NCBI RefSeq assembly: GCF_018446385.1 | Contig: NC_055990.1 | Span: 31,209,891-31,273,890 of the forward strand | Reading direction: 5' to 3' | DNA from: Zingiber officinale | Lineage: Eukaryota; Streptophyta; Magnoliopsida; Zingiberales; Zingiberaceae | DNA: 64,000 bases | Notes under the pieces: generated by a model | Database searches by the model: none | What the model was told of the DNA's origin: nothing | The model's input: only the letters and a program-made list of their open reading frames with translations | Made by a program: the position numbers and the translations under genes | In this document: positions 1 to 64,000 of the stretch, piece after piece | Layout: each line of letters opens with the position of its first letter | Numbering within the stretch: the first letter of the stretch is position 1

Positions 1-1581
1 AGTCCCTACACATTGTTCCACAACATGATCAATTCTTAAAACCTCTAAGGGTTGTCTTGACAAAGGTGGTGATCCTTGAGATGCTGCTTCCACAACACAG
101 CTCCCTACACATTCTTCCATATCATCATCATCAACACATACATCAAAAAATAAACCAACATCTATGTCCTCAATAGGAGAATCAATAACAAGAGGATCAA
201 TAACTTCACTTGCAGTTTTAAGTTGATCTACCACATCACATTCATCATCTGAAAATTCAATGTCACTATAACACCTTATAAAATTTTGAGGTAGATCTGA
301 AAACTTATTTACCACTACATTATCAATAAAATCCTCATCTGAAAAATCTTCATCTTCATATATATTCAAAAATCTACACTCAACCATATTAGTGTCACAG
401 GATTTGCCGAAGTCTTTATTTTCATTGACCCCCACTAACCTTTGTGGAAAAGGAACCCTTAGTGAAGGTCCTGAGAAAGATTGAACTCCCTTTTTCCCAA
501 ATTCCCTTTGAGCTTTTGGAGGAGGTCCAACTTGCTTATCTAATGCTGGTGTGATTAATCGTTGAGGGAAAGGTACTTCTGGCCTTTGGGAACTTCCTAG
601 ATAAATGGAATTGAGTTCTTGTGATCTTCTATTATTCTTCTCCTCAATTCTAAACATGTCATTCTTCAGAAGTTCTTCATGATTTTTGCCACTTCTCAAC
701 CCCACATCATCACACTTTTCATTGGATCTTGACTGTGTAGGAGGGGGATCTTCTTTAAACCATTTTGAAACAATACTATCAAGCTTTGCCCCCAAATGTT
801 TGAACTCCTCACTCTGTGACTTGTGAATTTCAACATTTTTAGGTGGTTGAATTTCATTTTGTTTGACAGGCTCTCTTACATTTATAGCTTGCACTTTTTG
901 AATATCTGAGGGAAATTCCATCCAACTTTTGTTCGACCATTCATGGAGGTTCAATGTCACTTGATCAATTAACGTATAAGCTTCATCTACACTTTTGTCC
1001 ATAAAAGAACCTCCAGCTGATGAATCCAATAAAGTCTTGTCTGAGAAAGAAATTCCCCCATAGAATATGTGCAAAATCAACCATTTTTCAAAACCATGAT
1101 GAGGGCACTGTCTTTGAAGACTCTTGAATCTATCCCATGCTTCAAATAATGATTCTCCATATGCCTGAGAAAAATTTGTTATGCAATTCCTCATATACAC
1201 CGTTCTACTTGGAGGGAAAAAATGATTCAGAAATTGTTTCTCCAATTGTTCCCAACTTGTGATGCTTTGAGGACAGAGAGAATATAGCCAAGTCCTTGCT
1301 TTATCCTTGATACTGAAAGGAAATGTCATCAATCGAACTGCATTTGTTGATACTCCTTCGCATTTCACCAAATCACAAATCTCTAAAAATGTTTCAAGAT
1401 GCAGATAAGGACTTTCTGATACTTCTCCTCCAAATTTGTGACCTTGTATCATGAAAATTATCTCTGGGTCTAGTTGGAAACTTTCTACTTCAATTTGAGG
1501 TTGCACAATGGGAGATAAAAATCTTGCAGAAAAGGGTGTAGAAAAATTTCTCATGGTCCTGCTTGACATGTTAGTGCTCAT
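1..1581 (-). mobile_element. Ty3/gypsy (Tat-like) retrotransposon, gag region
   Basis: The minus strand is open from an ATG at 1,581 to the left edge of the window. It encodes a plant Ty3/gypsy Gag with the core PFSIKDKARTWLYSL (around 1,270-1,320) and, further on, LRSGK and VPFPQRL motifs of the kind I associate with Tat/Athila elements. An A-rich leader (1,582-2,030) separates gag from the primer-binding site. Family identity is strong at the Ty3/gypsy level and moderate at the Tat level. The visible part looks whole, which suggests a young element; the rest lies outside the window. Confidence 0.85.
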
Positions 1582-2030
1582 GGATATTCAAGAATAAAAA
1601 GAAAATTATCAAGAATCAAAAACAAGAAATAAAATGCAATATGAAAAGCAAGAAAACGAATGCAGAATTTAAATTGCAAGAAAAAAAGTGCATAATGAAA
1701 ACAAGAAAGAAAAGATAAAAGGAAAAAAAAATGTCTAGAATAATTCATATGCTAAAGATTGCAAGATATGTTTACAAAAGAAAAGAAGAAAGAAACTAGA
1801 TCAAAAGAGAAAACAGAGAAAAGTTAGATTAGAGTGCTAGAAATCAAGAATGCAAAGTTAGAATTAGAATTAGAATTGCAACAAAAAGAATTGTCAAGAA
1901 TGTTATTCAAGAAAAGAAAAACTTACGAAAACAGAATTCTAACAATTAGTTATAACTATGCAAATCAAAAGAAAAAAGGAAAAGTTATGTTTAGTTTAAC
2001 TCAATTGATAATTCCTAATGTTATAGCGCA

Positions 2031-2049
2031 GTCCCCGGCAACGGCGCCA
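2031..2049 (-). other. Primer-binding site, tRNA-Asp type
   Basis: On the minus strand this reads TGGCGCCGTTGCCGGGGAC, matching the 3' end expected for a plant tRNA-Asp. It lies 6 bases from the LTR edge at 2,056, the usual spacing. It fixes the element's orientation (minus) and identifies the sequence to the right as its 5' LTR. Confidence 0.85.
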
Positions 2050-2055
2050 AAAACT

Positions 2056-3688
2056 TGTTACGCTCCGTAAGTGTACGGAAATGTCGCAAGTAATATAAAA
2101 GATTATCGTATCCACAGGGACTGGAATAAGCACTAGAAATGTCTCAATGCGAATTAGCTAAACAACTATCCAATCGTTTCAAAAGCAAAGTAAAGATAAA
2201 CAAATCTAATATTAAAGATCAACAAACAAGAGTTTAGAGTTTTGGGTTATGATAAAGGAAGATTCTAGGAGTTTCGGTTTCTTTGTAAGATTTCTTGAAT
2301 GTAAATGGTTCACCAATTCTTATCCCTCAATTGCCAAACATGTAGAAAGTTGCCGGTTCCCTCTTGCAATAGACAACCGGCTAAGGACTGAGAAATGTAT
2401 CTAAATAGGATTAATTAGACATGAACCTATGTTGTCCTTACACAGAAGTGCACCTATTACTATGCCTTCCTCGGATATCAACGTAAAAGCCCACGACTCA
2501 TTAATCTATCAAGAAACAAGAAGCTAATCATAAAATCCATCCTACTCTCTTGAATATCCCTATTTCCTCTTCAAGATTATCTCTCAAACGTCCTTACACG
2601 GGCTTGCACCTGTCACGTGGATCCCTCGGATGATCGAGCGAGAGTTTATCTTTACAAAGTCCATAAGAAATCCAAACAATCAATCAAGAATGAGAATTAA
2701 GCACAAATCACCATCAATCATTCAAGATCTAATTGATACAAGCAAGATAATGTCATTGAAACAAGAAAATGGCAAATCCATAAGAGATTACATCAATCCA
2801 TCATACAAATACTCCCTTAATCCTAGAATACAAGATCTACTCCATGAATCGAGAAAGAAAATCCGAAGAAATAGAGATTACAAGCTTTCCTTGAATCCCC
2901 AATCCAAGAAAACAAGAAGAGAGGGAAAGAGAAAACTTATCTACGAAGAAGCCTTGTCTTCGGATCCAATCCTTGCTCCGGAGTCGAAATCGTCGAGATC
3001 TCCCTTAGAATCACCCAGAAATCCTCCCAAGAATGGGAGGAAACCACCAAATCTTGCTTTCTCCCAAAGGGGGAGAGATCCCCTTTCAATTCATGAAGAA
3101 GGGTTTAAATAGAGGAGGGAATCGGGCGCCACACGGCCCCGTGACACGGCCGTGTGAGATTCACACGGCCATGTCCAGTTCCCCCTCTGCCAAAGCTGCA
3201 CGGCTGACTCCACACGGCCAGAACCCTTCTGCTCTCTGGAAATGCTACACGGCCGTGTGGTGCACACGGCCACAGCCTGCTTGGTCTCTGGAAGTCTCAC
3301 ACGGCCGTGTAGATCCACACGGCCCTGTAAGGCTTCTGCTCTGGTTGGCTTCAAATCTTGACACGGCCGTGCGAGGTTCACACGGCCATGTCATCTTCCT
3401 CTTCTGTTGGTGCCAAACTCCACACGGCCCGAGCTCCATACCAGTGCAGGCCCGTGTGAGGTACACGGCCCGGTGCTTTCTCCCTTCGTTTCCTCCAATG
3501 CATGCCCAAAGATGTAGATTCTTCACCAAATCGACTCCTGTGTACAGAAAATGCACAAAAAGCAGATCTCCGAACCAAAAGAGTAAATATGCTAAAAGGA
3601 AAGCTGGAAGTATAAAAATGCATAGATCAAGCATGCTCAAAGTATGTAAATGTGCGTAAAAACATGCATAAAAGAGTATATAATCTAG
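2056..3688 (-). mobile_element. 5' LTR of the Ty3/gypsy element
   Basis: The LTR begins with TG at 2,056 next to the primer site and ends somewhere in 3,660-3,690, where copia integrase sequence resumes. It is about 1.6 kb long. Its promoter-distal part holds a GC-rich block (3,120-3,480) with about a dozen copies of CACACGGCC/CACGGCCGTG. Short open frames across this block on both strands are products of the repeat and not genes. The insertion point lies inside the integrase region of the copia element to the right. Confidence 0.75.
3120..3480. repeat. Irregular CACGGCC(GTG) repeat block in the LTR
   Basis: About 12-13 copies of a 7-10 base motif CACGGCC, many extended to the palindrome CACGGCCGTG, are spaced irregularly by roughly 20-50 bases. 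The local GC content is far above the surrounding LTR, and CpG sites are dense. Confidence 0.85.
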
Positions 3689-5560
3689 AGACTGATTTAG
3701 AAGGTACTAAGTTCAGAACGTATACTGCTGTTTCCAGAGCATATCCCCAAAATGAATTTGGTAATTCTGAATAACTCATCATCGATCTAACCATCTCCAT
3801 AAGAGTCTTGTTCCTTCGTTCTGCTACACCATTCTGTTGGGGTGTTTCAGGTGCAGACAATTGGGATTGAATCCCGACCTCTGATAAGTAATTCCTAAAC
3901 TCTCCTAAGAGGTATTCGCCACCATGATCAGATCGTAGTGTCTTGATACTTTACCTAATCGTTTTTCCACATCAGCCTTGTATTCTTTGAACTTATCAAA
4001 GCACTCGGACTTGCGGCGCATTAGGTAAATATATCCGTATCTTGAATAATCGTCTATGAAAGAGACAAAATATTCAAAATCTCCTCTTACCTGGACAGAC
4101 ATAGGACCACACAAATCAGAGTGAACCAATTCTAACACTTCTTTGGCTCTATACCCCTTGGCCTTGAACGGCCTCTTGGTCATTTTACCTTCTAAGCAAG
4201 ATTCACAAGTTGGAAAATTTTCCAACTCTAATGAACTCAAAAGTCCATCGGCTATAAGCCTCTGAATCCTACTTAAGTTAATATGACCAAGCCTTAGATG
4301 CCAAAGATATGCTTGGTTCATTTCCGAAGGTTCTTTTCTCTTATTAGAGTTAGAAGATGAGTTATAAATTTCCATGTTTTGCTTTGTGGAAGAAATTGGA
4401 TTTAAAGTATACAAATTGCCAACTAATGCACCAGAACAGATAATCACTTTATTTCTTTTAATAACTACATCGTTACTGAAAGAAACTGAATATCCATCTA
4501 AAAATAGTTTAGAAACTGAAATTAAATTCTTTCTAAAACTGGGTACATAAAGACAATTTCTTAAAATCAAATTTCTATTTCTACTAAAAGATAAGTAGAC
4601 GTCTCCCACTGCAACAGCTGCCACCTTAGTAGCATTGCCCATGTAGACGGTAATCTCTCCTTCAGATAGTCGTCGGGTTTCCTGGAACCCCTGCAGAGAA
4701 TTGCAGACATGATCAGTGGCTCCCGTATCTACACACCAGGTGCTGGTAGATAACACCGCTAAACATGTTTCAACAACTAGAGCATGAGATATACCTTTGT
4801 TATTCTGATTCCTACGAGGACAGTCCGCCTTCCAATGCCCTGACTGCTTGCAGATAAAGCACTTGCCCTTCGGCTTCTTCACTCCAGTTTTAAATCCTGT
4901 ACTCTGAGATTTATTCACTTTCTTTGCTGAGCCAACTTGTTTCTTCTTCTTCTTTCCTCTCGGTTTAGAAGTAGAACCATTTTCAGCATAGTGAATTTGA
5001 GAATTATGACGAAATAATCCTTATGCTGCTTGAATGTCAGTAGTTTCCCTAATGAATAAATCCTCTTATTCATATTATAGTTCGGCTTCAAAACTTCTAG
5101 GTAGCGTTTGGAGGATCATATCGATATGGGTTTCCCCATCAATTTCTCCTCCAAGGATCTGTATCTCGTTCAGATAAGCCATCATGTTTAGGATATGATC
5201 CCTTACAGGAGTACCCTCTTGCATGGTGGCTGTCATTATTTTTCTCATGGCTTCTTGCCTAGAAGCCCTATCCTGATGACCAAAGAGTTCCTTGAGATTG
5301 TTCATAATATCATAGGCTGTTGGTAAATCTTGATGTTGATGTTGCAATACATTGGACATTGAAGCCAAAATGTAACACCGCGCCATCTCATCTGCTTTTA
5401 CCCATTTCCTATGATATTCAATCTCCTCTTGGGTAGATTCACCAGTAGGTGCTTCAGGGCACTGCTCAGTCAGTACAAATTTATAGCTTTCAGCAGTAAG
5501 AACAATGTCTAGGTTTCTTTTCCAATCTATGTAATTAGGTCCAGTAAGTCTATTCTATTG
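3689..5560 (-). mobile_element. Ty1/copia retrotransposon interior, 5' half (gag-protease-integrase)
   Basis: The minus strand encodes, in element order, copia Gag (around 5,560-5,075), a CCHC zinc knuckle (CFICKQSGHWKADC, around 4,860-4,820), a protease region with WCVDTGATDH (around 4,735) and integrase with GAG-pre-integrase (WHLRLGHI, SDLCGP, PQQNGVAERRN). The rest of integrase, RT and RNase H are absent because the Ty3/gypsy element sits at the left junction. It is a broken fossil with at least two or three breaks besides the insertion. The LTR is to the right at about 5,580-7,406. Confidence 0.85.
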
Positions 5561-5579
5561 TAATTAGGTCCAATCTATG

Positions 5580-7406
5580 TGTGGGCAACGATCTTCCGAG
5601 ATGAGAAACCACCAACCACCTTCTTCTCCTCCTAGCTAGGTTCGACCACAAAAGAAGCTTAACCAAGGATGAAGAATTAAACACCAACCAAGCTCCAAGA
5701 GATGCTAGCTTTCTCTCCTTCTTCTTCTTCTTCTCCAAGTAGTATCCGGCCACCACAAGAACTCCAAGAGGGATGAAGTATTCGGCCACCACAAGAGGAA
5801 GAGAGGGAGAGGATGATGGCCGGCCACAACACCAAGGAAAAGAGGGAGAGAAAATAATAGAGGTTGTCTCATGAAGGCACCCTCACCCCTTCTTTTATAT
5901 TCCTTAGCCTTGGCAAATTAGGAAATTTATTTATAATAAAATTTCCTTAATTTTCCTTGACAACAATTAATTAAGAAAATTTTAATAAATTTTCCTAATT
6001 AATTGTATGTGGCCGGCCACCTCATGTAGAGCAAATAGGATAATTTTAATCAACAATTAAAACTTCCTTATTTGTCTTTGAAAATTTTAAAAAAATAAAA
6101 TTTCCTTTTAAAATCTCTTCATGGTTGATAAAAAGAAATTTCCATAATTTTAATTTTACAACATGTGAATAATTTTTAAAGAAAAAATAAAATATCTCAC
6201 CAATCTACAAATAAGGAAAGAGATCTAATCTCTTTCTTTAATCTTTTGTAGATCTTTTACAAGAGAGATATTTTAATTTTAATTCTCTTTAATAAATTAT
6301 ATCTTCCACATAATAAAAATTAAAATTAAAATTCTTTTTTAATTTAATTATGGCCGGCCCTACTAGCTTGGGTTCAAGCTAGGGCCGGCCACCCTAAACC
6401 CATGCTTAGGCCGGCCCTAGCTTGGTTCCCAAGCTAGCTTGGCCGGCCCCCTTTAGGTGGGTATAGAAGGTGGGTATAGGTGGGTATAGTACTCTATAAA
6501 TAAGAGGCTATGATAGGGACCGAGAGGAGGAATTAGTTTTAGTCTCCCGATAAAATTAAGCATCCCGTGTTCGCCCCGAACACATAACTTAATTTTATCA
6601 ATAATAATTCATTCCACTAGAGAACTATTATTGAACTACCGCACCAATCCCAAATTACATTTTTGGGCTCCTTCTTATTATGAGTGTGTTAGTCTCCCTG
6701 TGTTTAAGATATTGAATGTCCACTAATTAAGTGAGTTACTGACAACTCATTTAATTAATATCTTAGTCCAAGAGTAGTACCACTCAACCTTATCATCATG
6801 TCGGACTAAGTCCACCTGCAGGGTTTAACATGACAATCCTTATGAGCTCCTCTTGAGGACATTATCAACCTAGTATCTCTAGGACACAGTTTCCTTCTAT
6901 AATCAACAACACACACTATAAGTGATACTATTTCCCAATTTATTGGGCTTATTGATTCATCGAACTAAATCTCACCCACTGATAAATTAAAGAAATAAAT
7001 ATCAAATATATGTGCTTGTTATTATATTAGGATTAAGAGCACACACTTCCATAATAACTGAGGTCTTTGTTCATTTATAAAGTTAGTATAAAAGAAACGA
7101 CCTCAAATGGTCATACTCAATACACTCTAAGTGTACTAGTGTAATTATACAGTCAAGATAAACTGATGCCTAATTACACTACGACCTTCTAATGATTTGT
7201 TCCTTTCCATTTTGGTCGTGAGCTACTATTTATAATTTATAAGGTACTGATAACATCATCTTCTGCATGCGACACCACATGCTATGTTATCTACAATATA
7301 AATTAATTGAACAACTACAAACAAATGTAGATAATTTGACCAAATGTGATTCTTTATTCAAAACAAATGTTTACAAAAGCTTAGGCTTTCAGTATACACT
7401 CCAACA
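5580..7406 (-). mobile_element. Long copia LTR (about 1.8 kb), minus orientation
   Basis: The right end reads, on the minus strand, TGTTGGAGTGTATACTGAAA, a typical LTR start. The first 400 bases recur in opposite orientation at 62,193-62,595, which shows this is a dispersed family. The left edge near 5,580 abuts the copia gag; I see no tRNA-Met primer site there, and a short duplicated stretch suggests the leader was lost. A TATAAATA at about 6,495 on the plus strand and TATA-like sequence on the minus strand leave promoter direction uncertain. AT-rich, with GGCCGGCC-rich patches at 6,350-6,450. Confidence 0.65.
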
Positions 7407-7429
7407 GTCTTCGATCAAATAAAATTAGA

Positions 7430-8045
7430 CTTCATTGACGATAAGAGGTGGATTATTTGGAATGAGATTTGGTAGGTTGAAGGCGCCTTCAGTGCTATGG
7501 AAGGCGCCTTCAACACTCAATAAATGAAGGTCTCACCCAAGGCTTCTTCACAACTGATACACACTTCTTCTATGAGCTTCTATACGTGTTCATGGGGCAC
7601 AACGACTGCTCCTACCTTGTTCTGCTACTCTGCTGCGACGTTGTTGCGTCTGACTACTATTGAGGAGACGCCCAACACCGAGTCTGATCCAATCATTTTC
7701 GAAGTGTTGGGTAACAAAAATTAATTTTGTACTTAATTTCTTTATAAAAGGAAAGTGTAACATGTTACACTTGTCCTGATTTTTTTACTGTACTCGTTTT
7801 CCTCTTCCGGCGGTTCCTGAAGAGGATTATAGTGAATTACCCATTGATATAATCTGCGGGATTGTGAGTTTTGGAGTAGGAGTCGCTGAAAGCCTCGAAC
7901 CAAGTAACTCATCGAGTTCTTGCTTGTTTTGTTTTCGTATTTAGTTTTTTACTGTGTACTTATTTTGTAAAATGAAAAAGATAAGTTTTTTAAAACTACA
8001 TGATTCACCTCTCTCTCACATGTGTAACGATCCAACACCATGTTC
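7430..8045 (+). repeat. Dispersed repeat, probable copia LTR fragment
   Basis: This stretch is similar, in reverse complement, to 27,430-28,140. Shared stretches include the AGGCGCCTTCA motifs, TTTCGAAGTGTTGGGTAA, the tail of the 'gtgtaacatgttacact' block, and a terminal GATTCACC..CTCTC. The pyrimidine-rich end followed by GATCCAAC resembles a copia LTR end, but no primer site follows. Family assignment is inference. Confidence 0.5.
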
Positions 8046-8089
8046 TAAATCTTAGATTCTTAGTTTGTCTATTATATTTATTCTTATCC

Positions 8090-8280
8090 AACTTATAGTG
8101 TGAGAACTCTTTCTTATTTAACATTATACCCAAGTTCTTATAGAAATATAGTGGTCTTGTCAATACGTTATGATCAGACCCTGTAATGTAAACTCTTGCA
8201 TATTTAGCACTACATCCAAATTTTAGAGATGTAGCGGTCCTTGCCAAGACATTACAATCGAACCCTGTAATGCGTTTCTT
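8090..8280. repeat. Diverged tandem duplication of about 90 bp
   Basis: Two adjacent units share the order 'tatagtggtcttgtcaa...cagaccctgtaatg' and 'tgtagcggtccttgcca...cgaaccctgtaatg'. No gene is visible. The rest of 8,280-8,950 is AT-rich with no recognised feature. Confidence 0.5.
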
Positions 8281-8959
8281 CTAAAGAATAATCTAGCATT
8301 AACATAATAATTTAATGGATCCATTCATTGAATATTTATTATAGTTTTAACACTGGCTAGTAACCTAATGCAACCCTCTTTTTTTATCCGGGCTTAGGAT
8401 CGACCATGATCGGTCGTCATGGGTAGAGTTTAATAAAATTATATCCTAATGAAATAATTAAATTAGTAAAAATCAAAATGTGTCAAAATAGATTGACACA
8501 TTCGTGTGTTTATATGAAATGTATTAAATCAATAATTTGATGTAAATATTATAAATCAATTAAAAATTGTTTGACTTGATTAATTCATGCATAATTCAAG
8601 AAAATACATATGCTTAATTAATTTATGTTGATAAATGTCATGTTATTCATGTTAGTCCTTTATTAATTACTTAATTTAGAATAGCTAGACAGGAAAAAGA
8701 TAGTTTGACTCTTGCCCAATATAATAGAGGGTGAGGAGAGATGATATAGTACGTTAGGGAAACTTAGTGTAGGTAGTTAAATGGGGTAAGGAGTATCCTA
8801 TTTGGTACTTAGCTAAGTAGAACTAACTGAAGCTACATTACCACATCTTAAACTAGTTAGACCAAAGTTTTTCAATAAATATGTTAAATATATAATTTCT
8901 GAAAAAGGATTTGTCTTAGAAGTGGTCGTTATTTCAATATCCAATAAAACCCCTATACC

Positions 8960-9420
8960 TCGTCACGCCATTAAAGCCAATTTTTGAAGTCTATCATTAA
9001 CTCTTTTTATTTTCTTCCAAATGTTTTTGCGGAACTTAGAACATTGAAAGCAAGATGAAAGCAAACTAATCAGAGAGCATACCCTAAAGAAAAAGATGGA
9101 CTAGCCTCCATTAATCTCCTAACTTCGATCAAGCAAAGATCAAGTATATCTTCTACATCATATATGATATCTTTTAACTCCTTTGCCCAATTGTTAATAG
9201 TAGGATCTCTGTTTCTTCTATTTTTTTTTTTTCTACATCTTGAAATAGGGACTGATTCTTGATAATTTTCTACGAAGCCTGGTATGCTCTCCTTTAACCC
9301 CTAACATTTTACCTATCTCTCCCTCTATAAAGTCAGATAGTTTGCCAAGGTATCTTGTAATAAAAAAGTCTCAAACCACTATATTTCTTGAGATGTTTGA
9401 ATAAACTGCTCAAGACCATA
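8960..9420 (-). pseudogene. NBS-LRR 5'-exon relic (Rx-type coiled coil), copy 1
   Basis: On the minus strand around 9,205-9,130 the sequence encodes INNWAKELKDIIYDVEDILD, the EDVID-type part of the N-terminal four-helix domain of CC-NBS-LRR immune receptors. Similar sequence occurs at 40,985-41,640 and 41,930-42,330. Upstream coding (towards 9,420) also matches the family but a run of T and frame changes break it. A splice-donor-like GGTATG follows at about 9,085. No NB-ARC follows it, so this is an isolated fragment. Confidence 0.65.
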
Positions 9421-9424
9421 TCAA

Positions 9425-11400
9425 AATTTGTATCGGAATACTTATTGCCAATGCTTGCAATCTTATCAACTTTTATTTACCTTTACGAGAAAAATAGAGC
9501 CCTTACCCCATAAAGAATACTTATTGTTAATGCTTACATTCACATTAATTTTTTTTTTCTAAAATACATAAGGTAAAAAAGTTACTTTATTAAATTTAGA
9601 TATTCATTTTTCAATACATCATATATATATCAGCTTCCCTATTTCTTCTCTCTCATTTATAATATTTAGAGAATAGAATCCATTCCCAAATTTAGAAAAG
9701 TATTATTCATAAATGTATAATTTAGAGAATGAATATGATAACTGATGTAAAGATTTTTTAGTTACTTTATTTAAAATTAAGATAAAATTTTTGAATAAGA
9801 TATCTTATATGGATGCTCTTATCAAGTTTTATTTGTCTTTATGAGAAAACGAGAGCCTTTACCCCTAAATTAATTGTGAGAAAGTAACAATTATATATAT
9901 TAAACATCTTAAATGGTTTTTATGCTAAAGAAATATCAGAAGAAGAATTTATATCTTTTACATGAGAAAAACTTATAAGACTATACGAAGGATGTAAAAT
10001 AAAAATTCTCAAATTTTAAAAGTATTTTTGGCATTCAATCAGAGTTGGGATGGTGGCTAATCAAACTTGCACAACAGTAACTAATGAATTTAATATTCTT
10101 GATTGAATAATGACTAATTGACAATGCAATTAGTATACTAGTTATTTTCAATTTTATAATTTCTCTAATAAATTTGAATGAGCAAAAAATATTATTTTTT
10201 TTTTACTTTTATTAGTTGCAATTATTTCTTTATTGTGTTAAATGTTATTAGAAAATTATAAATAATTTGCTTATGAATTTATGGATGTGATATATTATAT
10301 ATTAATAAATATTTTTTTAAAAAAAAATATTCTTTTATAAATTTAAATAAAATTTATTATTTTATGAATATGATTAAAATAAATAAATAATGATTTGTAT
10401 AAATTATTTTTGTAAAAAATTATTTTTTACCCAAATCTACATTTCTTTTTCTTATTTTAAAAAATCAAGTGAACCTTTTAATTTTTACCTAATCTAAACT
10501 GAATTGAAAAATTAAGATTTTTTATTTTATTTGACCTTATCCAATAATTGAAATTTAATTGATGTAGGATATATTTTTTTCATAATAATTCATAAAATAT
10601 CTGCAAAGATGTAAAAGAAAATTTCTCAAGTCAAACAAATCTATTGACTATTTAAATGACTGAGAATGCAATTGATGTAGCTAAAAAAATTTCTTTTATT
10701 TTTTATTAAATAAAACTATTTTTTATAAATTTAAATTTATATTTTTTATGAGCCTGATTATTTTATTTTATAAATTTAAATTTTTTTGTTCTTTACTTAG
10801 TGTTTGGTGAGATTCCCTAATTGGATTATTCTATTTTATAAATTATTTTTTGTGTAACTTTAAATAAAAACTATAGATGTATGAACATGAACATATATTA
10901 ATTTATAAAATGGATATATTGTTAATGACTTGGCAAGTCGAGCAATTTATTTTACTAGATTTTATTAAGGTAATTTGTGATAAAAAAAATTAAAGGATGC
11001 TTTAATTTTTCTCCAAACTGAATTGATAGATCAAAATTTTCTGTTTTATTTGTTCCTATCCAATAACTGTGATTTTCATTCCCAAAGGTTCACCCTTCCT
11101 TTTCTCCTCTTTCATTTTGATCTATAAGCTCAGTAGGCAAATGTGTAGAGCTACTAAGCCGTGAAGAAGAGGGTCGATAGAAAAGCTAAATGGTATTTGA
11201 GTCTGCTCTGGTATTCCTTCAGAATTAAAAGACAAAGGAGTCTGCATATGATCTCTACTTTTCTAGCCAAAGCTAACTATTTGCCTTAATTATCAGTCCA
11301 TGCCCAAGTATATGTATACCAAATTGAACTGAGCATATATAGACGAGAAGTAAACAATCATCTAGCAAAAGGAAGAGGAAGAGAAAGAATGATAGTCTAG
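9425..11400. other. AT-rich DNA paralogous to 42,330-44,790
   Basis: No coding sequence is recognised. Several stretches (for example 9,890-10,300 and 10,900-11,060) are similar to 42,580-43,080 and 43,640-44,600, so this is the upstream part of a duplicated NLR 5' region. The motif TTTGAGT..GCTCTG...AAAGGAAGAGGAAGAGAAAG at 11,200-11,395 recurs at about 12,120-12,275, 12,365-12,590 and 44,620-44,765. Confidence 0.5.
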
Positions 11401-11415
11401 GAGCCGGTCTGGCTG

Positions 11416-11586
11416 GGCAGAGATCCTCTAGTCTTGGATCTTTGGATCAATCTTGATCCCTTATTTATTTATTGGTTGGATGGATTGGATCCCACCTGTT
11501 TAACAGGTGGAGTCCAGTCTACCCATCCAATGAATGAATAGGATCTCTTCTGATCTAAAAAATTCTGGACCAGAGGATATGATCTC
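11416..11586. mobile_element. Small non-autonomous element with 11-bp target duplication
   Basis: A 171-bp insert is flanked by perfect 11-bp direct repeats GGTCTGGCTGG (11,405-11,415 and 11,587-11,597). Its ends are imperfectly inverted: GAGATCCTCTAGTC on the left, GAGATCATATCCTCTGGTC on the right read in reverse. A 9-11 bp duplication is typical of Mutator-like elements. Related copies are at 11,727 and 25,822. Confidence 0.65.
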
Positions 11587-11726
11587 GGTCTGGCTGGCCT
11601 TTTTCGTCCAGGCATTCACAGATCATCCATTAACATCTGACCGTTTCAAATTAGTGTGTACGTTATATATTTGAACAGCAGAAATAATGTATCCAGTAGC
11701 AAAAAAGAATTGGTTAATTTAATTGG

Positions 11727-11883
11727 AGAGGAGATCCTCTAGACTGTTTTTTACGATCCAAAGGATACTCCCTTTTCATGTATGGTTCTTACTTATTTTA
11801 TAAATAGAGACCATGCATCTCCATTAATACATGTAAAGAGAGCATTCACTGAACTAAAAAAATAATCTAAAGGATCCGGCCTG
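11727..11883. mobile_element. Small non-autonomous element with 10-bp target duplication
   Basis: A 157-bp insert flanked by perfect 10-bp direct repeats ATTTAATTGG (11,717-11,726 and 11,884-11,893). It starts AGAGGAGATCCTCTAGAC and shares 'GATCCAAAGGAT' with the copy at 25,822. It has the same family features as the 11,416 element, only 130 bp away. Confidence 0.65.
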
Positions 11884-11899
11884 ATTTAATTGGGTCATC

Positions 11900-13095
11900 G
11901 CAAGTCATATTCGTACATAAGTCACTGGATTTATTACAAACCAAATCCTGAATTTACACTCCCTCTACAGGCGTGCACGTACTTGTTCACAACATTTATA
12001 ATTGTGATTAAATTTAAATCAACTTTCATTCCACAGAACTCTTAAAGTGAGACTAAACTCTGGCACACATTTGGAGTCCATTTTTCCATCTAATTTTCAT
12101 TTACATTTCCAACCATTTCTACTTTTCTGAGCAAAGCTATTTCTCTTAATTATCTACTTATGCCCAAGTTTGTGCATGCGAGATATTGAACTGAGCATAA
12201 CAGAATTATAAAAAAATAATCCAGTAAAACGAAGAGGAAGTTAAAGTAATTAACATACCTCACTCACTGATGAGGCTGCAACATATATAAAATGATACGT
12301 AGGTAATAGATGTAGTTAAGTTGGTTTTTCCCTAATATTGCTTTGAGCTTTTCTTTCTGGGAGGCTGAATGGTATTTGAGTTCGTTCTGATAGATCCAGA
12401 ATTAAAGGAAAAAAGACTTTGCATATATATGATCCTATTCTTTTAAGCCAAATTAGCTATTTGCCTGCATTATCTGTCCATGTCCAAGTTTAATCATACT
12501 AAATTGAACTGATCAATATATATAAGAAAAGTAAATAATAATCCAGCAAAAGAAAGAGGAAGATAAAGTAACATACTTAATTGATAACGTTGTACCACAA
12601 TCTCCTCTTGCTAAGAATGGGGAGATTTTCCCTTTAGTAAGAACTAGGTCTAAAAATATTGGCCGTTTGGATAGATCTTCATGAGCGTTTTTTGATTTAT
12701 TTTGATCTCCAATAAAAAATTTTTATAGAACCAGACCAACCATCTCAAAATTAATCAATTCAAAAAACTAAATACAAGGTGCCAACTTAAAAAAAATGTT
12801 CATGTAATATACCACAGATACAACTACTATATATAGATATATTGTGACATTATCTTCTCTTGCAAAGATATTAATGTGATATTAATAAGAAATATACTAT
12901 AACTAATGATATATATTTTTATATATAGTGACAAAGTTAAACATACCTCAATGATCATGACCTGGCATCCGGGTCGGCCTTAGATGTTGAAGAGCTGGAA
13001 TACATAAACTCAAATTTATAATAATAAAAAATATTATAATCTGCATTGCTAATAATCAGTAGCATTTCATCATAGAAAATGAAAAATAACTACTA
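11900..13095. other. AT-rich intergenic DNA with repeated NLR-upstream motif
   Basis: No gene is recognised. Two further copies of the motif described at 11,200-11,395 lie here. Two splice-donor-like sites on the minus strand (GAG followed by GTATGT, near 12,255 and 12,945) match one at 44,765, suggesting remains of 5'-UTR exons of NLR genes. Confidence 0.4.
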
Positions 13096-13098
13096 CAA

Positions 13099-14595
13099 TT
13101 ATCTATGAAAAATTAATCTTCTTATATTTTTATCTGTAAAATCATTAATCAATTTTTCATAATTAAATTTTTGTAGAAACTCACTCTCAATCGAAATTAT
13201 AACTAATGCATTTAATCTTGTTTGGGTCATGGTTGAACTCAAATAAGATTTCAACCACATCAATATAAAAAAAAAATTTCTTTCTGTAGATGCAATAGTC
13301 ATCGGAATAGTCAATAATATCCTATATATAATAAATGAATTCGGGAAACAATTTATTCTTTTCAAAAAAAAATAGTATTTCACTTGATTTTTGTTCCTTT
13401 GATAGAATATGTTGTATGATTTTTCGTTCTTAATATAAGTCATCTTCATCCAAATTTGAAACTTCTGATCAATCACATTCTTTTCTTTGTAGTTTTCTTT
13501 CAAGATTCTTGCAATGAGCTTTAAGTCTTGATCAATCAATGAACTCAATTTTTCAAGTAGTGAAAAGGAATCCAAAAAGATATTCATATTCCTCATATTG
13601 CTCAAACCTTTTCTTCAACGACCCAATTGTTTGATCTACTATATATAAGAAATAATAAACTCTAAAAGCTTCCTTAGCAAATTCTTGAGGTATTTTGAAA
13701 GACTCATATATAACCGCATCAAAATGTCTCTTGCTATATATTTGTCTCTTTTCAAGAAAAACAAGATCAATCTCCATTGTTGAAGCAAGTTCTTTTGTTG
13801 TACTGATGCCTTGTCCAAATCCAAATTTTCTGTACTCTTGAACAGAAGCAATTAGCCCCTTAACTTTAGTAGCAATGTCTATAAGCATGTTTTCATATTG
13901 TAAGCCTTTGTTAATAATATTAACTTTACCCAATATGTCATACCAAATAATCATACCCAGTAAAATTCAAAATTTCCAAGTTCAAATGTTGCTAAAGACT
14001 TAGCTTCACTTCTTATTTTAGAGTCGGTGTCTTTTTCTTCTTCAACTTGAACTAAAGCTTCTCTGTTTTGTTGATCTTGAAGTACCATTGTTTTCACACT
14101 TTCAATATGGTTTTCCCATCGAGTGATTGACAATGGCTTAAGAGTTAAACCTTTTATCGTCACATGATCTATCAAAACCTTCCACCTCTTTGTAGAATGA
14201 GAAAATATTATATAATTCCGTTGTATAACTCAAAAAAAAGTCTTTCACTTTTCCATAGGAATTTGCAATGTCACAAAGGGTTAAATTCAAACAATGACAA
14301 CCACATGGAGTGTATAATGCTCTAAGATTTATATCCAACAATTTTTTTGTATGCCTTTGTGTCTTCCTTTCATATTTGCCCTATTATCATATTCATGTCC
14401 TCTCACATTATCAATATCAAGATCAAAAATTTTCAACACATTTTGCAGTTCTTCAAACAACCCTTGTCCTATTGTATCATCTACTTTCAAAAATCGCAAA
14501 AAGTAGTCTTCTATTTTCATTGGGCTGGTAGAAACATTAATACATCTTATAACTAAAGTCATTTGCTCTTGGTTACTAACATCATGAGTGCAATC
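13099..14595 (-). pseudogene. hAT-superfamily (ZMYM1/TTF-like) transposase relic
   Basis: The minus strand encodes a protein of the plant 'zinc finger MYM-type protein 1-like' hAT group. The DUF4371-like part is at 14,595-14,330 ([19 protein letters not shown], then [20 protein letters not shown]). It is followed by PCGCHCLNLTLCD (around 14,310) and the C-terminal hAT dimerisation region at 13,340-13,110 (YRILLTIPMTIASTERNFF, STMTQTRLNALVIISIE). The five pieces lie in order but in different frames with overlaps, so there are several frameshifts. The N-terminal TTF finger is missing: a copia LTR begins at 14,596, within the coding region. Internal bases are AT-rich, consistent with long decay. 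Confidence 0.85.
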
Positions 14596-15437
14596 TGTTG
14601 GACCCCGTTGTTGTTTTGATGTGATCAACCAAGTTTATGTTAGGTCCTGTTTGTCTGATCCCTGTGTCTAAGTGTGCAGGAACTTAGAAGCGTAGGAAAT
14701 TGAGTGGAAGATGCAGCTAGCGAGAAGGACGGCACGGGAAGGGAGCCGACGGGCTCGGTGCGTCCGAAGGACGAGAGAGCTGCGGAAGAGTACACCGGTG
14801 GGCGTGAAGAACGTACACGGCGTTTGAGGGACGTAAAGCCGAGACGGAAGACTGCTCGAGGAGAAGGCCGGGAACTGGGTTCGGGTGAGCCATATTCCGG
14901 ATGGCCGAAATCACTCAAGCAAGCTGAACCAGAGCAAGTCAACCGGGAAGTTGACTTGGCAAGTGTTCGGTCGACCGAATCCTCTGATCGGTCGACCGAA
15001 CCCCTTTTCATCAGAAGCCGGCCGTTGGAGACACGTCAGCAGCCATGTCAGCAACCAATGGCTGATCGGTCGACCGACCCTCTGATTGGTCGACCGAATC
15101 GAAGATATTCAGAGACTTGGTCGAAGTGATTTGATCGGGTCAGATCGAGTAGAGACCGTTGGCTGATCGGTTGACCGAATACAAGGATCGGTCGACCGAA
15201 CCTAAGCTCGATCCACAGAGTCTGCTTCCAGACGGGAAGCTGGGAAAGTACACAGGTTCGGTCGACCGAACCTAGGGATCGGTCGACCGATCCCCCTCTC
15301 GAAGTCAAACCCTGATCCCGAAGATCAGGGACTCTGGATGAGTCTTGGAACCCCTATATAAAGGGGTCTCGAACAGTAGAACGAGAATCATCAATTCTAT
15401 AATTTTTTTTTAAACAACCTCTGTGCTCTTAAAGTGT
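14596..15437 (+). mobile_element. Ty1/copia 5' LTR, left part
   Basis: The LTR starts TGTTGGACCCCG at 14,596, directly in the hAT gene. It contains about nine copies of GGTCGACCGA(A/T), an 'ATATAAAGG' TATA box at about 15,355, and is cut at 15,437 by the CACTA element. The remainder is at 24,930-25,168. Open frames on both strands here are low-complexity products of the CGACCGA repeats. Confidence 0.8.
14960..15295. repeat. Dispersed GGTCGACCGA repeats within the LTR
   Basis: The palindromic TCGGTCGACCGA and near variants occur about nine times in 330 bases, often in pairs with different spacers. It sits just upstream of the LTR TATA box, so it may be a U3 enhancer block; that role is inference. 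Confidence 0.7.
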
Positions 15438-15459
15438 CACTACAAAAAATAAAGGCTTC

Positions 15460-16100
15460 TGGGACAAATTTTGGGACGAATTTGACAAAAAAATTCGTTG
15501 CAAAATATTTAGGGACAAAATTTGGGACGAAAATATTTTCGTCCCAAAATTATTGATGCCAACTTTTGGAACAAATATTTGTTCGTTGGAAATTTGGCAA
15601 CGAATTTGGGGACAAAATTGGCGATGAATAATATTTTCGTCCCCAAATTCGTTGCCAATTTTGCAACAAAAAACTCTATTTGTCCCAAAATACTATACAA
15701 TTTTGCAACGAAAATTTATTTTGTTGCAAACTTAGCAACGAATTTGGGGACGAATTCGGGGATGAATTTAATTCTGTTGCCAAATCTGTCCCAAATTTGG
15801 CAACAAATTATATTTTCGTTGCCAAATTTGTTGCTAATTTTCATGACACATTGCAACGAATATTATTTTTGTTGCAAAATTTACAACGAATTTGGCAACG
15901 AAAATACTAATTTCATTTAAAAAATAAATATTCATTCCAAATTTCGTCCCAAATACTGGAACAAATCCGCAGTTTCGTCCCAAATTCTGGGACGAATCCG
16001 CATATTCGTCCCAGAATCTGGGACGAAATTTGGAACAAAAATATTTTTATTGCAAAATTATCAATGGATAAGTTTGGAACAAATTATTTTCGTTGCCAAA
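15460..16100. repeat. CACTA left subterminal repeats
   Basis: Dozens of short degenerate motifs of the type TTGGGACGAA, TTGCAACGAA, TTCGTCCC and TTCGTTGCC in both orientations. The right subterminal region (24,590-24,905) has the same set. Between 16,100 and 16,430 the DNA is AT-rich with no recognised feature. Confidence 0.8.
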
Positions 16101-16429
16101 TTCGTTCCTAAATTAAAAAAAAAATCCAGCAACTATACATTTCTACAATAAATTCAAATAAAATATATATAACAAATTCAAATAACAAAATATAGACTTT
16201 CAACACATCCTAATTAACAATATCACAAATAACACAATATATACATTCAACACATCCTATTTCAGATACATATATTAATAATTGAAATCAAATCACAATA
16301 CAACAAATTCAAAGTTCTCAACATCTTCTTCAAACGACTCCAAAATATTATACAAGTTCAACACTCAAATATTTATAAAGTCTAATAATCCAAGAAGTTA
16401 AACAAGGAGTTAAATTTAAAAAAACTAAG

Positions 16430-18390
16430 ATACATCAACTCATCTTCTTTCTCCACAAAAGCTTTCATCCCCATCAACTCTTCTCTTCCTGCATACAAAC
16501 AAACGAATAAACCAGATCATGTGTAACCAGAAAGATAATAACTTAAATTCTAACAATCTCACAATTCTAATAGTTTCATTTGTATCAAATTGTTATGATA
16601 TACCATATTTCACCTTATCAAACAAGTTTTACAAATATTATATTTCATCAAACATAGAGAGAATGAGATGTATTCTTAAAATCCCTATAATATGAAAATG
16701 TCTGAAATGAAAAAAACACAAACTAATATATGAGCAATTAGTTGATACTAGTCTTTAAGTACTCATAGTTACTTGGTTATTAGGCAAACTCTAATCATAA
16801 TTTGGAATTTGAAGTAATAATGCAATAATATCAAATTTCAACAAATATATAAAAAGATACCTTTATTTAACTTTTCAAATATAACTAATTTAAAAATATA
16901 TAAATATAATTAAAAGTCTAACATGTTCAACTACGAGTGTGTTATTTAATACTTACTTTTTTCTCCGATACATATTTCGCCTCACCAATCCTGTTAAAAA
17001 CAAATTAACAATATTAAATAAAATAAAAATTAGAAAAGTTAACATGGCATGGTTTAATGTATAAAACACTAATTATGAGACAAATAATCATCAGACATAA
17101 TTAAAATCATGAAATAGCATCACCAGCATCATCGTTATCATCATCGCCATCATCATCATCGTCACGCGGAGGAATCTGACTTAGAGCGGAACTAAAAATT
17201 CCAATATAAGATAAAGTAAATTGCAAATTTGATTCATAAAAAGGAACTTTCAAAAACTTACCATTTTTCTTCAAATAGCTTGTAGAACAAGAGGGGAAAA
17301 AAAATATTAGATGTCACCTCTAATGACCTGTAGGAATAAATACAATGTATTAACTGATAAAATAAATAAAATTATAACTGAGACAGTATATAAAAAGTGA
17401 GATATAAGTTTGGTAAGTTTGCATATTAAAGATAGGCTAGAATACCACGGGGAAGATCTACAAAAGTGCTTTATGATACGAGTGTCTCCAACTACACCGA
17501 GCGAGACCTGCACAAACAAAATTACAAATTTAGTCAATACCTTAACATAATAAATCATTTGTACTTTTTTCACTAGCATTTTAGTCTCTCTAAACTTTGT
17601 TCTTTTAGTAGCTATAAATGTTATTTTTTTGGCCATGAATGATGATCAATTTCAGTAGACGACTCTTGTTGATAAGCCGAACCCACAAAATCAAGCCAAC
17701 TATCATTCTACTTAGGAGATAAGATGAGAAATCAGAGGCGTAATTTGATGGAAAGCACAAATTCAATGCATGAATAAATTACTGAGACTTAGCAAGTCCA
17801 AATTCTTACTGTTCAAAGAAATAACATAAAATGTTGACCTAAAATGAGTTGATTGAATCAAGGTTACAAAATCAATCATCATTGTAACTGGATAAGCATA
17901 CAAACAGCGGATAAGTACTGTATCGGAATTTAAACCACCGGAGCAGCCCCGTCCAGGAGCAGCCACACGCTGCCAGGTGCGGCCACGAGCGGCCAAGCAC
18001 GCCGCAAGAGGCGGCGGTGCTCGCTGGAGACAGCGGCGGTGGCCGCGGGAGGAGGCGACGGTGGCCGCTGGAGGAGGTGGCGCCTGCTCGAGGGAGAGCG
18101 ACGGCCGTGAGAGGAGTTGGTGGCAGCCGTTGGAGCCTCACCCAAACGAGCGGAATGGCAGCCAAAGAAGACGACGGCGGCGGCGGCGCGCGCGTGTGGG
18201 ACTGCGGGAGCCCGCGCGACGACACCACCGAGCGCGCCGCGCTATGCACATCATAGACCGCCACACCATGACGCGGCCCAGATGGGAGAGGGAAGAGGGA
18301 TTACCTGCGCCGCTGCAGGAGAAGGATTCTGCCACCGCTGGAGAAGGATTCAGCCGCCGCTGCGAGAAGGAGATCGGGTAAAGAGAATAT
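16430..18390 (-). other. Gene-like segment carried in the CACTA element
   Basis: On the minus strand a GC-rich block (18,390-17,930) looks like a monocot gene 5' end. It encodes only low-complexity Arg/Pro/Ala/Ser-rich peptides in all frames, and has a donor-like CAG/GTAATC at about 18,305. Downstream, AT-rich DNA contains short exon-like islands bounded by splice-like sites: near 17,515-17,445 (VSLGVVGDTRIIKHF), an Asp-rich island at 17,170-17,110 (PPRDDDDDGDDD), and one after TGCAG at about 16,490. I recognise no protein family. A captured host-gene fragment or a decayed element gene are both possible. Confidence 0.4.
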
Positions 18391-18399
18391 GTGGGATTA

Positions 18400-21300
18400 A
18401 GGGATATAGGGTTTTTTAGAAACAAAAATAGTTTGTTGCCATTTTTGTCCCTACTTTTGGGACGAATTCCTGGATTCGTCCCAAATTTTGGGACGAATCC
18501 AGGATTCGTCCCAGATTTAAGAAAATTAAAAAAAAAAAAAATTAATCGGATGACTAAATATGGACCTAGAGATGTCGGAATTTCACGAAACAAGTTTCTA
18601 TGGATTCCTAATTTTTTCCTAATCTCAAAAATATCCTTATCCATAATTTTAACATATTATATTGACTGTGGTGAATTTTTTATTAAGAATTAGGTCATAT
18701 TCGTGTTAAAAAATCACCACACTCAATATATTAGGTTAAAATTTAGAATTAGTATATTTTTATGATCAGGAGAAAATTATGAATGCATAGAAACTTGTTT
18801 CATTAAATTCCGAGATCTCTAGGTCCATATTTAGGCCTTCGGAATGATATTTATTTTATTTTTTATTTTTTTTAAATCTGGGACGAATCCTGGATTCGTC
18901 CCAGATTTTGGGACGAATTCCTGGATTCGTCCCAGATTTGGGGATGAATTCCAGGATTCGTCCCAAATTTTGGGACGAATCCAGGATTCGTCCCAGATTT
19001 AAGAAAATTAAAAAAGAAAAGAAAAATTAATCGGAGACACTAAATATGGACCTAGAGATGTCGGAATTTCATGAAACAAGTTTCTATGGATTCCTAATTT
19101 TTTCCTAATCTCAAAAATATCCTTATCCATAATTTTAACATATTATATTGACTGTGGTGAATTTTTTTATTAATCATTAGGTCATATTCGTGTTAAAAAA
19201 TCACCACACTCAATATATTAGGTTAAAATTCAGGATTAAGATATTTTTATGATCAGGAGAAAATTATGAATACATAGAAACTTATTTCATTAAATTCCGA
19301 GATCTCTAGGTTCATATTTAGGCCTTCCGAATGATATTTATTTTATTTTTTCATTTTTTTAATTTTGGGACGAATTCCTGGATTCGTCCCAGATTTTGGG
19401 ACGAATTCCTGGATTCGTCCCAGATTTTGGGACAAATCCAGGATTCGTCCCAAATTTAAATAAATTTAAAAATAAAAGAAAAATTAATCGGAGACACTAA
19501 ATATGAACCTAGAGATGTCGGAATTTCATGAAACAAGTTTCTATGGGTTTCTAATTTTGTAATAATCATAAATAAATCCTCATTCATAATTTTGACCTAA
19601 TATATTTAGTGTAGTGATTTTTTAAACCAAATTCTTTAAATTCAAGTTAAAAAATCACAACACTCAAAATATTAGGGTAAAATTATAGATGAGGACATTT
19701 TTACAATCAGGAGAAAATTATAAACTCATAGAATCTTGTTTCATAAAATTCTGACATCCGTAGGTATATATTTAAAGTTTTAGACACATATTCAAACATA
19801 CGTTAAACGCTAACATACTTAATTAACATTAAACTATCTATGTTTCACTAAATATGGACCTAGAGATGTCGGAATTTCATGAAACAAGTTTCTATGGATT
19901 CCTAATTTTTTCCTAATCTCAAAAATATCCTTATCCATAATTTTAACATATTATATTGACTGTGGTGAATTTTTTATTAAGAATTAGGTCATATTCGTGT
20001 TAAAAAATCACCACACACAATATATTAGGTTAAAATTTAGAATTAGTATATTTTTATGATCAGGAGAAAATTATGAATGCATAGAAACTTGTTTCATTAA
20101 ATTCCGAGATCTCTAGGTCCATATTTAGGCCTTCGGAATGATATTTATTTTATTTTTTATTTTTTTTAAATCTGGGACGAATCCTGGATTCGTCCCAGAT
20201 TTTGGGACGAATTCCTGGATTCGTCCCAGATTTGGGGACGAATTCCAGGATTCGTCCCAAATTTTCGGACGAATCCAGGATTCGTCCCAGATTTAAGAAA
20301 ATTAAAAAAGAAAAGAAAAATTAATCGGAGACACTAAATATGGACCTAGAGATGTCGGAATTTCATGAAACAAGTTTCTATGGATTCCTAATTTTTTCCT
20401 AATCTCAAAAATATCCTTATCCATAATTTTAACATATTATATTGACTGTGGTGAATTTTTTATTAATCATTATGTCATATTCGTGTTAAAAAATCACCAC
20501 ACTCAATATATTAGGTTAAAATTCAGGATTAGGATATTTTTATGATCAGGAGAAAATTATGAATACATAGAAACTTATTTCATTAAATTCCGAGATCTCT
20601 AGGTTCATATTTAGGCCTTCCGAATGATATTTATTTTATTTTTTCATTTTTTTAATTCTGGGACGAATCCTGGATTTGTCCCAGATTTTGGGACGAATTC
20701 CTGGATTCGTCCCAGATTTTGGGACGAATTCCTGGATTCGTCCCAGATTTTGGGACAAATCCAGGATTCGTCCCAAATTTAAATAAATTTAAAAATAAAA
20801 GAAAAATTAATCGGAGACACTAAATATGAACCTAGAGATGTCGGAATTTCATGAAACAAGTTTCTATGGGTTTCTAATTTTGTAATAATCATAAATAAAT
20901 CCTCATTCATAATTTTGACCTAATATATTTAGTGTAGTGATTTTTTAAACCAAATTCTTTAAATTCAAGTTAAAAAATCACAACACTCAAAATATTAGGG
21001 TAAAATTATAGATGAGGACATTTTTACAATCAGGAGAAAATTAGAAACTCATAGAATCTTGTTTCATAAAATTCTGACATCCGTAGGTATATATTTAAAG
21101 TTTTAGACACATATTCAAACATACGTTAAACGCTAACATACTTAATTAACATTAAACTATCTATGTTTCACTAAATATGGACCTAGAGATGTCGGAATTT
21201 CACGAAACAAGTTTCTATGGATTCCTAATTTTTTCCTAATCTCAAAAATATCCTTATCCATAATTTTAACATATTATATTGACTGTGGTGAATTTTTTAT

Positions 21301-24300
21301 TAAGAATTAGGTCATATTCGTGTTAAAAAATCACCACACTCAATATATTAGGTTAAAATTTAGAATTAGTATATTTTTATGATCAGGAGAAAATTATGAA
21401 TGCATAGAAACTTGTTTCATTAAATTCCGAGATCTCTAGGTCCATATTTAGGCCTTCGGAATGATATTTATTTTATTTTTTATTTTTTTTAAATCTGGGA
21501 CGAATCCTGGATTCGTCCCAGATTTTGGGACGAATTCCAGGATTCGTCCCAAATTTTGGGACGAATCCAGGATTCGTCCCAGATTTAAGAAAATTAAAAA
21601 AGAAAAGAAAAATTAATCGGAGACACTAAATATGGACCTAGAGATGTCGGAATTTCATGAAATAAGTTTCTATGGATTCCTAATTTTTTCCTAATCTCAA
21701 AAATATCCTTATCCATAATTTTAACATATTATATTGACTGTGGTGAATTTTTTATTAATCATTAGGTCATATTCGTGTTAAAAAATCACCACACTCAATA
21801 TATTAGGTTAAAATTCAGGATTAGGATATTTTTATGATCAGGAGAAAATTATGAATACATAGAAACTTATTTCATTAAATTCCGAGATCTCTAGGTTCAT
21901 ATTTAGGCCTTCCGAATGATATTTATTTTATTTTTTCATTTTTTTAATTCTGGGACGAATCCTGGATTTGTCCCAGATTTTGGGACGAATTCCTGGATTC
22001 GTCCCAGATTTTGGGACGAATTCCTGGATTCGTCCCAGATTTTGGGACAAATCCAGGATTCGTCCCAAATTTAAATAAATTTAAAAATAAAAGAAAAATT
22101 AATCGGAGACACTAAATATGAACCTAGAGATGTCGGAATTTCATGAAACAAGTTTCTATGGGTTCCTAATTTTGTAATAATCATAAATAAATCCTCATTC
22201 ATAATTTTAACCTAATATATTTAGTGTAGTGATTTTTTAAACCAAATTCTTTAAATTCAAGTTAAAAAATCACAACACTCAAAATATTAGGGTAAAATTA
22301 TAGATGAGGACATTTTTACAATCAGGAGAAAATTAGAAACTCATAGAATCTTGTTTCATAAAATTCTGACATCCGTAGGTATATATTTAAAGTTTTAGAC
22401 ACATATTCAAACATACGTTAAACGCTAACATACTTAATTAACATTAAACTATCTATGTTTCACTAAATATGGACCTAGAGATGTCGGAATTTCACGAAAC
22501 AAGTTTCTATGGATTCCTAATTTTTTCCTAATCTCAAAAATATCCTTATCCATAATTTTAACATATTATATTGACTGTGGTGAATTTTTTATTAAGAATT
22601 AGGTCATATTCGTGTTAAAAAATCACCACACTCAATATATTAGGTTAAAATTTAGAATTAGTATATTTTTATGATCAGGAGAAAATTATGAATGCATAGA
22701 AACTTGTTTCATTAAATTCCGAGATCTCTAGGTCCATATTTAGGCCTTCGGAATGATATTTATTTTATTTTTTATTTTTTTTAAATCTGGGACGAATCAT
22801 GGATTCGTCCCAGATTTTGGGACGAATTCCTGGATTCGTCCCAGATTTGGGGATGAATTACAGGATTCGTCCCAAATTTTCGGACGAATCCAGGATTCGT
22901 CCCAGATTTAAGAAAATTAAAAAAGAAAAGAAAAATTAATCGGAGACACTAAATATGGACTTAGAGATGTCGGAAGTTCATGAAACAAGTTTCTATGGAT
23001 TCCTAATTTTTTCCTAATCTCAAAAATATCCTTATCCATAATTTTAACATATTATATTGACTGTGGTGAATTTTTTATTAATCATTAGGTCATATTCGTG
23101 TTAAAAAATCACCACACTCAATATATTAGGTTAAAATTCAGGATTAGGATATTTTTATGATTAGGAGAAAATTATGAATACATAGAAACTTATTTCATTA
23201 AATTCCGAGATCTCTAGGTTCGTATTTAGGCCTTCCGAATGATATTTATTTTATTTTTTCATTTTTTTAATTCTGGGACGAATCCTGGATTTGTCCCAGA
23301 TTTTGGAACGAATTCCTGGATTCGTCCCAGATTTTGGGACGAATTCTTGGATTCGTCCCAGATTTTGGGACAAATCCAGGATTCGTCCCAAATTTAAAAA
23401 AATTTAAAAATAAAAGAAAAATTAATCGGAGACACTAAATATGAACCTAGAGATGTCGGAATTTCATGAAACAAATTTCTATGGGTTCCTAATTTTGTAA
23501 TAATCATAAATAAATCCTCATTCATAATTTTAACCTAATATATTTAGTGTAGTGATTTTTTAAACCAAATTCTTTAAATTCAAGTTAAAAAATCACAACA
23601 CTCAAAATATTAGGGTAAAATTATAGATGAGGACATTTTTACAATCAGGAGAAAATTAGAAACTCATAGAATCTTGTTTCATAAAATTCTGACATCCGTA
23701 GGTATATATTTAAAGTTTTAGACACATATTCAAACATACGTTAAACGATAACATACTTAATTAACATTAAACTATCTATGTTTCACTAAATATGGACCTA
23801 GAGATGTCGGAATTTCATGAAACAAGTTTCTATGGATTCCTAATTTTTTCCTAATCTCAAAAATATCCTCATCCATAATTTTAACATATTATATTGACTG
23901 TGGTGAATTTTTTATTAAGAATTAGGTCATATTCGTGTTAAAAAATCACCACACTCAATATATTAGGTTAAAATTTAGAATTAGTATATTTTTATGATCA
24001 GAAGAAAATTATGAATGCATAGAAACTTGTTTCATTAAATTCTGAGATCTCTAGGTCCATATTTAGGCCTTCGGAATGATATTTATTTTATTTTTTATTT
24101 TTTTTAAATCTGGGACGAATCCTAGATTCGTCCCAGATTTTGGGACGAATTCCTGGATTCGTCCCAGATTTGGGGACGAATTCCAGGATTCGTCCCAAAT
24201 TTTGGGACGAATCCAGGATTCGTCCCAGATTTAAGAAAATTAAAAAAGAAAAGAAAAATTAATCGGATACACTAAATATGGATCTAGAGATGTCGGAATT

Positions 24301-24590
24301 TCATGAAACAAGTTTCTATGGATTCCTAATTTTTTCCTAATCTCAAAAATATCCTTATCCATAATTTTAACATATTATATTGACTGTGGTGAATTTTTTA
24401 TTAATCATTAGGTCATATTCGTGTTAAAAAATCACCACACTCAATATATTAGGTTAAAATTCAGGATTAGGATATTTTTATGATCAGGAGAAAATTATGA
24501 ACGCATAGAAATTTGTTTCATTAAATTTCGAGATCTCTAGGTCTATATTTAGGCTTTTCGAATAATATTTATTTTATTTTTTAATTTTTT
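18400..24590. repeat. Higher-order tandem array of long palindromes
   Basis: Fourteen near-palindromic units start with TAAATATGGACCTAGAGAT (or GAACC variant) at about 18,555, 19,041, 19,498, 19,849, 20,335, 20,821, 21,172, 21,627, 22,113, 22,464, 22,950, 23,436, 23,787 and 24,273. They follow a repeating A-B-C order. A and B are about 285-bp hairpins with arms of roughly 130 bases; C is a more diverged relative. Most are separated by 2-4 copies of a 30-base inverted module built from GGGACGAAT(T)CC and its complement, but C runs into the next A through a distinct 60-70 base linker. The A-to-A period is 1,292-1,323 bases, giving about 4.6 copies. Copies are very similar, suggesting recent amplification. 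No coding potential. Confidence 0.9.
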
Positions 24591-24905
24591 AAAATCTGGG
24601 ACGAATCCCGGATTCGTCCCAGATTTTGGGACGAATTCCTGGATTCGTCCCAGATTCTGGAACGAATCCAGAATTCGTCCCAGATTCTGGAACGAATCCA
24701 GAATTCGTCCCAGAATTTGGAACGAATCCTAGATTCGTCCCAGATTCTGGAACGAATTTTGCAACGAAAATATTGTTTGTTGGCAATTTGCGATGAAATT
24801 TTTTTGTTGCAGATTTCGTTTCTAATTTGGGTCAAATTTTATATTTGTTGCCAAAATTGTTGCAATTTTGGGACGAAAAATTTTCGTCCCAAACTTTCGT
24901 CCCTA
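24590..24905. repeat. CACTA right subterminal repeats
   Basis: Alternating GGGACGAATCC and GGATTCGTCCC modules, followed by TTGCAACGAA/TTCGTTGC-like motifs, mirror the left subterminal region in inverse order. Confidence 0.8.
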
Positions 24906-24929
24906 AATTATTGTTTTTTTGTAGTGTGT

Positions 24930-25168
24930 AAAATGCTTCTCCGCCTTCAAAAAAGAAGACTCTTTTAGTGCGTCTTTCCACCGCCTTGGATTAACAACCG
25001 TCTCGGTTGTAACCAAGTCAAATAGTTGAGTCGTCTCTCTTTTCTTTTTTGTTAATTACTTTAATTATTAGTGTTGCTTTATTTTAGAGTTGAAAGTTCG
25101 AGTAGGATATAATTTTTTGGTTGCAGACAATTCACCCCCTCCTCTTGTCAGTCCTCGCTGCACCAACA
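24930..25168 (+). mobile_element. Ty1/copia 5' LTR, right part
   Basis: Continuation of the LTR begun at 14,596, ending in CACCAACA at 25,168. It is followed two bases later by the tRNA-Met primer site. It includes the poly-pyrimidine stretch TTCACCCCCTCCTC typical of copia LTR ends. Confidence 0.8.
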
Positions 25169-25170
25169 AG

Positions 25171-25181
25171 TGGTATCAGAG
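25171..25181 (+). other. Primer-binding site, initiator tRNA-Met type
   Basis: TGGTATCAGAG lies two bases after the LTR end, as in Ty1/copia elements. It fixes the plus orientation. Confidence 0.85.
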
Positions 25182-25375
25182 ACAACAGCCTCAGAAGGAC
25201 TAATCACCGTCTGAAGCACAAAGATCAGGATAATGACCGGTACGTGTGAACATTCATCCTCCGAAATTCGATGAAAATTTCACTATATAAAAACAAAAAA
25301 TAAAAATATTCTTTAAAATGGATTTTGACATTCTTATTACAATCAAATATGATTTTAATATTACCTTTTAAGTAA
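25182..25375 (+). mobile_element. Ty1/copia leader and start of gag, truncated
   Basis: After the primer site a short leader leads to a Gag-like start (around 25,255-25,360, with the KFDENF-type motif of copia Gag). Similarity to copia ends by about 25,375, so this is a truncated fossil with only its 5' end present. Confidence 0.6.
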
Positions 25376-25821
25376 CGTGCATGAGTTTTTTTTTTTTTTT
25401 TTTTTTCCTTGTAGTGGTCATTTACTCATTTGCCTAGAGGAAAGCGAGGATTGACGCATCTTAATGTTAATCACATTGATGGATTTGCTGTCGGCCATGA
25501 TAACTCTCCCTATAAGGAATGGGAAGGTAGAGTATCCATTTGGCACCCCGTTTGTACTGTCAAAGGATTTGTATAAATTTTTTCATCATCAAAGTGCAAG
25601 ATTTGAAAATAGTCTATCTACTTTATTCACAAACTACGTAACTCATCATGAATCCAAAAACAATGAGATTCAGACTTTCGTTTTAAAAATATATGGAAAA
25701 AAGAATTCAATACCATTTTAAAGAAATAGAACGAAGAGTAGTATATCAATATAGATAGAGAAAGTAAATAATAGCTTATAATATGCAACATAATCCAAAC
25801 AATATAAATACAGGAAGAAAC
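25376..25821. other. No recognised gene; T-run and short open frame
   Basis: A run of about 24 T lies at 25,387. A plus-strand reading around 25,440-25,560 (HLNVNHIDGFAVGHDNSPYK) looks protein-like, but I recognise no family and it is soon closed. It may be remains of the sequence that received the copia insertion. Confidence 0.3.
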
Positions 25822-25991
25822 GGAATCCTCTAGATCATAAAGTACAATCCAAAGGATAAATCATTCCATTCATTGGTGGGATCTAGAGGATCCCACCTGT
25901 TATATAAGTGCGATCAACGAGATCCCACTTATGAGGTATTCCTGATTTAGGATTGGACCAAGGATACGAGTCCAGAGGATCCAGTCCAATT
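25822..25991. mobile_element. Small non-autonomous element, third copy
   Basis: Starts GGAATCCTCTAGATC and ends GTCCAGAGGATCCAGTCC, sharing the ends and the GATCCAAAGGAT motif of the copies at 11,416 and 11,727. Imperfect flanking repeats CAGGAAGAAAC and CAGGAAACAAA (8 of 11) may be an aged target duplication. Confidence 0.5.
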
Positions 25992-26002
25992 CAGGAAACA
26001 AA

Positions 26003-26515
26003 TAAACAACTTACAATGTATCATCCAAAACATTTATTCTAAATATGAACACAACCACAAATAAAAGAATAAGAGATGCAAGTCTGTAGACACCAAAATC
26101 CAAGGCTATCATCCTATTAGACAGGCATTTACAAAGAACATTGATATTCGTTTGAATCATAGATATGGTTTAACACACTAAACCTCTAGGTCTAACTCTG
26201 AATATTCTAGAAATTGACTTATGTTTGTCATCTCATCATCCTTATAGTCATGTAGAACTTTGACCTTTTAGTATAGAAATGCTCGCATATTAACATTGTT
26301 TTGGTGTGTATGCATGTTATGGAACCAAACTTGCAAGTTTTGTCTTCGCTTGCTAAATCATAAACAATCTTTAGCATCTCTGCTCATCACATTTTATTTG
26401 AAAAGAATTAGTCACTTGAGTATGTGATATGCCTTTCATTTATTATTTGTTTTGGCTCAATTTTAATGAATTTATATGCATCGACCAATTCTCATATTCT
26501 GGATCAGGTGAAGAG
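26003..26515. other. Intergenic DNA downstream of the NLR relic
   Basis: AT-rich. It may include the 3' part of the NLR pseudogene, which lies to the right on the minus strand, but I see no clear LRR coding. Confidence 0.3.
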
Positions 26516-26517
26516 GA

Positions 26518-27424
26518 TTACTCAACGTGGCAATAGGGTAATATAGTTACAGTGTAGGATGGAATTACATTGTAGCTCATGCTGCTATTTTCACTGTTCC
26601 TCTGGAGGTTCACAAAGGAAATCTTAATAGAGTTTGAGCCTAGGCTTCTGGAACCAGTTTGTTTCTTTGGAACATGGATACAGTGAAGTAGCCCCAATTC
26701 CAAGGCATCTCAAATTGCTCAACCTTGTGATGCCCTTTGGAAGTTCATGAAGTGATTTACACCTTGAGATATTCAAAGTTTGCAGGTTTGCAGGACACTC
26801 AATGGATTCAGGAAGCTTTCTAATCTTTGTTCGATCAAGCTCCAAGTATTTTAGATGAAACAATTTCTTAAGAGAATCTGGGAGGCTGTCTATGGATGTA
26901 TCACACAAATCCAACACTAAGACACTTTAAGCTTTCAAATACATGATCCTCAAACCGCTTGATTGGAGGTCAATTAAGGAGACATAGGGTTCTTAAACAC
27001 TTTTGCTCTATTATCACATTGGGAAGCAATGACAAATCACCTTGGTCGTTTGATATGGACAAACGACGAATGTTTGTCAAAGACATTGTACTTGTGCATT
27101 AAGCATCATTAATAATAATAATCCCTTCCTCTTCCATCAGTTTTTCCCCAAAAGATAGTAAAACATCATGCATAACAAATCTTGTATAGTCCATTTGCAA
27201 AAGGTTTCTTGCAATAATTAATTTCTTTGTAGTAGTCGTCTACGATATCTTCCATCAAATTGTTCAATCACAAATCCTTCGGCCACCCATAGTCGGATTA
27301 TGTCCGATTGATGTGATATGCCGTGGTAGAAAGCACAATTAAGAAAACATTGTTTGAGGTGACTAGGTAAATCATCATAGCTCAAGTATAAAACCTTTGA
27401 TACTTCATTTTCATTCTCTTTCAC
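26518..27424 (-). pseudogene. NBS-LRR relic: end of NB-ARC and start of LRR
   Basis: The minus strand encodes the ARC2/winged-helix part of a plant NLR at 27,400-27,250 (VLYLSYDDLPSHLKQCFLNC, then DIIRLWVAEGFV). After that come frame-broken sequence (27,215-26,930) and leucine-rich repeats at 26,917-26,640 (LDLCDTSIDSLPDSLKKLFH, KLPESIECPANLQTLNIS, LHELPKGITRLSNLRCL). It is the 3' portion of the same NLR whose NB-ARC core is at 29,487-29,914. Frameshifts and inserted repeats (27,430-29,400) show it is not functional. Confidence 0.85.
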
Positions 27425-27429
27425 ATATT

Positions 27430-28140
27430 ATTGGATCGAGATGCACGTGAGAAAAGAGGAAGAAGGGGGTGAATCATGTGATTTTTAAAACTTCTCTTTG
27501 TTTTGGAAAGCGAGTACGCAATGAAAAATTATAGAAACAAAAAGCTAAAACACAAGTACGTAATCGATTTACTTGGTCTAAAGCCTTCGGCGACTCCTAC
27601 TCCAAGATCCAGGTCCCGCAGACTTATTAATAGATAATTCACTAATAACCTCTTCCAAAACAGCCAGAAAAAGAGATTGAATACAAAAAGAATAGGAACA
27701 AGTATAACACGTTACACTCTTCCTTTTGCTATAATTAAGTACAAAACTGAATTTCATTACCCAGCACTTTCGAAGATGATCGGCTTAGACTCAGTGTTGG
27801 ACAGCTCCTCAACAATAGTCGGACACAACAATGTTGTAGAAGAGCAACAACAGGAAGCCGAAGTAGTCGAAATGTCAAATGGACTCGTAGAAGCTTGTAG
27901 AAGAGTTGATGATGAAGCCTTGGTCGAGCAGCTGTTTTATAGAGGATGAAAGACGTCTTCCATAGGCAAACTTTATCCTGACAAAATTGTTCCTTATCGA
28001 TGATGAACCCTTCTGGCTTATCTAACTGAAGGCATCTTCCAAGCTCCCGAATGTGTCTTCCATGAATAGTACTCAAGGCGCCTTCAAAGCTCTTGAAAGC
28101 GCCTCAAGTACTGTTCACCCGAGGCACTTTGTGCTCCTTT
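27430..28140 (-). repeat. Dispersed repeat, probable copia LTR fragment (minus)
   Basis: Reverse-complement relative of 7,430-8,045. On the minus strand it ends with GATTCACCCCCTTCTTCC and contains the shared GCGCCTTCA motifs. It splits the NLR relic. No primer site or coding region follows. Confidence 0.5.
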
Positions 28141-28394
28141 TACTCTGCAAAATGTGTTTGTCCAACACAAAAATATCTAACCTGTAAAACAAAGTTAGCA
28201 CAATAATAATAATAAGGAGTAATAATTAGTTTCTGTCCTTCCAAAATCATAAACTAGTCAGAGTCTCAATTTAGGGATCCAAAATGAACCTAAACTGGAC
28301 CAACGCCTAAAGTTCAAGCTTAGACTCATCCTCACAGGAACTCTCTCCTCTAGTGACTTATCTTCACTTACCAACTTACAATCTCTTGACTAGC

Positions 28395-29290
28395 CTCTCG
28401 ATCCACTAAGTCTTCTCACTAGTTGTCAGGTTTGCAGACCCAATTGAATTTCGACCAATTGTCAGGCCTCATGGACCCAGTTGGATTTCCCGCCAGTTAT
28501 TAGGTCGGCCCTTTAACTTATCTGGACTTCGCACCAACTATCGGGTCCTCAACAGGGCCGACTTTAGAGGGAGGCAGCTGCTTAGGGCCTCCCTATTCTA
28601 AGGGCCTCCAGATTATTAAGATTTTATATTTATATTTGAGAATTTTATTAAATTTGATAATGGATCAATTTTGTTGACAAACCAAAAAATATTTTATTTT
28701 TAACCGGTCTGGCAAAAGAAAACCTTAAACAAGCTTTTTTTTATTATTAATATCTCTTTTTATTAATTTTAATCAATTCACGATTTGAAATTGTTCAAAT
28801 TTATCCTCATTTTTTAACATAATAATTTTATTTCATATCTTATATTTATCCTTACCTTGTTATTTATAACACTCCACTTATTTTATAATGGCACATGGAT
28901 CATGAGACACATCTTGACTAAACCTTTTGTATCCACAATTCATTATATTCGACCATTAAAACTCAATTTGAGTGAAAAAAAAGCAGATTCACTTTTTCCT
29001 TTTCAATTCTTGGATTCTCTCTCATACAACTCTATCTCTAATTTTCTACCCTATCTTTCGCCTCATCGCTACGCCGACTTCAAATCGCAACAGAGAAACT
29101 CTCTAGAGAGATCGATAATCCGACAATCTTTGATCTTCGGCCCCAAGCCTCCCATCTCGAATCCCATCAATCCACTAATTCGGCACTAATAGTCTCCAAT
29201 TAGCCTAGGGCCTCCAATTTTCTCGAGACAGCCCTGGTCCTTAAACCAAGTTGGATTTCATCTTGATATCAGGTCCCCTAAACTTGTTAA
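28395..29290. repeat. Degenerate tandem repeat of about 40 bp, interrupted by the MITE
   Basis: Units of the type 'tTGTCAGGcctcatggaCCCAGTTGGATTTC' recur about five times between 28,395 and 28,552 and again after 29,244. The hAT MITE at 28,553-29,236 sits within one unit. The stretch 28,140-28,395 shows no recognised feature. Confidence 0.55.
28553..29236. mobile_element. hAT-type MITE, 684 bp
   Basis: The ends are inverted: CAGGGCCGACTTTAGAG on the left and CAGGGCTGTCTCGAGA on the right read in reverse, each followed by a GGAGGC/GGGCCTCC-like block. Flanks GTCCTCAA (28,545-28,552) and GTCCTTAA (29,237-29,244) form an 8-bp target duplication with one mismatch, the hAT hallmark. The interior has no transposase. 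Its right half (28,960-29,190) has gene-like, less AT-rich sequence with a plus-strand open frame of 110 codons that I do not recognise. Confidence 0.8.
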
Positions 29291-29486
29291 TCCCTACATG
29301 CTCGGTAAATACATTAAATTACAAAAACACTTAACTTAATTCACTTGTCATTTATCAAAACTTAAATTACACCATTAATATAAATTACACCAACACAAAC
29401 CATATATAAATTACTTTCAATAACTTTTTTCCACTCCCTTTTGGTCTTTTCCTTATGAAATAAAACACCAGCCATCACTTTAACTG

Positions 29487-29914
29487 TCAGACGAAGACCA
29501 TCACATTTCTAACAATTTCAGTACCAATTTCTTCTAATTCAGAAGTTATTACATCCTCCCCATCTTCAAGAACAATCTTTCTAATTAATTCCCAGCCACT
29601 ATTATCGTGCATTTTCTTAACATGGTGAACAAAATCAGCTCTCATTTCTTTTGTCACATTTTCATGCCTAGTGGTAAATAGGATACTAGTCCTATAGGAT
29701 CCATTCAAGATGGTCTTTCTGAGTAGATCTCCACCTACACTTGCGCTCCATATATCATCTAACACAAGGAGTAAACATTATGAAAGAAGAGGAACAATCT
29801 TGTCTTCAACTTTTGCTATAATTTGAATGTCATCATTATTTCTTCCTACACCTCTCAATACATGTTTAAGTAGCTCAATCTGAGAATAATTCTTGGAAGC
29901 ATTTACAATTAATG
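29487..29914 (-). pseudogene. NBS-LRR relic: NB-ARC core
   Basis: The minus strand encodes NB-ARC sequence from after the P-loop: VNASKNYSQIELLKHVLRG (29,905-29,850), kinase-2 LDDIWSASVGGDLL (29,762-29,720) and RNBS-B SILFTTRHENV (around 29,680). The P-loop exon part is not visible. A copia retrotransposon begins at 29,915 exactly where upstream NLR sequence would continue, and sequence reading like the linker before the P-loop resumes at about 40,390. A stop just before the kinase-2 region and later frame breaks show decay. Confidence 0.85.
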
Positions 29915-31732
29915 TGTTGGGATTTTCGACTCGCAAAAACCGCTTTTACGTTGCGGAAACCCCGAAAGCTCATGCCACCGGATCCGTGTGAATATTAAAA
30001 TTGTACATGTACAAGTTTTCTAATCCTAGATCTACTTTAGATCTACATATTTAGGAGTTTATACCTTTGATGCGAAGCCCTTCGCTTATCCCGCTCGTCC
30101 AAGGTTCGCTGAATCTCAAGGGTGTCAAATGAACATCCCTCTATGTGTATCCACACGAACAAAAGGTGGAGAAGAAACCTTAGAGTGTGCTAGCACCCTT
30201 GAAGGTTTCGGCCAAGGTGGAGGAGAGGGAGAGAAGAAGAAACAAGGAGGAAGAGGATGCCTTGAATGAGTTTACACAATTGTAACTCATGGAATCATGT
30301 GGCCGACCACCTTAGAAAGAGGTTATATACCTCCATGGGATATCAAGAGTCACAACTCTTGATCTCTCTCATGAGATGGCACACACATGGGCTAATATTG
30401 ATGATGTGGAATATTATCATTGGCCCACTTAATGCCAACTCACAAATGAGGTGGCAATGGTCAAGTCAAACTTGACCTTTCATCTTCCCTCTCAAGTCAA
30501 GTCAAACTTGACCACTTCTCTCCCATGGTTGATCAAATCTAACCATTTGATTCAAATCAATTTAATATAATGAATTTCTATTCATTGATTAAATTGATTC
30601 AATGAAAATAATCTAAATTAGATCCATTGTACACATGAATCAAATCGAGTCTAACTCAATTAGTTTAATTTGGATTACTCTTAATCCAACTTGGTTCATC
30701 ACATGAACCTAATCCTCTTGGTTCATCAAATGAACTTAATCTCCATCTAATTGCCCTTTTTGTGTGACCCTATAGGTTCTTGTAATGTTGGCAATACTCC
30801 TAAACTCATTTAAAAGCATAAGTAATTAGCAGTATCTAGCAACACATCATTACTACCCAAGTTACAAGAATGTTGAGATCCAACATCACCTTGTGACTAC
30901 TAATTGTGACTCTTCACAGTATATGACAAGTGTCCTTCTATCCTTGACACCTACATTGATCAATGTGAGGCATAAACCGTGTCATCCTCTGATCAATCTA
31001 AATCTTGAACTCCAAGTAGACTCACTATAATCAAATGAGTTCAATATCTTATATTGACTCATTTGGGCATGACCATGCACTTAGTGGTCTCACTCTATCA
31101 AGAATAACAATGTCACTCCCGTTATATAGGAGGGATAGATCTCATTTACATCACTCACATCCCTCCACATAATTTGTTACATACCCAGTAATCGTCTTTA
31201 TAGTCCACCTAGTTACGGGTGACATTTGACGAAGCCAAAGTATGCAACTCCTTATGTAGGGAACCATGGTGACTTCAGGTCCAAGGACTAATAGTCATAC
31301 TAATAGCCACATAAAAAAATATATGACACTCATATAACGATCCATGATACTTTCTCATGGCGAGTCATTCAGTATACATTCTCCAATGTATACCCATGTG
31401 TCAACTTGATATCTCTATATCCATGACTTGTGAGATCAAGTCATCGAGTTTACCTACATGCTAGTTTCGTCGCATTAACATTGTCCCTAAATGTTAATAC
31501 TTGACTAGAAATGATTAAGAGTAGTATTTTCTATATCATCTCACTATCGATTCAACCAATCGATTGATATAGATATGAACCTTCTACTCAAGGACGCTAT
31601 TATACTTAATTATTTGACACTAATACAAGTAAGTATAATAATTAAAACAAATGTCTTTATATATATAGGAATATGATATAATTAGTCCATACAACAATCA
31701 TCATATGATTGGCTCTAAGGCTCTAACTAACA
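29915..31732 (-). mobile_element. Ty1/copia 3' LTR (1,818 bp)
   Basis: On the plus strand the LTR runs TGTTGGGATTTTCG ... CTCTAACTAACA. It aligns to 38,596-40,389 along its length and to 37,276-38,446 over its first part. Just right of it, on the minus strand, a purine tract (CTAGTGGGAGAT) marks the polypurine tract. By eye the LTRs differ by about 4% in compared stretches. Confidence 0.85.
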
Positions 31733-34700
31733 ATCTCCCACTAGCACTAGTGTAAATCAGTGTAGGCTCTAAGGCCCAATAACCTAGTGTGACCATCATG
31801 CTTTCTCTGTGCCAAAGCCTTAGTCAAGAGATCTACGATGTTAGCCTCTGTGGGTACTCTGTAAATCTTCACATCTCCTCTATCGATGATCTCTCGAATG
31901 AGATGGAAGCACCGTAGTATGTGTTTGGTCTGCTGGTGTGAGCGAGGTTCCTTAGCCTGTGCAATTGCTCCATTGTTGTCACAATAGAGCTCTATCAGAT
32001 TAGCTACGCTAGGAACCACCCCAAGCTCAGTAATGAACTTGCGGATCCAAACTGCCTCCTTTGTTGCTTCTGATGCAGTAATATACTCGGCCTCTGTTGT
32101 AGAATCAACGACTGTGTCCTACTTCAAACTCTTCCAGCTCACATCACCACCATTCAAGCAAAACACGAACCCAGACTGTGATCTATAATCATTCTGGTCA
32201 GTTTGGAAACTGGCATCACTGTAATCCTTTACAGCTAGCTCATCATCGCCTCCATATATCAAGAAATATTCTTTAGTCCTTCTCAAGTACTTAAGAATAT
32301 TCTTGACTGCTATCCAGTGACTTTCACCTGGATGTGACTAGTATATGCTCGTCATGCTCAAAGTATACAAAACATTATGACCAGTACATAGCATGACGTA
32401 CATGATACATCCTATGGCTGAGGCATAAGGGATCGTATCCATGCGGTCTCTCTCCTCTCTAGAAGAGGGACTTTAAGTATTCGAAAGACTCACACCATGT
32501 GACATCGGCAGAACTCCCTTCTTGGAGTTCTTCATGGCAAACCGTAGTAATACTTTGTCAATATATGTACTCTGACTTAGGCCAAGCAACCTCTTAGATC
32601 TATCTCTATATATCTGTATGCCTATAATACGGGCTGCTTCACCTAAGTCCTTCATTGAAAAACAATTCCCTAGCCAAGTCTTTATAGACTGCAGCAAAGG
32701 GATGTTGTTCCCAATGAGTAGTATGTCATCCACATACAATACAAGGAAGACAACTGTGTTCCCTACAACCTTCTTGTAGACACAGGGTTCATCTTCATTT
32801 TTGATAAAACCAAACTATTTGATTGCATCATCAAATCGAATATTCCAGCTCCGAGAAGTTTGCTTTAGTCCATAAATGGACTTATGCAGTTTGCATACTC
32901 TGCCAGTATGTTGTGGATCTACAAAACCCTCAGGTTGTGTCATGTATACATCCTCGAGCAGGTTTCCATTCAGAAATACGGTTTTGACATCCATCTGTCA
33001 AATTTCATAATCGTGGTATGCTGCAATAGCAAGCATGATCCGAATGGACTTAAACATCGCTACTAGAGAAAAGGTTTCATCATAGTCAATACCATGAATT
33101 TATTTGAAACCTTTAGCTACCAGACGACCCTTATATGAGTTCATCCATGTCAGTCTTTCTCTTAAAGACCCACTTACACCCAATGGGTTTTACCCCTTCA
33201 GGTGGATCAACCAAAGTCCATACTTGGTTGGTGTACATGGATTCCCATTTCGAATCTCATGGCCTCTAGCCATTTCTCAGAATCTGATCTCATCAGAGCT
33301 TCCTGATAAGAGGTAGGCTCATTCTCAATGAGCATGACGTCATCATGGTCAGACAAGAGAAATGAGTATATCTCAGACTGACGACGTACCCTATCAGACC
33401 TGCGAAGAGGTATGTCTACTTGAACTGGTTGTTGTTCCTCAACTCCTTGTGGAACAATCTCATCATCCACAACACTTTGTGATTCCAATTCAACTTCCAT
33501 CAAGGCTTCAGTGCTATGGTCCATATCCTGAACTTCTTCAATATTGAATGTACTCCCACTAGTTTTTCTAGAAACAAAGTCCCTTTCTATAAAAATCCCA
33601 GTCTTAGCCACAACTACTTTGTGTTGACTAGGAATGTAGAAGTAATATCCCTTCGTTTCCTTGGGATATCCTATAAAATAGCACTTAAGATTTTGGTCCC
33701 AATTTGTCTAAGACTTGACGTCGAACGTAAGCCTCACAAACCCAAATCCTCATAAAAGACACCTGGACATCTTTCCTAGTCCATATCCTATATGGTGTCT
33801 TTATCATAGTCTTGGATGGAACACGGTTGAGTATGAAGGCTGCTGTGTCCAGAGCATAGCCCCAAAGAGATGTAGGAAGATTTGTGTGACTCATCATAGA
33901 CCGTACCATATCTAATAAGGTATGATTCCTCTTTTCGGATACATCATTCCACTGTGGTGTTCTAGGAGGAGTGAGTTGTGATAGAATCCCGCATTCAGCT
34001 AGATAGTCACGAAACTCATGGCTAATGTATTCTCCACCTCGATTTGATCAAAGTATCTTAATACTCTTGCCAAGCTGAGTTTGTACTTCATTCTTGAATG
34101 TTTTGAACTTTTCAAAAGATTCTGACTTATGTGTCATCAGATACAAATAACCATATCTACTGAAGTCATCAGTAAATGTAATAAAGTTCCTATAACCACC
34201 CCTAGCAGCGACATTGAAAGGTCCACATACATCACTATGTATAAGTCCTAACAAGTCAGTCGCTTTCTCGCTGTGTCCACTAAAGAGAGTCTTGGTCATC
34301 TTATCCAGTAGGCATGACTCGCATGTCTCATATGATTCAAAATCAAATGAGTCCAACAAACCATCTTTATGGAGCTAGGATAGGCGTTTGTCATTTATAT
34401 GACCTAAGCGACAATGTCATAGATAGGTTTGGTTCATTTCATTTGATTTGAACATTTTGGTATTTATGTTATAGATGGGGTTCTCTAAGTCTAGAATATA
34501 GAGTCCGTTAATCAGAGATGCACTACAATAGAACATATCATTTAAATAAACTGAACAACATTTATTTTTTATCATAAATGAAAAACCTTTCTTGTCCAAA
34601 CAAGAAACTGATATAATGTTCTTAGTAAGAGCAGGCACATAACAACATTCATCTAATTCTAGTACAAACCCAGAGGGAAGAGATAGAAAGTAAGTCCCTA

Positions 34701-35705
34701 TAGCAACAGCAGCAACCCGTGCTCCATTGCCTACTCGTAGGTCCACCTCGCCCTTCGTCAATGCCCTGCTATTTCTCAATGTCTGCACATTAGTACAAAT
34801 GTGAGAAGCACATCCGGAATCTAATACCCATGATGAAGAAATAGATAGATTGACTTCTATAACATATATATCTGAAGTAGAAGTGTCACTTCTCTTCTTC
34901 TTAATATCTTCCAGGTAAACTTTACAGTTCCTCTTCCAGTGCCCGGTCTGACTGCAGTGGAAGCAGGTAGCATCCTTGGCAACCCCTCCTTTGGGTTTCA
35001 GTGTCTTGCCTTTGCCCTTGGCTTGAGACTTTCCATTACCTTTAGGCTTGCTCTTGCCTTTGCCCTTTTGCACCATCAAAATGGAGTTAGGCTTAACTTT
35101 CTTAAAGTTGATCTCAGCAGTTCTCAATATACTCAGAAGCTCAGGCAGTGGCTTGTCAATTTCATTCATGTTGTAGTTCATGACGAATTGACTGTAGCTC
35201 TCTGGCAAGGATTGCAAGACCAAATCAGTGGTCATCTCTTGGCCAAGGGAAAATCCCAACCTCTGTAGGTTTTCTATGTACCCAATCATCTTGAGTACAT
35301 ATGGACCTACGGGAGTCCCGTCTTGCATCTTGCACTGAAACAGTACCTTAGAGATCTCGAATCTCTCGTGCCTAACTTGTCCTTGATATAGTTGACGAAG
35401 ATGTTCAACCATATCATAAGCACCCATCAACTCGTGTTGCTTCTTAAGCTCAAAATTCATGGTCGCGAGCATGAGACAGGACACATCTAATACGTCATCT
35501 TGATGCTTCTTATAAGCATCACGGTCAGCTCGCGTGGCAGTGGCAGGAGGTGCCTCGGGAATGGGCGTCTCCAGGACGTACAGTTTCCTTTCCTGAGTGA
35601 GAACAATTCTTAGGTTCCTGTACTAGTCCAGGAAGTTAGCTCCGTTGAGCTTGTCCTTATCAAGGACAGAACGCAGGGAGAAGGTGTTCGTGTTTGACGA
35701 CATGA
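31733..35705 (-). mobile_element. Ty1/copia interior (gag-protease-integrase-RT-RNase H)
   Basis: In element order on the minus strand: Gag from about 35,703, with a CCHC knuckle (CFHCSQTGHWKRNC, around 34,960); protease with WVLDSGCASHI (around 34,830); GAG-pre-integrase and integrase (34,360-33,700, LLGLIHSDVCGPF); RT with YVDDILLIGNN (around 32,735); and RNase H (32,020-31,750, ELYCDNNGAIAQA). The domain order is classic Ty1/copia. The long LTR suggests the Angela/Tork side, which is not certain. It is a broken fossil with roughly six to ten breaks. Confidence 0.85.
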
Positions 35706-37261
35706 CAATCTACAACAGAAAATGTAGAAAATAAATAATTATATTCCACTAATCATTTAATTAGGCCTTTAACTAAATGATGCTCCCATTGAATTATAGA
35801 ACTTTTGTAGAATCAAGTCATGGATGTGGTCAAACCACACTCATTAGATTCTAACCAACTAGCTATAATTCTTGCGGGACAAGATCCACATTATACTATG
35901 CCCTGAGTTAGCTTTGGCTAAATCGTCCAAGACTTAGTATGATCGGTAGGTAACTAATTACCAATTACATCACTATGCAACTCTTGTTTATAGGATCAAG
36001 ATCTGCATGTATATTAAAACTTGAGTTAGTTTTGGCTAAATTGTCCAAGAGTTAATATAAATGTAATTTTGACCTATCTACCAACCATTAGAAAATGTCT
36101 ATAGTTAAAATCGATCCAATTGAGTTTAACTAGTTTTACTCAATCTAATTGAGTTGTACTCACCCATGTGTTGATAGGCGGGACCAAGATTGTCCCTCCG
36201 CACCCTACCAAGATAATATGCGTTGCTCTGCTTTGGCAGATTCGACAACATGTGATCGAGGTAGTGATGGGTATCACGGCATGGTAGGCATTTTTGAGTT
36301 GTCGCGATTTAGATCTAATCTAATCGTTGATGTGTATCATATATTCGATTTAGATTTAATCTAATCGTGGTGCATCATATATGCGATTTAGATCTAATCT
36401 AATCGTTAAAGCACTAATTAATTACTCTACTCTAGCATGCATCACATACACACACACAATCAATTAATTAAATTGTGATTAGTCATGACCCTACTACGAT
36501 CTTCTCAAGCCAATGAGAAGATCAGATGGTCAACCTAGGGTCAACAGCTTCTCCAAGCTTTTCCCTTTAACCGCCATGTGTTGCTCGCACCCTCCTCGTA
36601 ACTCCTCCTCGAGTGGACCTTCCACCACTTCAATTTTTGTACATTACAAATTTGAAACTCGAGTTACATTCAAGTCTAAACTATTTACAACAGGAATATA
36701 AAATAAAGGAAGGCACGACGCGCAGGTCGCGATTATATACAACATGCACAAACACACAAAATGGCAAGCAGGTCATATTATGAATTACAACACAATTTTC
36801 CAATCTAATTGGGGTTTTGGGCCATGACCATCACAATATCATACATAATTCTAAATTATGTATTTTTTATATAAATTTATGTGATTTTATTGCTTTTTTT
36901 ACAATTTTATGAGTAACAATTTCCTGGCGATCCCGTTTAGCGATTTTTGGGCGCGATCGCGGGACAATGCCCCTTGCGGGGTTAGGGGCAGCACCCCTTC
37001 TCGTGATATGAGTCTCACGAGTGTCCCACGACGATCTTACAGCGCCCTAAGCCGCTGTCTCAAAACATTTTGGGCGAGAACTTGCCGTTTCGGAAAATTT
37101 TTTCTCGGTAGTCGAAGCCTACAAGTGTCCTAGCACTCGTTGCTTCGCTTCTACGAGAAAAATACTCATAAAAACTATAAAAATCATAAAATCACAGAAA
37201 CTTACAGAACTTTAATTTTTCATAAAAATTAAAATAAAAACAAGTACATGTTCACACGTGG
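35706..37261 (-). mobile_element. Untranslated leader of the copia element
   Basis: About 1.55 kb between gag and the primer site, without coding sequence of note. It contains three copies of 'cGATTTAGATcTAATCTAATCG' (36,305-36,405) and an inverted GC-rich patch (36,930-37,030). The part 37,128-37,275 is repeated at 38,447-38,594. Confidence 0.6.
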
Positions 37262-37273
37262 CTCTGATACCAT
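37262..37273 (-). other. Primer-binding site, initiator tRNA-Met type (first copy)
   Basis: GCTCTGATACCA on the plus strand, that is TGGTATCAGAGC on the minus strand, lies two or three bases from the LTR edge. A second copy is at 38,581-38,592. Confidence 0.85.
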
Positions 37274-37275
37274 CT

Positions 37276-38446
37276 TTTGGGATTTTCGAGCCATAAAAAT
37301 CGCTTTTGCGTTGCGGAAACTCCGAAATCCCATGCCATCGGATCCGTGCGAATATTAAAATTTTACATGTACAAGTTTTCTAATCCTAGATCTACTTTAG
37401 ATCTACATATTTAGGAGTTTATACCTTTTATGCGAAGCCCTTCGCTTATCATGCTCGTCCAAGGTTCGCCGGATCTCAAAGATATCAAATGAACACCCCT
37501 CTATGTGTATCCATACGAACAAAAGGTGGAGAAGAAACCTTAGAGTGTGCTAGCAGCCTTGAAAGTTTCGGCCAAGGTGGAGGAGAGGGAGAGAAGAAGA
37601 AACAAGGAGGAAGAGGATGCCTTGAATGAGTTTACACAATTGTAACTCATGGAATCATGTGGCCGGCCACCTTAGAAAGAGGTTATATACCTCCATGGGA
37701 TATCAAGAGTCACAACTCTTGATCTCCCTCATGAGGTGACACACACATGTGCTAACCTTGATGATGTGGAACATCATCATTTGCCCACTTAATGCCAACT
37801 CACAAATGAGGTGGCAATGGTCAAGTCAAACTTGACCTTTCATCTTCTCTCTCAAGTCAAGTCAAACTTGACCACTTCCCTCCCATGGTTGATCAAATCT
37901 AACAATTTGATTCAAATCAATTTAATATTATGAATCTCTATTCATTGATTAAATTGATTCAATGAAACATAATCTAAATTAGATCCATTGAGCACATGAA
38001 TCAAATCGAGTCCAACTCAATTAGTTTAATTTGGATTACACTTAATCCAACTTGGTTCATCACATGAACCTAATCCTCTTGGTTCATCAAATGAACCTAA
38101 TCTCCATCTAATTGCCCTTTGTGTGTGACCCTATAGGTTCTTGTAACATTAACAATGCACCTAAACTCATTTAGAAGTATAAGTAATGAGCGGTATCTAA
38201 CAACACATCATTACTACCCAAGTTACAAGAATGTTGAGATCCAACATCACCTTGTGACTACTAATTGTGACTCTTCACAATATATGACAAGTGTCATTCT
38301 ATCCTTGACATCTAGATTGATCAATGTGAGGCATAGACCGTGGCATCCTTTAATCAATCTAAATCTTGAACTCCAAGTAGACTCACTATAATCAAATGAG
38401 CTCAATATCTCATATTAACTTATTTGGGCATGGTCATGCACTTAGT
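37276..38446 (-). mobile_element. Extra partial copia LTR (tandem duplicate)
   Basis: Matches the first ~1,170 bases (plus-strand order) of the full LTR, then switches at 'cttagtggtc' straight into a second copy of the leader end and primer site. Confidence 0.85.
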
Positions 38447-38595
38447 GGTCCTAGCACTCGTTGCTTCGCTTCTACGAGAAAAATACTCATAAAAACTATA
38501 AAAATCATAAAATCACAGAAACTTACAGAACTTTAATTTTTCATAAAAATTAAAATAAAAACAAGTACATGTTCACACGTGGCTCTGATACCATC

Positions 38596-40389
38596 TTTTG
38601 GGATTTTCGAGCCGCAAAAATCGCTTTTACGTAGCGGAAACCCGAAATCCCATGCCACCGGATCAGTGTGAATATTAAAATTTTACATGTACAAGTTTTC
38701 TAATCCTAGATCTACTTTAAATCTACATATTTAGGAATTTATACCTTTGATGCGAAGCCCTTCGCTTATCCCGCTCGTCCAAAGTTCGTCGGATCTCAAG
38801 GGTGTCAAATGAACACCCCTCTATGTGTATCCACACGAACAAAAGGTGGAGAAGAAACCTTAGAGTGTGCTAGCACCCTTGAAAGTTTCGGCCAAGGTGG
38901 AGGAGAGGGAGAGAAGAAGAAACAAGGAGGAAGAGGATGCCTTGAATGAGTTTACACAATTGTAACTCATGGAATCATGTGGCTGGCCACCTTAGAAAGA
39001 GGTTATATACCTCCATGGGATATCAAGAGTCACAACTCTTGATCTCCCTCATGAGGTGACACACACATGTGCACATTGGCTCACTTAATGCCAACTCACA
39101 AATAAGGTGGCAATGGTCAAGTCAAACTTGACCTTTCATCTTCTCTCTCAAGTCAAGTCAAACTTGACCACTTCTCTCCCATGGTTGATCAAATCTAACA
39201 ATTTGATTCAAATCAATTTAATATAATGAATCTCTATTCATTGATTAAATTGATTCAATGAAACATAATCTAAATTAGATCCATTGAACACATGAATCAA
39301 ATCGAGTCCAACTCAATTAGTTTAATTTGGATTACTCTTAATCCAACTTGGTTCATCACATGAACCTAATCCTCTTGGTTCATCAAATGAACCTAATCTC
39401 CATCTAATTGCCCTTTGTGTGTGACCCTATAGGTTCTTGTAACGTTAACAATGCTCCTAAACTCATTTAGAAGTATAAGTAATAAGCGGTATCTAGCAAC
39501 ACATCATTACTACCCAAGTTACAAGAATGTTGAGATCCAACATCACCTTGTGACTACTAATTGTGACTCTTCACAATATATGACAAATGTCCTTCTATCC
39601 TTGACACTTAGATTGATCAATGTGAGGCATAGACCGTGTCATCCTCTAATCAATCTAAATCTTGAACTCCAAGTAGACTCACTATAATCAAATGAGCTCA
39701 ATATCTCATATTGACTTATTTGGACATGGTCATGCACTTAGTGGTCTCACTCTATCAAGAATAACGATGTCGCTCCCGTTATATAGGAGGGATAGATCCC
39801 ATCAACATCACTCACATCCCTCTACATAATTTGTTACATACCTAGTAATCACCTTTATAGTCCACCCAATTACGGGTGACGTTTGACGAAGCCAAAGTAT
39901 GCAACTTCTTATGTAGGGAACCATGATGACTTCAGGTCCAAGGACTAATAGTCATACTAATAACCACATGAGAAAGTATATGACACTCATATAACGATCT
40001 ATGATACTTTCTCATGGCGGGTCATTCAGTATACATTCTCCAATGCATACCCATCTGTCAACTTGATATCTCTATATCCATGACTTGTGAGATCAAGTCA
40101 TTGAGTTGACCTACATGCTAGTCTCATCGCATTAACATTGTCCCTGAATGTTAATACTTGACTAGGAATGATTAAGAGTAGTGTTCTCTATATCATCTCA
40201 CTATCGATTCTACCAATCGATTGATATAGATAGGAACATTCTACTCAAGGATACTATTATATTTAGTTATTTGGCACCAATACAAGTAAGTATAATAACC
40301 AAAACAAATGTCTTTATATATATAGAAATATGATACAATGAGTCTATATAACAATGATCATATGATTAGCTTTAGGGCTCTAACTAATA
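38596..40389 (-). mobile_element. Ty1/copia 5' LTR, full length
   Basis: Runs from TTTTGGGATTTTCG at 38,596 to CTCTAACTAATA at 40,389. The flanks TAATG (29,910-29,914) and TTATG (40,390-40,394) are a plausible 5-bp target duplication with one mismatch. This supports one insertion spanning 29,915-40,389. Confidence 0.8.
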
Positions 40390-40690
40390 TTATGTCCCTA
40401 CAATATCTGTCACCACTTGTGTGGAAGAGGTGGGAGATGTTGGACAATTTATTATGGGAGATATTAGGGAATTAGTCGAATTTAAATATATCAAATTAAA
40501 TTTAACAACCTCTGCCAGTAGAGACTTATTTTCTGCCAAGTGTTGAAGGCAGACCACAGTGCCGAGCAGGCAGAGAAAAACGTAACGTTTGTTTCCTATG
40601 ATAGGACGGTGAACCATGATCCCCACCAAGCACTGATGCATCTCTTGCTTGAGTAAATTTTGCCTCGACCGGTGTCAACATAGTTTAGTG
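40390..40690 (-). pseudogene. NBS-LRR relic: region just before the P-loop
   Basis: The minus strand ends in TSSTQVVTDIVG, resembling the linker between the coiled-coil domain and NB-ARC in plant CC-NBS-LRRs. Its position, directly next to the copia insertion whose other side is NB-ARC, supports this. The more upstream residues are not clearly recognisable, so the domain call rests mainly on context. Confidence 0.5.
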
Positions 40691-40954
40691 CAATTTGAGC
40701 TCTGGATTTGTACCCCCTACATACTCACGCGTGAAAAAGAGACTCTCCCCATGCATTTGTTCATATTATTAATGCATATGAATCAATATAAATCAACCAA
40801 TATGTCTTGAAACTCTCAATATGGAACTAAAGTCTCATTCACAATACAGTTTCATGCCTCTTCTACCTTTTCTGCTTTCATATATATCCAACAGGAGATG
40901 ACTTCCTTACAGAGTTGTTTTGGAGGCCTTCATTTTTGTGCGCTACTAAACTAA

Positions 40955-41640
40955 GTATAACTTTAGCGTCTTCTTTTATTTGTTTTGTCAACTCTATCAT
41001 TAACATTTTTTGTTTGATTCCAAATGTTTTTGTGGAACGTAGAACACTAAAAGCAATATGAAAGCAAATTGACCAAAGAACATACCCCTAAACAAGATGG
41101 ATGGACCTCCAATAATCTCCCACCTGCGATCTAGCAAATATCAAGTATGTCTTCTACGTTCATTTATGATATCTTTTAATTCCTTCACCCAATTGTTGAT
41201 CGAAGGTAAGGGTGGAACCAAGTTTTCATTTACCCGGTTGTAGCATGGGGGGTCGGTTGTAGCCTGGGGGGCCTGAATGAGTGAAACATGAAGAAGCTAT
41301 TGATTAACATGGTAATGTGTGAGAAAGGAAGTTAGCCCAGGGAGTTTGAGAATAGGCTGAGGGTTATAAATTTTTTGGCTCGACCATTGATCACAGACTC
41401 TCTATCTTTTCTGTTTTTTCTACACCTTGAATATACGGACTATTCTTGATAATTTTCTATGAAACATCATAATTTCTTCTTTAACCGTAGCACTTGTACC
41501 TATCTCTTCCTTGATAAAGTCAGATAGTTAGCCAAGGTATCTTATAATAAAAAAGTCTTCCGCCGTCATTTCATGAGACAGATGAATCAACACCATATCA
41601 AAATATGTACTAGAATACTTATTGTCTATGCTTGAATTAT
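40955..41640 (-). pseudogene. NBS-LRR 5'-exon relic, copy 2
   Basis: Close relative of the copy at 41,930-42,330: both contain TCTATCATTAACATTTTTT, GATTCCAAATGTTT and the INNWVKELKDI coding stretch. The coiled-coil frame is lost within the EDVID region and a foreign 150-bp stretch (about 41,225-41,370) interrupts it. A splice-donor-like GGTATG lies at about 41,080 on the minus strand. Confidence 0.6.
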
Positions 41641-41904
41641 TATCAACTCGTCTCCTTGAGATGATCTAGTGGTTAGCGCATGAAAATACTACCATCTTTA
41701 AGGTCAGGGGACGATCACAGTTACTTTTTGCCCACTTAAATTCTTACCAACTCTTGTTTACCCTTAGGAGAAAAAGAGAGCCTTTATATGAATTGATTGT
41801 GAAGAGGTAACAAGAATATTGTTAAGAGATATTAAATTAACATCTAAAAATACTTTTGTGCAAAAGAAAAATAAGAAGAATCTATGGAGAAAATATCATT
41901 TTGG

Positions 41905-42335
41905 ATATATCTAAGTATAACATTAGCGTCTTCTTTTATTTCGTCAAGTCTATCATTAACATTTTTTATTTGATTCCAAATGTTTCTGCAAAATGTAGAA
42001 CACTAAAAGCAAGATGAAAACAAATTGACCGTAGAACATACCTCGAAAGAAGAAGATGGATGGACCTCCAATAATCTCCCATCTTGGATCAAGCAAATAT
42101 CAAGTATGTCTTCTATGTCATACATGATATCTTTTAATTTCTTCACCCAATTGTTGATCGCAGACAAGGGCAGAGCCAAGCTTTTGTTTACCTGGCAGAC
42201 TATTCTTGATAATTTTCTATGAAGCATTGTAATTTCTTCTTTAACCGTAGCACTTGTACCTATACCTATCTCTTCCTTGATAAAGTGAAATAATTTGTCA
42301 AGGTATCTTGTAATAAAAATAGTCTACCACTGTCA
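41905..42335 (-). pseudogene. NBS-LRR 5'-exon relic (Rx-type coiled coil), copy 3
   Basis: The minus strand encodes NNWVKKLKDIMYDIEDILDI (around 42,160-42,100), the EDVID-type helix of CC-NBS-LRR receptors, preceded by LHRKLSRI. The coding stretch reads into GAG followed by GTATGTTC at about 42,035, a good splice donor shared with the other copies. This is the best preserved of the three 5' exons. It is not connected to an intact NB-ARC. Confidence 0.7.
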
Positions 42336-43743
42336 TGTCTCAATGAGACAGATCGGATGAATCAACGTCCTATCATAATATGTACTAAAATACTTATTGC
42401 TTATGTTTGAATTCTTATCAACTCGTCCCCTAAAGACAATCTAATAGCTAGCGCATGAAGTATTATCATCTTAATGTTGGGGGGAGCATAGTCACTCTTT
42501 GCCCACTTGAGTTCTTACAAACTCTTGTTTGCCTTTAGGAGAAAAAGAGAGCCTTCGTATACATTGATTGTAAAGAAGTGACAAGAATATTGTTAAGAGA
42601 TATTAAACATCTGAAAGTGCTCTTGTGCGAAAGAAATATAAGAAAATATCATTTTGGATATATCTTTTTCTTGAGAAAAACTTATAAGATTATGCAAATA
42701 GTATACTAGTTAATTTCAATTTTAGATTTTCTAAAATAATTTTGAATGAGCAAAAATTAACTTTTAAAGATCTATCTGTTTTATTAAAAAAAAAATCAAC
42801 AATGCTTTAAAAATGCAAGTTTTTCTTCTAACTTACATTTGTTTAATGGATTCACAAGATTATTTTTTAATTAAATAAAGTTTTAAATTATTTTATGGAA
42901 TTTAAATGTATTTAAAGATATGAATAATTTTATTTTACAAATTCAAAATTTTATAAATGGAGATTGTCAAATTATTTTTTTATATTGATTGGTTGTAATT
43001 ATTTCTTTATTGTGTTATATATTTTTATAAAATTATAAATAATTTTCTTATGAATTTAAGGATGTGAAATGTTTTATATTATTAAATATTTTATAAAAAT
43101 ATTTTATAAATAAATGTAAATAAAATTTATGCTTTTATGAATTTGATTAAAAATAAATGCTGATTTTATGAATTATATTTATTGAAAAATTTATTTAGTT
43201 ACGTTTTACACAAAGGTCTACATCTCTTTTTCTTAATTTTAAAAATTAAGGGCCTTTTTTGACCTTACAAATTAAAATTTTCTATTTTATTTGGTCTTAT
43301 CAATAACTAAAATACAATTGATGTAAGATATATCTTTTTATCTGAAAAATTCTCAAGTCAAACAAATTTATTGACTAAGTGATTTGACAAGTGGTTATGT
43401 GAAATTCTATAATTCTCTAATAAACCTAAAAAAAACGTTTAAAGTCCAACATTTTCTAACTTTCTTTCTTTGATTTTTTTAATTAAATAATTTTTTTATA
43501 AATTTATATTTTTTTATAGACATGATTATTTTATTTTATAATTTAAACATTTCCTTTTACTCTCTAAGATTCTCTAGTTGGATTATTCTATTTTATAATT
43601 ATTTTTGTATAAATTTAAATAAAAATTCTAGATGTATGAACATTGTCATATATTAATCTATACAATTAAAAATTTATCAACTTGATTTTTTTTATCAACT
43701 TGACCCGTCAACCAATCTGTTTTTCTAGATTTTATAAAGGAAT
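42336..43743. other. AT-rich DNA upstream of the NLR exon
   Basis: No coding sequence. It is paralogous in several stretches to 9,430-11,000 and therefore part of the duplicated NLR 5' region. Confidence 0.45.
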
Positions 43744-44551
43744 TGATCCGGTGATAAGGACGGGGGCCCTCATGGGCGGAGGGTCAAAGATACGTGGAGG
43801 TCAACCCCAAGTTCGGGCCGAACGGAAGGATGATGAGCCGACCTGACATTCGGCCAGGAGCTTCCCGGACCGGACAGAAGACAACCCGACCATGGGCGGG
43901 TTTCCGACGCTCATAGTGAAAAGGGTCACCTGGCCGAGCGGATAGCCCGCTCGGCCGAAGCATAAAACATCGTTGCTGTGGAATACTCTCAGCCGAGCAC
44001 CCGATCGGACCGATACCTACGCCTGATCGGACCTATGCCTGTCGAGCGGCTGGCCGCTCGGCGCGGGAACAGAAGAGACAAAAGAACAAAGGAAACATCG
44101 GGGGAACATCTCCTGACAGCGGGTATGTTCAACGACCAGGCCATACGCAAGATCTTACAACAGAGGATCCCGCTGTCCCATCATAGATGTGCTCGGACTG
44201 TAGCAGTATGGTGTCAGGTAAGCTCTTCTGACAAGCTCATACCGAGGTATGGACAGAGGACACGTATGCACATAGGTATGTGTGCCTGAGCTCCTCCCCA
44301 GCTCTATATAAGGAGCTTTGCACTTCACCAGAGGTACGCGTTCTACGATATTTGGAGCCACTTCTTCGTTGTTAGCTTACCTGACTTGAGCGTCGGAGGG
44401 TCGTCGTCGGGAACCCCTTCCCGGCCCGACTTCTGTGCAAGTTCATCGGAGGTCCGTACGGACGGTCAGGAGATCTACGTCAGCCGTTTGGAGAGCGTCA
44501 CGTGCCCAGCGTCCGTTGATTCAGCTTTCGGACAGGATCAGATATCTTCTT
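43744..44551 (+). mobile_element. Probable solo LTR, GC-rich (Ty3/gypsy type)
   Basis: An abruptly GC-rich 0.8-kb block in AT-rich DNA. It starts TGATCCGGTGATAAGG and ends GGACAGGATCA, has a TATA box (CTCTATATAAGGAG at about 44,310), and contains GCCGAGCGG/CCGCTCGGC motifs typical of plant gypsy LTRs. Flanking sequence on both sides matches paralogous DNA at about 10,960-11,060, which lacks it. I could not settle the exact ends or the target duplication. No coding sequence is attached. Confidence 0.6.
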
Positions 44552-45250
44552 TTAATATATTTTTACCCAAATTGAATTGATACATCATACATTTTGAGGA
44601 AGAGGATCTACAAAATAGTTGAATGGTATTTGAGTTTGCTCAGATCTTCTTCCAAAAAAATAAAAGGAAAAGAGTGTTTTGCATACCAGATCGAACTGAG
44701 AATATATACAATAATCCAGCAAAATTAAAGGAAGAGAAAGAGCTAGGAAAAGGAAGAGAAGTAACATACCTCAATCACTGAAGATTGAAGTTTTAAGCAA
44801 AATTGATGGATAGAATTGCTGGATCATCTCCTAATTGCTCAACTCATCAGTCTATATGAGAGATGTACGTTTTGCTTTCACGTCTATTTGAGGTTTCTTG
44901 TTCGAAGGCTGCTGTTGCTGTATAAGAAGAGGTCGGTCCCCTTATTCATTGTATAGCTCATGTGCAATTAGATAAAATTTATTTTATCTAAATTAAATAA
45001 AAAAGTTTCATAAATCAGTCAATTTAATCATATTTTAAAGTTGAATCAGATTTGACCGGCCAAATGGATCATTCATGCCGGTGTTCTCCACATGTTCCAA
45101 ACGTTGAGAAGGGCATGATGGAAATACCAAAAGCTGCAGGAAATTATGTTAGGTCAGGTCAGCAAAACAATCAAGCAAGGTAAGTTCAACTGTCAGCCAT
45201 GGAAATTGGGGATCGAAGAAACCTGTTGCCTATTCCAATTCATCTATATA
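44552..45250. other. Duplicated NLR-upstream DNA
   Basis: 44,580-44,790 resembles 11,030-11,395 and 12,330-12,600. On the minus strand it includes GATTGAG followed by GTATGT, a probable 5'-UTR splice donor. Nothing is recognised in 44,800-45,250. Confidence 0.4.
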
Positions 45251-45435
45251 TCCACGAAAAACTTGCAGGTCTGCAACACACCCAACAGATTCATGTAGCT
45301 CTCAAAGCTTCACAGAAGCAAAAGTCTCATGAGAGAGAGAGAATCTTGAAGATTATCTAAGGATGTATGTAATCACACAAATCCCAGACACTGAGATGCT
45401 TTGATCTTTCAAATGCAAGATTATTATCTGCACAC
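45250..45435 (-). pseudogene. NLR leucine-rich-repeat relic
   Basis: The minus strand resembles the LRR sequence at 26,770-26,940: the 'GTTTGCAGGACACTCAATGG' block and the ACACAAATCC..ACACT block recur in order. It retains fragments of the LDLCD-type repeat with several stops. It marks a second NLR in the cluster, now lost. Confidence 0.55.
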
Positions 45436-47420
45436 TATGATTTTATTTACACCATAACTAGACACAATTATGCTTGTATGGCTGAAATGACACAAACTAA
45501 GACTTACCAGTGCTCTATATGTGATGTGTAGGGAGACAGGCCAAGCAAAGCAACCTATGATCTGCTTGGTTGAATCCTCGTCTTCAAGGTATAAAAGACC
45601 CTAAATTCATTTGGGATCTTGATAACAACTTCTAATTAAAGTTTTCAACATACTCAGAAATTAAATTTTCAGTTAGGTGAATGGTTCAATTTGGGGATCG
45701 GAGGAGCCCACCTATGCATAAGATTTACTGAAAACTCTCTAAAATTCAACAACAAACATTCCATTGGAAAATTCTTGCCTACTCGCCGAAGAAAAGCCCA
45801 CCTAAAGACATAGTGTAGAAATTTTGTGGAGTAAAGTTAGGTGACACAAATTGAGGCATTCATTGTGAGGTAATCTTCATGACTAAAACTTGACAGCCAC
45901 CTCGACCAAACTTTCTCATGTTTGATAGGGATGTGATAGCTACACCGCTGTTTTTTTGCAATTCTTTGAGCCCATAGAATCTTGTGAACTTTAAAGCTGA
46001 GATAGACAAATTGTAAAAGGGAATAGGGCATGAAGTGATTTTGTCTCCAAACACAAACCTATAGTCGCTTTCTACTTTGCCTTGTTCAAACTTTAGGGTT
46101 TCTGGTGCATGATCATCACAACGAGGAATCAACAACCTCTTGTCTTTGAACATTCATTCCTCCCTATATATTTTTCTAAATAGCACTTCCCCGAGTCAAT
46201 TCTAAGTCATATTCATTGTGTAGTTACCCAAAAGGTTATACTCTAATTTTATTTGTTTCAGAATGATGTCATTTCTTATAGGATTCTCCATTCAGTGACG
46301 AGGAAGATCAAAGAAGATTTAATGATATTCAAGGGCTTCTAGTCAACCTCTTCTTGAGATTAAGAGGCATTATTTATTTACATCACTCTCATATACATTG
46401 CCGTTAAAGAAATTGTTAGTGAAAATTGATCTCTAAGATCATGACTAATTGACTATAAAGAGTTAATTATCATAATATTGATAGAAGACTTTCAATTTGT
46501 TAAATTTTGTAGCAAAAATAATGATAAATAGCAACTTAATCGCAAAGGTTGTGAACTAAAGTCCCCGTGATTTATCTTCCTTCTAAATAGTAAGGGGCTA
46601 CTCTAGAGGGACTGTCGAGATGACGGATCACCTTTTACTGCCAACAAAGATGATGAATTAGTAGTGTTAATAAGATCTAATTAGAAACAATGGAACATGT
46701 TCTCACTTTAATGGGCTTGTAAAGTTTTGAACTTATAAATCAAGGGAGGAGAACTAATTGCTAGCACCTTATTATTAATTAATACAATATTTTAAAATCT
46801 TTTTAAGGCTAAAATTTAGAATTTACAAATGGTTGGTCAAAAGTTAGAGTGTGGGGGCCACCATCAACCCCCCTGTGCTCTCATGTGCTCAAGGGGCTAT
46901 GAGTGTTAACAATCAAATAGGTTCAGTAATTCTAATGTAAGTGTGGTGAAGGAATCCTCTATATATTCTTGTACTCTTTTCATCCCTTTTGAAGGATGCC
47001 TTAGCTTGCATTGTCTCAAAGTGTAGGTAAAGATTATTATCATACATCCATCAACTTCTCTCTTATTCTACAGTATTATGTACGCAGTTAAAGATGAAAG
47101 GTTTGCTTGAATATGTAACTTTCAACCACAAAATTCCTCAAATCAAATTTGCTCAGTATTACTGTTGGTTTATTAAGTGACCATGCATGAAGTTTGTGAG
47201 GAGGAACAACTGCAGTGCTCTCTTTCTTTTCCTAGCTCTCTGCATTGGGTAAATAAGTCCAAAACATTTTGAATGACAAGCATCCAACTTCTGTGGCACA
47301 CCGAGTTTAATTTGTTACCAGTGCAGTAATAAGGTCGAGAGAATATATTTATGTACATTGTTTCACTCGATTGTTAGAATACTGGTAGATGAGGTGATCA
47401 GTGGTACAATTTCAGGGTTA
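45435..47420. other. Intergenic region between NLR relics and the IDD gene
   Basis: One minus-strand open frame of 97 codons (46,153-45,860; RLLIPRCDDHAPETLKFEQG, GVAITSLSNMRKFGRGGCQV) looks partly protein-like. It may be a C-terminal NLR fragment, but I do not recognise it. The rest shows no feature. Confidence 0.3.
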
Positions 47421-47860
47421 AATGCTGGTTGGGTTCAGCGGTTGGCCTTTGTCTCCATTCCATTCTCAGAGGAAGAAACCAAACCGAGAAGGTAAGTGCA
47501 ACGCGGTCAATGGGCCCCATCGCTTGCCACATTGCGACACACTTGCCTGCAAAAGACACCATGCATCAACAGCAACACCACTCTCCTACCTCCCTTCTCT
47601 CTCTCACTATTCAAATTCCTTTTTGGTTGAGTTTTTATTATTAATTTGTGGTGTGAGGGAGATCGAGGAGAATCATCCACAACGGAGAGACGAGAGGAGG
47701 ATGAGAGGAAGAAAAGTATGACAAGTAACTCAGAGTTATCACAAGTACTCGAGCAGCAGCAGTAGAAGAACGAAGAGTGGAGAAGGAAAAGGAGGAGGAG
47801 GAGGAAGAGAAAGAAAGAAAAAAGTATCCTTTCTGGTTCTTGCATATTTTCCCTTCTCTT

Positions 47861-47893
<33 letters not shown>

Positions 47894-48380
47894 ACACACA
47901 CAAGGAGGAGAGGAGGTGGATTGGAAACGGAAAGGAACTAATATCTCCTCTATCTTCCATCTTTTTATATCTGATATCCAATTGTTTGTTTGGTTTTGCC
48001 AGCTGCTTTGTTTGTTCTTTAGTAGAGGTGTGGGAATAAAGAGCAGTGATTTTGGAGGTTTTTGTTTAGTGCTGTGTGGTGAGCATGCCCAGATCTACTA
48101 TCCTCTACCAGTATTTGGGCCTTTCTGGTTTCTCATCTTCTTCCCTTCCTTTGGTTGTTTCCTTGTCTTCAGATCTTGAGGAGGAGCAAGGCCTGAACAA
48201 AGTTGGAGCTCATGGTTTCATGTTGGCTAGCGAGTGTTTTCTTCTGCGGCGCAGATATGGAGCAGTAGCTCGTGTCGTCTGACATCGATCGCTCTCCAGA
48301 AACCAAACAAGCAACAATTTGAGAAAGAGGAAGATAAGAACAACAAGGAGAAGAAGACCGTGTCCGGATTCCGCTTTAAG
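47420..48380 (+). promoter_or_regulatory. Probable promoter and 5' UTR of the IDD gene
   Basis: Strand-asymmetric DNA: a purine-rich tract (about 47,640-47,825) followed by (CT)n/(CA)n at 47,854-47,902. It leads to the coding ATG at 48,381, the first in-frame ATG. The exact transcription start is not visible; short open frames here on either strand are not supported as genes. Confidence 0.4.
47854..47902. repeat. Compound microsatellite (CT)n(CA)n
   Basis: About 13 CT units run directly into about 10 CA units with one interruption. It sits in the likely leader or promoter of the IDD gene. CT-rich leaders are common in plant genes. Confidence 0.9.
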
Positions 48381-51271
48381 ATGCAAGCGGCTCCGTCTTC
48401 TTCGTCGTCCTCCTCCATGCACTTCTTCGGATTGATCAGAGATGAAGATCACCAGCTCATCCACCAGACGCTGCCGCAGCTACCGTCGCAGACGCAGCAA
48501 TTAGTCACGCCGCCGCCGCCGCCACCGCCACCTGGATCGTCGTTGACCACTGATACTTCTCCAACTACAGTTCCTCCCAAGAAAAAGAGGAACCTCCCTG
48601 GAAATCCAAGCAAGTACCTCAACACGTCTCAACTATATAATTCTTCTCTATTTTCTTTAGGGATCTATCCCCTTTAATTTCTTTAATTTATCTAGTGAAT
48701 TGACTCAATTTGGTACCTAGGTCGAAAAAAAAGTAGATCTTCTACTTCAATTATTAGTATTACCATGCATGCATATTGATGCATCCAGTCAACAAATTAA
48801 ATAGCCAAAACGCATGCAGCTCGTAAAATATCTTGAATTCTTTTCACAAATTCTACATTGCATCAAGTTGCAGATCCTGATGCGGAAGTGATAGCGCTGT
48901 CGCCGAAAACGCTGATGGCGACGAACCGGTTCATTTGCGAGGTGTGCAGCAAGGGATTCCAGCGGGAGCAGAACCTGCAGCTGCACCGGCGCGGCCACAA
49001 CCTGCCGTGGAAGCTGAAGCAGAAGAACCCGAACGAGGTGCGCCGCCGGGTGTACCTCTGCCCCGAGCCGACTTGCGTCCACCACGACCCCTCCCGCGCG
49101 CTCGGCGACCTCACCGGCATCAAGAAGCACTTCTGCCGGAAGCACGGCGAGAAGAAGTGGAAGTGCGACAAGTGCTCCAAGCGCTACGCCGTGCAGTCGG
49201 ACTGGAAGGCGCACTCCAAGATCTGCGGTACCCGCGAGTACCGCTGCGACTGCGGCACACTCTTCTCCAGGTACATCATCATCATCATCATCATCATCAT
49301 TATCATTCCATGTGATATAAAGATGCACACACATACATACGTATTCAATCAATCCTCTATCGCGATCTGTTTTGGTGTTCATGTTGCACGCAATCTCATG
49401 CATCGTTGACTGATTAGCGTCTGTGAAGCTTTTAGGGTTAGAGAGTATGAGAATGAAACTGCTCACACGTGAATGTTCATGGCAAAGGAACAAAAAAACA
49501 CAGCGAGGCTATTGAGATCTCAAGAGAACTCATCAAATTAATATGCCTCTCCACAACATCTCATCGAAACCAACGCCAACGCCCCTCCTCCTTTCTCCAT
49601 CTCTCTCTCTTCTTCGAGTTCACGTGGTGACTTCAACGCAAGGCTTAGCAGGTGAATTTGTTGCCTTGCGTTTGGAGATATCTTGGCAAAGGGGGGCAAC
49701 GAGTTGGCCTTGCTGGTCCACACCAATTCACAGGAATATACTTTGCATTATCAACGCCACTACTCTTAGATTTTATCTTACAATTTTCACTGCCTTTACT
49801 TCTGACATTTCTGTTAAGGGACCTTTATTTTGTTATCTTTTGTTGTTTTGGTAAGAGTTAATTCTCTTCTTCTTCCCTTGGATGCCACAAAGGAGTCCAA
49901 TCAACCCATGAGGAAAGCTTTCATGTAGGAGGAGGAGGAGGTGATGCATTTATTGAAGATAATTGCTGCAAACATTCCTCCATTGCATTGAATGAGGAGT
50001 CAGTCCTAAAAAAGGGTTTTGGAGGGGAACAAACTCTGACATTTTCAACTCTATTGAGGTTTTTTATTTTATTTTATTTTCAAACTGATCCCTCACAGGA
50101 AGAGGACTAATTGAACTCAGTTTGTCCCTATGCTTTTACCAGCTGAGCAAACCCTAGCACATCTCTATGCATTTTCCATTTTTTGAATTGCCCGTTGTTA
50201 TCGTTTTTGTTAACCTAATTTTATATATATAGTTCATTTTATATAGACTTCATAATTAGAAAGTATTTGTTGATGTTTATTAATTAATGCAGGAGAGACA
50301 GTTTCATCACACACAGAGCCTTCTGCGACGCCCTTGCGCAAGAAAACGCCAGGCTGCCGCCGGCCGGCTTGAGCTCGGCGATCGGCGGCGCAGCAGGTCA
50401 ACTCTTTTCCAGTCGAAACATAAACCTCGGCCTTCCGCAGTTCAACTCGGCTCAGCTCTCGTCTTTTCAAGATCACCAAGATCCGTTGCCGGCGCCGCAG
50501 CCTAATTCCGATCATCATCTCCTCCACCCCAGGTCCAGGATCAATATGAGCAGCGGCCAGTTCGACGTCGTCATGGCTAATCATCACCTTAACAACACAG
50601 TCTCCTTCCGGGCACCGCCGCCGCCCCATCAGATTCCGCACTCGTCCCCTTTCTTCCTCGGGATGGAGGACGGCGCGGCGGCGCCGGCCTTGCTTCATGG
50701 CGGCCAAGGCTTCGGCGGCGCCTCGGCGAATAATAACAGCAACCTTTTCAACCTCGGCTGCTTCTTCCCTCCCAAGGTCGAGGGAGACGAGCAGCAGGGC
50801 AACGAGGCCGCCATGTCTCTCTTCGGCGGCGGCGAGCTCATGGGCCACCACGAGGTCCCCACCATGTCGTCTCTCTACAACCCCGAGGCGCCGCCGCTGC
50901 TCCCGCAGATGTCGGCCACCGCGCTGCTCCAGAAGGCGGCCCAAATGGGCGCCACGTCGGGCGACGGCGGCTCGATCTTCCTCAGAGACTTCGGCGGCGA
51001 GAGCTCCAGAAGCGCCAACGAGAGGCAGTACCAAGAGATAATCATGAACTCGCTCGGCGGTTTCCACCGGCAGGGATTCATGCATGACGCGGAGGAGGAG
51101 AAGCTGAACGAGCGCCTGAGCACGAGGGACTTCCTCGGCGTCAATGGCAGCATGATGAGGAGCATGATGGATCCGGCGGCCATCGGCGATCACGACTTGC
51201 AGGGATCATCCATGGATCACTCCACCTCCTCCACTCCATCCTTCAAAAATGCCGGTGGAAGATTGCAATAG
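48381..51271 (+). CDS. IDD: INDETERMINATE DOMAIN (IDD) C2H2 zinc-finger transcription factor
   Basis: Three coding exons, 48,381-48,609, 48,874-49,270 and 50,293-51,271, give a 534-residue protein. Nuclear signal KKKR is at 67-70. The ID domain follows: finger 1 (C98, C101, H114, H118), finger 2 (C139, C144, H162, H167), finger 3 of CCHC type (C174, C177, H190, C194) and finger 4 (C201, C203, H216, C220). The C-terminal family motifs are [14 protein letters not shown] at 415 and TRDFLG at 486. IDD proteins are plant nuclear DNA-binding factors that partner with GRAS proteins (SHR, SCR, DELLA) in root patterning, flowering and metabolism. Having both C-terminal motifs places it in the JKD/MGP/NUC-like group. 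Intron 1 must use a GC donor (GCAAGT) to keep frame; introns 2 and the rest are GT-AG. A poly-Pro run (CCG repeats) lies near 48,510. It looks intact. Confidence 0.95.
49274..49307. repeat. (CAT)n microsatellite at the intron 2 donor
   Basis: About ten CAT triplets start three bases after the splice site GTA at 49,271. The repeat keeps the exon frame open for a further 40-odd codons, so retention of the intron would add a His/Ile run before stopping. The rest of intron 2 (to 50,292) has no recognised feature. Confidence 0.9.
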
Positions 51272-52662
51272 GACTACTCTTCATCATTAATCTTAATTAG
51301 GGCTAATTAATCGAGCCAATCTAATTAGCCTTAATCTTAGTCCCTTCATCCTAGCTAGCTCGAAAGCTTCTTATTAAAATGTTGAAACTGGCAAACTTTT
51401 TCTTCTTGTTTTTTCTTTAAACTCATGCTTAATTAGCTACTTGAATTCATAACTGTCTTTGCAATCTCCTCGTTGCTGTTGATTAAGTTTAATAAATAAC
51501 AGCTTGAATTTCTCTTCTTAATCTGATAATCCTACAATCGATTACGTGAATGCATGCATGAACTAGTACAGTAATGTAGTACTACTGCATGAACTTAAAA
51601 TGCTTTTCTCTTTTGTATATTCTTATTATATCTGTGATTCAACTTAATTAACGTAGCATTTTATATCGATCGAGGACATGAGTGTTGGCAAAAGCTGATG
51701 GAAATTGCATGTTCCTTTTAAGTGTAAGCATCGAAGTGACAAATCAAGTTCACGGGTTGCATTCCCTATACACGAAGGTGATTGTGCATTGGATACGAAA
51801 TATATTTAAACTATCGATATTTTCATTATTTCATATATGAATGAGCGATAACCAGTCATGTCATGGCACATGAAAATTACTCTGTCATTCTGACAGAATA
51901 TTTGCAGCAACCTTTTACGGATTTATTTGTTTACTCGGATTGATTTATATTTCTGCTAATCATTGAGCATGTGTATAGACGTACGTTTGTGAACCAGATG
52001 TTTTATATTTATTTTCATTTTATCAATCCTTGTGGCACTTTCAACTTAGAAATGATGAAAGTTTTGTTAAAAGAATTAAAGTGGCTTCTGTGCTCATCAC
52101 TCTGAAAGGGCCTTTTTTTATTGTCTTAGACATACAACAATCTTGTTTGAAGCCTGATTCTTTTCATTATGCACAGAAGCATCAAGCAAAGGATGAAGGT
52201 CGAATGATCAAAATGATACAGATAATTTTAATTTGGATTTTAATTACTGTCAATCTGCATATAGTCTTTACAAAAATGATCTATTGGAAAATATAGCTGA
52301 TGATCATATTCAATCATAGACTTTTAATGTATAAGTTGACTGTTCTTAATATGTAGATTGAAAGGATTGCTCAAAATTTATTCAATTATATGAACTTGAC
52401 CTAAGCATAACTAATCATTATTCAAACCTATGACAAGTTTGTGAACAGATATATTAATGAAAGATATATATTAGAGTTCTCTCCACCACCTAAGAGTTGT
52501 GCTTCTTCATCAAGTTTTAAATGATTAATTGGATGATATTATTCAAAAGATATACATTTATTATATATCATAATTTTTACCATACAAACTTCTTTTATCT
52601 TTCGAATTTGTTTACTGAATTCCACTAAACTCAATTTATAACATGCTTCTGTGAGGATAATA
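51272..52662. other. 3' flank of the IDD gene and intergenic DNA
   Basis: A 9-bp inverted repeat, GGCTAATTA...TAATTAGCC, lies at about 51,301-51,330 just after the stop codon and could form a hairpin in the 3' UTR. Nothing else is recognised; a plus-strand open frame at 52,030-52,296 has no recognisable family. Confidence 0.35.
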
Positions 52663-52663
52663 A

Positions 52664-53412
52664 CACCATGTTTGGAAACAACTTAAGTGAAGGAATTGAA
52701 TTGAATTCTATTAGGAATTGAATTCAATTCCTATGTTTGGAATGGATTAGTGAATAATAGAATTAAATTGAATTCCTTAATTTGGAATCTATTTGAATTG
52801 AATTCCATTCTTATATATTTACTATTTTATCCTCATAATTAATCATTTAATAATCAAGTTAAGTATTAGAGAATAGGAAGAAGGAATCACACAGTTAAGA
52901 TAGCACTGAAAAAACTCAAAACTTGAAATTCTTAACAAACACAAAGATTTGATAAGTGATCTACGAGGTCTTACTTCGCTCACTAAATTGTCATTAAAAT
53001 GTTTACGAGGCAACTTCCGTTCTGGAACATCTTACTACACTTCGAAACTTGGATATTTGTAATTGTTAACTTACGATCGCACAGTATGAAGAAGGTAGCG
53101 CACGGGAGAAACGGTGCAAGGGGAAATTTTCGGCGCAAGGAGAAACGGCGCACAGGAGAAAGGCAGGAGAAAACAAGAGAGTCGGCAGATGGAAAAAAGA
53201 GTTTTAAGTTAAAAGGATAATTAAGTAATTTTAGTTGTTCATGATAAATTCCCTATCCAAATCTGACCATTTGAGGTCTGATTTACTGTTCATGTTTTGA
53301 ATGGAATTGGAATTGAATTCCATATCAAATCCATCTCAAAAATTCATTCCAAACTATGGAATTGAATTCCAATTATCATAGGAATTCAATTCCATAGGAT
53401 TCCAAACAGGGT
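52664..53412. mobile_element. MITE-like element with GAATTGAATTC-rich ends
   Basis: Ends CACCATGTTTGG and, in reverse, CACCCTGTTTGG are inverted and are followed on both sides by repeated GGAATTGAATTC motifs for about 150 bases. The length is about 749 bp. Flanks TAA and TAC may be a 3-bp target site with one mismatch, as in PIF/Harbinger elements, but this is weak. The centre (53,000-53,220) is less AT-rich and unrecognised. Confidence 0.6.
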
Positions 53413-54560
53413 GTACAGGAGTAGAAAGAGGAGTTTTCTATTGTTTCGAGAGAAAAAAGGTGAACAAATGTGTGCTTCCCCAAATGCTTCATTTAAAGAT
53501 TGAGGTAAACAATCACAGACATTTTTACAACAGTTTGTTTTTTTTTCATCAATACGAGATCTGAAGCTAAAGAACTGAAGACATATAAAACAAAAAAGAG
53601 AAATTAGCATACCTAATTTGGTTACGAAAAGAGTTGAATAAGAGAAATAAGGGTGGTAAAATTAATCGTCTGCTTAATTCTCCTTCACTTCATCTCAATC
53701 TTTGAGGGAAGAAATCACTACTCTCTTCTTCCTTGTGGATCCGTCGATCAAAGGAGACACATGAAATGGAGCCCCTACACTTCCCTTTACGCTGCATGTG
53801 ATCCTTGCCGTGGAAGTAGACAAACCGCCCGTGTTGGCTGCCCATGCAATAGTTAATTAATTGGAATTGGAAGCTTGTGGTGATGTGGATATCTATAGAT
53901 AGATACGTAGATATTATTTAATTTAATTCAGTTTAATTAGATGAAGATTGATCGAGAAATTAAATGCGAATGTCGATAAAAGAATTACTTCACTCGGCGA
54001 TGGATTCTCAGAAGAATATTGTCACTGAGCTGAACGCAGAACAAAGGAAATAAAAACACTGATAGGCTTGCCTTTGGTAGTACTTAATTTGAGATTAAAA
54101 ATTTTATCTTTTTATTTTTCAGTGGTGGCGAAATTGCTGAAAGGGCTGCATTTGATTCTATTCGTACACTGCAACAGCACCCAAACCGAGATCCTGCAAT
54201 GGCCCTGCAAACTCATGTCAGGTGATGCCTCGGGATGCCATCCGCCATGGCTGACTAGGCGTGGAAGAGGAGATGCACAAACTACAAAACCAAGTTGAAA
54301 AGGATCAGTTCAATAGAGCAGATGCCGCACGGAAATGAGTACAGAGGCAACAGTTGAAAGATGACGCTGTTGAAGAATGAAGATCTCTGATGCTTTAGTG
54401 CTTTGGAAATGGAGAGCCGTCGTGGAGCAGAGAAAGGGGAGGTATTTAGTCCCACATTCTATTTTTCTACACTTAAATGCTACTTTATAAATTTACGAAT
54501 GGATCGAGCGTCAGATGTTTTTAGGTTTATGATAGCATCTAGTTGAGTATTAAAGTCTTG
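53413..54560. other. Intergenic DNA with possible decayed exons
   Basis: The plus strand around 54,120-54,225 reads GGEIAERAAFDSIRTLQQHP and then closes, and 54,255-54,350 reads EMHKLQNQVEKDQFNRADAA in another frame. The two look like parts of one decayed coiled-coil gene, but I do not recognise the family. 53,653-53,856 is an open frame with a hydrophobic start and five cysteines, also unrecognised. Confidence 0.3.
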
Positions 54561-54881
54561 ATCGCAATATATTTTTGAACCGTGAGGTCTCGAGCGATTA
54601 CGTGGAAGAAGCGCGACCGCCATCAAATTTCCATCAACGCCCTTTCTCAGCCGTAAACAAGCACTACATTGCCAGGGGCTTATTCGTAATCCGAGTCCTC
54701 CGAGGGTTTAGGAGTTTACCCCGCCGCCACGGCCGCGACGTGGCGTGTTTCCTTTCGCGCAACCGGGGATTCGAAGGGGCGCAGCTCGGCTCTCCTCCCA
54801 CAGCATCGCTTCCTCAACGGCGATCGCGGTCGACTTTGCGGAGAGACGCCGCGCGGAAAGGAGGGGAGGAGGGAAAGCGAG

Positions 54882-57187
54882 ATGGTGGACACGGGAAACG
54901 CCGGCGAGGGCAAAGAGTGGCGGAAGGGGTTGCGGGTCTTCTCGCCGGAGTACTATGCGGTCTGCGCTATCGGCGGCATGCTTAGCGCCGGCACCACCCA
55001 TCTCGCCATCACGCCGCTCGACGTCCTCAAGGTCAACATGCAGGTGCGAGACTCGATTGATTCCTTGAAAAGGAAACTATTTTCCTTCGCTGCGATTCTT
55101 CCCTGCTGTTCTTTTGTATCGAAACTTGCGTGTATTTGGGGAAAACCTCCGAGGTACGGACTTTTCCTGAATGAATGCGGCGGATTTCATCTTCTTGTGC
55201 ATCTTCTACTTTGATAGTGGAGGAAATGTTGAGGTGAAGTTTCTTGTTTATTTAGGAATGTGAATTAGGTTTCTCACATTAATTAGGGATGTAGTATGCT
55301 GCTAAAACCCAATAGCAATGGGTTTCTGAGAATGTTTGTGTTCTGCTCTATTGTTGGTTTATGGTCTTGCTCTGCCATTTAAATTGCCCACATTTTTTGC
55401 ACTATAGCCGATGGAAGCAATAATCTCTTCTGAATTATTTGCTTGAGTAGCTGAAACTTGATCTCAGTGAGTATACACAAATATCTGCCATCTAGCTTCG
55501 AACTTCCAATAAATCATCCTCATGATTCACTTATCAAAAGTAAAGTGGAAAACTCTGGTTATGAAACCATATTTAGGATGAAGAAAGAATCCTTTAGGTT
55601 CATAATCAACTCTAGTACAAACCAGTTCTGGAGCATTCTAGTTCACCCTTGACCTTAATTGTTACTCTCCTTCATATTGGAATTTTGTACAGTGGGTTGT
55701 GAGAGCCTCATCTTGTAGGACTGCTCATCAGTTCTTAATGAGTATTATAAGCTTTGTATCCACTTATCTATAAATTACTTCCAATTACAGGTGAACCCTA
55801 TTAAATACAATAGCATGTTCTCTGGACTCCATATCCTTGTCAAAGAACATGGACCGGCATCACTTTGGAGAGGTTGGGCTGGAAAACTATTCGGATATGG
55901 TGCTCAAGGTGGCTGTAGGTTTGGGCTATATGAATATTTCAAAAAGGTGTACTCGGATGCGCTGGGAGGACCAAACAGAAGTACAATTTACTTTGTGAGC
56001 AGTGCATCTGCACAAGTAATAGCAGATGTAGCCCTTTGTCCATTTGAGGCTGTGAAAGTTCGTGTGCAAACACAAGCACATTTTGCTAGGGGAATGGTTG
56101 ATGGCTTTCCTAAGTTATATGCATCCGAAGGATTGTCCGGGTAATCGAATTCAGCGATGACCTTTCTTTGTGTTCTAAGATTGTGTCATCCTAGAGCTAA
56201 TCTTCATTAATCTATGAATGAATCATCCAATATTCATTCTATTGCAGCTTCTACAAGGGACTCTTACCACTTTGGGGACGGAACCTACCATGTACTCACT
56301 CACTCTCCTTTTCTCTTTCCCTGCATTCTTACTGAAATTTCTTTTATTCAAGTATCAAGCATTTTCTCTTCTTGTATATACAACTAAAAATTTATGTGTT
56401 TTGTTGGAATTATTTATCAAAATTGGTCGATTACAACTTCAGGTTGATCAGCTCCTAAATGTTACTAACCATGTGTACTAAGAGGTCCTAGAGTAGACAT
56501 TTTAGCAACACATGTTACTCTGTTTTGGTTCTGTCTTAATGACAGTTTTATATGAAGAACAATCTGAGTTTTATAATATACCATGATACAGTTTCTATTC
56601 TGATGTTCTCGACCTTTGAGCATTCTGTCGATATGCTGTACCGTGATGTCATCCAAAGGAAGAGGGAGGAATGTTCAAGAGCTCAACAACTTGGTGTGAC
56701 TTGCATGGCTGGCTATGCATCTGGAGCTGTTGGAACTATTATATCAAATCCTGCAGATAACATTGTTTCTTCACTTTACAACAAAAAAGCTGACAGTATC
56801 TTGCAGGTACCCATAGAACTATACTCTCTTGAACTGTCCTTTTACTCCACTTTGTGCTACAATCATCGATAACGAAATACTAGTTTCTCACATGTGCAGG
56901 CAGCAAAGAACATAGGATTTCCAAATTTGTTTACTCGAAGCCTTCCTGTTCGTATCACGCTCGTTGGACCTGTTATAACACTGCAATGGTTCTTCTATGA
57001 CACCATCAAAGTATTAACTGGACTGTAAGTATATAGAAACATAAGTAACTACACAAACTCCAATTCTTCTTAGTTAAATGGTGTTTGGATTCAAATAAAT
57101 GCACTTGAAACACTTGGATTTGAATGTTTTAGGCCAACAAGTGGAGGTATAGCACAGGATTATGATGAAGTTAATAGCATAACCTGA
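54882..57187 (+). CDS. PHT3: Mitochondrial phosphate carrier (MPT1/PHT3-type)
   Basis: Six coding exons (54,882-55,043; 55,791-56,140; 56,248-56,291; 56,592-56,806; 56,900-57,024; 57,133-57,187), all GT-AG, give 316 residues. The protein imports inorganic phosphate with protons across the inner mitochondrial membrane for ATP synthesis. It has three mitochondrial-carrier repeats: signature PLDVLK at 45-50, PFEAVK at 138-143 and PADNIV at 239-244 (the last without the final basic residue, as usual in phosphate carriers). Family motifs LSAGTTHLAITPLDVLKV, QGGCRFGLYEYFK, LFTRSLPVRI and VGPVITLQWFFYD are present. The short N-terminus without a long presequence points to the MPT1 (PHT3;3) branch and away from the main MPT3. 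Exon 3 is only 44 bases. It looks intact. Confidence 0.95.
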
Positions 57188-58070
57188 TTTGAAGCAGGAT
57201 CAAGTGCTGATCTGATTGGCAAGATCCAACTATTATTCTCCAAATATATTGAGACTGTAATCAGTATCATTCTAACTCCAGCATTGTAATTTTGGCCAGA
57301 GTCAAATTGAATTGATGAGAAAATCAAGGCGAAACATCTGCTATTTGCAATCAGAACAGGCTGCTTCTGACAGTGCTTTTGTTTTTCCCTCATCAGTTGT
57401 TGCTGATTGCTACAAGCAACACTAATATATGATGAACAATGTTATGTACAGATGGCGTGAATATTTATTTACACATTTTGTAGATAATGATATTTTGCAG
57501 TGCTGTACTGTACTTTGTTGGTTACTCTACCCATAATATCTTATGGGCAAATTTCATTTTGTAGTGGTGTAAGTTATTAACAAAAATTTCCTATTGTCCT
57601 AATTTTTTCTGCAAGTGCTCAAATCGATGTCTAGATATTAATTAGGAATATCATATTTCAAACTAGTTTTTATTGAATTATTCTGAATCCATCGTGCTAT
57701 AAAAATTTTGTTTTTATCTCTGATGTATCAAGAGAAATCCGGGTCCCGAGCGGCCGGGACTCCCTCCACCGACCTTGCTCGGCCTAGATCTCTCAACTAT
57801 TCTCATGCACGACGGCTTTCCTATCCGAAGGGATCCTTGCCGAGCTAGGCCTTTTCGACCTCAACCTCTGACAACTCCCGATGAATCTCTGATTTTGTTT
57901 GTAGAATTTTAAACCTTAAATTTTGCAATATTAATTTTGCTTTTTCTTATTTTATGTTTCACTGGTGGAGCAGCTGAACTGATCATACATTTGGAGACTT
58001 CATCACGTCCGTCCATTCTCCTCCAGGGAAATCGAATCCGTTCATCGGGCATACGGATCCCATAAGAAGT
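57188..58070. other. 3' flank of the carrier gene and intergenic DNA
   Basis: A GC-rich patch at 57,735-57,880 with GAGCGGCCGGG and CTCGGCC motifs resembles the gypsy LTR block at 43,744 and may be a small LTR fragment. Otherwise nothing is recognised. Confidence 0.35.
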
Positions 58071-58143
58071 TCCATCCATGCTCGTCATCGTATTATTCTA
58101 TTATCTCATCTCCCCTTCTGCGGTCGACTTCGATCTCGAAATC

Positions 58144-58156
58144 TAGGGTTAGGGTT
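58144..58156 (+). promoter_or_regulatory. Telo-box-like motif in the leader of the coiled-coil gene
   Basis: TAGGGTTAGGGTT lies 160 bases before the start codon at 58,316. Telo-boxes (AAACCCTAA) near plant transcription starts are associated with genes active in dividing cells and bound by TRB-type proteins. Regulation here is inference. Confidence 0.5.
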
Positions 58157-58315
58157 ACGATCACGAGCTGGGTAGAATTTGGGCGTTTTACCCGATCATC
58201 GGCTTCAAATTTTCTTCGGTTAAGACTGTTATAGGTGTTCGATTTAGTCTCCCACCGCACATCGTGCTTGCCGTGAACGATTTTAGGGTTTTCTTGATTC
58301 GTCGCCGGGGAATCG

Positions 58316-59377
58316 ATGAACGACCCATCGCAGGCGTTGAACCGAAGCTACGGGATCTGGCCTCCCCCGCATCCCCCGTCCGAGGATCCGATGGGGTTCG
58401 CGAACCCCGTCAGGCTTCCTCCGCCCTTCGCCGCACCTGGGGGAATCATGCACAGCCGAATGAACTGGAATGCCAAGAAAGACGCCGACAAGCGCAAGAT
58501 GGCGACGGGCGGCGCCGTTGCAGGAGTGGCCCCTATGGGTGGTGGATTGGCCCCACTCTGCGGCGGAGGCGTCTCCGGCTATAAACCTCCGAGCCTCAAC
58601 GAGCTCCAGTTCCAGAACCGCGTCAAGGCCCGCAGGTTCTGCCAAAAGAAGAAATTTCCACGCTTCGCCCCCTTCGCCCCCCGCAACACGACCTCCTTCA
58701 TTATCCGCGCCAAGAAGTTCGGCGGGATCGCGTCGCAGGTATCGCCGTACCCCGTCACACCCGCGGTCCTCCCGACACCCAAGTTTTCTCCGACTCGCGA
58801 GGTCCTGACCGACATGGTCAAGGAGGAATGGGGCGTCGACGGCTACGGCTCCATGAAGGGGCGGATCCGCCTCCGATCGCCGAGGGGCGGCTACGAGATC
58901 CGTCCGGGCGGCAGCGGGGAGGACGACATGGAGGACGATGAAGGGTCGAGCGAGAGCGACGTGGAGGAGCACCTGGAAGTGGAACGGCGGCTGGACCACG
59001 ACGTCAGCCGGTTCGAGATGGTGTATCCACGGGACCAGCACGTCCTGCAGTCGGAAGCGGACCTGCTCGAGAGCAGGGTGGATGACCAGGACGCGCGCAT
59101 CGCGAGGCTGGAGGAGGAGAACCTGACGCTAAAGGAGAGACTTTTCCTGGTGGAGAGGGAGATGGGCGAACTGAGGCGGCGTCTGCACTTGCTCCAGCCT
59201 CACAGCGGCCTCCTCGAGAGGGAGGTGAGCAGTAACAACAACGACAATGCCAACAACCACAACAAGAACAACAACAACAACAGCGACAGTAGCAACAACG
59301 ACGTCATCGAGGAGTGCTCCGCCGGGAGCAGTGGCAATCCCACACTGGACTGCGGTGAGAGGAGCAAGAAGGTGTAG
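58316..59377 (+). CDS. Conserved plant coiled-coil protein, function unknown
   Basis: A single-exon open frame of 353 codons, with high GC and strong coding character. The N-terminus is Pro/Gly-rich (residues 1-90). A conserved-looking block follows (about 95-190: SLNELQFQNRVKARRFCQKK, FAPFAPRNTTSFIIRAKKFG, TPKFSPTREVLTDMVKEEWG), then an acidic stretch (about 199-223, EDDMEDDEG), a leucine-zipper-like coiled coil (about 245-295, DARIARLEEENLTLKERLFL) and an Asn-rich tail. I believe the central block is conserved among plants, where such proteins are labelled uncharacterised or PRL1-interacting-factor-like; I am not sure of that label. No signal peptide or membrane segment is seen, and the charge pattern suggests a nuclear or cytosolic protein. 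Start chosen at the first ATG of the frame. Confidence 0.85.
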   Translation: MNDPSQALNRSYGIWPPPHPPSEDPMGFANPVRLPPPFAAPGGIMHSRMNWNAKKDADKRKMATGGAVAGVAPMGGGLAPLCGGGVSGYKPPSLNELQFQNRVKARRFCQKKKFPRFAPFAPRNTTSFIIRAKKFGGIASQVSPYPVTPAVLPTPKFSPTREVLTDMVKEEWGVDGYGSMKGRIRLRSPRGGYEIRPGGSGEDDMEDDEGSSESDVEEHLEVERRLDHDVSRFEMVYPRDQHVLQSEADLLESRVDDQDARIARLEEENLTLKERLFLVEREMGELRRRLHLLQPHSGLLEREVSSNNNDNANNHNKNNNNNSDSSNNDVIEECSAGSSGNPTLDCGERSKKV

Positions 59378-60435
59378 TTTCTGCCACGCCTGTGTATAGT
59401 CTTCGTGCTAAATGCTATAGTAGGATCGAGATGTTGTAGTAGAATCGCATCATATCAACCCGTGTAACTGCAATCGAAAATGGATCTGATTGAAGACTCG
59501 TGGTCTCATCTTGTTGTTTCTGATGTAGATTTTCGCTACTTAATTCCTTCGATGCTGTGCATAGTCTTTTATTATCGATTTGGCTCATAATTTTACTATG
59601 AGCAATTAATTAAGACAATAATTTATATTGCGGCTAATTTGTCCTGTCCAATAAGTTTGAAACAAGTATACTGAAAATATTACAAATGGAGACTAATGGT
59701 CTTTTTAGTTGGAGCGGGCCGGCGGATTGAAAAAGGGGAAATTGTTTTAAAATCTCCATGTAAATTTAAACATTTGCATTCGGTTTTTGTGTAAGATTTT
59801 TTTTTTCCTTTTTATACATAACTAAATCGATTTATATGTTTCAACTCTCTAATTCATACGAAATTATCAATTTATCCTCGTATTAAATTAAAATCTTTAA
59901 ATATTACTTATTTTTCTTCCAATTGCCGCACTCCCTCTTATTTTAAGCCTCCGTGGTTTCAAGCCATCGATGATGTAGTTTCTGACTTCCCCTTCAAATC
60001 ATCTTCGACCCTAAAGCATCTTCATCGACATTGAAGATAGAAATATGAGAACAGGCAAAATTTATTTTCACCTCCAACTCAAGAATCATCGATAAATTAT
60101 AATTTTCTACCATATATTTCGACTCATTTGTTATTCTTGTGTGAGAAATCGAAGCTTTAGGTCATCGGTGTTTTAGTTCATAGGTGTTTTCGATTTTATA
60201 AGATTGAGGTTGAATAAAATTGAATCGAATGTATATGAATAAAGCTTTGATCTTCAATTTTTATATGATTGAATCAAATGTTATATTTTTTTGTGGATTA
60301 GATTAAAATGAATTACGGAAGGAGACCTTGTAACCTTGTATTTTTGGGTAGTAGTAAGTACAAGAACCAGTTGTTTGTGATTTCAATTTTTAGTGGTTGT
60401 AGTTTGATGGATATATATTCGAGTTTTGGCAAAAA
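59378..60435. other. 3' flank of the coiled-coil gene and intergenic DNA
   Basis: AT-rich. Nothing is recognised except possible upstream remains of the MULE gene after about 60,300. Confidence 0.4.
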
Positions 60436-60439
60436 TTGA

Positions 60440-62173
60440 GTGGAGATTACTCCTGAATCTATGATTTTGCAATACCTAGCTCCGCAACATAAGATGTATA
60501 TGACTTTGAACGATGATGATGATGTGTTCAATATGATACATTTTCATATGTGTATGAAGCTGAGCATGATCGATTTGACGGTAGAGAGCAGAAAACATAT
60601 CGACGACGACCTAAATTTAGAGATATAGCATATATTATATCCCTCTTCATATTATGGTTTTGATAATATTATATGTTACATCTAGTACAAGTGCATATGA
60701 TATAGTTAAGTTGACACTATTAATTGTATCAAACTGGTAAGGGTTGAGGAGAAACAGACACAGTCAAGGAGTTATCAGGAGCCCCATTGCTGAATACTAT
60801 AGATGTTTGGATTAACTGCATCCATGGCGAAGGGTAAAATTTTAAGGATGCTGCTGATTTTAAAAGATGTATTAAAAACTATGCTATTACTACAAGACGT
60901 TTATTTTTTATAAAAAAAAATATCCGCAAGAAGGTAATTGTTATTTGTAGTGAAAGGAATTATGGATGGAGAATTTATGCTTCAAAATATAAAGCAGATA
61001 GTATATTTGCGATCTAAAAATGCAACCTGCGGCATACATGTAGTGAAAACAATCTGCATAGTAGAGAGCATCCTACAGCCGATGCAACTTGGATTGCTAA
61101 TGTGATGAAAGATAAATTGAGAGGAGAGCCCTCTTATCGCCCTTGTACAATTCAGAAAGACTTGCAAAGAAATTATGAGGTAGAGTTAGACTTCCACAAA
61201 GTGTGGAAAGATAAGGATTTAGCGATGCATGATATTCATGGCACAGAAAAGGGATGCTATGATAGGTTAAGATGGTATTGTCATGTTATTCAAGAAACAA
61301 ATCCTGGCAGTGTTACTGAGTGCAAGATTGATCTCATAACATCTAAATTCAAATGATTATTCATTTATTTCCATGCATGTGCAGTTTGTTTTCTTACTGG
61401 TTGTAGGTTGTTGATTTTTTTTTATGAGACTCATATAAAGAATAAGTATAAAGGTTATATCATAGTTGCTGTGTCAAAGGATGTTAACAATGATCTTTTC
61501 ACAATTGGTTATTCTATAGTGGATGTGGATAATGACGCTAATTGGGAATGATTTTGTTATCATTTGAGAAACATCCTAATTTCGTGTCAAAGCATTTCGT
61601 TCAACGAGTTCACTTTTTTCTTCGACAGACATCCTGAGATTATGATGGCAGTTGAACAATTATTTGTGGGTAGTCACAATTCCTATTATTTGAGACATTT
61701 AGTAAATAATTAATTACTTTCTTTTATCTAAATACATGTTTTGAATCTGAAATGATTTGTTTGCCTCATTCTAGGTGTTGCGAAGTTATCCAAAACAAAA
61801 CAAAAAGCACTGGTCTTCGGAATTCAAGAAAGTTGTGTATGCTCCATCTTTGCAAGAGCATGAACAACATATAAACAATATCATCAACTCCATGCCACTT
61901 GCCAGAGGGTTTATTGTACAACCTCATTTTCAAAGTTGAGCAAATGCTTTCTTTCTTGGTGATAGATGAGGTGTTATGAATAATAACATAGTTGAGTGTC
62001 AGAATAATTGGGTTAAACCAGCTTGTTATCTACCTATCATGGTTATGGTGGACCACATACGTATGCAGATCATGAACATAATGCACCGGTGGCGTGAATC
62101 AACATTGGCGATGGTTAAGGAATTAAGTCCAAGAAAGGAGAAGGCTATTGCCAAAGTATATCTTGAATTTTGA
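60440..62173 (+). pseudogene. MuDR-like (MULE) transposase relic
   Basis: The plus strand encodes, in order, a PB1-like N-terminal part (60,440-60,628, YMTLNDDDDVFNMIHFH), the MuDR DNA-binding domain (60,835-61,060, FKDAADFKRCIKNYAI) and the region TADATWIANVMKDKLRGEPS to NPGSVTECKIDLITS (61,080-61,350). The MULE catalytic region follows (61,425-61,720, NKYKGYIIVAVSKDVNNDLF; FFFDRHPEIMMAVEQLF), then the C-terminal NNNIVECQNNWVKPACYLPI (61,980). Several stops and frame changes separate the parts. The first catalytic aspartate appears replaced (FYETHIK where DGCHLK is usual). No terminal inverted repeats were found. It is not active. Confidence 0.85.
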
Positions 62174-62192
62174 AATTTGAGAGTGCATTTTG

Positions 62193-62595
62193 TTAGAATG
62201 TATACTAAAAGCCTAGTTTTTGTAAACATTTATTTTAAAATAAAGAATCACATTGGTCAAATGTCTACATTTGTATGTTAAGTGTAGTTGTTCAATTAAT
62301 TTATATTGTAAATAACATGGTGTGTGGTGTCACACACAGAAGATCATGTTATCAATTCCTTATAAATTATAAACAGTAGCTCACGACTAAGATGGAAAGG
62401 AGCAAACCATTGGAATAGTCGTAGTGTAATTTGGTATTAATTTATCTTAACTATAAAATTACACTAGTACACTCTAAGTGTATTGAGCAGGACCATTTAA
62501 GGTAAGTTCTTTTTATACTGACTGAAAAAAAGAACAAGACCTTTTGATATTATGGAAGTGTGTGCTCTTAATCTGGATATAATAACAAACACATA
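62193..62595 (+). mobile_element. Copia LTR fragment, plus orientation
   Basis: Starts TGTTAGAATGTATACTAAAA and is the reverse-complement relative of 7,000-7,406. About 400 bases match, then the sequence changes abruptly at about 62,596. It follows the end of the MULE relic directly. Confidence 0.75.
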
Positions 62596-64000
62596 TGTAA
62601 CACCCCTAGAAAGCCTAGATAAGAAAGTAAGGATAATGAGAGTTTGAAGGTAGTGAAAAGAAGGTGTAAATATTCTAAGTTGAATATTAAGATGGGAAGG
62701 ATTTAGATGATTAAAACTTTATGAAAGAAAATAAAGTTGAGAATATAAATCATCTATATTTATAATACATGGAATTAATGTAAACAAAAGGAAGGAATAT
62801 GAGATAATATATATGTGTATAAAATATTTATGCATAATGCATAATATGGTGATATATGAATTATTATGTACAAAAGAATATCAATAATATGTTAGAAGAG
62901 AAATAGGATTGAACCTTGGACCTCTTGTAAGGAACATGTATAGGATATCAAAGGGGATAGGAGAATTATTGATAAGGAGAGAAAGGACTAAGTAGTTAAG
63001 AATAAGAAAGGATTCTTTTTACTTAAAAGGAAAAGGAAGTAAAAAGAAGTAAAAATATACATAACCAAGTTTTGATCCTTGGTTCTCTTGTGGATGCATG
63101 CATATGTTAACCAAGTGTGATAGGAGAGGATATTGTAAGAGGAGAGATAGGAATTTTAATTAAAGGAAAGAAAAGAGAGAAATTAAAGGAAAGAAAGAGA
63201 GAACTCAAGAAGCATTTCTCTAGAATATTCTTATCATTAAAGAGGAGAAATAAATAAGGAGGATGAATCAAGTTAAGTTTTCCTCCCTCATTTTAGTATA
63301 AATAGGCATGGAGGGTGGCTTCATCCTCAACTCACTCTCCTCCTCTTCTCCTAGAGGTGCCGAGACACTCCCTCTTTTCTTTCTTTCTTTTGTTGCCGAG
63401 CAACACAAGAGGAAGAAGCCTCCTCTTCTTCCTCCTCCTCTCCACCAAAAGACCTAGCCACTTCTTCCTCCATTGGTGCCGAGCAAAGCAAGCAAGGAAG
63501 AAAGGTCCACAAGCAAGTTCTCAACTCTAGGAAACTTAAGCAAAGAAGGTAAGCTTCCCCTCACCTGTGGTACAAGGCTTTTATGTGATTTTCGGATTTA
63601 TAAGGATTAGAAAACCTAGGAAAGAATTTAAGAAAATTCGGCTAAAGAAAAGGTTTTCAAATCTAAGATGATTTAAACAAGATCTCATTTCATGATAAGA
63701 TTTTCTATGCTATGTAGAAGGATTCTTTTCCATGATTTTATACTGATATGATGTATGATCAGAGGAGTATCTAACCCTAGGATTTAACCAAAAATATTTT
63801 AAAGAGACTAGGAAGATTATTGTCTAACCAAACTAGTGCAAGGTTCCTTCTATGAAATGCTAAGGACCTTTCTATAGTTTTCTTGCTTGGAAATTAATTG
63901 GAACCAAAAGAAAACTCACTTGTATGCTTCGGACCAGAAAGGTTAAGGGTTAGAAAGACCTTCAAAAAAAAATTTAAATAAACATGCTCCTATAATAGGA
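62596..64000 (+). mobile_element. Probable LTR of a retrotransposon, runs off the window
   Basis: Starts TGTAACACCCC exactly where similarity of the copia LTR stops. A TATA box (AGTATAAATAGG at about 63,294) is followed by a pyrimidine-rich leader (63,330-63,480), a common arrangement in plant gypsy LTRs. No coding sequence or second end is visible, so the call is inference. The open frame at 63,315-63,530 is low-complexity. Confidence 0.45.

Follow-up and report, generated by a model that had tools for sequence, protein, structure and literature searches.

A higher-order array of palindromic units in a mobile CACTA transposon family of ginger

Why do the ends of CACTA transposons bear many inverted motifs, and why are these so different from one family to another? 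The question is raised by a 64-kb stretch of ginger DNA, termed the window below, in which a sequence-only reading had seen fourteen long palindromes and assigned them to a CACTA element. The assignment holds: positions 15438-24926 are a 9,489-bp element of the CACTA (En/Spm) type, as CACTACAAAAAA terminates both ends and gives terminal inverted repeats beginning CACTA, a 3-bp target-site duplication (TGT) borders the insertion, and a subterminal motif is present in both orientations, the counts of GGGACGAA and TTCGTCCC being 5+5 on the left, 3+7 on the right and 27+33 in the array. The longest reading frame of the element is of 168 amino acids and no transposase gene was detected in it; three minus-strand frames of 16120-18420, partly given, had no Pfam match at a cutoff of E 10 in a scan of the interior that took in minus-strand frames only. 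From left to right, the features are as follows.

15435..15437, unstranded: target-site duplication TGT, left copy
15438..24926, unstranded: CACTA element, 9,489 bp, with CACTACAAAAAA ends and without detectable transposase
15438..16130, unstranded: left subterminal region, 5+5 GGGACGAA/TTCGTCCC sites
16131..17929, unstranded: A+T-rich interior, common to relatives, its minus-strand frames without Pfam match
17930..18390, unstranded: G+C-rich block (68%) adjoining the array; the fetched relatives mostly differ here
18447..18518, unstranded: small palindromes at the left array end
18553..18834, plus strand: unit 1, type X
18879..19000, unstranded: small palindromes of the X-Y joint
19039..19321, plus strand: unit 2, type Y
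19362..19457, unstranded: small palindromes of the Y-Z joint
19496..19775, plus strand: unit 3, type Z
19776..19846, plus strand: Z-X spacer without small palindromes, which marks the array direction
19847..21169, plus strand: second X-Y-Z block (units 4-6) and its spacer
21170..22461, plus strand: third X-Y-Z block (units 7-9) and its spacer
22462..23784, plus strand: fourth X-Y-Z block (units 10-12) and its spacer
23785..24066, plus strand: unit 13, type X
24271..24553, plus strand: unit 14, type Y
24591..24926, unstranded: right subterminal region, with small palindromes (24595-24757) and the terminal repeat
24927..24929, unstranded: target-site duplication TGT, right copy

The G+C-rich block at 17930-18390 seems to be fast-changing; in those relatives where it was found, mostly just about 110 bp of it matches. 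Lying beside the array, it is reminiscent of the G+C-rich leader that adjoins the Spm promoter; were the two equivalent, a gene now lost would have had the array on its promoter side.

How is the array put together? Its fourteen palindromic units stand in the order X-Y-Z, four times over, followed by X-Y (starts at 18553, 19039, 19496, 19847, 20333, 20819, 21170, 21625, 22111, 22462, 22948, 23434, 23785 and 24271), which is the number and the three-type order that had been read. Self-comparison on both strands, proposed in advance, found inverted matches within units. On the opposite strand there are separate whole-unit matches for four of the five X units (82.7-83.4% over 283 columns) and for all four Z units (77.7-78.4% over 278 columns), and the remaining X unit and the Y units are contained in longer inverted matches. 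Arm-to-arm alignment gives 83-84% for X and Y and 79% for Z, so the description of units of about 285 bp as near reverse complements of themselves is accurate, with arms 79-84% alike. The one centre then quoted for all units is that of the five X units and, slightly changed, of the five Y units, but the four Z units have another. Small palindromes do separate most units: those built on GGGACGAATCC occupy nine of the 13 joints (all X-Y and Y-Z joints) and also close off the array at either end, but the four Z-X joints instead contain about 70 bp of spacer that lacks them. Palindromes of both kinds are indeed present in a higher-order tandem repeat; in place of two scales, a single alternating inverted array is the better description. 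In L031, a diverged relative, symmetry runs past the unit edge (GATTCGGAGG-CACTAAATATGG ... CCATATTTAGTG-CCTCCGAATC) and on through an A+T-rich stretch to the small palindromes, and therefore the array is a succession of half-units pointing alternately one way and the other. Such a succession has, of itself, dyad centres of two kinds in one design, the first within units and the second at the boundaries between them. The Z-X spacer, which departs from this scheme, has the same orientation in 21 of 22 elements checked and is inverted in L031, which implies that an array has been inverted at least in part. Adjoining L031 (C6:28482317-28492316) is a reading frame that, by eye, resembles BAHD acyltransferase.

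What in this array might matter to the element? CACTA subterminal regions carry protein-binding repeats at both ends and in both orientations, and GGGACGAA, likewise in both orientations at both ends, would by analogy be such a repeat. The element has 80 sites (35+45 for GGGACGAA and TTCGTCCC) and the rest of the 64-kb window none; 200 shuffles of the element gave a mean of 0.07 and a maximum of 1. Multiplication of binding sites would fit both this distribution and known CACTA biology, and the useful part of the array is probably the motif. The reading preferred here, to which we give a probability of roughly 0.6, is that the array is the subterminal region, grown large, of a CACTA family (En/Spm type) with no transposase seen in its fetched copies; GGGACGAA would be the part that is bound, and the 285-bp palindromes would for the most part travel with it. 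The unit may nevertheless be more than a passenger, being recognisable across subfamilies and having well-conserved arm stretches; over 28 arm groups, half-unit conservation is 0.95 at ATGAAACAAGTT vs a low of 0.67. Elsewhere in the window a short tandem repeat with a 27-bp period (TAATCCAACTTGGTTCATCAAATGAACC) recurs, with three copies within 9 kb, at 30682-30741, 38043-38102 and 39339-39398.

Is the array an accident of one locus, or of its assembly? The ginger genome, described as haplotype-resolved in PMC8342452, was searched over 3.09 Gb in 211 contigs, with 11 chromosome pairs, and 16 further complete copies were fetched among 40 listed by left end. A genome search for the unit had been proposed; the fetched copies have similar arrays, differing in length, at other loci; since those arrays have their own target-site duplications, an assembly artefact is an unlikely source. 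Intact 3-bp duplications are present in 16 of the 17 complete elements, that of the window counted, the exception being L024. The window element interrupts an LTR retrotransposon (flanks 15088-15437 and 24930-25279), and the joined flanks read through the junction, at 87-93% identity, in all 40 scored copies of it. That retrotransposon has thousands of first-look candidates in the genome. The repeat targeted by L017 is also uninterrupted in 40 of 40 scored copies, and for L009 on C13 a single full-length match was found, a site on C14 without the insertion (84%, with gaps), so that just one of the homologues probably has it. All three elements tested thus have counterparts of their insertion site without interruption at other places in the genome, and the family has been mobile.

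Among 11 left insertion flanks fetched, four pairs (C13/C14, C19/C20, C5/C6 and C9/C10) are 97-98% identical, the similarity that homologues should show. The flanks of a further pair, 96% identical, are both on C12, and a C11 flank is without partner. The two C12 elements, L052 (C12:58411003-58411252) and L053 (C12:58423364-58423613), are 12 kb apart; their proximity is perhaps a local duplication or an assembly matter. By hit coordinates, the insertion shared by C13 (104.13 Mb) and C14 (87.45 Mb) spans 6,488 vs 6,979 bp, and about 481 of the 491 bp of difference lie between the interior and the right end. Hit coordinates also place a second right end of the element 556 bp from the first at C14:87460781-87461521, a possible tandem duplication of a CACTA end.

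The number of units differs greatly from copy to copy: the 17 complete elements have 6, 8 (five elements), 9 (two), 10, 11 (three), 12 (two), 14, 17 and 20. Longer still is the array of L021_22 (L021 and L022, C10:9132222-9152221), with at least 21 units in the part read; an insert of about 7.4 kb in it resembles, from its reading frames by eye, a Ty3/gypsy retrotransposon. By position, nine of the 17 complete elements follow a strict (XYZ)n-XY pattern and the other eight have extra diverged terminal units or irregular order. Same-type units are 96-98% identical between elements, and identity within vs between elements is 0.972 vs 0.961 for X and 0.989 vs 0.981 for Z, with no excess for Y (0.970 vs 0.970), which points to shared ancestry and some local amplification. 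Six diverged relatives were also fetched, and in four of them (L029, L031, L033 and L034) there are arrays; no transposase was recognised by eye in the reading frames of those four, L033 and L034 being covered in part. For L030 and L032, 10 kb that stopped short of the other end contained no unit; L030 contains a retrotransposon reading frame. The array architecture is an old one, common to diverged subfamilies whose end and interior stretches, where aligned, are 8-23% different. Such variation in unit number would also be natural to a passive satellite lodged in a CACTA element, resized by unequal exchange and useless to it, for which there is precedent in the 171-bp array near the 3′ end of the Chenopodium CACTA element Jozin, as described in PMC8978399, and with which the divergence of arms without general compensation, given below, is in keeping. 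However, the small-palindrome motif is also at both element ends, outside the array, and the architecture has been kept across those subfamilies, so that we regard a useless satellite as rather unlikely.

Do the palindromes themselves do something? Folding predicted for RNA gives the X unit -137 kcal/mol (z -18.9, equalled by 0 of 100 shuffles) and the Z unit -110 kcal/mol (z -16.1, 0 of 200); for DNA, a small-palindrome cluster is given -66 kcal/mol (z -15.7, 0 of 200). Because shuffles never fold as well, a chance origin of the palindromes is excluded. These very stable predicted folds are what would commend the palindromes as a selected source of hairpin RNA, or as a cruciform, for siRNA silencing or for shape-aided transposition, and the report in PMC10760457 of maize small RNAs somewhat enriched in structured CACTA parts leans the same way. 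However, in X, Y and Z alike, a unit's left and right arms resemble each other no more closely than they resemble arms from other units of their type, and homogenisation of a unit's two arms is accordingly rejected for all three. Compensatory changes number 0-3 per comparison vs 0.3-1.1 expected, and one of ten completed tests for arm covariation was nominally significant (P 0.006, uncorrected), which falls short of a selected structure. With arms that diverge independently, without general covariation, selection for a hairpin is not supported; the function in cruciforms or hairpins that had been suggested at the outset finds no backing in arm evolution, and we consider it very unlikely. A division of the arms into a single left-arm and a single right-arm clade was not seen, support being mostly low; the L033/L034 arms are an exception, the left one of P clustering there with the right one of X at support 100, a sign that sequence may have been exchanged over a joint.

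Where, then, did the 285-bp unit come from? The X and Z consensus units share just one of 20 arm mismatches, in either orientation, and because this is so few their common ancestor would have been an inverted duplication, nearly perfect. An apparent lack of any shared arm mismatch between main X and the L035-L041 units was an orientation effect, and with the orientation flipped 4 of 20 are shared. A nearly perfect palindrome as progenitor of X and Z could also have been a foldback element or MITE that inserted into an ancestral CACTA end rich in GGGACGAA and was co-amplified with it, and the homology at the Z-X joint does stop exactly at CACTA/TAGTG. Against such an arrival, a solo copy is unseen, all of eight places read outside known arrays, among the matches listed, having adjoining GGGACGAA-like motifs (those beside the L040 unit are degenerate), and the symmetry of L031 extends past the proposed unit edge; an origin by insertion is thus doubtful in our estimation.

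Under the preferred reading of an enlarged subterminal region, amplification from that ancestor would have gone mostly in three-unit X-Y-Z steps, through unequal exchange or replication slippage, and block-wise growth of this sort would explain why array length differs among elements. GGGACGAA would be the likely binding site for a TNPA-like protein of an autonomous relative, its sites multiplied by the array at one end in the service of transposition, of countering silencing, or of both, with the 285-bp palindromes mainly passengers of that amplification. CACTA elements are moved by a TNP2-type transposase, either their own or one supplied by an autonomous relative. The genome has many Transposase_21 genes; of 150 Transposase_21 places scored among 6,544 candidates, none is less than 76 kb from any of 80 listed family ends, and neither these nor the six relatives yielded an autonomous partner or binding protein. 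TnpA activates Spm along with DNA demethylation. VANC21 binds motifs multiplied by the tandem repeats of VANDAL elements, according to PMC5735166 and PMC10398659, and it is because of the analogy with both that an anti-silencing role of the array may be entertained. A bolder version would make the array a selected platform, its symmetry loading one CACTA protein both ways over kilobases and so holding off silencing, its length tuning the mobility of each copy and its half-units, able to recombine in either orientation, renewing it; this we think improbable.

Plant CACTA ends are known to be rich in repeats, and the ginger array is an exceptionally elaborate case. Several features have relatives in print. 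Soybean Tgmt*, in the account of PMC2613891, is alike in its CACTA ends, 3-bp duplication and direct and inverted subterminal motifs that form palindromes, lopsidedly so with 12 at one border vs 2 at the other; unlike the ginger element it encodes a transposase, its palindromes stem from a 17-bp motif within 732 bp, and neither 285-bp palindromic units nor a three-unit higher-order repeat is described in the sections cited. Jozin (PMC8978399) shares a kilobase tandem array near the 3′ end (5,550 bp and 32.5 monomers in one case), but with a simple 171-bp monomer, not described there as palindromic or motif-interleaved, and with Transposase_21 domains, whereas no transposase was detected in the ginger element. 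In Arabidopsis VANDAL elements, as PMC5735166 and PMC10398659 have it, noncoding tandem repeats also multiply a short motif and their number varies by copy, but the element is of another kind and the VANC21 motifs are in one orientation; VANC binding and anti-silencing have been demonstrated there, whereas for the ginger array both would be analogies. Oyster Cg_HINE Helentrons (PMC7492417) are non-autonomous, spread short tandem arrays and have known uninterrupted insertion sites, yet belong to another superfamily, have no target-site duplication and hold the array between two modules. Short palindromic subterminal repeats (Tgmt*) and satellite arrays (Jozin) in CACTA elements are therefore already in print, separately. 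Searches of open-licence papers listed none on a CACTA element with 285-bp palindromes in an alternating inverted array that repeats by threes at a higher order, nor, for ginger CACTA elements, any description of this array architecture.

What does the ginger family offer? It is recently mobile, its arrays run from 6 to 20 units, and in a phased genome it has probable presence/absence and length differences between homologues, so that methylation, small RNAs and mobility could each be set directly against array length. The family indicates as well that a nearly perfect inverted duplication can multiply and persist in a transposon without staying perfect.
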